Assembly (NCBI RefSeq): GCF_001619985.1
Contig: NW_017264202.1
Coordinates: forward strand, 1 to 64,000
DNA: 64,000 nucleotides
Direction: 5' to 3'
Source: Xylona heveae TC161
Lineage: Eukaryota > Ascomycota > Xylonomycetes > Xylonales > Xylonaceae
Every line of letters starts with the position of its first letter. Within the stretch, counting starts at the first letter, position 1. The position numbers and the translations under genes were made by a program. The notes below the pieces were generated by a model. It saw nothing but the letters and a program-made list of their open reading frames with translations, made no database searches and was not told the DNA's origin. Shown piece after piece: positions 1-64,000 of this stretch.

Positions 1-95
1 CCTAACCCTAACCCTAACCCTAACCCTAACCCTAACCCTAACCCTAACCCTAACCCTAACCCTAACCCTAACCCTAACCCTAACCCTAACCCTAA
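1..95. repeat. Telomere repeat tract
   Basis: The window begins with an uninterrupted array of CCCTAA hexamers (TTAGGG on the other strand), about 16 copies, ending where the sequence turns to a G-rich unique stretch at 96. This is the standard filamentous-fungal telomere repeat. The C-rich strand reads 5' to 3' inward, so this is the left tip of a chromosome, and the assembly reaches the end of the molecule. Confidence 0.98.
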
Positions 96-492
96 GTGGC
101 GGTGGTCGGGCCCCGCGTGGTGGTGGGGTGGGTTCCTGGGTGGTTGAGAGTTGTACAAGATGCCAAAAAGAGATCTGGGTTGGATTGATTTAGCTTGTTT
201 CTTTTTTATTATAGATTTTCAAGACTATAATTTTTAAGTTATTGTTTTTCTCTAAAACTCATTTTAATTTTTGTAGATGTTTGTCTTTCTACTAATATTT
301 AGAATTGTTTTGTTTAGTTTAAAAATATTAAAGATAAAATTTCTAGATATAGATTGTATATAATATCAGACAGTAATCTAATTCTACATAGAAAACTATT
401 ATGGTATAAAATATAACCTTAACTCAATCTAGAAGGTTGATCAGGAACATGATAGAGGGCCCGGCCCGAGCACTACCCGTTCTACAACTATT
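96..492. other. Subtelomeric spacer, no gene
   Basis: About 60 bases rich in GGTGG and GGGTGG follow the telomere array and give way to a strongly AT-rich stretch (about 180-425). No open frame of note and no TATA or tandem subtelomeric repeat was seen. It lies downstream of the 3' end of the first transporter gene. Confidence 0.7.
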
Positions 493-2062
493 TTATACCC
501 TCACGCCATCCTCTAATGGAGCCTCCGCTCTCGGAATGGTGATATACCGACTATGCTGTCTAATCCTATGGCCGTACTTATACAACACCCACGGCACTGG
601 CACCAGTGCCACCGACACAAACCCCAGCAAACTACTTGCCCACCCAATCCCCAGAACCGAGAACATCTGTACTGTAAACAATGGAAACGCACCGCCAGCT
701 GCGTACCGAAGCAGACTATTTGCGCTGAGGGCACTTGCCCCATGCAATGACCCATACGAGTTCATGATATAAAGCGCCCCGCTACTATACACCATGATGT
801 TGCCGACCGCGAATGGCACAGCCGCAATAACAGGACTCACCCAGGACACACCTGCATCTGCCGTCCACCCAAACCAGAAGAGACTGGCAGGGTTGAGGGC
901 ACAGCCAACCATTGCACCGTAGAGACGGTACTCGGGGGGCACAGCACCATACTTTGCTTCGAGGGCGGGGTATGTTCTTCGGTCAATGTAGACTACGGCA
1001 AGGAAGCCAATTACACAGCCCAGCGCTATCGGGATGAAGGTGAGGCCTTCCTGACCGGGGTTGAAGTGGTACTGGCGGCCAAAGACATACGGAAAGGCAG
1101 CAAAGAAGCTGTAAAACACGGCAAAGTTGAACGCCATGTAGATGGTCATAAAGAGAACGATTGACTCAAAGAAGAGCATTTTGAACGGCTTGAGAACGAT
1201 ACGTTGTATGACGGCGCCGGAAGGGATCGTAGACTTGAGCTTTGGCTGCGGGGTTGTGCTGGGGTTGGCTCTTTTCTCGGCACGGTTGCGTTTTTGGAGG
1301 ATCGTTTTCTTGTAGGTTTCAAACTGTGGGATGGAGTAAAGGTAGCTGAAGGCGACCATGAAAAGAATCACCCATTCGAGCCAGCGAAAGTCCTTTTTCT
1401 CGCTGACAAAGCCACCAATAACCGGTCCTAGAGTGCAGCGGTTAGTGATAAAGTCATGCCAGCCGTAGAGAGTCAGTCGCACCGAGGGCTGGGCCAAGGA
1501 AAGGCGAGACGAAATAGAATGGATAAACAAGACCTGTCAGAGCAGGAGGCCAGAGGTCTGCATTTGTGCCGCCACCAACTGAGACGACCGCGCTGCCAAA
1601 AAAACCACCCAAGCAGCGGCAGGCAATCAACGTGGCAAAGTTCTTTGCTAAGCCGGAGCCCAGGATAAACAGCCCGAATATGGGCACCGTCGTGAGATAT
1701 ACAATTCTGCGTCCATAATGCTCGCTGACCGGTGCCGCGACGATGGCCCCAAGACCAAGACCCCAAAGGAAGAGGGAAAGCCCCAGCAGAGCTGCCGTGT
1801 GGGAGACGCCAAACCGTTGACCAATGTCTTTGGCTCCAGATGTGTAGATGGACGAGGCAAAGGACCTGCCGGAGTCAGAATCTGCATTTCTCAGTCGATG
1901 GACCATGCATGCCTACACAGTAATGCAGAGGAATGCGGGAATACTGGTCATGTAGATGCGCTTCCACATCGGCCAGTTGTATGGACAGTCGGGATCATCA
2001 GGGCCCCTCCAGTCGTCGATGCCCGATTCTGGTTGAGCATTGCTAGGCATGCCATGAGCCAT
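493..2062 (-). CDS. MFS transporter, DHA1 type (multidrug/polyamine-like)
   Basis: Predicted plasma-membrane drug:H+ antiporter of the major facilitator superfamily. Model: exons 2062-1917, 1865-1483 and 1427-493, introns 1866-1916 and 1428-1482, together 488 codons (487 aa) with no internal stop. Splicing is needed: the first intron removes a TAG and restores ITVSFASSIYTSG; the second restores the family motif SPFLGPALGPVIGGF. Other family marks are the cytosolic N-terminal DDPDCPYNWPMWKR segment, the loop APVSEHYGRR between helices 2 and 3, and a C-terminal half with about six hydrophobic segments. The start at 2062 is the first ATG in frame, and the length is normal for the family. Substrate cannot be told from sequence. 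Its neighbour inward is the oxidoreductase-formyltransferase fusion, so export of that cluster's product is possible but inferred. Confidence 0.88.
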
Positions 2063-3949
2063 ACTACTCCTGCTGGCAACGCTCGCTCTCTGCGTTAGTA
2101 ACAGAGAAAGCTTAGCAACGGTAGTTCACAGAAGCAAGAGAGCTTCATGAATCAATTAGTCATAGAAATACCTACTTTGGCATGCAAGTGAGAGAGAATA
2201 TGTCAAGAACCCTTTTCCGGCACTAATTGGACAATACCCGGACTGACCCACTGTTGGTTTCGGGGTTTTTCTTTCGGTTTTGGCGCAAGAAAAAAATGTG
2301 GGCCTTCCGTGGTTGCAGTACGTAGTCTGTGGTGTTTCCTGATTCCTGTTATTATGTGATTCCTTGGTCAGTACGGAGTACTTTTAAACATATCATCTCC
2401 TTATCGTTTTTCCTGGATTTCTTTTCTTTGAGTCATTCTATTTGAAATCCTCGGAGCGGCCAATGATATTTTTGTTAGACGTACAATTCGTGCTAGGGCT
2501 AACCGACCCTGTAACAGCTACCAGGTATGTGTCAACCAATAATGATACCACCATCATCCCCCGGCTTTTGCTTCAAGGGTTAGAGTAGGATTAGACCGTA
2601 TAGAAGAGTTCGTAGTAGAGACTCGCACGGGCTAGGGGACGGCACACGACGGATCGTCGGAAATTTACCTAGGGGATTGGCAGAGCCGCAGTACACGAGT
2701 ACTCCGTACATATACTCTCCGACCGAACAGGTCGTAGGATGTGTGCGCACGGTAGCCTGTAAGGTACCTAAACGAGCACTAAAGTCATAGCGTCTTGTTG
2801 ATCCTGGTCGGTTCGGAAGCACCTTGGAGTATTCATCATAGCTCCAAAGGCCATTGCTTCCAAGCGTGCTCTGTATCAGAAGAACGAGTGGCCATTGAGA
2901 TGCGGTGGGTCTGCATGGTGGATCTGGCGGCATGGCATCGGCCATAAGTTTCCGAGCTGGGCAAGAAGCAGTAACGCCGTAGTCGAATTGGGATATACGG
3001 ATAACACGACAAGTGACAGAAAAATGGCGTTATTATGGTGCTCTAAGTAGCTGGAGCAGGGGGTCCAGAACCAACATATCAAGATCCAGTTTCTTTGAAC
3101 GGGAGTTTACTTCCATGGCAAAACAAGTGTCGGGCATGCCGTGCGACGTTTCAACCCAAATAATCCAAGCTCGATCTTCAGAACGGGCCGGGTGGGTGGG
3201 CGGGCCGAACCCTCTTGCCGCCTGGACTAATTCATTCGCAACGCCTTGGCTCCTGTTTTGCGGCGTCCAGATCCACCTCCACAAATTGATGGGTGGACAA
3301 ATTCACAAGTGTCTCTAGTGCTGACTTTGCTTGTATACGACACGAATGATATAGTTGAACAGATTGGAAGCTGAAGGAAATGGCGCCTCGGAGAGACTGG
3401 GATAACCATAGTAACGGGGATCATCGATTAATTTTCGAGAAGTAGCTGACCTGTGTCATGGTGGCAGTACCGAGCTCAGAACTTTACCAACAAGCACGCC
3501 ATATTCAGAAAAGCCTGCATATTCTACCTTACTGCAACTAAAGTTATCCCTCATTATCTAGTTTCGGTCTTTCCAGCATGACAAAAGTGCCGGGCAGCAG
3601 AAGTCGTTGATTAGCGTCTTCTTGGTCATTATACGAGCTATAATGTTTCCAATTCCACAAAGGTTCCCATGCAGAAGCCTCAACTCCGCCGAAGACAACA
3701 ACTCCACCTGTGCCGCAAGGTAGCGTTGATGCCGGAGATCTACTCTACAGAATTACGTACCCTAAAACAATCATGCAAAGCGAGGTGATGAAAAAAAAAA
3801 TGCTTCCATTTTTATACTCAAGAAGAGGGGAGCTCAGTGTAGATGCTGAAATACAGGGCAAGATGGGTTATAAAAGGGTGCGTTTTCCATAGACCCCAGA
3901 GTCAAATTCAGTCTGAACCAAATCACTCACTTCTCATGTTAATTTAGCC
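2063..3949. other. Intergenic region between transporter and fusion enzyme
   Basis: About 1.9 kb with only short, unconvincing open frames on either strand. It should hold the promoters of the divergent transporter and fusion genes. Two copies of a GTACGGAGTAC motif in opposite orientation lie at 2371-2381 and 2699-2709. A TATA box lies at its right end. Confidence 0.6.
3869..3875 (+). promoter_or_regulatory. TATA box of the fusion gene
   Basis: TATAAAA in the context GGTTATAAAAGGG lies about 75 bases before the ATG at 3950. The spacing leaves a 5' leader of roughly 45 bases, a normal layout for a strongly regulated fungal gene. Confidence 0.6.
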
Positions 3950-6580
3950 ATGAAGTTCCTCATTAGTACACGTTCTTCCTCTTTTCGTGCTGTGACCCAT
4001 TCATCTACATACATTCACTTCTGCGATCCCACCGCTGACGACCTTTCCATCCCATTGACCGGTCCGGAGCCGGTAGACGTGTGGATATGTAATGGTCAAG
4101 AGGCTACCTTTGAACTGATAAACCAATGGCTGGACCAAGCCAATCATATCCCCAAATCAATCTTGGTGGAAGACCCCACTGCCCTTTCTCGTCTGCAGGA
4201 CTTTTCAGAGGGCCGTGTGTTTCAAATCGCAGGGTTCCCAGAGCATAAGTCTACTACGATACAATGGGAGGAATCCATCCTTCAGGAAGCAGAAATGCTC
4301 TACGCGCGTGCACGCGCCAATAAAGCAGTCCGGCAGCAAAATCCCATGAAAGACAAGAATGGCAAGCCGATTGTTCTGCTTGTTGGAGCGGGTATCATGA
4401 ATCTTTTTACCGCAGAATTTTTAGCTGCCCGTGGTTACCAAGTGCGCGTCGTGGATGCGGGCCCCGATCCTCGAGGCTGTCAGGACTGGACGCGCCTGGG
4501 CGTCACCAATGGTGGTGGCAATGCCCGTATGTACACTCGGACCGAAGCCGACAACTACAATGAGAAAGGGAGTAAAATTTACGAAGATATGCAGTCAATT
4601 TTCCGAAAATCCGTCCGGAATGGCGGATGGAGCGTGAAGTTGCCCGAGGATTTTACTGCCGCTGAGCATGCTTGGGTGCATGCGTTTGAGCAGATTCCCG
4701 CTTGGTTGGCGAGGGCTTTCAGGGATAATATTCACGACGTCAACATGGAAGCTGGCAAGCTCTGGAATGAATACATCCAAAGCTGTCCACATTTATTCCA
4801 AGAGGTCGAATTCCGCAAAGACATCCTCCGCATGTACGTGGAGCCTGTTGCTCTGGACACAGCGCTAACGCTACATCGCCAGCTTGGGGCGGTCATTCAG
4901 GCCCCTTCTCCACAGGAGTTTCTGGATGCCAATCCCGGCTTCAAGTCCGCAGCTGGGTCGGACCATCTCGCGGGAGGAATCATGGTGGAAGGATTCACAG
5001 TGAATATTCACCCTTTCGTGGCCAAGTTGATGGACCGAATTATTGGTCTCGGTGGGGAGTTTCTCTGGAACTGTGAAGTGCAGGGCATAAAGCGTGACGC
5101 CCTGGGCAAAGTGACCATGTTAGAATCGCAACTTGGACCGCTAGAAGCGGATCACTTCGTGGTGAGCCCCGGCGTGACCGGAAATATACTGCTGAATGGA
5201 ACGCGCTGCGAAAACCTGGTCCACGGGGTCCTTGGAATATGGCTACAAATCCCCAACTTGAACCGGCAGCAGAAGCATTCTATCAAGATCCATCGCCGAG
5301 GTCACCTTGTCGAAGATATCAATGTGACTGTGGCGAAGGATGTCGATACCGGTGAAGACATCCTTATGTTTGGTGGTGGTTACGGTTATGTTGGGGAGAG
5401 TCGCCCCGCGCCTGATTCTCCGGAACTCATGGCCCTCTTCAATGAGTTGGAAGAGGTGGCACGTATCTATTTCCCGCAAGGATATGCGGTAGCAAAAGAT
5501 CGTGGCACGCTGTACCCGGGTGGAAACCGCAAGTTCTGCGTCCGACCTTTTACACCCACGGGCCTCGGAGTCTATGAGGAGATTCCTACAGCAAATGGAG
5601 GGTATCTGATCATTACTGGCGGGAACAACACTGGCGGCTTTGCCCAGGCACCAGCTGTAGCGCGTGCGGTCTGGCGCTCATTGGAGGGGGAGCACGATCC
5701 TATTCATGTGCTGTTCCACCCTGATCGAGGCAGGCTCCCCACTGGCACGGCTTACAACTACCACTCTATTAAGCCGCTATCCATGGACAAAGTAGGGGCT
5801 CGCAAACCCCTGCGGCTGCTTTTGCTCTGCTCGGATGGTCCCCAGCACCGCTACCTACGATACCGTCTGGACCAGACCTTCCCCGGCTACCGCTGTGTTC
5901 AGGAAACAACTGAGGGACAGGTGCGCCGGCTAGTTGAAAAGCGCCGTATAGTCGATGCGTTTTATACGAGATACCATGGCCTACGACGTTACCTCTCCGG
6001 CCACGATACTTTCCGTGAGGCTTACTTTAACGACCTGGTCCCAGACGACCATACCTCCCCAACACCAGACCTCACTGTCGACAGTGTCAACTGTAACCAG
6101 GTGTGGGATGCGGTGGCTGAATGGAAACCCGACCTCACCATCGTGTCAGGCACAAAATTTATCGGAAAGAAGCTAATCGCCCGTGCTGGACTCATGATTA
6201 ACCTGCATACAGGGCATCTACCGGACTACAAGGGCAATCACTGCATATTCTTCGCTTTGTATAACGGGGAGGTGGACAAGGTGTCGTCGACTTTGCACCA
6301 GCTAACGTCGACACTGGATGGGGGTGACATTTTAGATAGGGTGGTTCCGCCAGTGTTTCCTGACGACAACGAAGAAACGCTGTATACACGGTGTAGTCAT
6401 ATGGCAGTAGATCGGGTAATTGAGCATGCCGAGCAGTTTTCCATGGGAAAGAGGCTCGCTTTCGTCCCACAGGAGGTGAAAGGAACAACGTTTCGGCATC
6501 GTGACCGTACGCCTGCAAAGGAGTTGGCGCTATGGTGGAAACTGAGTGTGAGCGGGCTGTCTCAGAAAAATGTTGATTAA
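3950..6580 (+). CDS. Fused FAD-dependent oxidoreductase and formyltransferase
   Basis: One uninterrupted 876-aa frame with two enzymes. Residues 1-135 form an unassigned N-terminal part. Residues 141-170 are a Rossmann FAD-binding fold, IVLLVGAGIMN...VRVVDAG, with Asn in place of the third glycine. The DAO-like (D-amino-acid oxidase/dehydrogenase) domain runs to about 610, with the late FAD-binding GGYLIITGGNNTGGF. Residues about 630-870 resemble the methionyl-tRNA formyltransferase catalytic domain: INLHTGHLPDYKG gives Asn751 and His753, and LDGGDIL gives Asp790. This matches the Asn-His-Asp triad of the family in order and spacing. The likely chemistry is oxidation of an amine or amino acid together with transfer of a formyl group, probably from 10-formyl-tetrahydrofolate. 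The substrate is unknown. No signal peptide or transmembrane segment is seen, so it is probably cytosolic. Mitochondrial fMet-tRNA formylation is unlikely given the fusion and location. Confidence 0.85.
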   Translation: MKFLISTRSSSFRAVTHSSTYIHFCDPTADDLSIPLTGPEPVDVWICNGQEATFELINQWLDQANHIPKSILVEDPTALSRLQDFSEGRVFQIAGFPEHKSTTIQWEESILQEAEMLYARARANKAVRQQNPMKDKNGKPIVLLVGAGIMNLFTAEFLAARGYQVRVVDAGPDPRGCQDWTRLGVTNGGGNARMYTRTEADNYNEKGSKIYEDMQSIFRKSVRNGGWSVKLPEDFTAAEHAWVHAFEQIPAWLARAFRDNIHDVNMEAGKLWNEYIQSCPHLFQEVEFRKDILRMYVEPVALDTALTLHRQLGAVIQAPSPQEFLDANPGFKSAAGSDHLAGGIMVEGFTVNIHPFVAKLMDRIIGLGGEFLWNCEVQGIKRDALGKVTMLESQLGPLEADHFVVSPGVTGNILLNGTRCENLVHGVLGIWLQIPNLNRQQKHSIKIHRRGHLVEDINVTVAKDVDTGEDILMFGGGYGYVGESRPAPDSPELMALFNELEEVARIYFPQGYAVAKDRGTLYPGGNRKFCVRPFTPTGLGVYEEIPTANGGYLIITGGNNTGGFAQAPAVARAVWRSLEGEHDPIHVLFHPDRGRLPTGTAYNYHSIKPLSMDKVGARKPLRLLLLCSDGPQHRYLRYRLDQTFPGYRCVQETTEGQVRRLVEKRRIVDAFYTRYHGLRRYLSGHDTFREAYFNDLVPDDHTSPTPDLTVDSVNCNQVWDAVAEWKPDLTIVSGTKFIGKKLIARAGLMINLHTGHLPDYKGNHCIFFALYNGEVDKVSSTLHQLTSTLDGGDILDRVVPPVFPDDNEETLYTRCSHMAVDRVIEHAEQFSMGKRLAFVPQEVKGTTFRHRDRTPAKELALWWKLSVSGLSQKNVD

Positions 6581-6781
6581 AATATGAATGTTTTTGTTTT
6601 GTCAAAGTAAGAAACTATTGTATTGAGCATGAAATTGAAAACACCAGTCTCCGTAGCACCTCATACCGCAAGTACGTGTGGGCCAACGCTTGAACCCAGC
6701 AGAAGAGAATATAAGTAGTGGATTCTCTGGTAACATGCGCGAATTACTGCTCCACTGCGTAGTAGCCCTAAATTAATAAGA

Positions 6782-6788
6782 TATATAA
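6782..6788 (+). promoter_or_regulatory. TATA-like box of the amidotransferase gene
   Basis: TATATAA lies about 140 bases before the ATG at 6923, within the 342-base spacer (6581-6922) that separates it from the fusion gene in the same orientation. The rest of this spacer is AT-rich near the fusion gene's 3' end and becomes CT-rich after the TATA element. Confidence 0.45.
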
Positions 6789-6839
6789 GCCAAAGTATTC
6801 GCCCCTCTTCCTATCTTCTCTCCAGTTCCCCTGTATTCC

Positions 6840-6917
6840 ATGTGCGCCAGCACAAGTTGCGTCTTTTCAATAGTATTCCACCACAGCCCTCTATTCTGGC
6901 CGTGTCAATTTCCCTAG
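6840..6917 (+). other. Upstream open reading frame in the amidotransferase leader
   Basis: An ATG at 6840 opens a 25-codon frame ending in TAG at 6915-6917, five bases before the main ATG at 6923 and in another frame. It lies downstream of the TATA-like element, so it is probably in the transcript if initiation occurs there. Short uORFs this close to the main start usually lower translation; that effect is inferred here. Confidence 0.45.
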
Positions 6918-6922
6918 CACCC

Positions 6923-7831
6923 ATGTCTTCCACCAGGATCACCACGATGCGCATCGCTGTCATTGAATGCGACTCTCCAATAGATCCTGTGCGGGAGCGC
7001 CTGGGCAGCTACGGGGATATGTTCGAGCGGCTCCTGAACGCAGGGCTCAAGAGCCTGAACTGGGAGAACCAAGTCGGTCTGAAAATGACAAAGACGAGCG
7101 CAGTGGACAATTTTGTCTTTCCTAGCCCGGAGACGTACGACGCTCTTCTCTTGACTGGAAGCAGTATGTCGAAACCCGACCCAACAATGACGCCACTCCG
7201 CCCAGAGGCTTAGGACTGACAAGCACAGAATGGGATGCATTTTCCGACACTGAATGGATCATCGAATTGACAAAGTACGTGGCAAAGGTCTTCAAGGAGA
7301 CCACCAAGCCAATCCTGGGTGTTTGCTTTGGCCATCAGATTATCGCCCGGGCACTGGGTGCTCCCGTCGGGCGAGGTAGCGAAGGGTGGGAGATCGCCGT
7401 GGAACCAATTGCGCTGAATGAAACAGGACGGTTGCTGTTCGGCAAGGAGATTTTGGTATGCCATGAACAAGGCCATTTCTAGCTCCATGAGACGAAGACA
7501 TTGGTTGTTGGCTAACAGGTTGCCTCCGCAGGCTCTGCACCAGATGCACCGAGATATCGCATACGAGGTACCGGTGGGGTGTGTGAATGTAGGATCAACA
7601 CCCAAATGTCAGGTACAAGGGTTGTACATGCCACAGCGGATCCTAACTGTACAAGGACATCCAGAGCATAATGAGTTTGTCATCAGGAGTATGATTGAGA
7701 TGCGGTACAGCCAGGGTATTTTTGAAGAAGGCTTTGCAAAAAGTAAGCTGTTGCAAGCAGGAATTGAACATGATGGAGTTGTTGTAGCAGAGGCTATTTG
7801 TAGATTTGTTTACAATACATTATCAATATAG
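6923..7831 (+). CDS. Class I glutamine amidotransferase (GMP-synthase-like)
   Basis: Predicted glutamine-hydrolysing amidotransferase or gamma-glutamyl hydrolase of the GATase1 fold. Exons 6923-7163, 7229-7455 and 7532-7831 (introns 65 and 76 bases) give 256 codons (255 aa). The first intron joins LLTGS to KWDAFSDTEW; the second joins FGKEIL to ALHQMHRD. The catalytic set is present: the nucleophile elbow ILGVCFGHQ (Cys113) and the His-Glu pair in VQGHPEHNEF near the C-terminus. Nothing follows the GATase domain, so it is the stand-alone type (fungal and plant GGP1-like proteins) and not a GMP synthetase, which would carry an ATP-pyrophosphatase. The ATG at 6923 is the first in frame after the TATA element; a second at residue 9 (MRIAVIE) is also possible. 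It follows the formyltransferase fusion in the same direction, which suggests a shared pathway. Confidence 0.87.
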
Positions 7832-7914
7832 ATATAGTTATAGCTCTTAGCGTAACTCCATCCGGTCTGGGGTGAAAAGTAAGGACGGTGGTAGAGCCTA
7901 GAAACCGACCCTGA

Positions 7915-7995
7915 CCACCCCCAAGCCGGGTTAGGGTTATGAGGAACAGGGAGGTCAAGACCAACCTGGACCGGACTAGCGGACGCCCTATACAG
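7915..7995 (+). repeat. Dispersed repeat relic, copy A
   Basis: A stretch with CAAGCCGGGTTAGGG, then GGTCAAGACCAACC, then GCGGACGCCCTAT. The same blocks in the same order occur in copy B (8100-8172) and more weakly in copy C (11300-11362). It lies in the 344-base spacer between the convergent amidotransferase and SDR genes. A short telomere-like GGTTAGGGTTA is embedded at 7928. The family is not identified. Confidence 0.45.
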
Positions 7996-8099
7996 TCTAT
8001 TACTTATGCTCAAGATTTTATTTCTTGTATTTTATTTTATTTTCTAACTATATAATTTCACCTCTATATATATATATATAATAGAAGAGGTCAGAGCCC

Positions 8100-8172
8100 A
8101 GCCCAGTCTGTCCTCAAGCCAGGTTGGGAAGAAATGGATCAAGACCGACCCGGACTGGATTGGCAGACACTC
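8100..8172 (+). repeat. Dispersed repeat relic, copy B
   Basis: The blocks TCAAGCCAGGTTGGG, ATCAAGACCGACCCGG and GGCAGACACTCCAT match copy A in order and orientation. A run of TA dinucleotides (about 8066-8082) separates the two copies. It ends a few bases before the stop codon of the SDR gene. It looks like a decayed short repeat and shows no coding potential. Confidence 0.45.
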
Positions 8173-8175
8173 CAT

Positions 8176-9075
8176 CTACCAAGCACAGTGCCCTCCATCA
8201 ACCCGTAGGTCTGCACCAGTCATGAAGCTACTGGCATCCCCAAGCAAAAACAGTACGGGCCCTCGAAATTCATCCACTGTACTCAATCGGTAGAGCATAT
8301 TATCCCCAGTCCACTGGCTCTCCATACCTGGCTTCTTCAGTGCCTCCGCAGTTGCAGCAGTTCGAATATAGCCAGGCGACAAGGTGTTCACTCGAATCAG
8401 AGGCATACCCTTCCGGGATCCCCATTCAGCTGCCAAAGACCTTGCGAGTTGCAGCACACCCGACTTGGAAGTATTGTATGCCGCAGTGTCCACTCCCTAA
8501 TAACCATTACCTTTGTTAGCACATAATTGCCGTGCAACTGTCCTTTGTGCAGGTCATACCTTATTTGCAACAGTGCCACTCATGCTCGCCACGAGAACCA
8601 TGCTGCCGCTAACATCTGCTTTCTTCATCTCCAATGCCACAGCTTGAGCAACTGAGAATGTTCCAACGACATTGATCTCCAACAGGCGCTGAAATCTCTC
8701 TGCGGAGAATTCGTGTGCAGGGTCATTGTCGGAAACACCGGCACATGCCACGAGCCCTCGAATGGGGTGCCTCAAATTGGGAACGAACGAGGCAAAGGTC
8801 TCGGAGATGTTATCATGATTGGTGATGTCGACGCGGAGGTAGCGGATGACTCCACCATGCGTCTTAGCCACGCCTTCAAGATGTTCTTGGAGCCAATGTT
8901 TTAGCCTCCTCCCACCGCAGACTAACCAATGTTCAGGGTGTCACTTACCCCATGATTCGGGAGGCGGAGTCGGGACCACGTCAAGGCAGACCACGTCTCC
9001 GCCTGCTTCAAGGATGGAACCAGCCACCTCACGTCCTAAGAAGCCGGCCGCGCCAGTGACTGCGGTAGGTGCCAT
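8176..9075 (-). CDS. Short-chain dehydrogenase/reductase
   Basis: Predicted NAD(P)-dependent oxidoreductase. Exons 9075-8949, 8885-8560 and 8496-8176 (two 63-base introns) sum to 258 codons (257 aa), normal for a single-domain SDR. The Rossmann motif is TGAAGFLG (residues 7-14), with glycine spacing typical of extended rather than classical SDRs. The rest is classical: ACAG at 89-92, Asn114 in EINVVG, a catalytic Ser in VASMSG, Tyr158 and Lys162 in AYNTSK, and a C-terminal GADLRVDGG. The first splice (ESW joined to EHLEGVAK) rests on a CCAAG acceptor and is less certain than the second. It converges on the amidotransferase gene. A role in the same metabolic group as the formyltransferase fusion is inferred from position only. 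Confidence 0.87.
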
Positions 9076-9826
9076 TTCAGCATACACACCTGAATCTAAT
9101 GCGACATCAGAGGCAGAACTTACCCACGATTGTTCTGTTGTTCAGACGGAAAAGATCAGACGAAGAAACCTGCGGTCCGCCTTGGGGCTCTTTTACTTCA
9201 CGAAACGCTGGGTCTGCAAGGTTGCTCATTTTCAAGTGGGAGCTGAATTTCTATTTTCAGGTGGCTTGATTCTGTTGTAATAAATTATTGAGACTAAAGA
9301 AAAAACAAAGGGCTGCCATCTTTAAGTCTGCCCTTCAAATTCCGCTTCAATTGCAATGACGTTCCTCGGTGGTTTGGTAATACTCTCGTTCCAAGACCTA
9401 CGTAGTACGGCAGAACCCGCAGACAAACTCTCCCCACCCTGCTGGCGAACCCCACCACCTGCCGCTTACCGTCTTCCCGCCCTCCCGCCTTTCACTTTCC
9501 ACCTGCCACGTTATAGTAATAATGTGGGAATCACGTTACCCCCTATCTCAAGCTTACGGCGGAGATTCATTGTATTGGACAAGTCAGGAGAAAATTCAAA
9601 AGGTGCAAGATATGCATGCCTCGACTGCTCGTGTCCTGTTGTCTGCAAGCCGACAGTCAACTCTTGATCATGTTCTGATAAACAACGCTGATGTTGGTAG
9701 AGAATACAAACTTGCCAACACCACTCACCTAAGATATTCAAACTTTTAATTCAAGTACCTTTGTTAAGTCATTCTGCTACTACGAGTCCTATTAAACTTA
9801 GAAATCAGAAGATAGTTAAATTTATC
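9076..9826. other. Intergenic region right of the SDR gene
   Basis: It holds the SDR promoter and the 3' flank of the gap-interrupted gene. About 9400-9500 is C/T-rich. No convincing coding frame, repeat or RNA gene was seen. Confidence 0.6.
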
Positions 9827-10885
9827 CTATTCATCATAGTTAATACAATCTTCAGGGACCAAAGTAGTACGAAAGTTACTACACCGGTTTTCATATATGT
9901 TCCGATACATCTCCTTCATGTCCAGACGGTCTGGCCAACTGCCATACCATTCCAAGAAATCTGGAATGGTATCAAAAACGTAGGGCATCTCATCCATCAT
10001 GTTGTATCTATCGGTGTAAAATATAATTCGCCAGGCCCAGCCATCATTTGAGTCTCCCTCTGACCTGCCGCTTGTTGGTTGACAGTATGCATAGTAGCTA
10101 AAAAAAAAAAAAAAAACTCATCCCCTGTGCAGTTGATACCCATCTCGATGGCAACTTTCGTCTCACGGGGGTTCTAATCAAACTGACCCCAAGCCAAATC
10201 CTCAATTTCTATGAAGCAGTTTTTGAGAGAGTACCTCATTCCCGGGTCCCATTTACATATTGCTTCACAGCGAAAATCGGGGTCATGAACCCCATTGGCG
10301 TATTTGAGAAAGATATCGAGATCTTTAGTTGCTCTAATGCGAAATTCACCCTCGGTCTTGGCGTACTCATTGCTGACATTCTCAAGCTTTTCCAGAAGAA
10401 GCTGTCGCTGTTGGTCATCAAGCAAAGGGGGATCGATTCCATCCATATATGGATGGAAAAGGTCTTTTACCTCTTCCAACCGGGTAACTGCTAGCTCGTG
10501 GAGCGTCTGATCTTTCATATATTGGGGGAGTTGAGGTTGGGGAAGCTCTTTCGGCCATTCACTGCTTCTGCACCAGTAACGAGCCATGACATTTAACTTT
10601 GCCCTTTCGTCAGGCAAGTTGAGCTCTTCAATTTCCTTGATACGGTCGTTGATGAATTGCTTATTGGATGAGTACATTTTCTGCCGGAATTTATCGATTG
10701 CTTGGCGAATCTCATCTTCCAAGGGGTCTGAGTCCTCAGGACTATGCGCTGCATGAGCTGGTTCTTTTTCACTGCTGACGGTACGAATAGGGATTTCGTA
10801 GACGTCTGCGTCCCTNNNNNNNNNNNNNNNNNNNNNNNNNNNNNNNNNNNNNNNNNNNNNNNNNNNNNNNTTCGTCGCTCATCAT
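9827..10885 (-). CDS. Uncharacterised fungal protein, interrupted by an assembly gap
   Basis: Function not recognised. Coding blocks on the minus strand: ATGATGAGCGAC at 10885, then a run of N, then a frame down to 10184 with EIPIRTVSSEKEP and later KWDPGMRYSLKN and EIEDLAWG. A further exon from 10097 to 9827 reads YYAYCQPTSGRSEGD, DGWAWRIIFYTDRY and DTIPDFLEWYGSWPDRLD, ending in TAG. The parts join in phase across an 86-base intron (10098-10183) with a weak GTTTGA donor and a strong poly-T/TAG acceptor. If that intron is not used, the upstream frame stops at 10174 and the gene would be truncated. Acidic, aromatic-rich and soluble, with no signal peptide or membrane helix. Exact length is unknown because the N run may not have its true size. 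Confidence 0.6.
10816..10870. other. Assembly gap (55 N)
   Basis: Fifty-five undetermined bases fall near the 5' end of the uncharacterised gene. With the gap at its nominal length the start codons at 10885 and 10882 are not in frame with the downstream coding part, so either the gap size is arbitrary or a further intron lies within or beside it. Confidence 0.99.
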
Positions 10886-11462
10886 GGCAAGTGACTAGCT
10901 AAGCTTGCGGTTCCACGTTAAGGCAAAATGAGAAATGATTTGAGTGATGAGGTGATCAGCGAGCCTCAAGCGTCAGAAATCCGTATGAGCAGAGCGAGCA
11001 AAACCAATTAATGCTATAACCATTCATTGCTTGAAATCATCTGGCTGCGCTTGAAAGGTTGTATGCCGATATATGAGGGTCTATGCTCATCTATGCTCTT
11101 GGTCCCACGCTGCTGGAAAAAGTACGCAATATTGCGTCTCTCGGGTCCTCTCAATCAGCCTGTCTAGCCTCTGGAGTTTCAGCTAGTTAAAGAACAATGC
11201 AAACGCTAATATCGTTCTATCGACGAAAAAGCGACTCACATTCCACCCTTTAGGAGCGAGTGGGAAAAGACAAAAACCAACTCGTCAGGAAATTACGGAG
11301 TAGGTTCGGTTGGCGGTCAGGAATTGAAGACCAAACCCACTCAAGCTAACGGACATCCTATCATATCGAGAACGATTGACTTTGGGTCTGCTGGCTTCAA
11401 AACCAAATCAAACGAGAGCTCCAAGAAAAAAGTATCATATTCTACTACAATCCTTTCTATTC
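10886..11462. other. Intergenic region with repeat relic copy C
   Basis: This is the promoter side of the gap gene and the 3' flank of the METTL25-type gene. At 11300-11362 there is a weak third copy of the dispersed repeat (GGTTCGGTTGGCGGTCAGG, GAAGACCAAACCCA, ACGGACATCCTATC). A TACGGAGTA motif lies at 11294-11302. Nothing else was recognised. Confidence 0.45.
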
Positions 11463-13460
11463 TCAGACTAAGTTATCTTCTTCTCGTTTAACTCCGACAA
11501 CTACCAGATTCCGTGGGCTCAACATATAATCAAATACACTTTCAACCCAAGCAAGCTGTATGTTTGGTTGTTCTTTCAGGAACAACCACCGATCAACAAC
11601 AATAACTGCCTCAACAACACCCGCACTAAAGGCCATTAAACTCCAAATAACGCTGAGTTCTTTGCGGCGATGATAATATCGAGTTTCATAATCTTCAATT
11701 TCAGCGTCAGTCATAGCAGCAATACTATCGCAAATGAGTGTTGACCGGCTTGTTGAATCTTGCTGGGCAATCTTTGATACAGCTCCTCGTACATATGCTG
11801 TGAACGATGTGTAGCATGCTTTCCGCAGCGACCCGATGATTATCGGTTCCGTGCCGCCAGGAGTACCAGCGCCTGCTCCTGAACCTAATTCAGACGCGGT
11901 ATTCTGAGACTGTGCCGCAGGATTGATAATTCCACGGTCCAGGAAGATCCTCTGAAGCAATGCTCTGAAAAAATGCCTGGTGAAGAAGGATTCACTTTCT
12001 TCCTTTGTCCAGTTCTGGGGAGCTTGTACGGCCATCATTCTAGCGGTGATGTTGAACCTGATTCCAGTTGAAGACTCTGCCTCACCATCTTCATGCCCAG
12101 GGAGCGGATATGTGGCAAGTCGGTCGGACATTGGAAATCCGTGCGGGTCGAATGCCGTTGAGGTCTTTTCCAGGCGAGGGTGCGCGGCACGCAAGGTTGG
12201 CAATTTATATGTTGGTGGGCCAAGGCGTTCAGTGACGAGATTATAGCAGCACCCGATTAAGGCAACTGCGGAGACAGTTGGGTTGAGAAGCAGAGAACGG
12301 ATACCATGGTGGAGTAGGTTTCCGCAGGAATGAAGAGATATTACCATCAGATTCTTTGGCGCAGCTGAAACTTGACTGGTCGCGTCAGATGCTTCTGGGC
12401 GTTGATTCTGCTCCTCTTCCTCTATCTTTCTCAGCACTGGCGAGAGATTTCCATCCTGAATCATGTGTTCAACATATTGGATGGTGCCTTGCCCTTCCTC
12501 TGACACCTTCTTCGGATTGTAAACTCGAATTGGCATGCCAAAGCCGTCGTCCTTGATGGGCGGTAGGCTAGCCGGCTCGGAAGCAGAAATCGAATCTTGG
12601 CTCTGAGCGGAGTTCGCGGCAGATTCTATTTGCGCATCCGAAACTTCCAATTCGGGCTCTTCTTTGCTCTGCGGTCCTTTTTCCTGAAATTTCCGAGCTG
12701 CTTTCTCTTTGCGAAATTGCTTCTTATCTCGCATAATCTTTTCCTTCTTCACGATCTTGGCCACTCGGTCATAGTCTCGTGCTCCGTCAATGTTAAGCTG
12801 CTTACTTTCAATGGCTATAATATGCCTGTTGTAAGGCTGGCTGGCCAATGCTCGCCCCAGATAATTCTGTCCAGAGCCAAAATCAACGAGATGAGTAAGT
12901 TCACGCCCGCCGCCCTCTTTAATCTCATCCATTAAATTGTCGACATAGCGAGCGAAATTTTCAACCTCGTGAATTTTTTTCGGCTTCATGCCTATCGCAA
13001 TGCTCCGTGGCATCGGCGGTTGCTTCGCTCCATTGGGAGGACCACAGTGTCTGCTTGGTCGCGGCTTGAACTCTCGCGCAAGACAATGCTTGCGTATATT
13101 TTTTGCATATTCGACGAGTGAAGACGGCGGTAAGGGGCCGCCTCTCCATGGTATCGCCTTCTCTTTTGTCTGCCATGGCTGTTCCGCTTCCTTGTAAAGC
13201 GGCGCAAATTTCTGAAGATCCTCGTGCATCAAGAAATCGAGAATATCATGAATATCCCTCTCTTCAAGCCAACTGCGCCAAGACTCAGGGAGTACAGTCG
13301 AGTAGAGACTCGGCTCCCGTGTAAAAAAATCTAAGATATGAACTCCACCGCATAACGTTTGAAACAGTTCGCAAGAGGTGGAAAATTGCAAGAGAGATTC
13401 AACATAGGAATCTGCGTCTTTAAACTCAGGAGGCAATGGTAGAGGTGCTGATGGAGCCAT
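11463..13460 (-). CDS. METTL25/RRNAD1-family methyltransferase
   Basis: Single-exon 665-aa protein with a split Rossmann methyltransferase domain. The N-terminal helical part (1-150) includes WRSWLEERDIHDILDFLMHE. The SAM-binding motif is HLVDFGSGQNYLGRALA (about 190-207), followed by AIESKQLNIDGARDYDR. A charged, low-complexity linker (about 230-350) precedes the second half with MVISLHSCGNLLHHGIRSL and GCCYNLVTERLGPP, both characteristic of the METTL25 family. The family is a SAM-dependent methyltransferase group; its fungal substrate is not established. Start at 13460 is the first ATG. It is divergent from the t-SNARE gene across 470 bases. Confidence 0.85.
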   Translation of the reverse strand: MAPSAPLPLPPEFKDADSYVESLLQFSTSCELFQTLCGGVHILDFFTREPSLYSTVLPESWRSWLEERDIHDILDFLMHEDLQKFAPLYKEAEQPWQTKEKAIPWRGGPLPPSSLVEYAKNIRKHCLAREFKPRPSRHCGPPNGAKQPPMPRSIAIGMKPKKIHEVENFARYVDNLMDEIKEGGGRELTHLVDFGSGQNYLGRALASQPYNRHIIAIESKQLNIDGARDYDRVAKIVKKEKIMRDKKQFRKEKAARKFQEKGPQSKEEPELEVSDAQIESAANSAQSQDSISASEPASLPPIKDDGFGMPIRVYNPKKVSEEGQGTIQYVEHMIQDGNLSPVLRKIEEEEQNQRPEASDATSQVSAAPKNLMVISLHSCGNLLHHGIRSLLLNPTVSAVALIGCCYNLVTERLGPPTYKLPTLRAAHPRLEKTSTAFDPHGFPMSDRLATYPLPGHEDGEAESSTGIRFNITARMMAVQAPQNWTKEESESFFTRHFFRALLQRIFLDRGIINPAAQSQNTASELGSGAGAGTPGGTEPIIIGSLRKACYTSFTAYVRGAVSKIAQQDSTSRSTLICDSIAAMTDAEIEDYETRYYHRRKELSVIWSLMAFSAGVVEAVIVVDRWLFLKEQPNIQLAWVESVFDYMLSPRNLVVVGVKREEDNLV

Positions 13461-13930
13461 TCTTCCAATCTCGTGCGAATTTCAGCGTGAAATATCCAAA
13501 TAAATCTTTTCCTTTTTCATGTGACAGCCACCTCTGCCGGGCCACAGTCTGCCCAGGGGAGCGCACTCAGAAGCAAGAAAATGAAAGACAAAAAGACACA
13601 TGAACTTCAGCTCCTTAATTTCTCATTGTTCAGCGCCACCCATTATTCGCGATCAACGGAATTTTTTAGCTGCCTTCACAACGGGAAAAGTCGGTGATAT
13701 TTTCGCCCAGGCACACGCTGCACACTGGAAGCGAGATGCCGACCGCCGAGATGGATACTCCTAGTTCATGACCTGTCAACACAGCTCGCTGGGGACCTAT
13801 CTCGACGGATGCGAGCCTGCACCTCCGCTCTTGTCGTCAAAAGCATTCATGGCTCGATGATAGCTAGATAATTTAATTCGTTCTGATCCTAATTACACCT
13901 ACATTACAAGGTGGTTCAGCTGTGCTCAAG
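13461..13930. other. Divergent promoter, METTL25-type gene and tlg1
   Basis: This 470-base spacer separates two divergently transcribed core genes and must hold both promoters. No clear TATA box was seen, as is common for housekeeping fungal genes. No other feature was found. Confidence 0.6.
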
Positions 13931-14788
13931 ATGATGTCGTCAACGGACGCCGAGGATCCCTTCCTCCAGGTCCAAGGGTAGGGAGAGATGAATATATCGT
14001 GTAATTCTTAGTCAAAACTGACCTCAATGCAGCGATGTGTTATCTTTACTGAATACGACTCGGCCTCTCTTTGCGTCCTACCTCCGCATTCGTTCGCTGA
14101 CATCGTCGCCGACATCACCGGAACTGATTCAAGCGCGGACGGAGCTGGAATCCAGTCTCCAAGATCTCAGTACAGATCTTCAAGATCTAGTGGATAGTGT
14201 CAAGGCTGTCGAGCATGATCCGTATCGATATGGAATCGAAATTGACGAGGTTGAACGCCGTCGACGCTTGGTTGGAGAGGTGGGCGGGGAGATTGAAGAT
14301 ATGAGGGAAGAGTTAGCCAAGGCTGTGTCTGCTGCTCCCGTTGCTGGTGAGAGGAGCAACAATGCGGGAATGGCTGAATCACTTCCTCCACCTTCGGCAT
14401 TCGAACCGGGACATGATGATTATGCTGAGTTTGAACAACAACGACAACTAGAGTTGATGCACGAGCAAGACGAAGCGTTGGACGATGTTTTTCAGACCGT
14501 CGGTAACTTGAGGCGGCAAGCTGATGACATGGGAAGGGAATTGGAGGACCAGGCTGGTCTTCTTACTGATGTTGACACCATGGCCGAGCGGGTCGGCGGA
14601 AAACTCCAAAGCGGCATGAAGAAAGTTGGTTGGGTGCTCAAGAAGAATGAAGGTGAGAACCTTTACATGCCTGCACCGAATAGTCTCACTGATCCGAATT
14701 TTTGTGTCAAGATACCATGTCGAGTTGCTGCATAGCAATTCTCATATTTGTCCTTATATTATTGCTTATTCTAGTATTGGTTCTCTAA
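13931..14788 (+). CDS. tlg1: t-SNARE of the TGN/endosome, Tlg1/syntaxin-6 family
   Basis: Membrane-anchored Qc-SNARE for fusion at the trans-Golgi network and early endosomes. Exons 13931-13977, 14033-14652 and 14712-14788 give 248 codons (247 aa). The tiny first exon encodes MMSSTDAEDPFLQVQ. An N-terminal syntaxin-6-like helical domain (about 5-100) contains LESSLQDLSTDLQDLVDSVK. The SNARE coiled coil (about 150-215) contains DEALDDVFQTVGNLRRQADD and a central-layer Gln in RELEDQAGLL. The last exon supplies a C-terminal tail anchor, SSCCIAILIFVLILLLIL, seen only after splicing out 14653-14711. The ending is typical for a tail-anchored SNARE, and the cysteine pair before the helix could be palmitoylated (inferred). 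Confidence 0.92.
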
Positions 14789-14918
14789 CTGCCCACAACG
14801 GGCTACGGTCTTGTACACCATGCGCAGGAGTCCGTTGCTAATGCAGAGCATAAGGCGTTTCGGGGTTGTTTGGAAATGATACACCACCTTGGGCTTGGGG
14901 CGCAAATGGTATCTGGTT

Positions 14919-16139
14919 TTATTGTGCATCATGGGAATTTACACTTAAAAGATTATTACCTTGAAGGCTTTCGGGCGTAGAATTCGAAGCAATCATTCTT
15001 TTCGATTTCTCCTGCTTTACCCTGGCTTGCTCTCTGGCAGTAACTTGCTGCCAATTAGCTTCCACCCACTGAATAAAGCGTTTCTTTTGGAGAGATGTGA
15101 TTTGGTGTGGCCCATCAAAAATGAAGCCACCTCCATCTACGGCCAACATAGCCTCATCCCGAAATGAGATTGTATCATTTATCAAGACGACCCACCGTCT
15201 AAGCGCACGTAGCAGCAGATTCAGCTTATCCCCCTGGAGAGGAACGCGCGCTGTGAGCTCTTTCAAGATCGTCTCCTCTTCATTCTTCTTGGTCCAATAA
15301 CCTCTGATAAGCTCGTACTCTGCCCACCTGTCAAAGATGGTCAGAGCTTCATCTAGTACAATTTCGCGAGTAACATTCTCGTCTTTGTTCCAGTCAGCTG
15401 TATGCTGAGGCAGCCATTCAAGCCAGAACTTTTGCATTGCCGGCCTCTTGGCGAGTCGTTGCCTATCGTTTGCTTTGAGGGAAGCATACTGGAAGTATTG
15501 AGGCCGGAAAAAGCGGCTTCCAGCAGCAAACTCAAACATGTCTTCCAAAGTCTCAAATCCTGAGCTAAATGCCTCTTTACTCAGCCCAAGAAACGACAGT
15601 GTTCTCGAGGGATCCGTCGTAAGGAGTATCATGCTAGCTTTCCTGTTCTGCGCTTCGACTTCTTTGACTCTCACGTACAATCCGACATCGTTTCGGGTAA
15701 GACCCCAAGGTCGAATGGTCGCGCCGATGATGCTCCAGAGATCTCCGTAGGAATGGGTGAAAAGTTGCCAGTCAAAGGTTCCAGGCTTACAGTACAGAAC
15801 GTCAAGTTGAAAATGACAGTTGTTGAGAGCGGCTGAAGGGATCGCGAAGCTAATGGTTGGGCTGCCTGGGGTATGCAGATAACGCGTTGCATTCAGGGCT
15901 GCGGCCAAATCGTCCCAAGTGGAGCTGTGGCGTCGCGGCTGCTCCACCAAGACGTCGACATCACCATATGAGACCTTGCCTGGATGTTCAACTGGGGTAG
16001 CAGCTCGCACGTAAAAGACACGGAGCACCCGAAGACATTGGTCACGGAGAAGCGCGTAAACGGAGGAAGGGATGCGCGGAGTTGACAAGGGCTGTTCGCC
16101 GTTGGGGCCAGTATGGCTAAAGGCCGAACCTCCCATCAT
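14919..16139 (-). CDS. Conserved hypothetical protein, nucleotidyltransferase-like N-terminus
   Basis: Intronless 406-aa protein from the ATG at 16139; a second ATG follows at once. I do not recognise a named family. The N-terminal third contains KVSYGDVDVLVEQP (about 56-69), which resembles the beta-strand and paired acidic residues of polymerase-beta-type nucleotidyltransferases (G-S/G-D-x-D pattern). It is followed by ISFAIPSAALNNCHFQLDV, whose terminal D could be the third acidic residue. The remainder is helical and ends in a basic Lys/Arg-rich segment (VTAREQARVKQEKSKR). No signal peptide or membrane helix. It shares a 389-base divergent promoter with the NAP gene, which suggests a housekeeping role. 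The nucleotidyltransferase reading is tentative. Confidence 0.8.
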   Translation of the reverse strand: MMGGSAFSHTGPNGEQPLSTPRIPSSVYALLRDQCLRVLRVFYVRAATPVEHPGKVSYGDVDVLVEQPRRHSSTWDDLAAALNATRYLHTPGSPTISFAIPSAALNNCHFQLDVLYCKPGTFDWQLFTHSYGDLWSIIGATIRPWGLTRNDVGLYVRVKEVEAQNRKASMILLTTDPSRTLSFLGLSKEAFSSGFETLEDMFEFAAGSRFFRPQYFQYASLKANDRQRLAKRPAMQKFWLEWLPQHTADWNKDENVTREIVLDEALTIFDRWAEYELIRGYWTKKNEEETILKELTARVPLQGDKLNLLLRALRRWVVLINDTISFRDEAMLAVDGGGFIFDGPHQITSLQKKRFIQWVEANWQQVTAREQARVKQEKSKRMIASNSTPESLQGNNLLSVNSHDAQ

Positions 16140-16528
16140 CAATCTCAGAATACACCAATGACATGGTGCGGCGAGGGGATTTAGAGGGAATGGGGTAAGG
16201 GGCGAGAGCAGGTTGTTGGACTGATAAGTGAGGAGTGTTGAGGATCAACGGTGGGGGATGATGCATCACAAGCTAACGACCATTGCGTTACCCGGGGGCC
16301 TGCAAATGGCCCTCTTTCTTTCGCTTTTTCCCTCGACCGACTTAGCACTCGGTTAATTCCGAACCTCGTTGAGGTGCCTTGCAGTCCGTCAGCCAATCAA
16401 AAGCTTTCTTCTGCCCATCCTGGTATTAAAATGTTGGTTTGGAGCTTCACGGGCGAAAGCTTGCCCTTCACAAACACCTAGACCAGAGATCCTCCCTTTT
16501 CATTCCTGTTCATCAACCAATTCCAATC
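16140..16528. other. Divergent promoter of the nucleotidyltransferase-like and NAP genes
   Basis: A 389-base spacer between divergent genes. It includes CT-rich stretches near 16310 and 16490 leading to the ATG at 16529. No TATA box is clear. Confidence 0.55.
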
Positions 16529-17702
16529 ATGGCTGCACCTGAAGAGTCTGATGTCACCTACGAAGAGCTTGCAGAGCTCGAAAAGGACTTTGAGGAAGTC
16601 GAAAATGAGATTCGTAAGTGCCTGCGGGAACATGCCCAAATGAGCTTCGTTACGAAGACCTGCAGAAAGAATCTTTGCATTGACACTTATCACCCAGTCC
16701 GGAAGCAATATACCCTCACGTCTGGTCTCTACGCGAAGCGACAGACCATTGCGTCAAGAATTCCCAACTTTTGGTCTCTCGTTCTCGAGCAGGCACCGCT
16801 TGAGATTGATCAGTTCATTCAACCTTCAGACTCTGAGATCATCGCTGCCTGCCTGAAGGACATCGAGGTTAACCGATTCGAAATCTCTACCGATGAGACC
16901 TCCACCGGGGGTGATCCTCGCAGCGTTGCGATCAAGTTCAAGTTCGCGCCCAACGAGTGGTTTGACAATGACGTCCTGGAGAAGAAGTTCTGGTACCGTC
17001 GCGCCAATGATGGCTGGTCCGGCTTGGTGTCGGAACCCGTCAAGATCAACTGGAAGTCTGGAAAGGATGTCACTGAGGGATTGACTGATGCCGCCATCGA
17101 GCTCTTCGAGGCTGAGAAGAAGACGGCAGCAACCGCCAACGGTACCTCGGGCAAGGGCAAGGACAATAAGAAGTCTTCCGCCCAAAAGGCTTTGATTGAC
17201 AAGATTGAGGCAACCACTGAGGGCTCTATGAGCTTCTTCAACTGGTTTGGATTTGCGGGACGTCATATCACTGCCGAGGAATCGGCGGCCGCTACCAAGT
17301 CGGAGAAGGAGAGAAGAGAGAAGATCAAAAAGGGCGAGAAGGTTGAGGCTGCTGAGAAGCCCGAGGAGAACGACGAGGACGATCTTGATGTCGACGCCGA
17401 GGTATTCCCCGCTGGCGAGGAGCTAGCCGTTGCCATCAGCGAAGACCTTTGGCCCAACGCTCTCAAGTACTTCAGTAAGTAATTCCCGAATTAAAATCTC
17501 TTCGAGCTCACAGCCACTAATTCATTGGATAGCTCAAGCGCAGGAGCAAGATGACGATGACCTCTCAGAGGCCGACTTTGAGGAAGATGAAGAAGAGGAG
17601 GAGAGCGACGAAGAGACCGGTGTGCCTGATCTGCGCAAGCTGGTCAGCGCAAACAAGGGCGGATCCGGAGACGAGCGGCCTCAGAAGAAGCGGAGAACTT
17701 AG
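16529..17702 (+). CDS. NAP/SET-family histone chaperone
   Basis: Nucleosome-assembly protein that binds histones in cytosol and nucleus. Exons 16529-16613, 16698-17474 and 17533-17702 give 344 codons (343 aa). The 84-base first intron is open in frame but should be removed: splicing restores VENEILRKQYTLTSGLYAKR, the dimerisation helix of the family. The fold is marked by IPNFWSLVLEQAPLEIDQFI, RSVAIKFKFAPNEWFDNDVL and SFFNWFGFAG. The last exon adds a strongly acidic tail (DFEEDEEEEESDEE) and a basic end (RPQKKRRT) that looks like a nuclear localisation signal. It is closer to the SET/TAF-I branch than to the longer NAP1 branch, judged by length and the single acidic tail. Confidence 0.9.
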
Positions 17703-18520
17703 ACTTGCTCATGATGGTATTTCAGTCTTTTGTCTCCACCTTGGCTCGATATGATTCAAACAATCTTTGTCCTGGTGGCTTCTTATCTTTTCTTTTTCTT
17801 TTTAATTGTTCTTCTGATTGGATGACTTCATGATGGCGGGATGGTCCCTGTATCTACAATATAATTTTCCATTGCTTCAATTTTTGAGAAATCTGATAAA
17901 TTAGTATTAGCTTGATCGAATGTGAGATCGTCGTAAGACTGCTGCCCGTGTTAGCGGGCTTATGTTTCTCAATACACGATGATGCCTCCACACCTCGTTT
18001 CGCGCCTCGCGCTAAAAATTTGTCAAAGGAACAAAAATTTCTCCGAAGGGAGATGCAAGCGGTTGCCCTGACTGGGATGCACGGCAGCTAAGCTTTTCCA
18101 AAGGAAAATGAAAACGTAAAAGGAAAAAAAAATCATCTCTTCTTAACATTCCCGCTGCATCCGCAAATAACTGACAACGATCCTCTTCTGTACTTTCTGC
18201 CGCGGCTCATTTCCGAAGGGTCCATCTGCCACCATTTAAGCTGAGATATCGGGGCACGTCAGGTGGTCAACTGGACGGGCACTTTAATTGAGGCAGCTTC
18301 ATTTATAGTGTCGCCGGCTTTACCCGTCACTCTGCGGAGAATCTTTTATTCGTCGTTTTGTTTATATGCCCTGCAGAGTTCTTGTTCACTGGCCACTAGA
18401 CTTTCTCTGTTCTGCGTTCACTTGATCCTGGTCTCTTTTTAAAAGTTTTGGAGGGTTTATAGAGGGTTTTAGACTTAGAAGCCGAAAGTCATTTCATTAC
18501 TTTCCATCGATACATATACC
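17703..18520. other. Intergenic region before the asparaginase gene
   Basis: The 3' flank of the NAP gene is T-rich (17780-17800). The rest is the promoter and leader of the asparaginase gene, with a CT-rich segment at 18340-18440. No gene or repeat seen. Confidence 0.6.
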
Positions 18521-20490
18521 ATGCAGCAACTCAAAGAAATGAGAGGCCCCGAGTCGAGGGTTTTAATCATCATGACAGGTGGGTAGGATTAACTCAAAAT
18601 TTTTTTTTTTTTTTTCCCACAGGCCACGGCTAACAAGCGACAGGTGGAACTATCTGTATGAGGAGATCTGAGCTAGGATTTGTTCCAGTATGTCACGCAA
18701 AGACATCAAACTTTTTAAGAGCATATAGTTTATGCAAAATCTTCAGATTGACTAATTTGGTTTACAGGCCAGAGGGTTCCTTGAGGCAGGACTTGCGCCT
18801 CGCCCTTCATTCAATGACGGATCCAATCCAGGAACCCTTGGCGTCATGGTGGATGATGACCGTATGAAGGAGCACCGCAGTCTACGGACGCCCATTAGCA
18901 CATATGGACGTCAAGTTAGATACTCCGTCCTGGAGTACGAGGAGCTTCTTGATAGCAGCTCCATTGATGCCAAGGGTTGGGCACAGATTGCACGGTCTAT
19001 TGCAAGAAACTATGAACTGTTTGATGGTTTCATCGTCCTACATGGTACCGATTCACTTGGTTACACCTGCTCGGCACTTTCTTTCATGCTACAGAATCTT
19101 GGAAAGCCGGTCATCTTGACTGGCTCTCAAGCGCCAATGCTGGAACTGCAAAATGACGCAACAGACAACCTCTTGGGGTCGCTCATCATCGCGGGCCATT
19201 TCATGATACCAGAAGTCTGTTTGTTCTTCAACTACAAGCTTTTCCGGGGAAACAGGGCCACCAAAGTTTCTGCCAGCGAGTTTTCGGCGTTCGCGTCTCC
19301 TAACCATCCACCTCTAGCCACGATTAGCTCTCTTAAGACCCATGTCTCATGGGACCTTGTTCGAAGACCAGTGGACCTGCATCCTTTCAGCATTCAAGTC
19401 AATCTCGAAACAACCCACGTTGCCTGCCTGCGCATATTTCCCGGTATCAAGCCGGAAATGGTTGATGCCGTCTTGCGGGTAGAGGGGCTTCGTGGTCTTG
19501 TCTTGGAGACATTTGGAGCAGGAAACGCTCCAGGTGGCCCTGATAGTGCTCTCACTAAGGTTATCGAGGACGCGGTCAAGAGAGGGATTGTCATCGTAAA
19601 TGTCACGCAATGTAAGTTGTCATGAAGGACGTAACCCACACAACAGGACTGGCGATGTTGATTAAAAATAGGCATGACAGGAAGTGTTTCCCCACTTTAC
19701 GCTCCTGCCACGGTGCTTGGACGGGCAGGCGTCGTTTTCGGTCATGACATGACTACAGAAGCTGCTTTGACCAAATTAGCATATCTTCTTGCACAACCCA
19801 ACCTCAGTTATAAAAAAGTCGCGGAGCTAATGTCCGTTTCATTGAGAGGCGAAATCACGGAGTCTTCTCGCACTTTTTTCCAGCACCCTAATGGACAGCT
19901 CACGCCAAAAGTTGCTCAAGTTACTGCTCTCGGATATGCTATTGCCGATGGTTATCTCGAAGCAGTTCGCGATATCATCAAAGGCGCGCGGAGTTTCTCG
20001 TTGAATGAGCCTGACTATGCAGGAAACACATCAGTGGTGAGCACGTCCTCTTGATTTCTTCCTGCTTGACACTCCTGGGAGCGACGGCGAAGATGAGAGA
20101 TCCAGCCATTCTCTGGGTGGTTCCAGATATTATTGCATCATATCTCTCGTAGCATTGGAGGATTCTTCGCTATTGTACTATATGTGGGTATACATGGATA
20201 TGCTGGCTGACTTCTGGACCCGAACTTAGCATCTTGCGGCAACGGGGCCGAGCGTAGACATATTGCACGAGCTGTTGTGCCAGGGAGCATCAGTCCACCT
20301 CCGTAATGCGAATGGACACACTCCGCTTTTCTTGGCCGCCGATGCAGGATTGCGAGACAATGTGGCATTACTTCGAGAATCGGGAGCTCATTTGCACAGC
20401 GAGGAGCTCGACATGGCTAAAATGAAGGTTCAGATGGCAATGAATAACTCCGATAAGAGTGAAATCTGGCGCGCTGCTGGTGTCCACTAG
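18521..20490 (+). CDS. L-asparaginase with C-terminal ankyrin repeats
   Basis: Hydrolyses L-asparagine to aspartate and ammonia; cytosolic type. Five exons: 18521-18578, 18644-18687, 18768-19611, 19672-20036, 20230-20490; 524 codons (523 aa). The first catalytic threonine lies in MTGGTI (Thr22), which exists only after the first splice. The second active-site motif is VLHGTDSLGYT (Thr128, Asp129). Further marks are VILTGSQAPM and LRGLVLETFGAGNAP. No signal peptide, in keeping with the intracellular two-threonine family. The last exon codes two to three ankyrin repeats (DILHELLCQGASVHLRNANG, HTPLFLAADAGLRDNVALL). Such fusions are known in animal and fungal asparaginases. The C-terminal exon is separated by the longest intron of the gene (193 bases). 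Confidence 0.93.
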
Positions 20491-22693
20491 GCAAAACCCC
20501 CAGAGAGGCTGATCCGGAAAGCCTCTGGCAGCTATGGCGGGGTAGAGAGGTGGGCATAGTTCGTACGGCCCGCCCTTTGGGGGGGGGGGGGGGGGGGGGG
20601 GGGCAGTGTGGGGCGGGCCCCCCTTTGGGGGGGGGGGGGGGGAAGCCGAGGAGGGGGGAGGGGAGAAGGGATACAGAACTACCCAGACTTTTGGAAAAGC
20701 AGGTCCGAGGAGAAACAGAGATTGTCTCGCATTCTCGGGTCTAAGTACACAGGCAGCGTGGCACAGACTCGCTGATAATGTCCGCAGTAGGTGGAAGGAT
20801 CATTCTCCAGAAACTTGGATTTGGACAGACGGCGAAGGGAATCGAAATGCACTCTTGCTTGGCATGACCGAGAAGCACCCTGGTTTAGATGCAACTAGAA
20901 GGGAAATTTGGGCCTCTTCCGGGCACCCCGGACAGCTGCTTTAGCCAGAAGGAGATCCATGTCGATGCCCATTCAGCCCTTTTGAAAATGTGCGGGCGAT
21001 GCAGCTAAACGACTCTGGCGCATGACAATTAAGTCGCCATTTCATAATGAAATGCTCAATATAGACGAAAGATGAAGACTTGTGGGAGTGTTTTTTTGTC
21101 GACCAATTTTTGATATTACATGCCAGCAATAATCGACAGCCATAGAACCTGACGATAATCAAAGAAATATATCAACTGACGCTGTGATGGCCATGACTGG
21201 TATACAGTACATACAATAATATGTGCCGTACAGCGAAAAGTGTGGTACCTCACGGTAATCTGAAGGGGGACGATGGAAAAAAAAGAAGAAAACGAAGCGG
21301 TACCTTGTTGGCTGTCACCATCCCGTGGTGGGGTTGGGGTAAAGCCATCATATCGACGGTGTGACCTCCTCTTCTTGTTCGCACTGGTCTACTCCGGACT
21401 TCGTACTCTTAATTTTTTTTTTCTCCTCTCGGTTCCTAATTCTTTGTGCTCAAGCAGGAAAGGGCCCAGAGACCGGCCATCCAACTTCCTCGTTGCTTTA
21501 CGTAAAGCGAAATTGAAGTCTCCAGTCTGCCTTTCCAGAACGGATCAGTCAAGATCCAACCAGCGCCGTTCCCGTTATTCATCGCTAATCCCCCACCCAC
21601 TCTTTCTGTCTAAGGAGGGGGTCGCCTCGCACCCACAGAGGGGTCCTCATGGCGTTTTGGGTGGTGCAGAAAAAGCCCCCGCCGGTGACGAGATCATCGA
21701 TTACGATGATGAATTGCAACAGTTGGTTCTAGAGAGGAGATAAATTAATGACGAGAAACAACAGCCTTTCAGCAACATGGATGTTGCCATCCAAACCATG
21801 TCATGTTCGGATCTGTGTCCAATGGCCCCGCTAATTGTGCTAATCACACTCTGATTCCACCATCATTCCTGCGCCTCGCGCTTGATCTCCCTAGGTGCAT
21901 CCTCGCTGACTCGTGGCTCAATGACAGAAGAAAGCAGAAACGAATGTTCGTCCATTGACCGGGGCCCCTATTTTTCCTTTTGGTCGTACAGGACAGTGGC
22001 AATCCCCATCTCAACCTAGCTTCACCCGGGGCATGCATCACGCAAGCAAGCCTACAAGCACGCGCTCTGCTGACCCCCTTGGGAGGCCTAATCAACTAAT
22101 TCCTTGGACGTAGCAATTGGAAGCAGGATTAGTATAGTGCTCATCTTAGAAGGAAGTTCGGGGGAGAGAGAGAGAGATTCGAATTGGTTCTTTTGTGATG
22201 GTGACTCGGCTCACCGCTCGTCCCGAACTATCGGTCATGACGAACAAAATTTCTTCGTGGTGCAACGGGATGCGGATATACAGTACATAATAGGATTTTA
22301 ACCCCTCTCCACATGGCCTTACTTTTACTCTACGGCTCTCCCGCCTTCCTTGTCCCTTGGCCAATACTCGGTGCACGTTCCGCGCGTCCTGGTCGGACTT
22401 TGACACACTAATTGCCTACAATTTTAAGCTTCCGAGGACCGTTCGTTTCCCATCTGCCGACCACTGCACGCTTGCACGTCACTGCGCGACGGACCGAGAA
22501 GTGCACACGGGGGCACAAACATTTCTCTTTTTGCCTGGTGCAGGCTCTTTTCCATTGTCCTGGCTCGACATTCTTTTTTTTTTTTTTTTTTCTTTTCTTT
22601 CTTTTTGCTCTCCCTTTTTAGAGTTTTATACTGGTCTACGTGGGCGTCAATTTTCATGACCTCCCCTGTACGAATGTACATGACAGCTTCCGA
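20491..22693. other. Intergenic region between asparaginase and nmrA
   Basis: About 2.2 kb without a credible gene. It holds two long G homopolymers near 20579-20642, a GA run near 22165, and a T-rich pyrimidine tract at 22570-22600 shortly before nmrA. A few GATA sites occur, but none in an obviously ordered array. The longest frames (for example 21273-21743) are low in coding character. Confidence 0.55.
20579..20642 (+). repeat. Two long G homopolymers
   Basis: A run of about 25 G (20579-20603) and one of about 16 G (20627-20642) are each preceded by a CCCTTT block within GC-rich sequence (GGCCCGCCCTTT and GGGCCCCCCTTT). They lie about 90 bases after the asparaginase stop. They could form G-quadruplexes if real, but mononucleotide G runs this long are also a common assembly artefact. 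Confidence 0.8.
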
Positions 22694-23726
22694 ATGACCA
22701 AGACTCTCGTTATAGTCAATTCGACGGGGCGCCAGGGCGCGAGCCTTGCGCGGGTCGCTTCCGCCGTCGGATTCAATGTTCGTGCACAGGTCCGGTCTCT
22801 TGAAGGACTCGTCGCCCAGGAGCTTTCCATGCTCCCCAACGTAAAGCTGCATGTTGGAGAGTTGGACGACAGAGCATTCATTCACGACTTGTTTGCTGGG
22901 GCACACATTGCCTTTGTCAATACTGTTTCGTGGGGAGACCAGGTCAGCATCGGAAGGTCTCTTGCCGACGCCGCACTGCGTGCCAAGATCCAGCATTACA
23001 TCTACAGCTCCATGCCCGATCACTCAATATACGGGCGAGGTTGGCCGGGGCTGCCCTGGTGGGCCGGAAAATTTACAGTCGAGAACTATGTGCGCCAAAT
23101 CGGAATCCCCTCGACGTTCGTCTACGCCGGAATATATAACAACAATTTTACGAGTCTGCCATATCCGTTATTTTGTTTGGAACTACAATCCGATGGTAGC
23201 TTTGTGTGGCAGGCGCCTTTTCACCCGGACATTCCTCTTCCCTGGCTCGACGCAGAGCACGACGTCGGACCCGCGTTGCTACAGATCTTCAAGGATGGGC
23301 CTCGGAAATGGGCTGGTCACAGGTGCGCGAACATTCCTTTTTCGCTTCTGCCATCTCTCGAGCTAACAGACCGACCGTTGGAACAGGATTGCTCTCGCTT
23401 TTGAAATGCTAACTCCACGAGAGGTTTGCAAAGCCTTTGCGCGTGGCATCGGACGAAAGGTCCGTTACATCTGTGGACCGACGCAAGTCACCGTCCAAAT
23501 ACCTGCGGGTTACCGAGAACAGCTCCAGGGTATCGACCTTCTTTTCGGCAAGCACAAAGCGCCATATTTTGGACCCGAGCTCAACGCACCTGACGAGGCC
23601 CTGAGCATTTGGGAAGGGTATCGGGGTATCGAGGAATACGCCCGAGAAGTGTTCCCTTTGGAGGAACAGGCGAATGGACAAACCTGGATGTTGGAAGATA
23701 ATGACGGGAAATGGACTGGGTGCTAA
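22694..23726 (+). CDS. nmrA: Nitrogen metabolite repression regulator NmrA
   Basis: NAD(P)-sensing SDR-fold protein that binds and restrains the GATA activator AreA when good nitrogen sources are present. Exons 22694-23322 and 23387-23726 give 323 codons (322 aa). The Rossmann motif is VNSTGRQGASLARVA (residues 8-22). The sequence follows the Aspergillus NmrA pattern closely as I recall it: HYIYSSMPDHSIYG, KFTVENYVRQ, STFVYAGIYNNNFTSLPYPL and IPLPWLDAEHDVGPALLQIF, with GHRIALAFEM formed across the splice and EEYAREVFPLEEQANG near the end. It is shorter than A. nidulans NmrA, lacking most of a glycine/proline-rich insert before the last helix. The active-site Tyr-Lys pair of true SDR enzymes is not evident, as expected for a regulator. 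Confidence 0.93.
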
Positions 23727-25363
23727 GCCCTTTGCACTGCGGTGTGTCTTTTCGCTGAAATCTTTGCATCTCTCCGCTTCGACCTCGTCGTCTCAACCAC
23801 GTCTTTTGCCGTTTTACTGGCTGTGCATCAGCCATGCGAGTTTTCCAACACTCATCGCCATTCTTTTGTATTCGCTTGTCATGATCAACATTGGGCGGCG
23901 TCGAGTTTCATTTACTTCACGACATCTTGCATCATTTTCTTGCATTTGTGCGTGGACTGGATCAGGTATGGGATAAGTTTTTAAAATATTTTACCCGCTG
24001 CATCGCACACATATCCTTTGTATGGCACGATACAACGGCTGGGGTTTTTGCATTTTTACCGGCGCTGGACCGCATTTTCATCTATATCATTGAAAAGGGA
24101 GAAACAAAAGTTAATGTTTTTTCTTCACCGCATACCTTTTTATCTTAGGGCTGAAAAACGATCAATACATTGCAAGAGAATAAAAAATAATTCAGTCACT
24201 GTATAAATGGATCAGAGCTACTTGGGTATCTCGTAGAGCACATTGCTAGTATTTAGCGTACTTCCTGCATGCATAATGCACTGACCCAGATCTTGAGAAG
24301 CATCAGATAAGATGGACGTTCTAATTGCACTCGTGAAAATGCAGGTGATATGACTGATTTTGATCACGGATAACCTGCCTCCCCTATAAGCATATGGCAT
24401 ATGCTGTAATCCGCTTGGTGCATTCATATTGTCTGCTCAAATTAAGTCCGCGGTATGATGTCCTTGTATATTTAATCTAGGTTTAGCAGGAGTCATCAAG
24501 CTGGATTATCAAGAAGATGAATTGCCTCGATATTGACCGGCATTAACATGTAAGAGATGGAGTAAACAAGTATTAGTAGACGGCTGTTATATTTTCATTG
24601 TTAGAGAAATAGTAGTAGAATTATATAGATTATAGACCAGATAGGCCATGAGATTTGAAGGGTTTTTACTAGGCATAATAATGTCCTTTTTAAAAAAAAA
24701 AAAAATTAAAAATAAAAAATAAAAAAAATTCTTGATTACCTTTACATTTATCCTGTGTGTAAATTTAACATTTCCCAGTAGTCAAACAGATGTTAGATCT
24801 TGAAAGAGATGAAACAATTACAGATTCAATTTTGTGAAAAGGCAAAAACGGTCCCAAAATCCATCAATGAATATCATCGCGAGCGATGGGCGGGCAAATC
24901 TTGTCCCGGAGGAGCAATCTTATCCAGGCCGATGGCGGAGCAATTTGCCCGGACAAGACAATTCGAGAAACTCTTGACCTCCCGGCTGAGACACCGAGCG
25001 GGCCGAAGAGCCGATAATGGAGCTTTTATCACTGCAAGTCAATAGAGTAAGGAAATGATCCAAACCAATTCAGTTAAAGCTTGACAGGCGGGGAGAGAGA
25101 TAAGCCATTTATACTTATCAAACATGATCGAGTAAGGGTCCCCCTCATTACCTGCCCCACGTTGCCCGCCATCAATCACCTGTTTTCCACTGCAGAACAA
25201 TTTTTTTTCTTCTTCTCTCCATTTTGATGTCCTTTTCTTTCGATTCTTCTTGATATTCTTATTTCTTTTAACCTATTCCCCAGCTTGTTGCAATTCCGAG
25301 TTTCTTGCTTGTGCATAGACCGACCTGTCCTTACCAGTTAAACCCAAAGCATACAAAGACACA
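23727..25363. other. Intergenic region between nmrA and the dehydrogenase gene
   Basis: The first 700 bases look like a 3' flank with T-rich segments. About 24430-24790 is AT-rich with an A-run block near 24692-24727. From 25180 the CT-rich promoter of the dehydrogenase begins. No supported gene or RNA was found. Confidence 0.6.
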
Positions 25364-26621
25364 ATGACTGTTGCTGCTGCTACATTTCCCCGCCTGGGCT
25401 GGATTGGCCTCGGTGCCATGGGTCTTGGAATGGCCAAGAACCTTCAGCGTCACCTCACTTCGACTGGCGCTCCGGCGTTGATCTTCACCAACCGCACCCT
25501 TTCCCGGGGCAAGGACCTGGAAGCGTTGGGCGCAAAGCCCGCAAACACCGTTGCGGAAGTTGTCCAGAGCTCGGACATTGTCATCTCTATGGTATGTTAA
25601 CTTGGTTGTATCACCGTGCGACAGGCAATCACTAACGCCACACCAGCTCAGCAATGACCAAGTGCTTCACTCGGTGACCGACGAGGTGCTTGCCGCAGGC
25701 GACTTTTCTGGAAAGATTTTGATGGACTGCACAACCGTGGGCCCGGATACTTCTGTGGAGATTGGCGAAAAGGTGTCCAAGGCTAATGGTCAATTCATTG
25801 CTGGTGAGTGAAAACCACGCTGAACGTACCACAGAGGGCATTGCATGGAAGATAGCTAGGGACGAGAAGCGCTGATGATCAATGCAGCTCCTGTGTTCGG
25901 TGCCTCTCCGGTTGCTGATGCCGGCAAGCTCATCTTCACCGTTGCCGGCCCCAAGGACGCATTGGCCAAGGTTGAGCCCTACATTGTTGGCGTCATGGGT
26001 CGCCTGAGCATTCCCATGGGCGAAGATGTTTCCAAGTCGAGCTTGTTGAAGATTGCTGGGTAAGTTATCCGCGAATTCCGACAACATGGTTTGTATCCGG
26101 GCTAACGTCGGCAAGAAACATTCTCGTTGTCGGCTTCCAGGAGATCATTGGTGAGACACAGGTTTTCGCCGAGAAGACCGGCCTCGGCGTCGAAGTTATT
26201 GAGAACCTCATCGGTGACAATTTTGGTCCCACCCTCCTCTCCTACTCTAAGCGTCTCACCGGAGGCGTGTACGCTCCCCCGCGGGGTAAGTATTCTGTGT
26301 TTTCTACCGATCCTCGTGTACACTTTATACTTTGACCGCCCATAGATCGTCATGCTAATCTGCAATACAGAGTCCCGCCCCGGCTTTGGTGTCGACCTTT
26401 CCATGAAGGATGCCCGACACGCCATCCGCCTCGGCAGCGAAGAGGGTGTCAAGATGCCCGCTCTTGAAGTCGCTCTGAAGAACAGCGAGCGCGCCAAGGA
26501 GTACGCCGACCAGGATGGCGGCCGCCCGCTCGACAGCTCCTCCATGTACGGCACTCTGCGGCGGGATGCTGGTCTCGACTTTGATACCAACTTTGTTAAG
26601 CAGCGCGATGCCGCCAAATAA
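25364..26621 (+). CDS. 3-hydroxyisobutyrate dehydrogenase-like beta-hydroxyacid dehydrogenase
   Basis: NAD(P)-dependent oxidation of a beta-hydroxy acid. Five exons: 25364-25591, 25647-25803, 25888-26059, 26116-26285, 26371-26621; 326 codons (325 aa). The cofactor motif is GWIGLGAMGLGMAKNL (residues 12-27). DCTTVGPDTSVEI is the substrate-binding D-x-T-x-x-P segment, and APVFGASPVADAGKL replaces the usual D-A-P-V-S-G-G block. Catalytic Lys lies in SLLKIAGN with Asn four residues on, the family's K-x3-N, created across the third splice. The terminal domain is all-helical (RPGFGVDLSMKDARHAI). The substitutions from the canonical HIBADH motifs suggest another short hydroxy acid as substrate; valine catabolism is therefore not assured. 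No mitochondrial presequence is evident. Confidence 0.9.
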
Positions 26622-27098
26622 ATGGATGGTTTCGTGGAGCCAAATGTCAAGAAAAAGAGAATTACTACGATAAGATAAAACGGTCATGTATTTCATTGCA
26701 GCGTTGGATTATAGAGAATAGACTTTACGATTATAGAAAGAAGGTCTGGCACCTTCTGAGGCAGCGTCCGGCCTTTCTCGATAGACTTTGCTCTTTAAAA
26801 AGAATTAATAAGCATTTAATAGATCACGCTTGATGCACAGTGATGCAAGGTTGCCAAATCGATGATGCGATGCCTCAAGTCAAATCTGTGATCAAGGTAT
26901 ATCAAAATCCTATTGCAAAATCTTATTTCCACCGCTAGCTCTAAGTATACTCGAACAAAGTAGAAAATAGCTACCATAACTCCAATCGCATCGTTTTCAC
27001 TGGATTTTCGCATTCCTTCCCGACCTGTCTATAATAGCTTGTGAGATAAGAAATGGCCAAGTATGAGAGCACATGCTTGTATAACAATCCCAAGATGT
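26622..27098. other. Spacer between convergent genes
   Basis: This 477-base AT-rich spacer lies between the 3' ends of the dehydrogenase and the LCCL gene. Nothing beyond UTR-like sequence was seen. Confidence 0.6.
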
Positions 27099-29188
27099 CT
27101 ATCGACTCGGTCCCGAGTGCATTTCTGTCCATGATCCATCGGGCTGCCAAGTGCCCGCCTTTGTATAGTCAGCTGAAGAACTCCCCCGCATATATCCAAA
27201 GCGAAAATACGTCGGTCTCGATGTTGCCGTTCTATTGTCACTGTCGTCATCGCCATTGCCATTATCCAAATGATCATTGGCCTTTTCCCATGTAAAGGTA
27301 TTCGGACCTTCGGCAATATATCCTCTATATCGTTCGACATCATTGACCAGCACGCTCATGCCGTCGTAAGGATAAGGCGGCGTCGGCCATGTAAATGTGA
27401 TATTGTCTAATCCAACAAGTGGTGCACCAACAGCAGTAATATTGGGCAATTTGGACCCGAGCTGGGCATCGCCAAGCAGTGCGGCGGGAGTCTGCAGAAT
27501 ACTATCAAAACCCCATCTCGCGATGCCATTGATGAATAATCCCACCAATATACCTTGATACAGCAGCGCAGGGCGAGTCTGCATCGCGGTCCCCGGCAAG
27601 AGAAGCAGAGCGAGAATGTAGTGATGTATTCGCAAATTCAAACCCGGTATCGCAACAAATAATGCAAGTGTAATAGCAAAAATAACGTATATGACCAAAT
27701 ATCGCGGCAAACGGCCTTCGAGACGGAGAAACCAGACTTGACCAAGAGCAATGACGAGAAGGGCGACGACAATAATAACGAGAGCGACCTTGGCGCCAGG
27801 CTGTTGATTCAGGTCATGGCCCGTGAGGCGCTGAATAGGAATGTGGTCGAACGTGTAATTGTTCAGGGCCCCAACCCAGCATCCACCAAGCCAGAGGACG
27901 GTCTTTTCCACATGAGCGGTAAGTCCAGTAAGCTGACGCCGCACACAGTACCGGTATATCGCAAAGGCAACAAAGGCCGCGGGAAGAAAGCGGCCTAGGA
28001 CGACCGAGACGATGGAGTAATAGTCTGTCAGGCTCGGAGGGTCGGAGCCCAGTCCGACATGGAAGAAGAGGCCGACAAAGACAGATGAGAAGAAGACAGA
28101 AGGCGAGGACGTGCATAGAGAAAGTATGGTGGTGAAGGTTACGGATACAGCAAGAAGTGGCCACCGTAGATCCTTGCATTGAGATGCTGTGTCAGGGATG
28201 AAACTGTAGGAGAGGGGAAATGTAGTGTCAAAAGGAATGCTCGAGATGCCATGGCTCTTGGTACCGGGATAGTCATCCCTTTCACCAACGAGCCCGAGTG
28301 CGGCACATCCACCTGCCTTGTTACTAATTACTCCGGCGTGGATGGCGGAGCCACAGATGAAAGAGTCTCCGCGGTAAACAGGATTGACATCGCGGTGGTC
28401 ATTGGGCAGGCCGCCTCCAATGACAAAGGGACGGTAGTTGACTTCTTGCGCCCCGACTGCGCGGGGATTGAGCACCATTGTTCGAGAACATCCTGCGGGG
28501 CAGCGGAATGCAAAGGTGGCATTGTCAAATGGTCTACAGTCGTTTCCGTTGAGGCCGCAGCCATTGTTGTTGGACCTGAGATTCGAAAGTGTCAGCGCCA
28601 GGAAGCAAGTGGATAACAACGGTCGCATCGAGGCAGCCTTCAAAAGCGCATAGAGAATATGACCGGAGTGGTGAATTGCTTGGTTACTGACCAAAAACTT
28701 GCTGTGCAGGAAATGGATGAAGGGGTCCCGTATCCACGAACATCGCCGGCAAACGCAGACTTATGCAGAATAGCAATAAACGTGATTATCCAGCAGAGGT
28801 AGAACACGACCAAGAGCCACGTTTTCTGCGAGCGCTTGGGAAAGCACCGATTGATGATATTTACAGGTGCTTCTTGAAGGCGAGGCAGAAAGGGATTGAT
28901 CTTCTGGATATGCGGCGGATGCGGACCGCGCACCCAGTCTCCGACAGCTCGGGCGACTCGCTCGACAGGTACAGGGATCCATCGCCATCGCCGGGATGGC
29001 AAGAGGAATTCGTCGTGCGATCGCGTCGGTGTCAGCGAGTCATCGCCATCCATCGCCTGAGAGCGCACATGGATGCGAGCTGCAGATGACTGAGCAGACG
29101 GATCTTCAGCATCGTCACCGGGAGATTGATCACGGTATGGTTCAACGGCGACATCGCTGTCGTCTTCAACGACGTCATTTCGAGCCAT
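27099..29188 (-). CDS. LCCL-domain membrane protein
   Basis: Polytopic membrane protein of the fungal LCCL family; role not established, possibly ligand or lipid binding at the cell surface. Exons 29188-28692 and 28575-27099 (intron 28576-28691) give 658 codons (657 aa). The acidic cytosolic N-terminus is followed by WLLVVFYLCWIITFIAIL (first membrane helix, about 125-142). The extracellular LCCL module (about 175-290) shows CRPFDNATFAFRCPAGC, then NYRPFVIGGG and GDSFICGSAIHAG with the four conserved cysteines. At least seven further hydrophobic segments follow (for example LLAVSVTFTTILSL, VALVIIVVALLVIALG, YLVIYVIFAITLALFVAI). The C-terminal tail is soluble and polar (YFRFGYMRG). Start at 29188 is the first in-frame ATG. 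Confidence 0.9.
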
Positions 29189-30522
29189 GACGCTCAAAGC
29201 TCATCAAATGCCCACCAAATCATTAGACTTTATTATTCGATATTTTCGCAGTAACGCTCAGCGCTTGTCGGAAGTGTCAAGAATGGAATGCTTCAGAGGG
29301 TTGACAAGGGACAATCTCAGTAAGCTTGGCGTCAAGAGCCAATCATTTGTCGATTAGTCAGTCATTGAAAGGTCTATGGAACACACAATAAGGTCAAAAT
29401 ATGCTTTAGATTGAACTCTTCAAGGTGTTTGTTCCCGATGGAAAGACATCCTTTCCTTGGTCGTGCTGAACTCAAAGAGTAACTCTGCTGATATGGTGAT
29501 TCAGCATTGCCATCTCCTCCCGTTGTGTCCATATCAACATTCCAAATCCGGACATGAATAGAGCCACTACATGGACCAGCAAAGCACGTGGGGAGACAGA
29601 TGAGTCGGGGATGCATGGCAAGAGAGTTACAGCCATGATTCAAATATCTTCTATCTTTGACCGGGAGACTACGCCAAAATGAGCAGGTCGAATTTAATGC
29701 GCCTACTGGAGTAATTTTGGTATCGGGGCGTTATCATCCATCGTGTTATATCTCGAGGGAAGTAAGAAGGTCAATGTTCTTCCTACCGGCTTTCTAAGCT
29801 ATTATTATCTTTATCCTCACACCGCTTTGATAGGCTTTTATCAGTGCACCAACGAACACCCGTTCAATGGAAAACCATGCACGGCGCTCCTTCGCTTTGA
29901 TACAGCTATTCTCACTGACGCGTTCCGTGGTCGAAAATGCATTAGCTCCTTTCGATGCTGGCAGGGCTATTGTTCTCGACACAGTCAGACTCACAGCAGG
30001 CAGGGCTTCCAAACAATGCAGGGCCATGCTGTCCATAGCCAGGTCCATCGGGTCAGAGCTCCTTTACGCCTGGGGATGACTCCACATGGTCCTCGACCTT
30101 ATCCAAGACAGGGCCAAAGAGTCTATCACTCCGGTGCGTAGTTGTCGAGTCGGGGTCGGGTTATCTCTGTCCACGACCAGCCACAAACTGCGGAAACGTT
30201 CCCTTGGAAGGGCCTTGTCCGGCTCCTCCATAGCCTGACTCTGTTCCGCCCTCGATGCCTTGTCATTCGCCCTCAACCCAACATCTACAGGTGGCTGCTT
30301 ATCGGCATAATGGTTGAGCAGCCCGATCTCTGCACAGGGTTGACCTTTTCCCACCGCAGCTCCTTATACAGAGATTATCTCTCTTTCTTTCTTATCTTTC
30401 CTTCATATTCCTCCCTGAACCTACTTCCTTTCCATTTGTGTTCCCCTTTGCTGTGTTTTTTGGGTTTTCAATTTGCTCCTCTCTTTCTTTTCCGAAAAGG
30501 GTCGGATATCTCTGCATTCAGG
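29189..30522. other. Divergent promoter region, LCCL gene and aminotransferase
   Basis: A 1.3-kb spacer. The right third (30360-30500) is a CT-rich leader before the aminotransferase ATG. An open frame at 30142-30819 overlaps the aminotransferase start but changes character at the start codon, and it is not taken as a separate gene. No repeat seen. Confidence 0.55.
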
Positions 30523-32811
30523 ATGGATTCTCGCAGTCAACCTGTCTTATCGCCGCCGAAAGACTTATCGCACCATTGGTCGCGCACGACCAAGAACCGT
30601 GGCGTGAGCAGTGTGAAACAATTCTACAAATATTTTCTGATCCCTGGCATGAAAAATATTGCTGGTGGTAAGCTTAGATTCTATTTCAAAATCGAATATA
30701 TCGGACTTCTTTCGTTCCAATTTTGGAAAACATCGTTTGTTGATATGTTTGGTGGCTTCTACCCCTGTTTATCTCTGCAGCGCCGTTGTGTGTGCGACAT
30801 TGAAATGATACATTTATGATACATTGGCTTTCCGTTGAATCGTTGACAGCTGGGTCCAACGCGATAACCAAAACAATAATAACGTACCATCAACATCTAC
30901 TTTCTAATCACTAACGCACAACCTTGCACTATGTGCAATCAGGATTACCTCATCCATCATATTTCCCCTATGATACCCTGGAAGCATCCGTTGCGCTTCC
31001 AGATCGATTCCGACCGACTCCCAATGACCCGGTCGATCCACCCAGCGCGCAGCTGCGATCGACGTCGTTGTGCGATGTACAAGCAGCATCATCCTCGTCG
31101 GCGCGCATGCTTGTCCCCAAAGAATCGGAAGCGAGCGACCTTTTGCGAAAAATTGACGTTAACACCGCCCTGCAGTATGGCACCGCTCAAGGATACCCAG
31201 CTCTGTACTCGTGGCTGAGGCATTTCACGCGCGAGCATTTACATCCCAGCATTCCCTACACCGGCGGCCCCGACATCATCCTGACCTGCGGTTCAACTGA
31301 TGGCTTCTCCAAGGCGCTGCAGCTTTTGCATAATGAATGGAGCGAGGAGAAGGATTGGGTGCGCGAGCGCGAAGGTATGCTCGTCGAAAAGTACACCTAC
31401 ATGAGCGCTGTCCAGGCAGCTCTACCACGAGGAATGAATGTTGTGCCCGTGGACATCGATGACCAGGGCATGATTCCTTACGGAGAGGGTAGTCTGGAGG
31501 ACATTCTTTCCAACTGGGATACGAAGAAAGGCAAGCGGCCTCATCTCATGTACATTGTCACGTAAGTCGGTTCTGTGATATTAAGACGAGAGGTCCCACC
31601 AAGAAACTTATCGGAAATCTCGCAGTATCGGCCAAAACCCTACTGGGACCGTCATGGGTCTCGAGCGCCGCAAAGAAATCTACGGCATCTGCTCGAAATA
31701 TGACGTCGTCATCATCGAAGACGATCCATACTGGTATCTTCAATACCCGTCCGCCTTTGCAGCTATGCAAGCCCGCAGCGAGAACTTAACACCAACAAGC
31801 TCCCACTTCGAGGACTTTCATCAGCCTGAATTGAGGGCCCCAAGCCATACTTTTAAATCGTCTGGATTTGACTTCCTCGACTCCCTTGTCCCGAGCTTCC
31901 TCTCAATCGACGCCGACGGACGCATCCTTCGCCTCGATACTTTCTCCAAGACCACCGCGCCGGGATGTCGACTGGGCTGGATCACCGCCCAGCCCGCCTT
32001 CATTGAGCGCCTGCTGCGTATCACCGAGAGCACCACTCAGCAGCCATCCGGGTTTGTACAGTCAATGGTTGCCGAGCTGCTTATGGGCCCTGAGACTGCA
32101 CAGGATGGTGGCCGGGGCGGCGCGAAAGATGGCAGCGGGTGGAAAGTCGACGGCTGGGTTCGTTGGCTCGAAGGGATGCGAGGGAACTACGAGCGACGTA
32201 TGAACACCATGGGTTCGATTCTCGAGGAAGGTCGATTCCGCGTCCAGTCGTCTTCTGATCAGTCCTCCGAAACGACGGGCGCCAAAAGCAACAGCGCCGA
32301 CGATAAATTCGACACTTTTGACAATGCCAGTACTGATGCTGCGGATCAAGACGATAGCGATGACGACGAGTGGCACGCCGTTGACAAGGTTCAAATGTAC
32401 ACATTCGACTGGCCTGCCGGCGGCATGTTCTTATGGCTCAAGGTGGACTTTTCGACTCACCCTCTTGTGGAAAAAGTCGCCCTCAAGGACCTCTCGCAGG
32501 CGCTTTGGTTCCATTTCCTGTCGAAACCGTATCGCGTGCTCATGAGCCCCGGGACGATGTTCAGTCCAACCAAGACCATCGCGGAGACTACGGGCTGCAT
32601 GCACTTCCGATTATGCTTTGCCGCGGTGGATGAAGAGGATGTTGCGATTGCAAGTCACAACATTGTCGCGGCATTTAATTCATTCTGGGAAAAGACAAAG
32701 ATTGATGATCCAGAAGATGTTGAAGCCGGATTCTTTGCAGACTCGCAAGATGATGCCGTTGACGAAAAAATGATCATGCTGACCAATACCCCTGGTGGAA
32801 TATTGTGCTGA
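30523..32811 (+). CDS. PLP-dependent aminotransferase, class I/II (aromatic aminotransferase-like)
   Basis: Predicted PLP-dependent transamination, most like the Aro8/kynurenine-aminotransferase branch. Exons 30523-30667, 30943-31561 and 31626-32811 (introns 275 and 64 bases) give 650 codons (649 aa). Splicing joins NIAGG to LPHPSYFPYDTLE. Core motifs are TALQYGTAQGYPALYSWLR, ILTCGSTDGFSKALQLL, IGQNPTGTVMG, VVIIEDDPYWYLQYP and DTFSKTTAPGCRLGW, in which Lys363 should form the Schiff base. The protein is some 100-150 residues longer than typical Aro8-type enzymes. An acidic and Ser-rich insert (about residues 445-500, with DDKFDTFDNASTDAADQDD) and a C-terminal tail explain the excess. Substrate (aromatic amino acid, 2-aminoadipate or kynurenine) cannot be settled. 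Confidence 0.92.
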
Positions 32812-33449
32812 GTTGTTTGAACTGAAGCTTGAGATGCCAGTTTTGACTTTATAATGGGGGTAGAAAGAAGTTGATGACATGTAATTCACGATATGCACTA
32901 TGGCCGTTGTTGTTTGAGCCGGTGTTTATAAAGCGGTAGGCCAGGAGACAATCAATGAAACTTAACTTATTGTAATGGTACATTGCCCGCCTTTCAACGC
33001 TAATATAATTTGAGAAACAATGTTAAAATGCCATATCCATAGGAAGATCAAGTGTGCTTGGACTGTGGCAAGATCGTCCACCTACTGATACACAAGATGC
33101 AAGGGCAATTTACACAAGATTTGAAAACTAGAATTTTATTCAGTGTCTACAGGGCTAATGATATGTCAAGGAGATATCTGACAGAGAAGTGAAGAATATC
33201 CATTAAATCGATTCACCATGGACCGTCCTTTCCAGAAGGAGACCGGGCACGGCAAGAGGAATGAAAATGATTCATCCAACTGCAAAGATCGATAGATGGA
33301 CGTGCAAAGCAAGTGCTTTTTGAGCAAGCTAAGATAAGATAGAAAGGATAAAATGTAGAGCGACGTGCATCAGACTCGACAAGAAATTTGGCAAGTCGGA
33401 TGCCGTCGCTCCCCCAACCAGCTACTCCTTGTAGTCAAATCCCGCTTCC
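32812..33449. other. Spacer between convergent genes
   Basis: Some 640 bases between the 3' ends of the aminotransferase and the DUF1996 gene. No gene, repeat or RNA recognised. Confidence 0.6.
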
Positions 33450-35266
33450 TTAAAAGGCGTTGTGCGGGTGCTGGTGGTTGTGCAAGTGACGCCGACGGCG
33501 GGAAGAAGCACCGTCCGTCTCGGTGACCACGGCGGTGGAGGCGGTCGCGGTAACGGTGGCATCAGAAGCGGTCACAGTGACGGTCTCGCTGGCAATGAAG
33601 ACTTCGTAAGCGGTGTTGCCCTTGGTAATCAAAGTGGTCTGCATCTGGTCGCCCGAAGAAGAGGGGACAGCGGCAGCCGTTACGGAGGTGTCAACTGCCG
33701 AGGTAGTCGAGCCAGAAGATGGGGAGGCCTGCGCCATGTATTCAATACCCTGGGCGCTGCTGGTGGCTCCGTAGACAACGCCGCTGCTGCCAGCAGCGTA
33801 GCTCTGAGTGGGCACAACCTGGCTGGAGCTGGAGGCGGAGGCGGAGGTGGCGGAAGCACTGCTGCTGCTAGCAGAGGCAGTGGGGGCCATGGTACCGTGG
33901 GTGGCGTAAGCAGGGCCAGATTGAATGGGGACTGGAGGAAGTCGTTAGTCAAAGGAACGTGCTCTTTCAACGAGGTTGAGCTTCTTACCGTTTCCGGGAA
34001 TTCCGTTCTCACCGAAGAAGGGATTCTCGCTAGAGAGCTCCTGAGGCGTGGAGAAAGTGTATTGGGCAGCCTTGGTCTCATCCTGGAGGTTGAAGAGGGG
34101 GCAGTCAGACACCTCGCCGGACGGGTTGGTGCACTGTTTGACGGCGCTCTGGAGGAAATCAGGTTCCCAGCCAGCAATGAAGTCTCCGTGATAACCGTAG
34201 CCTAGTAGAGGACAGTCAGTATAGGTAAAGGAGTAGCGGTCAGGGCAAAGAGGATTCCAAAGAATACATACCAGTAGGGTCGCCGTTCGAGAGAAGGAAC
34301 TGGCCGTCAATGCCGGCAAACGCTTCGGTGGACCAAATCGTCTCATAGAAGAGAGAGACGAGACGAGTCTCATAGCCCTGGGGGCAGTCGCCAGTCATAA
34401 CGAGGTCCGGGTAGGCCATGTGCGACTTGTGGTCGGAGGAGTCGAGGTCCTTTCCATTCCAGCAGGAGGGGAACATGAGCTCCAGACGGAGACCATCCTT
34501 GCAGTTTGCATCAAGGTAGCTCTTGTCGGGCAGGAAGTGACGGTAGAGCGAGGGCTCAGGGTCCTTGCTGTAGTCCAGACAGTTGAAACCAAGGGCCTTT
34601 TGGGCAAGAGATTTTTGGGTAAGATCCACGCCCTTCCAGTTAGACTTGGGCGGGTCGGGAACGGGGAGGGTGAAGTTGCGCTGGAGGGTATCGCCGGCAA
34701 GCATACGGAAGCCAGCAGGGAAAGCCTTTATGTTGTCACCGTAGAGGAGATAGTATCTGGAGGCCCAGGTCAGTTTTATTCTCCATGTAAGAGTTTGAAG
34801 CTCCATTAATGGATGCTTCTACCCCGGAACGCTGCAAGCTACTTACGCCAACATGCCGCCGTGCTCTTCGACCATTTCAGTGGAACCGTTTGCGTGCTGG
34901 AAGTACAAAGCAGGCGTCCAGTATGCAGACTTGTCTTGAGTGACCTCACAAGAGGTTCCCTCAGACTTCATGAGGTCATCGTAGCTGGTGTCGAATCCAA
35001 AGTCTAATCATGGCTTCGTCAGTGCTTGAACTCACAAGTGGCAAGGGGCATTATACAGCTTCCCGTGCACTCAGTTCAAGGAAGAAGCACTCACTGTTAC
35101 CACCATGAATAACATGGACGTGATCGGCAGGCTTGCCAGGATCGACGAGAGGGTCGAGACGGCCAACACCAGAACGAGCCTGGCAAGGCAGACGCCAGAA
35201 TGCCTCTGCAGTGGAAAGGAAGAGGGCTGCAGACGAGACAGCGAGCTTCACCGGAGAAATACCCAT
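33450..35266 (-). CDS. Secreted DUF1996-domain protein with His-rich C-terminus
   Basis: Predicted secreted or wall-associated protein. Five exons: 35266-35095, 35003-34847, 34756-34272, 34201-33989, 33931-33450; 503 codons (502 aa), all joins in phase. The signal peptide is MGISPVKLAVSSAALFLSTA with cleavage near AEAF. The DUF1996 domain (about 25-285) shows ARSGVGRLDPLVDPGKPADH, the HVIHGGNNFGF join, SAYWTPALYFQHANGS, FRMLAGD, SCWNGKDLDSSDHKSHMAYP and CPQGYETRLVSLFYET. A Ser/Ala-rich linker (about 355-400, probably O-glycosylated) and a Thr/Val-rich segment precede the basic, His-rich end RRRRHLHNHQHPHNAF. No GPI-type hydrophobic tail is present. The family's biochemical role is not defined. 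Confidence 0.92.
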
Positions 35267-37668
35267 TGTTCTGATGTCGTGCGTGACAGGAATCAAAAGG
35301 TTGGTGAGGTGGAGTGAGTTGATGTAAAAGGCAAGATCGGGTCTATGCGAGAGATATTTTTTAAACAAAGGAGTGTGGCGGGCAACAATGCTCTTCCAGA
35401 AGAGTTGTCAAATCGCCGAATAGCTACCTAGGTAACCAGCGCACTTCCTCTGTGACAGGTTTTTGCACCGTCCGCTTCGCGAAGGAGATCGGCAAGCAAC
35501 TTAATTTCACAGCGGAAAAGGGGTTGGTAGTTGTCAATGCGGAGATTGCAGTATTCAACCAATTGCCAAACAACGTGTGAGCGTGTAGAAATGTTATTGA
35601 TGTGCTAAATGAGCGAACACAAAGCACCAGGCTTTCAGAGCAGCACAATGGTCGAAAGGAGCGACAGAGTACACACGCGCACGCAACGATGGAAAAGCAG
35701 AGCACGATGGCAAGAACACGAGAAAAAAAGAAAGAGAGGAACAGGGTGGATTAACTACGACAATTGTATCATGGAGGCACCATCGTGAGCGGGAGCAAAG
35801 GGGGAGGGGGTGGTGGATTCGGCCCCATTGTCCCACGGTCGCTGTCATATTCGTTTATGTCGTGGAGCTTCTCCACCTCTAGCGGCGGGCCCCTCCCTGC
35901 CGTCCATCCATACCTTGGCATGTCCTGGGCAGACGTCTCTAGCGCGCGTGGCATCGTGGCGACCCTATGGCTGGTGCGATAGAGGGATTGGCAGAAGTCG
36001 GTGTGGTGAAACGGTGGATCAATTCCAAGCTTTTCTTAGCCAGAGTCGGCCCCTGAAAGAAAACTGGACCTCAAATTGGAGGAGAGAATCAGCGTACCAG
36101 TAAAAAGGAGTCTCAAGGGGTATCCCCCCTGAAAGGGGTTGCATGACCAAATCAAAGACTTCAACGAAGAGAAATAAAAGACCCGGAGACGATCTGATCC
36201 TTTGTCGTCTTTGCCGCCAAGGGGTTGTGGACAATCCAGCGGACCAAGCGACCAATTAGCGGGATTAGGTACCTGGTGGTCCCTGACGATCTCAGGCGAA
36301 AAGAAATGCATTTGCCGGGGACTGAAACGTCGCAGCGTATCCATTCGACAGCCAATAATGACCAGGTCATTTGTCCCCCTGTCTTCTCTAATGCCGGGCG
36401 TTGTTCCGTCCAGCCAATCGTCGATCTTGACAGGTCAGGCGCAGTATCAGCAGCATCACTCGGCCATGTGCATTTTCTTCACCAAGTGACATTCACCTCC
36501 ATTGCAGTTTGCTTTCGCGTCTGTCACCTCAAGAGAAATCTTCGCCGAACGAATGCCGTGATTCCATATAATATAACACACTAGTCAGGGAAGCGAGACA
36601 AACCATGGCCCGTCTCCGGTAAATCATGGAAATATTCACGAGAATTTCTATGCTACCAAGCAACACAACCAACATCTTGATCAGAATTTTTCACTGTCAA
36701 TAGTTCGGTCAAAGTGGAGAGAATAGGCCCTCCTCTGCCGTTCTGCGGTCCCGAGAAAGCGGGATTGCGATTCGCCCTACCTGATGCCAAGCCATCGACA
36801 CGCGCATAGAGGATCCAGCCGGACGGGTGATTTTCACCAGTAACCGTAGGGCCAGCGGTGCGGGTTCTGACATGAGATATAGTGGCGGTAAGAGACGACA
36901 AGTCGTCATGATGGCAGCCAAAACCTAATCTAGGCCTACCAGATCATCATAAGTAAATTGAACTGTAAGGCTGGTAGCAATCACAAGTAGTTTTCCCACA
37001 CTCGCATAATGTGTGGCCGTCAACCCTTCTGTCTCAGTCCCAGTCCCTATGTAAGACGTATTTACCTATGAGCACAACTCGGCCTGTTTTCTTACCTGTG
37101 AACTCGTAGTAACTGGGAATCAGATTTGCTAGATCGGGTTCATGAGCCGTTTCCTCTGAAGCTCGGTACAACTTCGGTCTGATTGCTATAGTGCGTGTGG
37201 AAGGGCTATCGTCAAGGCGATTTGACAGAGTCATGGGACAGGGCCTTTTGGATGGCAAATGACTCGAATGGTGACAATGCCCATGGCACTGGAAAATGCA
37301 CGTATTAGCTCGAGGCGACAAAAATTCGGAACGAATTTTCTTCGCTTCCTCCTTTTCCCCTCTTCCTTCATTTCATAGGCCAAAGCAAGAGCAGCATGCA
37401 GCCCAGTGCGCTGGCGGCACGAGATTTAATACGTAGTGCTTGACTAATGTGGTTATGAGGATAAGGCAGGATCTTTTGGTCGATTGACATCCAAAGAAAA
37501 ATCGACTAGGTGTGGTTCAACCACGGTCCCAAAAGGATGAGTGGATTTGGGCTTTAGGAGCCGTTGCTGGTGGCGGCAGCCATCCGCCAAAGCGCCAACG
37601 GGTCCCTCGGAAGATCTTCGGGGCCTTCCGCGAATTTTTCCGGTGATGAGATTTTCCATCATCCCACT

Positions 37669-37702
<34 letters not shown>

Positions 37703-37807
37703 TGAGGACAACAGCTAACGTCAACTATCTCCGACTAACGAATTGATCCTGCCATAGACCTTCCTTCTCTATGATCCTCCTTTCCTTATTTGGCCGGCAA
37801 TTCGACT
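35267..37807. other. Long divergent spacer between DUF1996 gene and yih1
   Basis: About 2.5 kb without a credible frame on either strand. The first part is the DUF1996 promoter. The right end is the yih1 leader with an ACG trinucleotide array. The middle (36000-37400) is unremarkable unique sequence. Confidence 0.55.
37669..37701 (+). repeat. (ACG)n microsatellite in the yih1 leader
   Basis: Eleven perfect ACG units, about 105 bases before the yih1 ATG, probably in the 5' UTR or core promoter. Length may vary between strains. Confidence 0.85.
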
Positions 37808-38733
37808 ATGAGCGAGGAACTTACAAATGAGATCGAAGCCATTAATTCCATCTATGGCGATAGCACCCTAGAGCCATCGGAGGGTGAACCCGATGTCTAC
37901 ATTCTGCATCTACCAACTCACACCGTCTCTGTCCGACTCCATTTCCCATCCGACTACCCGAATGTGCCGCCGCAGGTACTCGGTACTCAAGACTCCGGCA
38001 CTGGGACCCGGAGGGGTGAGGCTACACATGTAAAACAGCTTGTGCAAGATACATTAGGCACGACCTTCCGGCCGGGAGAAGTATGTCTATTTGACTTGCT
38101 AGAGGAGCTGCGTGCCTTTGTCGACAGTGCAGTAGAGGGACAGTCTGAGCATGACGTTGGAGAGGAAGAGGACATCACCGAAAGTACCGCAGACGCGTTC
38201 CCCGGCGCTGATGAGGATGGCGAAGATATCGCGACCACTGCGACGTACTTGAACGGTAAAGAGCCGCCCTGGATTCTCTCTGAAGTGTTTACGGAAAAGA
38301 AATCCGTCTTCCTTGCTCGATGCGCGCCTGTGGAGACTCCGGCTCAAGCTCGACAATACATACAACATTTGCTCGCAACCGACAAAAAAGTTGCAAAAGC
38401 AACGCATAATATTAGTGCCTGGAGGATCAAAACGACAAGTGACATTATTTACCAAGATTTTGATGATGATGGAGAGACGGCTGCGGGCGGACGTGTTCTA
38501 CATTTGATGCAGCTCATGGATCTTTGGAATGTCATGGTCGTAGTGACGAGATGGTATGGAGGCATCCATCTTGGTCCCGATCGGTAAGTGCAAGGATTAT
38601 CAGGTATCCCACCAATTCGGTGACTGACGAAAACAGATTTCGTCTCATCAATTCTGCCGCCCGCGATGCTTTTGTTCGTGGTGATTATGTAAAAGACCAG
38701 ACCTCAAGCGGTAAGAAGAAGGCGAGGAAATGA
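37808..38733 (+). CDS. yih1: Gcn2 regulator, IMPACT/Yih1 family (RWD plus UPF0029)
   Basis: Cytosolic protein that competes with Gcn2 for Gcn1 and so damps general amino-acid control. Exons 37808-38583 and 38637-38733 give 291 codons (290 aa). The RWD domain (about 1-110) shows ELTNEIEAINSIYGDSTLEP, VSVRLHFPSDYPNVPPQVL and LFDLLEELRAFVD. An acidic linker follows. The IMPACT domain (about 150-270) shows FTEKKSVFLARCAPVETPAQ, AKATHNISAWRI, DDDGETAAGGRVLHLM and VVVTRWYGGIHLGPDRF, the last formed across the splice. The GPDRF-type end and basic tail (SSGKKKARK) are typical. The start follows the ACG array; an upstream in-frame non-ATG extension is not used. Confidence 0.93.
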
Positions 38734-40892
38734 AAGAATAGAATCGTTTTCGCGAAATCCTTTTGATTTACATATATTTGATAATTCCTCACCCAACATT
38801 GGCTTGGGACCACATCTATTATGGTCTCGGCAAGCCTGGATTTGACCAAGCATCTCACGGCCAACGATCGACTCCCTGGGCACCATTCCAGGCTGTTTCG
38901 ATGGGCATAAATCTGACCAGTGCTTCAAACGCTCAGTTCCCCAACTCTTGTGCGACGCGACGCAACTTGGCAACACAAATGAAGAACAGAATTGGTCTAT
39001 TACAGCCACTCCTCAGTCAGAATCCAAGTGATAGCCCAGGCCAAGGATTGTTTACTGGACCAAGGGCATCCAGCGGCGGCATGACAGTTGCCTTCTCGTT
39101 TTGGCAGGACCGTACTATGTTAGCTATAGAGTGGACGGAGCACGCTCCGGAAACAGAGGAACAATTCCGGAATGCTCACGTGCCCAAGCATGCATCGTAC
39201 CATCCTTTCGTGGTGGCTGCCATTGTCATTGATTTGGAATCCCTAGCGAAGACTGGATTTCATCATTTTTTGAGTATTTGCAGTCATAGAGCAATTGGTA
39301 GGGCAACCTGAACAGAAAACGTCACCATCATCTCACTCGGCCCTTCCCTTTCCTGCGAAGGTGGAGACTCTTCGAGAACATTTTGTTTCCTTTACTCGTA
39401 AACACTTCTCTATGAAGGCTGTACTGAAGGCTGCCTTGTGGGCCTCATTCCGTAAGGCTCGGTAATGCTACTTTAGATCGAGCGGATTCAAGTCTAGGTT
39501 CAGCGACGCGCGGCACCTGCTCGGAGAAAAAGAAGAATTTTTTCCTCAAAGAATTTTTCTGACAGGACAGCATTTGACAGGAGAGGCGGCAAAATATTTT
39601 AAAAAGAGGGTGTGCTCTCTTCTTTTGCAGGGGGGAGGGGGCCAAAGCAACTGACAAGTTTATCATCCCGTCCAGATCCAGATACCTTAACCTTCACAGA
39701 GACAAGATGGCAAAAACGAGTAGCACCCTAACAATGACGAAGGTGTCGGGCGGTGCCAGATTTTATGCTGGTGGCCATTCTGGGAAGAGTTTAGGAACTT
39801 TGGAATTCCACGGTTCACTCTTTTCGGGCCTTTGAGATGTTTGTGGGGCGACGTTGAATCACAAAGCAAGGCGGTTAGTCTGTCTCGGCACCACTGAAGA
39901 AGCTGCCTCTTCTGCTCGCTCATTGGCTGGAACAAAGAACCCTCTTGTTCCTACCCAGACGCGCTGCCAAAGATCTCTTAAATATTTTTCTTTTGGTCGA
40001 ACGGAGACTGCAACATTACTGAGGATACTGTAACTCTGTAATGGCGTAGCCCTTTTCATTCGTGGACGCTGATTCAGTACTCTGTCTCTTCCTCCCTGCT
40101 TCCTTGTCTGCCCCTGCCTTGAGCACCGCTATACTACTACGACTACTAGACGGGGCCCCTCCGCGATCCACTGATGTCCCTTTCTGAACAAGTCACATCG
40201 TGGTACGCTTCTTCTTGGTCTCCACTGACCACGTATGACTCCTGGAGTAGCGTGTTGATCAGGAGTAGACATTTCATGCATGCTGCGACTCTCTGCCAGG
40301 TCATTACGTGCAGAAAGGGCACACGTATCGTATGGGATAAATCACTTTTGGGTATTCACTTTTCCACTAAACCACGTTAAACGTCCTTTCTTTGGTGCCG
40401 CCCCTTCCTTTCCTCGGCGGAACTAAAACCACCCTTGGCGCGATGAAACATCGGCCCGGTGCCAAAGCTGCGAAAGGAACGTTCCCCCAAGTCTTCCAAG
40501 AGGCTGACCAGCGTCTTCTGTCGAAACCCTCCGGTAGCTCAGGGCCACTAACTACTTTAATCGCCCTTTGTCACGACCTGGCGCGTGGGTTTTGCCTCGT
40601 TGGCCGCGCGCTTCATCCGTCGTGCCGGCTCTTACCGCCTCGAGGGGGAAAAACGACACACAAGTTGTAGAGTAGTCTAAACCAATCTCCCCTCCTAAAA
40701 AAGCGACGAGTCCGATTCTGACGAGCCACTATGGATGAGTCTGTTTCATTGTCCTCGGACCTCCAGATGATGGTGTGCAATCACGCTCCCCTTTTTTTTT
40801 TCTTCCCCCTCCTCTAGATTTTCGTGATGGTGTCGGACAGATATCTGTTTGTCCCCCACCTCCACTCCGAGGTGGATCCGTCCGGGCCATGA

Positions 40893-40899
40893 TATAAAC
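40893..40899 (+). promoter_or_regulatory. TATA box of the LPMO gene (candidate)
   Basis: TATAAAC in the context GATATAAACCCG, 620-630 bases before the ATG at 41522. It is a good TATA match followed by CT-rich sequence, and implies a 5' UTR of more than 500 bases before any leader splicing. Confidence 0.45.
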
Positions 40900-41073
40900 C
40901 CGTCTCCATCCGCTGTTGGTTCCCTTTCCCGTTGTCAGATCAGTCTTTTGATCCTAAGATCTTATTTCGATTCACTCTCTTTGGCTGAGGCAAGATCCTC
41001 GCCGTTCTGTTCCTTACTATCTCTTTGAACACAGTTGACCTGTGACGCACGGTCCTCCAATCTCTTTCACAAG

Positions 41074-41165
41074 GTAAGCCCAAATAGCTATTGTCAATAT
41101 ATTCACACTTCTTTGAGATCTATTTGCCATGTCCATTGTCTATCCCCTTTTGTTTGGTTGTACAG
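41074..41165 (+). other. Candidate 5' UTR intron of the LPMO gene
   Basis: CAAG followed by the donor GTAAGC and, 92 bases on, the acceptor TTGTACAG. Size and signals match other introns in the window. Downstream the leader continues about 355 bases to the ATG. RNA evidence is lacking. Confidence 0.35.
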
Positions 41166-41521
41166 AATACTCAATCAATGAACTATATTCCATTGATTGG
41201 ATGATTCTATTTATTCCCGCTTTCCTCGATATATGATGGCATGGCCACTCTCCCTTGCTCCACCCTTTCCACCGGACCATCTCCCTTCTTCTAAACTACA
41301 CATCTGTCTATTTTCTATTTTTCTGGACTTTTCTCGAATCTGTCCATCTCTTCGACCATTTATAGAAGCGTAGATCGCTGACATCTCTTCAAGCCTCTCC
41401 TTATACCAGCTTCCTCTGGACAGCTACACTCCCTTGCACACGTGCACACGTCGTCTGGAACGACGTCCTTTGAATTCAATAGAATTACAACGCTTCGACT
41501 AGCGATCTTCACTTCATCATC

Positions 41522-42691
41522 ATGCATTTCTCTGCTGCTACCGTTGCGGCCGCCGTTTTCGGCTTCTCCGCCTATGCCAACGCGCACATCATCATGACTA
41601 GCCCTGTACCGTACGGCAAGTCCACTCTCAACAACAGCCCTCTGTCGCCCGACGGCAGTGACTTCCCTTGCAAGCTCAGACAGGGTGCCTTTGACACCGA
41701 GGGCGCCGACAACGAGATGCGCCTCGGTGATCCTCAGAAGCTTGAATTTGAGGGTATGGCTGTCCATGGCGGTGGCTCCTGCCAGGTCTCCATCGCCTAC
41801 ACCCGTAATCCTGACAAGGACACTAAGTTCAAGGTCATCAAGTCCTTTGAAGGTGGCTGCCCCGCCCGCAACGTCGACGGAAACATCCAGGGCAACACCC
41901 CCACTACTCCTCTTCCCGACAAGTACAACTTCACCATCCCCGCCGACCTCCAGACCGGTGAGGCTACCATCGCCTGGACCTGGTTCAACAAGGTCGGTAA
42001 CCGGGAGATGTACATGAACTGCGCTCCTGTCACCCTGACTGGTGGCAACAGCAAGCGCGACGAACCCGTCAAGCGTGATGCCTTGGACTCTCTGCCCGAT
42101 CTGTTCGTTGCCAACGTTGGCAATGGCTGCAACACTGCCGATTCCACCGACCTCGTGTTCCCCAACCCAGGAAATGATGTCGAGAAGAAGCCCAATGACC
42201 AGAGCTTTGCGCCTCCGCAGGGTAACTGCCAGAGCGGCTCCGGCTCCTCCGGCAACTCCTCCTCCTCCAGCAGCGAGTCTTCTTCCACCAGCGCCGCTCA
42301 GAGCTCTAGCGCATCCGGTGGTGTCTTCGTCACCGCGGCTGCTCCTTCCTCCTCGGCTGCCAGCGTGACCGTCAACCCCGTCAACCCCGTCACTTTCTCA
42401 ACCGCCACCCGTGCTGCCGCTACCGCTGGTACTGGCGTCCCCACTGTCACCGGTTCGAGCGGTAACGGTAACGGCACCTCTACTGGCAGCTGCTCCAAGG
42501 ATCAGGCCGGTCAAACCGTCTGTTCTGCTGACGGCAAGCAGATTGGAACCTGCAACGTTGACGGTTCCGTCGTCTTCGGCGACGTTGCTGACGGTACCGT
42601 CTGCGAGAAGGGCTACCAGGTCGCCGCGCGCAGCGTCCGCGCCCCTCGTGCCCACGTCCACCGCCGCCACGGCCACAGCCACAACTTCTAA
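41522..42691 (+). CDS. AA11 lytic polysaccharide monooxygenase with C-terminal X278-like module
   Basis: Secreted copper enzyme for oxidative chitin cleavage. Intronless, 389 aa. The signal peptide is MHFSAATVAAAVFGFSAYAN, cleaved after Ala21 so that mature His1 is H22 (HIIMTSPVPYGKSTLNNSPL). The histidine brace is completed by His82 in AVHGGGSCQVS; the axial Tyr164 lies in GNREMYMNC. NNSPLSPDGSDFPCK and WTWFNKVGNREMYMN are AA11 signatures. A Ser/Gly-rich linker (about 235-330) joins the catalytic domain to a small Cys-containing module (GSCSKDQAGQTVCSADGKQ) like the X278 module of other AA11 enzymes, thought to bind chitin. The end is basic and His-rich (HVHRRHGHSHNF). The KRDEPVKRD stretch near 180-187 offers dibasic processing sites. 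Confidence 0.94.
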   Translation: MHFSAATVAAAVFGFSAYANAHIIMTSPVPYGKSTLNNSPLSPDGSDFPCKLRQGAFDTEGADNEMRLGDPQKLEFEGMAVHGGGSCQVSIAYTRNPDKDTKFKVIKSFEGGCPARNVDGNIQGNTPTTPLPDKYNFTIPADLQTGEATIAWTWFNKVGNREMYMNCAPVTLTGGNSKRDEPVKRDALDSLPDLFVANVGNGCNTADSTDLVFPNPGNDVEKKPNDQSFAPPQGNCQSGSGSSGNSSSSSSESSSTSAAQSSSASGGVFVTAAAPSSSAASVTVNPVNPVTFSTATRAAATAGTGVPTVTGSSGNGNGTSTGSCSKDQAGQTVCSADGKQIGTCNVDGSVVFGDVADGTVCEKGYQVAARSVRAPRAHVHRRHGHSHNF

Positions 42692-43936
42692 ATGGAGAAA
42701 AAAGTTGAATCTCTTTTTTTTTCCTTGGATGGGCTAAGCCGTCAAAGGCAAAGTAGATAAGATGCGCTCGTTCGCTGGCTCGAACCTGCTCGGATTCATC
42801 AAATCACGGACATACAAAAAAATAAAATGGTTGCTTATGATTTGCTTGTCTTCCCCTGGCTCGTTTTGTGAATATGCAGAGCCAGGTGGGCTGGCGTTGG
42901 TGTTTGGTGTCTGGATCTAGCAGATATAACCTTGGACAATTTTCAGCTAGCGAATTTTAGAACTCATTCGTTCAGTCATCATTCTTTGAATCTTCATGCT
43001 ACCGTGATAGGTTGATGCTGTGAGTCGCCGTAGAGGAGCAGTTAAGAAGACGGATCCTTTGTCAATCCTTGACAAGGTAGACGTCACGGTCAGCCTGGTC
43101 TGTTTGTTTTCTGAAATGAAGCAACCACCGAATTAGTATATTAATTGCAAGTTTGAAGAAGAGCCTGGCTCTCCTGATCCAGGCAGATTAAAGATCAGGT
43201 CATTTTGGATGGATTTATCTCAGGGCGAGAGTAATTTCTTCAATTCGTAGCGACTTTTTTATTTTCTTATATTTTTACTTGTTCTTCAGATTTTTATTCT
43301 CCACCTTTTCTTTTCAGAATTACATTGTGCGCAACTAAGAAAAGAAAAGAGCCATAAGGCCAGTCATGTCATATTTAAACCCGATGATTTCTCATTCATT
43401 TTATCTAAGCCAAATAATTTTTGCTGCAAACAAACCTCCAACCTGCGGTGCACCTTCCAATATCAATTAGTTGATTTGGGGCAAGTAGTCCCCAGGGGTT
43501 TTGTGGCGCAACTTGTACGGCTGGCTGACATAAGCTATCTGGTTCATTGCCAGACGCTCTATGGATACTTGGTTCGTTTCAGCACCAGCGCGCGTAATCG
43601 AAACGTAGACATCACCAACACCCGCACATGCATCCATGAGATCTCTTTTATTGAATTCTCTAAAGACGAACGTAGAGCGTAGTTTTGTCAATATACAAGT
43701 GCTACTGAATTATTTCTTTGCACATGCTGCTCACTAATACGGTTCGTGGAAAGATGACCTGAAGTAGGTAGGTACCTACTACGTAGTTTTGGGTATTTCG
43801 CTTGAGTGAGGGCTGGGCCCTGGAAACCCACAACGGAAGTTGCCGTAACGAGAATCTCCCATCGCCAAACGGCTCAACGCCAGAACAGTCGCAAAGAAAT
43901 CCTCAGCGACAACATCGACAGACGACGACAGCCAAA
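42692..43936. other. Spacer between LPMO and rpl4
   Basis: About 1.2 kb with the LPMO 3' flank and the rpl4 promoter. The palindrome TAGGTACCTA lies at 43769-43778 in the rpl4 promoter. No gene or TATA element near the rpl4 start was seen. Confidence 0.55.
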
Positions 43937-45374
43937 ATGACCACCCGCCCTACGGTCACGATCATTGGGGCCGATGGCTCGGCCAGCGATGCCACCCTGC
44001 CTCTCCCGGCTGTTTTCAAGTCGCCCATCCGGTCGGACATTGTTCAGTATGGCTCTCCATCGACGGAATTTTCGTCACGATACATGAAGGAATAAAGGAA
44101 AGGTTCTGACACGAAGGTCGCAGGTCCGTCCACACCGGTATGGCGAAGAACAAGAGACAGCCGTATGCTGTGAGCGAGAAGGCTGGTCACCAGACCTCCG
44201 CCGAGTCCTGGGGTACCGGTTAGTACAGGCTTTTTTTCACAGAAGTTAGGAGCCTGGAAAGGATAGGGTTCTCGAGGAGAAAAAATTTTTCTTCGTCGAG
44301 GGAAGACCACTATGGATTTTCACGGCTTGGGTCAGTGATTGGATTGTTACTGACAATTCTCCAAAAATTAGGTCGTGCTGTCGCTCGTATTCCCCGTGTT
44401 TCTGGTGGTGGTACCCACCGTGCTGGTCAGGCTGCTTTCGGTAACCAGTGCCGTTCTGGTCGTATGTTCGCGCCCACCAAGGTCTGGAGAAAGTGGCACC
44501 AGAAGATCAACCTGAACCAGAAGTATGTTTGTTCCAATTACCCATCAATCGGAATGATGGGAGAAACAGAGTCATGGAGACGGACAAAGAAGACTAACAT
44601 TTGGATGATAGGCGGTTCGCTACCACTTCTGCTTTGGCTGCTACTTCTGTTCCCGCTCTCCTCCTTGCCCGTGGTCACCACGTCTCCACCGTCCCGGAGG
44701 TTCCCCTCGTTGTTTCCTCCACCGCTTTCGCCAACGCTGCCATCAGCAAGACCACCGCTGCTCTTGCTCTGCTGAAGGCCGTCGGTGCTGGCGCCGATGT
44801 CAACAAGGTCTACGGCTCTCGCAAGCTCCGCGCTGGTAAGGGTAAGCTCCGTGGCCGGAGATACCGCCAGCGCCGTGGCCCCCTTGTCGTCTACGCCCCC
44901 GAGGAGGACGGCAAGGAGCTCGTCAAGGCTTTCCGCAACATCCCCGGTGTTGAGACTTGCTCCGTCTTCGCCCTGAACCTCCTCCAGCTCGCCCCTGGTG
45001 GTCACCTTGGCCGTTTCGTCATCTGGACCTCGTCCGCTTTCGGTGCGCTCGACAAGATCTACGGTGACGGCAGCGCCCCCGCCGCTCTCAAGAAGGACTT
45101 CCTCCTGCCCTCCAACGTTGTCTCCAACGCCGACATTGGCCGTCTCATCAACTCCTCTGAAGTCCAGGCCGTTGTCCGCCCCGTCAAGGGTGGCGCCCAG
45201 ACCAAGCGTGCCGTTGTGCAGAAGAAGAACCCTCTCCGCAACAAGCAGGTCCTTCTCCGTCTCAACCCTTACGCCTCTGGCTACGCCAAGGCCCACCTTG
45301 GCCAGGAGAAGATCAACACCGAGAAGCCCAAGCGCGCCGGCGAGACCTTCAGCACTGTCCTCCACGAGAACTAG
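43937..45374 (+). CDS. rpl4: 60S ribosomal protein L4 (uL4)
   Basis: Structural protein of the large ribosomal subunit, lining the exit tunnel. Four exons: 43937-44046, 44124-44218, 44372-44522, 44612-45374; 373 codons (372 aa). Joins give [40 protein letters not shown] and [16 protein letters not shown]. Other signatures are [34 protein letters not shown] and [17 protein letters not shown]. Three introns in the 5' half are usual for fungal ribosomal protein genes. Codon choice is strongly biased to C-ending codons, as expected for very high expression. That bias also produces a long antisense shadow frame with no merit. Confidence 0.97.
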
Positions 45375-47145
45375 GAAAAAGTACTTGGCTTTTTTTACGG
45401 GTTCCGCATTTGGTTGTGACGGGTTGCTTTGTTGGGGTGATCTTGCGCATTTGTTTCTCCAAAATCTTTTTTTCTCCATTTTCTTAACACTATTACATTG
45501 ATACTAGTCTAACAAATGACCAAATTTCAAAAGGGCTAGCTTATCATTCTTCTTGGGTCTCTTTCTACGGAACATGTAACTTTGTGCGTGTTGTATTATT
45601 TGTGATGAAGTAATGAATATTTTGGGACAAACCAGGAATACTTTCCCCTTGACCTTTAAAAAATAAGCGCCCATTGAACCATCTACGATCTTGTTTTACG
45701 TTCCCATCCCTTCGATCTATATGTTCTCTTGAGTATATAAAACGATTTCACGTCCCATGGATCAAACAGACAGGCAGGACGGGAACATGTGTTATCGTTT
45801 TTCTCACTGTAGACTTTCGAGATTTAACCTTTTTTTCTTGACGCGCTGAACACGACTTACCGAGCCTGCCATGTCATATTCGCAGCTTCGTTACTGATAA
45901 TGTAAGAGCATTATCATTAAAAAAGTCCTTTTTCCTGCGGAGTGAACATGATACTTTTGATATTGGTTCAAGAGAATTCAGAAATTCAAAATTAAAAACT
46001 AAAATAAACAAATAAAAACAAAGAAAAGGTGAACATCACATTTCTAAATGAAGCAAATGCATCATAATATTCAGGAACGTCTATATGTATTTATTTATAT
46101 ATGTATGGATGTATGTAAGTGTGCAATGTGCAATGTGTCTACTTCATGTGCCATGTACGTACCTGACCTGGTATGCCTTGTTCAAAATCAGACATAACAG
46201 TGGAGAAAAAATGGGACAACTAAAAGAAAATGAAGAAGAGAAAAAAAAAAGAAAAAAAAAAAAAAAATAGGTGAACGCGAATTATAAGGAAAACAAAAAA
46301 AATGAGAAGAAAGAGGAGAAAGCGGAGAGCAAAAAATGTTCCGTTATATGGATATGTGATGAGGAAATATTACATGAGTAAAGTGAACAAGGAGGAAGAC
46401 GGCGGTGTTGAACCCAAGCATCTCGAATTTTCCTTTGGTATCCAACGCGAATCCATAGTAACGACGATGATGATCGCGAGCCGTTGAGCTCTCGGTAAAT
46501 TGTGAAAATTGCGAGTAAACAAAAACAAACAATAAAAAAGGTGAATAAAGCAGACTATAGATATACAGGGTAATATACGTAAGAACGCTCATGGATTCTT
46601 GACGAAACGAGTCAGACACACAGACACACGAACAGAGAAACTGATATCAAGACTGTATCGAGACCCGAAAAGGCGCGCCGCGCCGTGCTGCCAGTAACAT
46701 GTCCAAATGAATCCAAAAATATACATATACAGGAAAAGAAATGCAAAACCAGGCAGAAAAAGAAGAAGGAAAAAAAAAAGAAAAAGAAAAACCACAGAAA
46801 CGCCGATCATAGCGGCCGTGTACCTCGTTAGAAATGAAATAGAAAACATGAATTTACAAAAATGTATAGATATAATGTATATATATGTCGCTGATCAAAT
46901 GTTGTGGATTATTTCGTTGCTTGAAAGAAGACCCAAACTGTTATAATCCTTTTGCGAGTAGCCCGCCGGGTGAGAAACGCCAATTGAAATAGTAGTTGAA
47001 ATTTTGTGCGTCATAATGGGGGCGAATATCCCTTGCCAGAGGGACGCCCATGTCGATAATCGTCTGCTTCGTTAACCCGGAGATACATATGCATCAAAGA
47101 TATATATAATGTCACGCAATAATTTAGATCCACCCGATTTGAGAA
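45375..47145. other. AT-rich spacer between convergent rpl4 and a regulator gene
   Basis: About 1.8 kb, strongly A-rich, with runs of A interrupted by G near 46235-46270 and 46765-46795 and repeated ATGT/GTGT steps near 46085-46140. No frame with coding character. It includes the 3' UTRs of both neighbours. Confidence 0.6.
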
Positions 47146-50100
47146 TCAAGGACTGGGGAGAATGTCGGAATACCACGCCGTGGGAGTGGAATAGACTAGA
47201 TCGAGGTCCTGCGGACAATTGTCCTTGGACTCTAATGGAAATTGCATCGCGAAGATTACCTGATCTGCTTGGTCGGAGGACTGGTTGAGTACCGCGCGGC
47301 TCAGCTCAGCGATCCGACCGAGAATAGCTTTTGCTTGCATTCGAGGACTGGCCCAGAACACCCCAACGTCGCCAACCAGTGCTACTCCCTCGTTCATGCC
47401 GTTAAGAATGGTACGCCAATCAACGACTCTTCCGCGGGCACTAAGAATGTCGCATGCTGTCAAGGTGGTGAAGCTGACAAACGGGGGGATGACCGAAGCG
47501 TTCCGGCCTGGAAGCATGTGTTTGGTCTGGTTCAGATCGCGTACAATCTGGAGCCACCGTTGGGAGCATTGCCAGGCTTGGAATATGTTTCTGCGAATGC
47601 TTTGGGAAGAGAGGCAAGCTCCTCGAGCATATCGGTTTAGTTTCATCACCGTGGCGAAATGCACGGCGTGAATGCCCAAATAAATACCGATACGGCCATC
47701 TTGGATACTGCGACCAAGGTTTTCCGATGACTCAATAAAAGGAGAGGGAAGGCTGTTACGCCACTCTGCCAACCGTTGCTCCGCCCGGGCGTAGAAGGAT
47801 TCATAATTGTTCTTGTAGCTATTGACCGAGCAATGGACTGTCCGATACACATCCCGGGCGACTTCCATATAAATTGAAGCGATCTGGACGAGGAAACCCA
47901 TAGGGTTAATATTTCGCTCGTTGACAGAACGGCAAAGCTCCGAATTAATTATTTTATTGTCAAAGAACGGCGCAGAGCTTTCAACTCCGTCCTCAAACAA
48001 ATCATCTCTGCAGGGCAACCGCAAAAACACGTCTTCGTCGTTCAAAATGGCAGGACTGCAAGTATCAAAACTGAGGATGCGCTAAATAATGTGAAGAATG
48101 TGAGTTGGCAAATGCTTCGGACAATTTATATTCGCAAGGTAAAAATTGGACTTACGTCGGCTAGATAAACCGCCCAAAAAGTTCGTCGTCGGACTTCTTT
48201 GATAGCGGCAGATGTATGGGCATACCCTAGGCTATCATCGACTTTCATCTCCCCCAGAGGAACGTATTCAGAATGAAGCCCAAGCGCACTTGCAGTTCTC
48301 AGGGATGAACCCGCATACTCCCACGCCTCAGCCTTTTGACCTTCAGCGAAACAGTATAGGGCCATTAACAGACGAGACTGGCAGAGTTGGACGCTAGGCT
48401 TGTTCCAGTGACGCTCCAAAGCACAGCGCGATAACCCGGCAAATGTTTCCGCATAACTTTTATGCTCTTGTCGCGGAGAGAGATGGGCAGCGACGGCCAT
48501 GATGGTATAGAGAAGCATAAGATCTCTATCTGATTTATCTTTTGCTGTCTTTGCCCAAAGAAGAAATGGCGTGGAGGGGAAGAGAGACAAACACTGGTGG
48601 TTGATATGGAGAAAGTAGACCTCCATCAACTGACCTGTCAACTCCGGATCAGACTGGTAAGGGTCAACGTGTAATTGGAAGACAGAGTGAGTCCGGGTGA
48701 GAGCAAGGTCTCGCGGCGGTGATTTCGTTGCGTAGACAAAATGCCCCTCGGACGACCCTTTTCGCTGAGGCAACATTTTATCGGAGCCCAAGCCTTTCAG
48801 CATCCCCCACGACAGCTCCGGTGAGAGTTGACCTTCCATCTTCTTCTTCTTTTCGGCGAGAAAGTTCCTCTCCTGGTCGATTCCCAGAGTGCCGCTGCCA
48901 ACATGAACATCCAATGCGGCAGGCGAGGGATCTCTGCGTCTCTTCAAGGAAGGAGATTGCTGCTGAGGGTTTAGGCCAGTGTAGGGTTCAAAGGCTCTGG
49001 GCGGTGTCTCTGGTGAGCTTCCGACGTCAATTTTCGGTTCAGCTGAGTGAGCCTCTGGACTTGTTTGAAAACCTCGGGGCCTGGAACATTTCCGAGTTAG
49101 CCGTGATGCTTCTCGAAACGACAGACCTTGAATGATGAATATGACATGTTCCATAAACGGAGAGTTTGCCTCAACATTCTGCCTAGTTTGTGACAAAAGG
49201 CCCGGATGCCCGTACGGTTGCATATTCCGAGAAAAGACAAAAATATACTTACGCATTCTGGAAACGACACTCTCGCCCGAATTTCTCGCACTGAACACAT
49301 TTGGGGAAATCAGGCTCGCACTTTATTTTCTTCTCCCGACAAGTCAGGCATGCGACCGCTAGTCGCTTTCGAGGCTTGCCCGCTTTTGTTACTCCCCACT
49401 GAGCATTAACCACCTCGCCGTCAATGACCGTTTTACAATGCGTTCCATCATCGTAAAAATAACACGGACCTTCTCCGGGTACATCATGCTCTGCTATAAA
49501 TCGCGGCAAGAACTGAGCACCGGTCCAGATTCCCCGCGGCCGTGATCCGCTGGTTGAAGTTCGGCGTCTCGCCTCTTGTGAAGGCATGGTGGTGCTCTCA
49601 GTGCTGAACCGCCTGTGTGAGCCCAAGAAAGGAGCAAAAGATTGGGAAGAAAAAGACGTTGACAGAGGCGCAGGTATGGGCATTTGCGGTTCTGGGAGTC
49701 GTAGCACAGCAGCCGGCCCATGGATCGCTCCTTCTGATGCGACGGGGGCAGAGGGTCTCCGGTCTCTTGCTGAGGTGACGTAGGACGCAGGGGGGCCATC
49801 AAACGCACGCGACGCTGGAGGCGGGCCTCGAATACCCAACGATTGAGATTCCCTGCCGAACGACGTGTGCAGAGGGCTTGGCGGGCCGCCCGACGGGGCC
49901 GCCGAGCTATGAGGCTGGGAGGTGGGGTTGAAGGCGTCCGGTGTGAGTATCTGGCTGACAGATGGCAGGGGAGGGTGCCAAGCCTGATTGTACTGGCCCT
50001 GCAATGGGGGAGAGCGCTGCTCATAATGGTCTGAAGCAGCCGATCCACTATCTCGGCGGCTGGCATTTGCATCAGCGTCCCTAAATGTGGGATCAATGGG

Positions 50101-51106
50101 ACGAGGCAAATGCATGTTGTGGTGAGGCAAAACTCGGTCACCACTGGGAAAGCCTGGTCGCGAGAGCGGCACAGACTGCCAGTCGGGCTTGGGCAACGAG
50201 GGATCTGAATAGAGGCGCACACTGGATTTGCCGCCAGCGAACCCGCCACCAGCCGCAGAGAGCATCCTTGCAGCGAAGCGGCCGGGACGGAAGTCGTCCG
50301 CTGGGGCGGGATGGGGAAATATGTCAAGGACCGCCACGGTTTCCGGTGGCCCTGATGCTCTTGAAGCGAAATAAGACTGTTCCACCCCACGAATATCCCG
50401 CGGCGCGGCCAAAACGGTCCTCAATTTAAATTCTTTATAAGGCAGAAATCCGGCGTTGACGACGCGAGATTGAATTTCCTCAGCTGAGGGTGGGGGAGAT
50501 CAATCTGCCTTGATACAATTATAAGTATTTTATAGTATTGGAGAGAGATGCATACTCACTACGAGACAATGTTGTTGTATATCCTTGTTCAAGATCTCCA
50601 GCCTTGCCAGAAGTGCTAGAGGATGGATTGCAAATTGGCAAAGAATTTGGATCTCTTCACAAACATTAATACAGTCAGAGTGGCGCACCCAAATTACTGT
50701 AGATGTCAGAGACGAGCAATAAGAGAGGTGGTGCTCAAAGTCATCCAATTGAGATGGTCCAAGCAACGTATAAGAAAGCAAATCAGCACCAAGATCCTGT
50801 CATCGACGAGACAAATCCATGAAGAATATCAAGGAGCAGAAGGCGCTTGATGATGAGTAGCAAATGAGGAGAGAGAGAAAGAGAGTGGAAGAAGAGAGTG
50901 CGAGAGGGATAGAGAAATGGACATGACAAGAGAGGGTGCACGTCCCTATCAAGTACCGGCGGCAAGGTCGCTGGGACGGGGGTGCTCTCATCCGCACTGC
51001 CGGCAAGTGGTGAATTGGAGGGTTGGCGGGGATGTGGGAAGGGGTAACAATCATCGGAGCCAACAGCAGTCATCGTACAGGGACAATTGTTATTATTGTA
51101 TGGCAT
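47146..51106 (-). CDS. Zn2Cys6 transcription factor with fungal_trans domain (N-terminus uncertain)
   Basis: Nuclear DNA-binding regulator. Secure exons: 50478-49253, 49080-48156, 48081-47146. The zinc cluster is C-x2-C-x6-C-x6-C-x2-C-x6-C in VACLTCREKKIKCEPDF, lying unusually far in, after a Pro/Ser-rich region and a conserved-looking WTGAQFLPRFIAEHDVPGEG and TKAGKPRKRL. The MHR/fungal_trans region spans the last two exons (LTGQLMEVYFLHINHQCLSL, EVRRRTFWAVYLADRILSF). The secure part has no ATG until 50262, although coding character (VVNAGFLPYKEFKLRTVLAA) extends above it. Two further in-phase exons can be proposed, 50796-50560 and 51106-50957, starting at ATG 51106; with them the protein is 1157 aa. 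These two exons are inference only. Target genes unknown. Confidence 0.8.
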
Positions 51107-51285
51107 CGTTCGTCAACGATCCGCATTTGGATAACTGGGGGTGGGAAGTAGACAGAAGACGACGAGGAGGAGGAGGATTAGTGAGGGTGTAGTGGGGGTG
51201 GACCAGGGTCGAGAGAGACGGGGCCACGTTGGGTCCCGAACAGGGCTTCCCTCCTCCATCTCGTTCACGCTTGTAGAGGGAGATG

Positions 51286-51287
<2 letters not shown>

Positions 51288-51316
<29 letters not shown>
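51288..51316 (+). repeat. (GT)n microsatellite
   Basis: About 14 GT units upstream of the Zn2Cys6 regulator gene. It is followed at 51516-51534 by an AG array of about nine units. Both lie in the purine-rich promoter or leader side of that gene. Confidence 0.85.
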
Positions 51317-51320
<4 letters not shown>

Positions 51321-54300
51321 TGGTTGTGTGTCCCTTCACCTTCGCACCGCACAGTTAGCACCGTTAATACCCGAATAGAGACCAAGGCAGCTTCACATGG
51401 GGTCAGACCAAGTGTGGGTGGGTGTGTAGAAACGAGCAACTAGAGTAGAAGAGCGTGTGTGGGTGGAGAACAGACGTCGACAATAATCAAGGGGACTAGT
51501 GGGACTTGTGGTGGAAAGAGAGAGAGAGAGAGAGCAGAGCATGTGTGATGATGGGCTGTCGAAAGGGTTAGAGAGAGAGAAGAAAGAGCAGTAAAAAGAG
51601 AGTAGATGTGGATCAAACAGCAGCGCACAAAAGCTCGTTGGATTACCTCGTCTTCGGTGGCGTAGTATGACCGGGTTCAAGGAAGACAAGGTGACAGCAA
51701 GAGGAGGAGATTCCAGGGACTTTTCTCCCATTGGATAGCGAATTCAAGAAGCTACAGTTATGTCCCCAGTTCATCGCTCCCATTGAGACGCCCATTGGGA
51801 GGGTTCGGTCTTCAGTTCCAAAAGTCGCTTCGACCAAACCAACTAGGAAACGGGCAATGGGTTAGTGGGAGGGTTAGCAACCTGGTCATGGCGAGCAGCA
51901 GCAGTTACTCCCCTCGTCCGTAGTTATCCTCATCATCCTCTCTTCCTTGGTCGACGTCTTGGGTAAAGACTTGAACCGGGCGGAGGTCTCCCAAGGGGGC
52001 CCGAGCCTTAAGATCCAAACTAACGTAGTCGAGAGCGAACTACTTTTACCCTGGCTGGCGTGGCGAACAGGGGCAAGTTTCCCACCATGGGGCATAAGTA
52101 GCAATGATCGCTGGAAATCTCTCCAGAAGAGCACAAGAGACGAAGGAAAAGTAATCCCATGCTTCCCCGGCCAATGGGTCTAGTCCTGTCAGATCGACAC
52201 AATTTTTCTCACGAGGGGTTCCCCGTCACCAGTCATATCCAAGCGCAGACTTGAGACGAAGCCGTCCCGAACTCGGGCGTAAAACGTTGCAGACGGGCTC
52301 AAGGATGGTCGGCTTTTGGATCGACCATCGTTGACGCCTTGAGTTTCCCAAAAACCTCCCTGACTACCACGCGCGTGGAATAACGGAATGGGGAGACTAA
52401 GTGGAGAAGGTTCCTCTTATTTGCGGCAAAGAGACAGGCACGCACGTACAAGTAAATACCTAGTTTGATGGGGTGGTAGAAGGTGCCCAGTACCCACCCA
52501 GATACTTGACGCGCAGTCATTTCGTTCGGCTGTCGTTTCGTACCCGGTACCCGTTCCGTGTCTGATATGTGAACGGCCCCTCCTGGACCAGCTACTGGAA
52601 GGTCTTGAGCCTTCTTGCCAAGGCCAAGATGCCTGTTCCCCCGGCGCATTTGTCGACAAAAGTCCACGGATGTTGTGGTAAAGCCCCAATCTTGATGATG
52701 CCAAGTGACCTTTTTACTTCAGATCGAGGCTAAGGGATCAAGTCGTTTGCCTCGAGCGTCCATGAGCTCATCCTCCTTCTAGTCTCAATACCCAATGAAA
52801 TCCACCAAACCTGTAGCGTTATCGGCATGCAAACCTATCATCATGGGAATGGCCGACCGTCCCACGGTTGCGGCACATTAGAAAAGACACAGAAGGAAGC
52901 GCCTTCTCTAGCGTAGTATTAGACTTGCACTGGAATGGCTGAGCCATGCGCAAGAGTGCCAAAAGAAAGCCCTCTCTGTGTCGGGGAACCGTGGAAACGT
53001 CACCTCATCTCAATCTATAGGGGTACGTAACCCCAGCTTACGGTGAGAGATAATGATACGCAAAATTAGAGCAAAGATCTTCGCTCATCTTGCTGCTTTG
53101 ACGAGGGGCGAGCAAAAGGCGAGCCCCGGCCACGCACGGATCTCTCGTTTTTGGGGACTTTGTAAAGAGCTTTCTGGTGAGCGTTGGGGCCAAGGCCTCT
53201 AATCGTTTTTAGCAGCGTCTATCGCTAACAAGCGCCGGTGCTATAATAACCGTGGATCGAGCAACGACGAGCCTGACTACGTAGTAAGATCTCATAAACA
53301 CGGGAATTATTATAAGACTTGGCCACGGATACACATACAATCTGTATCGTCCAATCCTGGTTGGAACCTCCTGCCTCCATACTCAAAAGCATCCATTCAA
53401 TTCATCATGTTTTAGCCATATGAGATAAATTTTTTCGCGAGTTTGGAATAGATTATCTTGTATCTGACTGAACAGTAATCCTGTAAATGCCAAGTCATGG
53501 GCGAACGGCCCCCAAGCCCCTTGGCGTTGGAGGAACCCCGAAATGCGGGGTTAATCTTGAGCCCCATCCAAGACGCTTCAATCATCGAATCGAGCAGGCC
53601 CAAAAGAACACGTCTGGCAACAGAGACGGGAAGACCGTTTCCATGTTGCGCAACCTCGCATCCCGCTTTTGCACCAAAATCTGTCCCGTAGATTGGGAGC
53701 AGCTAAGTCGTGTGGCGTAAAGCGTGACTTGCGCAGCAGATGGAGGCCTTTTTTGGGTTTACATTACCCGAAGTTTGCCCGATCTGTATAGAAGTAGGAC
53801 CGGGATTTGGGAACTCTCCCGTCTTGATATTTCGGAACTTGACCATCTTCTCGATGCCGCATAGAAAAAAAAAAAAAAAAAAAAAACCCGATGTCGCTAT
53901 GCAGGCGCTCGGATTTTCGCAGAGTTCCTGTTGCCAAGCGTCAAGGTACGAATGTGCTCCACTCTCATCTGGAGAACCTCACGGAGGTTACCGTAACACA
54001 CACTTGGCCATGTTTCCACACGCTCAAATGGCAGTGATATGTCACGCTGGAAACTGCGTTGGCTTCAAGATCATTTCAAAGCCGAGATGGTAGGGTCAAA
54101 TGCAGAGAGGCGGGAGTCATTATCCCTCTCTTCGGGAGTTAGAAAAAAGCCACTCGAGACCACGGTGATGGGGGACGGCATGCCGAATGATCTTGATAAT
54201 TTTGCCCACGAATGACAGGAGGTCAATTCAGCCAAAGTAACAATGGTCACCTTTTGAACAAATTCCCCTGCTTGTTTCCGGTCTATGAAATTTTCCGGAG

Positions 54301-55417
54301 TTTAGCCAGGTGGGCGATAGATACGATACGTAAGCGAAGAGGGAGAGGGGTGAAACGAGCAAAGGATTCAATTATTGGCGGGAGCTAGCAATCAGCACCC
54401 AAAGAAGATTAGCGCGACCCAATTATCGTCCCCGCGGCCTAAATCGGAACGTGCATCCGCCACCGTGACTCCAGTCAACTAAACAGTTTTTGCGAGGGGG
54501 GTAAACCGATAGGAAGAGTGGCAAGTCGACATCGGTACCTGTAAGTTAGGTGCAGTCCCTAACAAACAGAAGTACAGAGAACTCAGTATACTCTGGCACA
54601 CTGACAAAATAATGGGGCCCAGTGCGAACAACTCAGTAGCCGAACAAGGGTCATCCCCGTGGGCAGGGAGACATCGGTCGGGGTGCATTCGTTCCACCAT
54701 CCCATATGACAGCATTTTAGCCTCTCAGCCTCTCGGAGTTTTGCTCTCGAAGCGAAATGATTGATCGATTGCCCCGACATGGCGCTGCGTAACAAGTTTT
54801 TCTCTCTGGACCAATGCCGAATTTCGATAGTGCTATGAAACTACGGCATGAGGCTTGCCGATACATTTCCAATTCGCCCGTCACTCTCCCGAGATGAGTC
54901 CAAACGTCCAGCGCACATGGCACGCGGCTCTCATGGAACTGCCGCGAGATACTCCGTACATGGTTGCAGAATGGAATCGACTCATGCTCTTTGCCTGTAC
55001 TACCTTAAGAAGAGCGTAATGCACGTGCAGTACGGTATTGTAGAGAATTAATTGCATCAATTCTTACCCCCACGCGTCGGGGGCTCCTGCTCATTAGCCA
55101 CATGGGCATTGTACTCTCTCATCACCCCCACGCCGCGTGATGCGTGTCCCTGGCACAGCCGGTAGGTACACCATGCATTGTCCGGCAACGCACCTCGACT
55201 GCCGATTCATAAGCATTCGATTTGTCACAGTGGGTCGTATTGTGTTACGATTGGGGTTGGAAGTATTAGCATGACGGCCCCCAAATATGCTCCGCTATTC
55301 ACATTCAACAAAGGAGAATTTTACGAGCCATCAATCTGCTTGCTTAGCGCTCCTGACTTGGGTATCCCCACAGAAGCGAGTCATGCGTTCTTGGCAGGTA
55401 AATGTTGACGCATGCCA

Positions 55418-55983
55418 TTATTTCGCTAGACCCCTGAAGATTCCAATGGTCTGGATGATACATTTTTTTTTTTGGCGAGCGAACAGGGGCGGTGAAGCTT
55501 GGCTCACTGGCTCGAGCTTGACATGAGTCTCGCTGTCGCAAGCTGTAGAATCTTGGACGTGTGCCGGATCCCAGTGACGAATGTCATAGGCGACGATCTC
55601 TTTTTCCGGCGATAACCGGTTCTGATAGCGACAGACACATTTTGACAGCCGCAGGTACGGTATCTTGGCAGTTTTGAGAGAATGAGAGCAATGGACTCCC
55701 GGGTTGAAAAGTGTGTGATTGACAAGTGTTTGTGACCCTGCAGCATGCGCAAAGCTTGAGAAATTTCCCCTTCTGGATTGTCAAGACTAGCGTAATGAAT
55801 GGCGTCAAAAACCGTCTTGGTCAAGAGCCCTGGTGAAACGGGGAGCTCAAAGTTATCTAGAACGCAGAGGGTGGGCTCAACTTGCAGTTCTCCCCCGAAC
55901 TGCTTTTCTTGGTACCACTGTACGGGAGCAGGCAGGCACCGGGCAATCATCGACCGATGCCGCATCCGAACGTTGTCAGGCAA
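55418..55983 (-). pseudogene. Probable degraded protein-coding gene, family unknown
   Basis: One minus-strand frame (55983-55504) reads like real protein in its first two thirds: PTLCVLDNFELPVSPGLLTK, TVFDAIHYASLDNPEGEISQ and KHLSITHFSTRESIALILSK. Near 55640-55660 coding character moves to another frame, which continues as CRYQNRLSPEKEIVAYDIRH and WDPAHVQD to a stop at 55418. No intron of normal size joins the two, so a frameshift in a decaying gene is the simplest reading. Upstream (55984-56150) further protein-like pieces occur in yet other frames. I do not recognise the family. A misassembled base would be an alternative. Confidence 0.35.
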
Positions 55984-56466
55984 TGATCCGGCTGGCCCTC
56001 AGCCCTGGCCCATCACTATGGTCGAAAGGAACTGGGGACGTACTCTCCAAGAAGTCCGGTTCCATCATTGCACCCAATCAAGGATTTGAATGGCTTCCTT
56101 CTCTTATCGCCTGGACCTGCCAGTATACCCAGCCATAGTCGAAGATTGGCCCACGTGGGTTGTTGCTGGACGCATCAGCAAGAGAATCAGGTTGTACCTA
56201 CTCGTAGTATGGATGGATCTCTGCAGTAGTCTACAGCCATGTTTGTGCGTCGTAGACTAAAAATTATGAGGCACATGAGTGTTTCCCATTTTTGGAATGT
56301 TTGCTGATAGCTTCTCACCATCATCGCTTCAGGGAGAAAGCGGCGATTGCTATGGCAAGTTTTTGTTCTGTCGGTCCGTCATTAATGTACATCGATATGT
56401 AGCTTTCTGTCGATCATCCCATCTGTCATCACTTGAGGTACATATGGCTGACCATCTACCTTAGGT

Positions 56467-56507
56467 ACCTACCTACCTACCTACCTACCTACCTACCTAC
56501 CTAGGTA
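56467..56507 (+). repeat. (ACCT)n microsatellite
   Basis: About ten ACCT units flanked by TTAGGT on the left and AGGTAGC on the right, so the ends can pair as an inverted repeat (ACCTAGGT at the right border). It lies in the gene-poor region. Confidence 0.85.
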
Positions 56508-58160
56508 GCTTCTTCGGTCCTATTCTTTTGAGTTGAAAGCGAGGTAAGCGTGTCTGCGGCGATGCGGCGATGCGACGGTGCTGCTGCACTCGCACTTGCA
56601 TAACCGAAAAGCCTCATCGGACGTTTTCAGGATTTTGGAGGTTACAGATTAAGGGAATCACTGTATTTGCCAAAGTTTATTCAATCCATGTTACTTAAAC
56701 TGCAGAGTACTTATTGCCACCAGCCACACAAGATTTTTACTGCCCGGACAAGTGTCCATCACCCTGTACAGTTAGTTATACAGGCGAGCTATCCCGAATG
56801 AATAACCTCACCAATCTCAACTGTTCATGTTCAACGACATTATGCAGCCTAGCCTTTTCAAGGCTAACTAGGAACGATAACGATAATGCCCAGTTGACAG
56901 AAAAAACGGTTCATATTTTCTAATTCTCATTTCTTCTGCCTCCAATCAGAAAAAGTTTCTATGGCATCAGCCATTCCTTCCCCATGTTTGGCGTCGGCCC
57001 TTCCCGTAGAGGAATGTCGTCATCTACGCCACACCCCATGCACTTCCCACCTACACACCCTCTTCCTTCGTCAAAAAATCCTTCTTTGGCTATTATTACC
57101 ACGGTAGGAGTTTTTTCAACCGTAGCAGAGAGTCGAACTATCATTTGTTGACGAACTAGACGGTGCTTATATGATTCTTCATGTCCTCTCAAACCTTATC
57201 TACAATCATTTCTCGGAGTCGAGGTTCTGGGGTTGGTACGCATTACGTGTCCGCTCACAACCCGCAAGCATTCAAACCTGGAGAACAGGCGTCTTTGCTC
57301 AAGACGGAGAAAGCGCACCTGAACCCTTACAACTAACCATCTTCTACATAACTTTCCGAACGTTTCACCGAGACCATGACTTTTTGGGCAATGAATCACC
57401 CCGAGGAGATTGTTATCCAGCATTTGTCTGAGCCATAACCTCGGCGTCTTTTATGCTACCTTCTGTGATGCTACCTTTTCATCTTTGATGCGACCATCTT
57501 TATCAAAGCAAAACAAAAAAAAAAAAAAATTCAAATGATAGATTTGCAATGTTGCCCCAGCAGGTAAGAGACTCAACAAGTTAAACTTCAATGACGTCTT
57601 CAGCAGCTGTTAGTGTCGGATTTTGAGATGTAGCTTAATATCTCTTCGCCACGTGTTGTGTTCTATCCACCGCAAATTTTGATGAACATAGGATGTTTAT
57701 CTTACCTTTTCCACTAATAGTTGCAGAGTTTCCATTCACTAGGGTCGGTCCTTCTTCTTCGACCAGCGATATTCTACGAATCAACAGATCCTTTGGTCTG
57801 GTTGTATTGCTCCTGGTGTGTCATCTACATGGAAATCTACTTTTTTCTCCGACCGCGGCTTCATTCAACAAGCCCAATCCTGCGCCCGGGAGCACCCTAT
57901 CTCAAAAAGGCGATACTGAACAAGAAGCTATGTTTCATCTATCTGTTCTACAAGCCAATTGATGCGGTCCCGCAATTATTCAACAAATTAGGATCCAAGG
58001 TTCGACATGATATCCAGAAATGTGATTCGCTAGTCGGATCATGCCAAATCGACTTTTAAGTAGTAAATTGGCATCTCATTGGCCAATCTATCTCAATTCG
58101 TCAGCTCGTTAAATGACTGCCAAGATGAAAGTCACATACCTGCTGAATATCACGATTAGC

Positions 58161-58522
58161 TTATTTTGCAGCTTCTAATGCCATCATTCGTAGCGCGACG
58201 AATGCGTCGTCAGCTAGATAGCTCTGTCTGCGGAACAGAAGGCGAAATTCTTGGAAGCAGATGTGCTCCTGATATCCGTATCTGCTCCGATACGTACGGT
58301 TTACACCAAGACTTGGCCTGACGGGTCTTTTGTTGCCCGAAATGGCAGCACCTAGGTCCAATTTTTAGCACCAAAAGTTTATGATACATCCCTGCATTTC
58401 TACACAGGAAAGAGCTGTTCAAACAAGTGTTCTGGAAAATGAAAATTGACTCTTACATGATAAGCCGTGTCACCTGGCTCTGTGACGCGCACATATACTA
58501 TTACAGCACTATGAGAGGTCAT
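58161..58522 (-). pseudogene. Possible small gene or remnant
   Basis: An ATG at 58522 opens MTSHSAVIVYVRVTEPGDTA, which resembles the start of some small fungal proteins, and reaches a good donor (CAT/GTAAGA) at 58456. At the other end, 58161-58300 reads SRYGYQEHICFQEFRLLFRR and DDAFVALRMMALEAAK before a stop. No set of normal-sized introns joins the two in phase; the one in-phase option needs a 25-base intron. It is either a decayed gene or a chance pairing. Confidence 0.22.
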
Positions 58523-59167
58523 TGTGATTGAGTTACACAGCACTGGGTCGGCTTCTGCTGTCAGATGGAGGTAGAGCATTGATGCTAACTTCCAACAGGT
58601 ACCCAAGCTGGAGATCCAGTGGAGCTGGAAAGTGTACAGCACATCTTGTGCCAGGAAGTATCACCCAATAATCTCCTTTACATGCCATCCATCAATGCAA
58701 ATGCTGCCCATTGCTAGACTGCTCCTGGCGGTACCGTACTGGCGAAGCTGTTCTTCATGGAGCACAATTACGTCTCTCTCACTCTTCGCCCAGTATTATG
58801 ACCACGCCAGTCAGCAAGAGCAACGTCTCTGCGATCATCGCCGATACCTGTGACACCAACGAAGATGCCCGCCCAAAGAAGAAGATACTACTCTACGATG
58901 GTGAAGTAGGTAGTAAAGTGGGTGGTGGAGTGAGAGTGGTGAGCTTTAAAAGGGGTGATTGACACCAGGTACTGTGTAACACGAGCCCTACTACACCGCA
59001 TAGGCAGAGGAATCTGCTGCCGGAATGCGGGTTTAAAGACGAATGAGATGGGATTTTGGCATTACGAATTTGATACATATGCTCATTTGACTTCGATGCT
59101 TGAACAACTGCAAAAACAGACACGCCACTGCGTACCGCGACAAGGACAATTCGATTGTCTGAGCTGA

Positions 59168-60745
59168 TCACTCGCTCGTGCCACCAGCATTCTCGTCAAG
59201 CGGTTTGTCTTCCTTCTCAGAGGTCTGGCTGGGCGATCTGCGATTCACGGCCTTCTCCTCATCTGCAGGCGGGCGCGGCGTCTCGTCCGTCCGCGCAAAC
59301 TGGGACCGCCCCCGGATTGCGGCGCCGTACTTGTAGAAGATGAAAGGTATGGGCATCAGCAGCACGCCCACGCCGCCGATGAGTGAGCCAGCCCCGCCTA
59401 CACCGAGTGCATTGAACATGTACTGTGTGAAGAGTGGGGACGCCGCGGCGCAGGCGGACCGCAGAACGGTGTTTGCTGCGACGGCGGACGCGGCGTACAT
59501 CAGGTACGAGTCGATGATATAGTTGATGAAGACGACGAAGATGAGCAGGATTGACGTGGCGAGGAAGGTGCCCGCCACAGTCGGCACGGCCCAGTGGACC
59601 GAGTTGTATTCCGCCGTCCAAGCGAACCAAAATATCGTCACGGCGAACATGATCCCGCCAACCATCGCACCGGGAAGGCGATCTTCTGGTACTGATTCGC
59701 GGTTGCGGGTCTTCTTCTTGTCTATTTGGCTATTGATGAATAGCGCCAGGCCGCCGAGACCCGCGCCGATGACTGTGCCGATCAGTGGCAGCTCACCGAC
59801 GCCGGCATTCCAACCACGCTTCTGCTGGAAGACGATGGGGTAGATGCTGAAGAGCATGTACAGCAGAGTATAGACGACGGCGTAGTATATCGCCACGAGG
59901 AAGCTGATTGGGTCGATAAGAAGTCTCCATGGCCTCGTCAGGGCGACTTTGAAGATGCCTCCCAGGGAACGATCAGACGCCTCGATTGGAGCCTTGACGC
60001 TCTCATTGCCAGGTATTTTGCGTAGGCGCCGGGCCTTGTTTCGCAGGACCATCATGGGAAGGGTCTCCGGGAGAGTGATGAGCAGAAGCTCGGTGCCACC
60101 CGCCATCCAGAGGAGGACATAGAAGGTCCAACGCCACGTCTCCTTTAGCTGAAGGAATCCACTGACCACTGGCCCAAGAGCAGGTCCCACGAAGGTCATT
60201 GTGGCAAACAGAATCATGGCGTTGCCTCGCTCGACGGGACCCCAGATGTCCGCAAGGATGCCGGGTGCATTCGTCAGGGCAGCACTGGCTGCCGTGCCAG
60301 TCAGGAAACGGCCGACCAAGAGCCCGGCAAAGTTGGGCGTAAAGGCGCAGAGGAAGCCAAAGGCGAGGTAGAGGGTGAAGGAGATGTAAAAGATCCAGCG
60401 ACGGCCATAGAACTCGGACAAGGGGGCCCAGAAGAACGGACCGGCGACGTAGCCTAGGAGGAAGAGGGTGGTGACGAGGCCGGCGGCCTCGACAGAGACG
60501 TGAAGGTCGTCGCTGACGCCCTGGAAAGAGCCGGATGGTGCAGAGGAGGAGAAGGTGGCATTCATGACGAGGGAGATGGCGATGGCGGTGATGTAGCACT
60601 TGCGTCCAAACGAATAGTTTTTTGGGTTCTCGGGGTCGTCTGGTGCAAAATCGAGGTGGCCATCCTTGTCGAAGAAGAGCTTCTCATCCGACCCGACGAC
60701 AGCGGTCGAGGTGCGCATTGGGAATATGCGCCTGACAAACTCCAT
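59168..60745 (-). CDS. MFS transporter, DHA1 type (drug/polyamine exporter-like)
   Basis: Predicted plasma-membrane antiporter. Intronless, 525 aa from the ATG at 60745. The cytosolic N-terminus has the family signature APDDPENPKNYSFGRK before helix 1. The loop APLSEFYGRRWIF joins helices 2 and 3; motif C is VGPALGPVVSGFL in helix 5. A central cytosolic loop (about 225-265) precedes helices 7-12. The polar C-terminal tail (after IPFIFYKYGAAIRG) is about 55 residues and rich in Glu, Ser and Pro. It differs in sequence and gene structure from the transporter at 493-2062, so the two are not recent copies. It is divergent from the nitroreductase gene across 493 bases, which suggests co-regulation. 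Confidence 0.93.
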   Translation of the reverse strand: MEFVRRIFPMRTSTAVVGSDEKLFFDKDGHLDFAPDDPENPKNYSFGRKCYITAIAISLVMNATFSSSAPSGSFQGVSDDLHVSVEAAGLVTTLFLLGYVAGPFFWAPLSEFYGRRWIFYISFTLYLAFGFLCAFTPNFAGLLVGRFLTGTAASAALTNAPGILADIWGPVERGNAMILFATMTFVGPALGPVVSGFLQLKETWRWTFYVLLWMAGGTELLLITLPETLPMMVLRNKARRLRKIPGNESVKAPIEASDRSLGGIFKVALTRPWRLLIDPISFLVAIYYAVVYTLLYMLFSIYPIVFQQKRGWNAGVGELPLIGTVIGAGLGGLALFINSQIDKKKTRNRESVPEDRLPGAMVGGIMFAVTIFWFAWTAEYNSVHWAVPTVAGTFLATSILLIFVVFINYIIDSYLMYAASAVAANTVLRSACAAASPLFTQYMFNALGVGGAGSLIGGVGVLLMPIPFIFYKYGAAIRGRSQFARTDETPRPPADEEKAVNRRSPSQTSEKEDKPLDENAGGTSE

Positions 60746-61238
60746 TGCTCGTGCTCGCGCTGGCTGTCGAAAGAGGTGACAGTCACAGTCTCGACAAGTC
60801 TCAAGTTGGATTGAGGATAGGGTGTTTCCCGGAGGACTTTTAAAGGAGCTCGCTGCCGAAATGTCTTATTTGCTGAATCATCTCCATGACTATGGAGCGC
60901 CATCACGGTGATGAAATGGCACTGTAGATTTAAAATCGAAATTTGAACCTTTCTGACCAAACAATTGAAGATTCTAGTATTGGCATTCCGGGCAACATAT
61001 TACCGTATCTGGCAATCTTGTGTTCCTTGGTCAGCACGGGCCCGGGCCGATGTGGCGCCGATGCCCGAATGTGGTAATTCTGGATCAGTTCCGGGACACC
61101 CAGTAAATCAACTAACAGGGTCCTCGCATTACGCAACGTCTTTATTCCGCTGCTGACGAATTCGAAACTAGAGAACGTGAGGAGAAGGAGAATAAAAACC
61201 GACAAAGGTATTAGAAGAATGGATATAAGTATGAAGAG
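60746..61238. promoter_or_regulatory. Divergent promoter of exporter and nitroreductase genes
   Basis: A 493-base spacer between divergent starts. An ATAAAAA element lies near 61191 on the nitroreductase side. A short upstream frame (ATG 61219 to TAG 61284) overlaps the first nitroreductase ATG out of frame. No palindromic CGG pair of the Zn2Cys6 type was obvious by eye. Confidence 0.5.
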
Positions 61239-62009
61239 ATGTTCGTCCGTCTCGCCTCGCGACTACCAAGGTTGTCTCACGTAGTTGTGACCTCTCTCGT
61301 TCTTCACTCAACTATTCGAGCCTTGACCAAAGCACCAGCACCCTCCAGTCACGCTAGTCTCACCATGGCATCTCCAATCGTCACGCTGAGCTTCACTGAG
61401 GCGACTCAGAAGCGCCGCACCATCCGCGCTCTCGACTCAAAGACGACGGTCCCCGACAGCACCATTGTCAAGCTGGCCGAGGCCGCCATCCTCACCGTCC
61501 CTTCGGCGTTTGACAGCCAGACGACCCGGCTGACAATTGTGTTCGGGGAGGAGCACAAAAAGCTCTGGTCCATCACCGCCGACGCGCTGCTGGCGCGAAT
61601 TGGCGAGGAGCGCTGGAACGGGGGCACCAAGGACCGCATCGCCAACTTTGCTGGCGCCTACGGGACCATCCTGTTCTGGGACGACCAGTCGGGCGCGACC
61701 GCGATGAAAGAGCATTCCCCAGACATCTACAAGGACAAGACGGACGAGTGGGTACAGCAGAGCAACGGTATGCACCAATACTACCTGTGGACCGCCCTCG
61801 AGGCCGTCGGGCTGGGAGTCAATCTGCAGCACTACAACCCCCTCATCGACGCCGAGGTGCAGAAGACGTGGAACGTCCCATCAGACTGGAAGCTGAAGGC
61901 ACAGATGGTGTTTGGCGCTCCCAAGGAGGGCAGCGCGCCGGGACCGAAGCCACAGAAGCTTCCCTTGGAGCAGAGGCTGCAGGTGTTTGGAGAGAGTGTG
62001 TTGAATTGA
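61239..62009 (+). CDS. Nitroreductase-like oxidoreductase (Hbn1/Frm2 type)
   Basis: Predicted FMN-dependent flavoenzyme of the nitroreductase fold. Intronless; 256 aa from ATG 61239, or 214 aa from ATG 61365 (context CACCATGG). The core begins SFTEATQKRRTIRALDSKTT and continues with AILTVPSAFDSQTTRLTIVF, GAYGTILFWDD, WVQQSNGMHQYYLWTALEAV and GLGVNLQHYNPLID, all typical of the fungal nitroreductase-like family linked to lipid signalling and nitro-compound stress in yeast. The longer form adds a basic leader (MFVRLASRLPRLSHVVVTSL) that could direct import into mitochondria. An out-of-frame uORF (61219-61284) overlaps the first ATG and favours initiation at 61365. It pairs with the divergent MFS gene and the downstream Zn2Cys6 regulator. 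Confidence 0.88.
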   Translation: MFVRLASRLPRLSHVVVTSLVLHSTIRALTKAPAPSSHASLTMASPIVTLSFTEATQKRRTIRALDSKTTVPDSTIVKLAEAAILTVPSAFDSQTTRLTIVFGEEHKKLWSITADALLARIGEERWNGGTKDRIANFAGAYGTILFWDDQSGATAMKEHSPDIYKDKTDEWVQQSNGMHQYYLWTALEAVGLGVNLQHYNPLIDAEVQKTWNVPSDWKLKAQMVFGAPKEGSAPGPKPQKLPLEQRLQVFGESVLN

Positions 62010-62600
62010 TGGAAAGGAGAATCAATTCAGGAGTGATTGCTGGAGGGGTTGAAAGTGTGTATCTTTTCACATGCTAGGTTGGATGAAGACCAGACGTCTC
62101 AACGATCTGCATCATCGTCGTCGTTGTCGTGCTGTTTGATGGTCGATTGTCAATCACATGTGTCTATATGGATTCGCGGACCTCAAGACTATTAGACCTC
62201 GCCAAAACGCGGGTCGGAGCGGGTCTTAGTCAACAGGCCCCTCGCACGTGTGCGGAATTTCGGCGCGCGGGTTGGGGCCTTGGGGCCAAGAGGCGGGTTT
62301 GAGCGAGGATTAGATATGACTATTCGATGGTGTTTCATCTGTCATAGAGAATATTTTAGAGCAGCCTTGATAGAGTAAATACGTCTTGATATCCTCTATT
62401 AATTCATTTAATTAAAATGAAACGTGATACCATGGTTGTTGATTGATTCATTTTTAGAGTTTCACCATCACCAAAATTGCTCATTGGTAATCATTCTACC
62501 AAGGTGCCCTACCGCAGACTTCAGATCTCATATGTCATAGCATTCATCCTGCACTCATCCTTCCTCCAGGCGCTCTCTCTCTATTCCGCCACGGAGACTG
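62010..62600. other. Spacer before the second Zn2Cys6 regulator
   Basis: The 3' flank of the nitroreductase gene, then an AT-rich stretch (62330-62460) that probably belongs to the promoter of the regulator. No gene or repeat recognised. Confidence 0.55.
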
Positions 62601-64000
62601 ATGAGTATTGCATATAACGTACAGAGCCGCAACAGAGCCTCCATGTTTCACAGATTCTCTGCGATGCCTGGAAAGGCGCGCAGCCAGACCAAAGGCTCTC
62701 GGTCGGCTCGCACCAGCAACAAGAATAATAACAAGAATAGCGACCCAGACTCCAACCCCGGTCCCGAAAACACAGGCCGTCCCCTGGCCAAGCGGCAAAA
62801 GACCGCCAGAGCCTGTGACCGCTGCCGCCTGCACCGCATAAAGTGCGACGAGCAGAAGCCCTGCGCACAATGCATCGGTATGAAGGCGAAATGCATCGTC
62901 TCCTATGCCCCTCCTCACTCCTCTCGGACCAACAACAGCGACGCCGACCACACGAGATGCGAGTCGTCGTCAGTGCTCCCTCCAAAATCACCCTCGCCTT
63001 TGTCTACTCCCACTGCGTGTCGCTGCAACAGCGCTCGCGCGAGCAGCTCCACCGCCAACACCAGCCCGATCAGCCCAATTGTCCCACGCTCCGGCATGAA
63101 CATGGGCCAGGAGAGCTCGGGGCCGACAAGCATTCCGCCGGACAATGTCCACAAGGAATCTCCCAATCTCGCCGCTCACGTCCAGGGCTTCTTCGGCGGT
63201 GGGCAGCCGGCCTTTTCACAAAACTCTGCCCTTGCTGGCTGCCTCTTCCCCCAGCTCCCGCATCCCGCCCTCCCATCGGGGGAACGCCCTCTCGCGTCGA
63301 ATGCGCTGCTCAAGAGCCAGCGGAGCTACTATCTCCGGCTTTTCTGGTACGCTTGCCACCCGCTTCTGCAGATTATGAGCGAGACAGAATTCGTCGAGCT
63401 CGAGGCTCTGCCGCCACCGACCGTGTTTGATGAGTATTCGGCGAGGAGCGCCCTGATCGATTCCATGATCGCTCTGGGCATGCAGCACAGCCATGCCACT
63501 GGCCTTGCCGGGCGGATATTAGGTCTCCAACAGCCATCCTCCCGGCAGTACTACCACGCAGGCCCTCCACCGGAAGCCACCTGGCCCGGCTTCGAATACT
63601 TTCATCGCAGTCGTGAGTGCATGAGGACCAGCACAGAGGCGACCTTGGAGGCCCTACGATGCCACGCTCTCATGGCTATCTACCTCATCAAGGGCAATGC
63701 TTTCCGCGACGCCTACAATTTGCTCGGCATCACTATTCGCAAGGCCTACATTGCCAAACTCCATCGACTGCCACCGAGCCATCTGCCCGAGGCGGAAAAG
63801 ACTGCACGCATGCAAGTGTGGTGGATGCTCTTCTCCCTGGATCTCCAATGCTCGCTGCAGCTCGACATGCCCGCTGCCACCCAGAAGAGCCTCGTGAAAT
63901 GCCCCTTTCCTGCCGAGGACGCCCTCGCCAGCTACCTCTCCTCCCCTAGCCACCGCGAAGGGGGCATCACCGCTTACACTTACTCCACCCGTCTGGTCAA
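62601..64000 (+). CDS. Zn2Cys6 transcription factor (partial, runs off the window)
   Basis: The frame from ATG 62601 stays open to the last base, so at least 466 residues are seen and the C-terminus is missing. A second in-frame ATG lies at 62643. The zinc cluster is at about residues 72-99: ACDRCRLHRIKCDEQKPCAQ followed by CIGMKAKC, spacing C-x2-C-x6-C-x5-C-x2-C-x6-C, preceded by a basic AKRQKTAR. A Ser/Pro-rich linker follows, then the start of a fungal-specific regulatory domain (YYLRLFWYACHPLLQIMSE, ALRCHALMAIYLIKGNAFRD, MQVWWMLFSLDLQCSLQLDM), resembling activators of carbon-source use. Position beside the nitroreductase/exporter pair suggests it may control them; this is inference. Confidence 0.9.
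   Translation, partial: MSIAYNVQSRNRASMFHRFSAMPGKARSQTKGSRSARTSNKNNNKNSDPDSNPGPENTGRPLAKRQKTARACDRCRLHRIKCDEQKPCAQCIGMKAKCIVSYAPPHSSRTNNSDADHTRCESSSVLPPKSPSPLSTPTACRCNSARASSSTANTSPISPIVPRSGMNMGQESSGPTSIPPDNVHKESPNLAAHVQGFFGGGQPAFSQNSALAGCLFPQLPHPALPSGERPLASNALLKSQRSYYLRLFWYACHPLLQIMSETEFVELEALPPPTVFDEYSARSALIDSMIALGMQHSHATGLAGRILGLQQPSSRQYYHAGPPPEATWPGFEYFHRSRECMRTSTEATLEALRCHALMAIYLIKGNAFRDAYNLLGITIRKAYIAKLHRLPPSHLPEAEKTARMQVWWMLFSLDLQCSLQLDMPAATQKSLVKCPFPAEDALASYLSSPSHREGGITAYTYSTRLV

Follow-up and report, generated by a model that had tools for sequence, protein, structure and literature searches.

A putative small-molecule locus beside a Xylona heveae telomere, centred on an oxidase-formyltransferase fusion

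Closest described systems

The chrysogine (chy) cluster resembles the locus described here in that, in the sections of the paper that describe it, a class I GATase acting as a gamma-glutamyl hydrolase occurs with an SDR and FAD enzymes in one fungal cluster (PMC9622831). That hydrolase, ChyE, has a Cys-His-Glu triad, cleaves a gamma-glutamyl tripeptide in chrysogine biosynthesis, and partners the NRPS ChyA (PMC9622831). The chy cluster also has a class II amidotransferase and an alpha-ketoglutarate dioxygenase; these and the NRPS are absent from the four genes studied here, a comparison of described functions rather than of sequences, and the word “formyl” is absent from the main text of the chrysogine paper (PMC9622831).

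The second likeness is to the gvg cluster of Pseudomonas, which is described as making a formylated amino-acid-like compound, FVG, and as holding a formyltransferase, GvgI, and LysE-type transporters (PMC8064604). It differs in being bacterial and in having a carbamoyltransferase; the likeness is one of description, not of sequence, and the passages of that paper on the cluster contain no DAO fusion (PMC8064604).

Third, plasmid pLM19O2 of Ochrobactrum sp. LM19 carries, at about 45.6–51.5 kb, an oxidase of the same family as ours (37% identity over 462 aa). It stands in a one-strand row of genes for a gamma-glutamylcyclotransferase, an aminotransferase, LysE, the DAO protein, and a GNAT, so that the oxidase is accompanied by enzymes for gamma-glutamyl and N-acyl chemistry and by an exporter. 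There are differences: the acyltransferase is a separate GNAT rather than a fused formyltransferase, the cyclotransferase has no detectable similarity to the fungal amidotransferase-fold protein, and the row has an added aminotransferase and no SDR.

Dimethylglycine oxidase (1pj5), sarcosine oxidase (1y56), and MnmC (3pvc) share with the fungal fusion the DAO fold of amine oxidases, though by profile matches that are no more than weak (0.00024 to 0.0007). Dimethylglycine oxidase joins this fold to a folate-binding part; in the fungal fusion, unlike that enzyme, the folate part is a formyltransferase. No description of a DAO-formyltransferase fusion was found among the matches listed from the open-licence literature. 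Among formylated fungal products, we offer hadacidin and gyromitrin as no more than ideas for candidate products; no study of their biosynthetic genes was recognised among the matches listed.

Four genes at the chromosome end

The window analysed is the whole 64,000-nucleotide stretch of X. heveae DNA, which begins in telomere repeats. Gene models were spliced by hand at GT-AG sites, and each is in frame with one terminal stop:

1–95, no strand: telomere repeat, CCTAAC × 15.8, 100% matches (Tandem Repeats Finder)
493–2062, minus strand: MFS transporter, 487 aa, three exons (2062-1917/1865-1483/1427-493), PF07690
2063–3949, no strand: divergent intergenic region between MFS and fusion genes, six-frame Pfam scan
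3950–6580, plus strand: oxidase-formyltransferase fusion, 876 aa, single-exon ORF, PF01266 and PF00551
6923–7831, plus strand: class I glutamine amidotransferase fold, 255 aa, three exons (6923-7163/7229-7455/7532-7831), PF00117
7832–8175, no strand: spacer on which the amidotransferase and SDR genes converge, containing the 30-mer at 7910–7939
8176–9229, minus strand: SDR, 287 aa, four exons (9229-9124/9059-8949/8885-8560/8496-8176), adh_short_C2

All four genes are real and intact; because their matches exceed the Pfam cut-offs, this needs no chance model. The models thus bear out a preliminary description of four genes beside the telomere. Its span of 493–9075 does hold the four but stops short of a further first exon of the SDR gene, which begins at 9229. 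It also placed the next core genes after 11.4 kb, and the first long core ORF is indeed at 11463, but a minus-strand ORF of 182 aa with no Pfam match comes earlier, at 10174–10722, near an N gap at 10816–10870. The absence of a synthase backbone held: with E values up to 0.1, no Pfam match was obtained in six frames of 2063–3949 or in three minus frames of 9700–10815, and no PKS, NRPS, terpene, or other backbone enzyme was found in these stretches or among the four genes. An Rfam search gave no match, and a composition profile nothing of use. Third-position GC is 0.54–0.61 in the four genes, inside the range of six other ORFs in the window (0.46–0.75), and so gives no such sign of recent transfer.

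The fusion protein consists of an N-terminal extension (residues ~1–140), a DAO domain (142–574; 1.2e-22, 81.3 bits against a curated cut-off of 27.9), and a formyltransferase domain (~620–862; Formyl_trans_N, 4.8e-14, 52.9 bits against 26.1). An FAD-binding glycine motif, GAGIMN, starts at residue 146, and G146, G148, and N151 are invariant in all six members of the oxidase family, as is Cys530. In sarcosine oxidase and N-methyltryptophan oxidase the flavin is held covalently by a cysteine. Cys530 aligns with the cysteine of CTYDNSPDE in E. coli solA (only 18% identical), which we take to be the FAD-binding residue, and with no cysteine of dadA. Weak NCBIfam matches of the DAO half include D-amino acid dehydrogenase. 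In the formyltransferase half, Asn751, His753, and Asp790 are present, and all 4 aligned relatives share them. A housekeeping methionyl-tRNA or GAR formyltransferase was ruled out, in line with the earlier view of this half, as its scores fall far under the NCBIfam equivalog cut-offs (Fmt 46.9 bits against 201.5; PurN 39.7 against 150.1). A single-sequence structure prediction of the fusion was unusable (mean pLDDT 34.3).

The amidotransferase-fold protein (PF00117, 2.3e-14) has Cys113, His199, and Glu201. Of 17 PDB sequences that it matches, gamma-glutamyl peptidase 1 (9k7i, 3.7e-22), which we take to be a plant enzyme, ranks first; GMP synthase matches at 5.5e-9. Amidotransfer or gamma-glutamyl hydrolysis had been suggested at the outset, and this closest relative makes gamma-glutamyl removal the likelier role.

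The SDR (adh_short_C2, 2.6e-43, 148.7 bits) has Ser173, Tyr188, and Lys192 (YxxxK), which completes the catalytic residues earlier said to be in place. From residue 37 it reads TGAAGFLG, the TGxxGxxG spacing of extended SDRs and not the TGxxxGxG cofactor motif of classical ones. Its best PDB match is the polyol dehydrogenase 3awd (3.5e-34), with mannitol dehydrogenases also among the best solved relatives. The transporter (MFS_1, 2.8e-34) best matches the Bcr/CflA efflux model of NCBIfam, under the model's cut-off (1.7e-24). A second MFS protein, 33% identical to this one, is encoded in the same window.

Intergenic sequence was searched for signs of shared control. The promoter regions of the genes have no 9-mer in common; they share six 8-mers (three words and their complements), a number within what 200 random triples gave (mean 2.28, maximum 56), so this test was negative. 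No regulator gene is found among the four. Between the amidotransferase and SDR genes, 7910–7939 is an inverted match to 81–110 (80% over 30 nt), weak and telomere-junction-like, which blastn at E 0.01 did not recover; on account of it, the SDR may be a bystander. When the intergenic stretches were compared with the window by blastn, only one 21-nt match appeared beyond self-matches, and the 20-mer at 7969–7988 matches itself only, with up to three mismatches allowed.

Bacterial relatives of the oxidase half

By these searches the family of the oxidase half is rare: five bacterial relatives came to light. Three were on plasmids (3 of 72,556 records: Ochrobactrum, Methylomagnum, and Azospirillum), and a query from one of these recovered the same three. 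A control on these three plasmids gave 3/3. With an alignment query at 1e-40, two more came from 368 genomes in the class of G016 (G1063 and G869), against 0/385 in the class of G001 and 0/48 in that of G110, and a fungal query at 1e-30 gave 0/398 genomes of the Shimia phylum; since samples overlap and at most three candidates per genome were scored in the large ones, all such counts are lower bounds. Within the families of the two positive genomes the counts were 1/4 and 1/40, each the known genome.

Bacterial relatives turn up for each half of the fusion separately. The whole fusion at 1e-15 matched 3 of 398 genomes in the Shimia phylum, all via the formyltransferase half (38%, 33%, and 30% identity). 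On plasmids that half at 1e-6 matched 56 of 72,556 records, 51 of them Sinorhizobium, and the matches listed have best identities of 25–34%, mostly over less than half of the query. Viral contigs scanned with the fusion yielded three pattern-matching stretches, none a relative.

A GST lies within three genes of the oxidase at three of the five bacterial loci, and a gamma-glutamylcyclotransferase at one. Exporter-type genes occur at four (LysE, DMT, EamA plus MFS, and TauE), where the LysE, DMT, and MFS calls are those of the record annotation. Including the oxidase neighbour, the 3.2-Mb genome G1063 has 8 GST_N_2 matches and the 863-kb Azospirillum plasmid has 2. We estimate from this that a randomly chosen point would have a GST within 6 kb with a chance of about 3% in either case; the figure for the 70-kb Methylomagnum plasmid is about 17%. 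At the G869 locus no GST lies close to the oxidase: that genome has 8, the nearest ~78 kb off. The four loci other than that of Ochrobactrum have no GNAT or formyltransferase beside the oxidase. They do have an NAD_binding_9 flavoprotein (in Azospirillum its C-terminal half only), which is absent from the fungal four. The Azospirillum oxidase is without its conserved C-terminal end, and its locus may therefore have decayed; an NRPS with adenylation, carrier, and condensation domains lies near it. Haloacid-dehalogenase-like neighbours also occur beside bacterial oxidases. Scanning the Ochrobactrum locus for promoters gave nothing of use.

In the oxidase tree the fungal and Ochrobactrum sequences group with moderate support (88/80); the tree program's own mark of 95/80 was reached by none of five inner branches, and the outgroup branches are very long. 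Plain identities are nearly equal and do not single out the Ochrobactrum protein as nearest (Methylomagnum 36.7%, Ochrobactrum 35.9%, G869 35.2%).

A candidate pathway and its alternatives

We tentatively propose, at somewhat less than even confidence, that the four genes form a small non-PKS/NRPS cluster for the synthesis and export of an N-formylated derivative of an amino acid or amine. The DAO half with its FAD, possibly held covalently via Cys530, would oxidise a C–N bond of an amino-acid-like substrate, and the formyltransferase half would transfer formyl from 10-formyltetrahydrofolate to an amine (or hydroxylamine) on that compound. The amidotransferase-fold protein, as a gamma-glutamyl hydrolase, would free an intermediate of a gamma-glutamyl group; the SDR would act on a carbonyl or alcohol, and the MFS protein would export the product. 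The genes, their domains and catalytic residues, and the neighbours of the bacterial oxidases were observed; we infer the substrate, the order of steps, the binding of cofactors, and the sharing of one product.

The bacterial neighbourhoods lend thin outside support to a single pathway. In function, the Ochrobactrum row matches the fungal peptidase-like protein, MFS, and formyltransferase, which speaks for it; the GNAT parallel is confined to one of five bacterial loci, and exporters and acyltransferases are common genes. Also in its favour are the intact genes with their catalytic residues, the distance of the formyltransferase half from housekeeping forms, the likeness of the amidotransferase to gamma-glutamyl peptidase 1 with ChyE as a fungal parallel, and the grouping of the fungal and Ochrobactrum oxidases in the tree. 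The promoter-word result, the lack of a regulator gene, the telomere-junction-like stretch, tree support under the mark, the near-equal oxidase identities, and the differing neighbours at the other four bacterial loci also count against it. The preliminary idea of a shared product thus draws some backing from the bacterial neighbours (GST or gamma-glutamylcyclotransferase at 4/5 loci, exporter-type genes at 4/5) but not from the promoter words. A bolder version, which we consider rather unlikely, is that one protein oxidises and N-formylates a gamma-glutamyl-protected amino acid, and that the Ochrobactrum plasmid pathway follows the same logic with a GNAT and a cyclotransferase: a shared protect-oxidise-acylate-unprotect-export scheme with dissimilar enzymes in each slot.

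It is possible, if in our judgement doubtful, that the genes are subtelomeric bystanders, the fusion doing one job (perhaps with the MFS or amidotransferase protein) and the rest, above all the SDR, being unrelated accessory genes. Genes of the MFS and SDR families abound in such fungi, and the other MFS gene in the window fits this reading, as do the position beside the telomere, the lack of a promoter word of 9 or more bases, and the weak junction-like sequence between the amidotransferase and the SDR. Against it, similar functional slots recur around the Ochrobactrum oxidase, 9 kb holds four intact genes, and ChyE, as described, already shows a class I GATase at work in a fungal pathway (PMC9622831).

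A catabolic or detoxifying module seems improbable. Here the DAO protein would degrade an imported or toxic amine, formylation would inactivate an amine, the SDR would take a polyol-like compound, and the MFS protein would import or expel. The SDR's polyol and mannitol dehydrogenase relatives agree with this, as does the D-amino acid dehydrogenase match, an enzyme that is often catabolic, and detoxification also fits the GST and haloacid-dehalogenase-like neighbours of the bacterial oxidases; yet the Azospirillum relative lies near an NRPS, transporters near the bacterial relatives are of exporter-type families, and the fungal MFS fits an efflux model best, albeit under its cut-off. Least probable is a remnant of a larger NRPS/PKS cluster whose core was lost at a chromosome-end break with a new telomere: the MFS gene ends ~400 bases from the telomere repeat, one oxidase relative (Azospirillum) is near an NRPS, and ChyE is described as working with ChyA (PMC9622831), but 2063–3949 and the minus frames of 9700–10815 hold no synthase trace and all four genes are intact.

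If the four genes do act together as proposed, they would represent a kind of fungal small-molecule cluster without a backbone synthase, of a sort that rule-based finders would probably miss. They would, further, open a first way into a rare DAO family whose members, on plasmids of bacteria and in a small number of genomes, lie beside glutathione and gamma-glutamyl enzymes. The amine oxidase-formyltransferase fusion predicts an N-formyl product that mass spectrometry could seek directly; for the Ochrobactrum relative the prediction is an N-acyl counterpart.

Gene models at the chromosome end

The window opens with 15.8 perfect CCTAAC units and is therefore a chromosome end. Four gene models, spliced by hand at GT-AG borders and with short introns where spliced, as expected of a fungus, lie next to these repeats.

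Telomere-side genes of Xylona heveae TC161
2062-493, minus: MFS transporter, 487 aa, hand-spliced model; Pfam MFS_1
3950-6580, plus: oxidase-formyltransferase fusion, single exon, 876 aa; Pfam DAO and Formyl_trans_N
6923-7831, plus: class I amidotransferase-fold protein, 255 aa, hand-spliced model; Pfam GATase
9229-8176, minus: SDR, 287 aa, hand-spliced model; Pfam adh_short_C2

The preliminary description had reported four genes here, and the GT-AG models and Pfam matches bear this out: the genes are intact, real and unusual as a group. The SDR was correctly noticed but drawn too short, as an additional first exon places its start at 9229. This protein resembles polyol dehydrogenases, and its cofactor motif is spaced TGxxGxxG, not TGxxxGxG. 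The amidotransferase-fold protein retains Cys113, His199 and Glu201; its best solved relative is gamma-glutamyl peptidase 1 (3.7e-22), with GMP synthase the next kind (5.5e-9).

The first long core ORF starts at 11463. Between it and the four genes is a 182-aa ORF without a Pfam match (10174-10722, minus), close to an assembly gap of Ns (10816-10870); it probably belongs to a gene or pseudogene that continues into that gap. Elsewhere in the window are a second MFS gene (59168-60745, minus; 33% identity to the first over 474 aligned positions) and an AA11 lytic polysaccharide monooxygenase ORF (41522-42691), whose best PDB match is 4mah (8.8e-71), an Aspergillus oryzae enzyme.

The two halves of the fusion

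Searches of prokaryote, plasmid, viral and PDB collections gave bacterial proteins as the nearest relatives found for both halves. Searched at the protein level, 72,556 plasmid records yielded three proteins related to the oxidase half (33-38% identity), and the same three were recovered with one of them as query. Two of 368 genomes in one class sample (G869 and G1063) also encode relatives, with none in 398, 385 and 48 genomes of three further samples; thresholds differed among samples, and up to three candidates were scored per genome in the large ones. A control on the three plasmids bearing relatives recovered 3/3.

All six oxidase proteins share an N-terminal extension of about 130-150 residues, which had no Pfam match in the four scanned, and an invariant Cys530. 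This column aligns with the Cys of CTYDNSPDE in Escherichia coli solA, the FAD-carrying residue of that enzyme, and has no matching Cys in dadA. With an overall identity to solA of 18%, a covalent flavin at Cys530 is a prediction. A tree of eight proteins, built without the first 100 residues of the fungal one, pairs the fungal and Ochrobactrum oxidases with support of 88/80, under the program's mark, and its outgroup branches are very long; fungal identities to the Methylomagnum (36.7%), Ochrobactrum (35.9%) and G869 (35.2%) proteins are nearly equal.

The formyltransferase half scores far under the Fmt and PurN equivalog cut-offs and is therefore no housekeeping copy, as had been proposed. 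Its Asn751, His753 and Asp790 are present and invariant in all four aligned relatives. The best free-standing relative found is from Shimia thalassica (259 aa; 38% over 242 residues). In that group (locus L001, 2130-8768), PLP enzyme, ATP-grasp, lyase and D-aminoacyl-tRNA deacylase-like genes precede the formyltransferase, and one more gene was read as GHMP kinase-like; no DAO, PKS or NRPS was seen among its ORFs.

Neighbours of the bacterial oxidases

Genes around the five bacterial oxidase relatives
Ochrobactrum plasmid: gamma-glutamylcyclotransferase, aminotransferase, LysE, DAO, GNAT
Methylomagnum plasmid: two di-haem proteins, DAO, NAD_binding_9 flavoprotein, GST, haloacid-dehalogenase-like, DMT
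Azospirillum plasmid: NRPS (adenylation, carrier, condensation), EamA, DAO, NAD_binding_9 match (C-terminal half), GST, MFS
G869: MauG-like, DAO, TauE, NAD_binding_9, family-less gene; haloacid-dehalogenase-like gene on the opposite strand
G1063: fatty-acid-hydroxylase-like, DAO, NAD_binding_9, GST

For G869 and G1063, genes were long ORFs, 14 per 17-kb stretch including the DAO, with five others in each scanned against Pfam. The conserved C-terminal stretch is missing from the Azospirillum DAO, which may therefore be a decayed copy.

A GST or gamma-glutamylcyclotransferase lies within three genes of the oxidase at four of the five loci. Four also have an NAD_binding_9 protein, or half of one, nearby. 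Exporter-type genes occur at four loci, all but G1063, where none was seen; GNAT adjoins the oxidase at one. Neighbours are 38-51% (NAD_binding_9), 40% (GST) and 48% (dehalogenase-like) identical across loci. By our own arithmetic, for GST alone and from GST_N_2 counts, the chance of a random point falling within 6 kb of a GST is about 3% in G1063 (8 matches) and about 3% on the Azospirillum plasmid (2); for the Methylomagnum plasmid (1), which is 70 kb long, the figure is about 17%. G869 has 8 GST_N_2 matches as well, none close to the oxidase.

A rare DAO with an NAD_binding_9 flavoprotein, often accompanied by a GST, haloacid-dehalogenase-like protein or exporter-type gene, recurs at four of these bacterial loci, L009 (6401-15600), L010 (8625-14325), L015 (2664-10882) and L016 (5090-10572).

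A candidate shared pathway

Some findings count against a shared pathway. No shared promoter words of at least nine bases were found (random triples from the window share 0.53 on average), and a 30-nt telomere-junction-like stretch lies inverted between the amidotransferase and SDR genes; this likeness (81-110 vs. 7910-7939, 80%) is weak, and blastn at E 0.01 did not recover 7910-7939. Third-position GC gave no sign of foreign origin.

The Ochrobactrum row covers gamma-glutamyl removal, amine oxidation, N-acyl transfer and export, jobs matched in the fungus by the peptidase-like protein, oxidase, fused formyltransferase and MFS. The two gamma-glutamyl enzymes share no sequence similarity. That the complete job-for-job parallel comes from this one bacterial locus counts against the shared pathway. 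ChyE, the class I GATase of the fungal chrysogine cluster, offers a precedent for the amidotransferase's proposed role (PMC9622831). Together, parallel and precedent lead us to favour a pathway of oxidation, N-formylation, deglutamylation and export. The oxidase half would oxidise an amino-acid-like intermediate, the formyltransferase half would N-formylate it, the peptidase-like protein would remove a gamma-glutamyl group, the SDR would act at a carbonyl, and the MFS would export the product.

The single pathway suggested earlier is thus strengthened by the company of the bacterial oxidases, but falls short of established. It is our favoured reading of the observed domains, residues and gene company, from which we infer substrate, order and product. 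Its closest kinds would include chrysogine, on account of the amidotransferase, and small clusters such as gvg, the Pseudomonas FVG cluster (PMC8064604).
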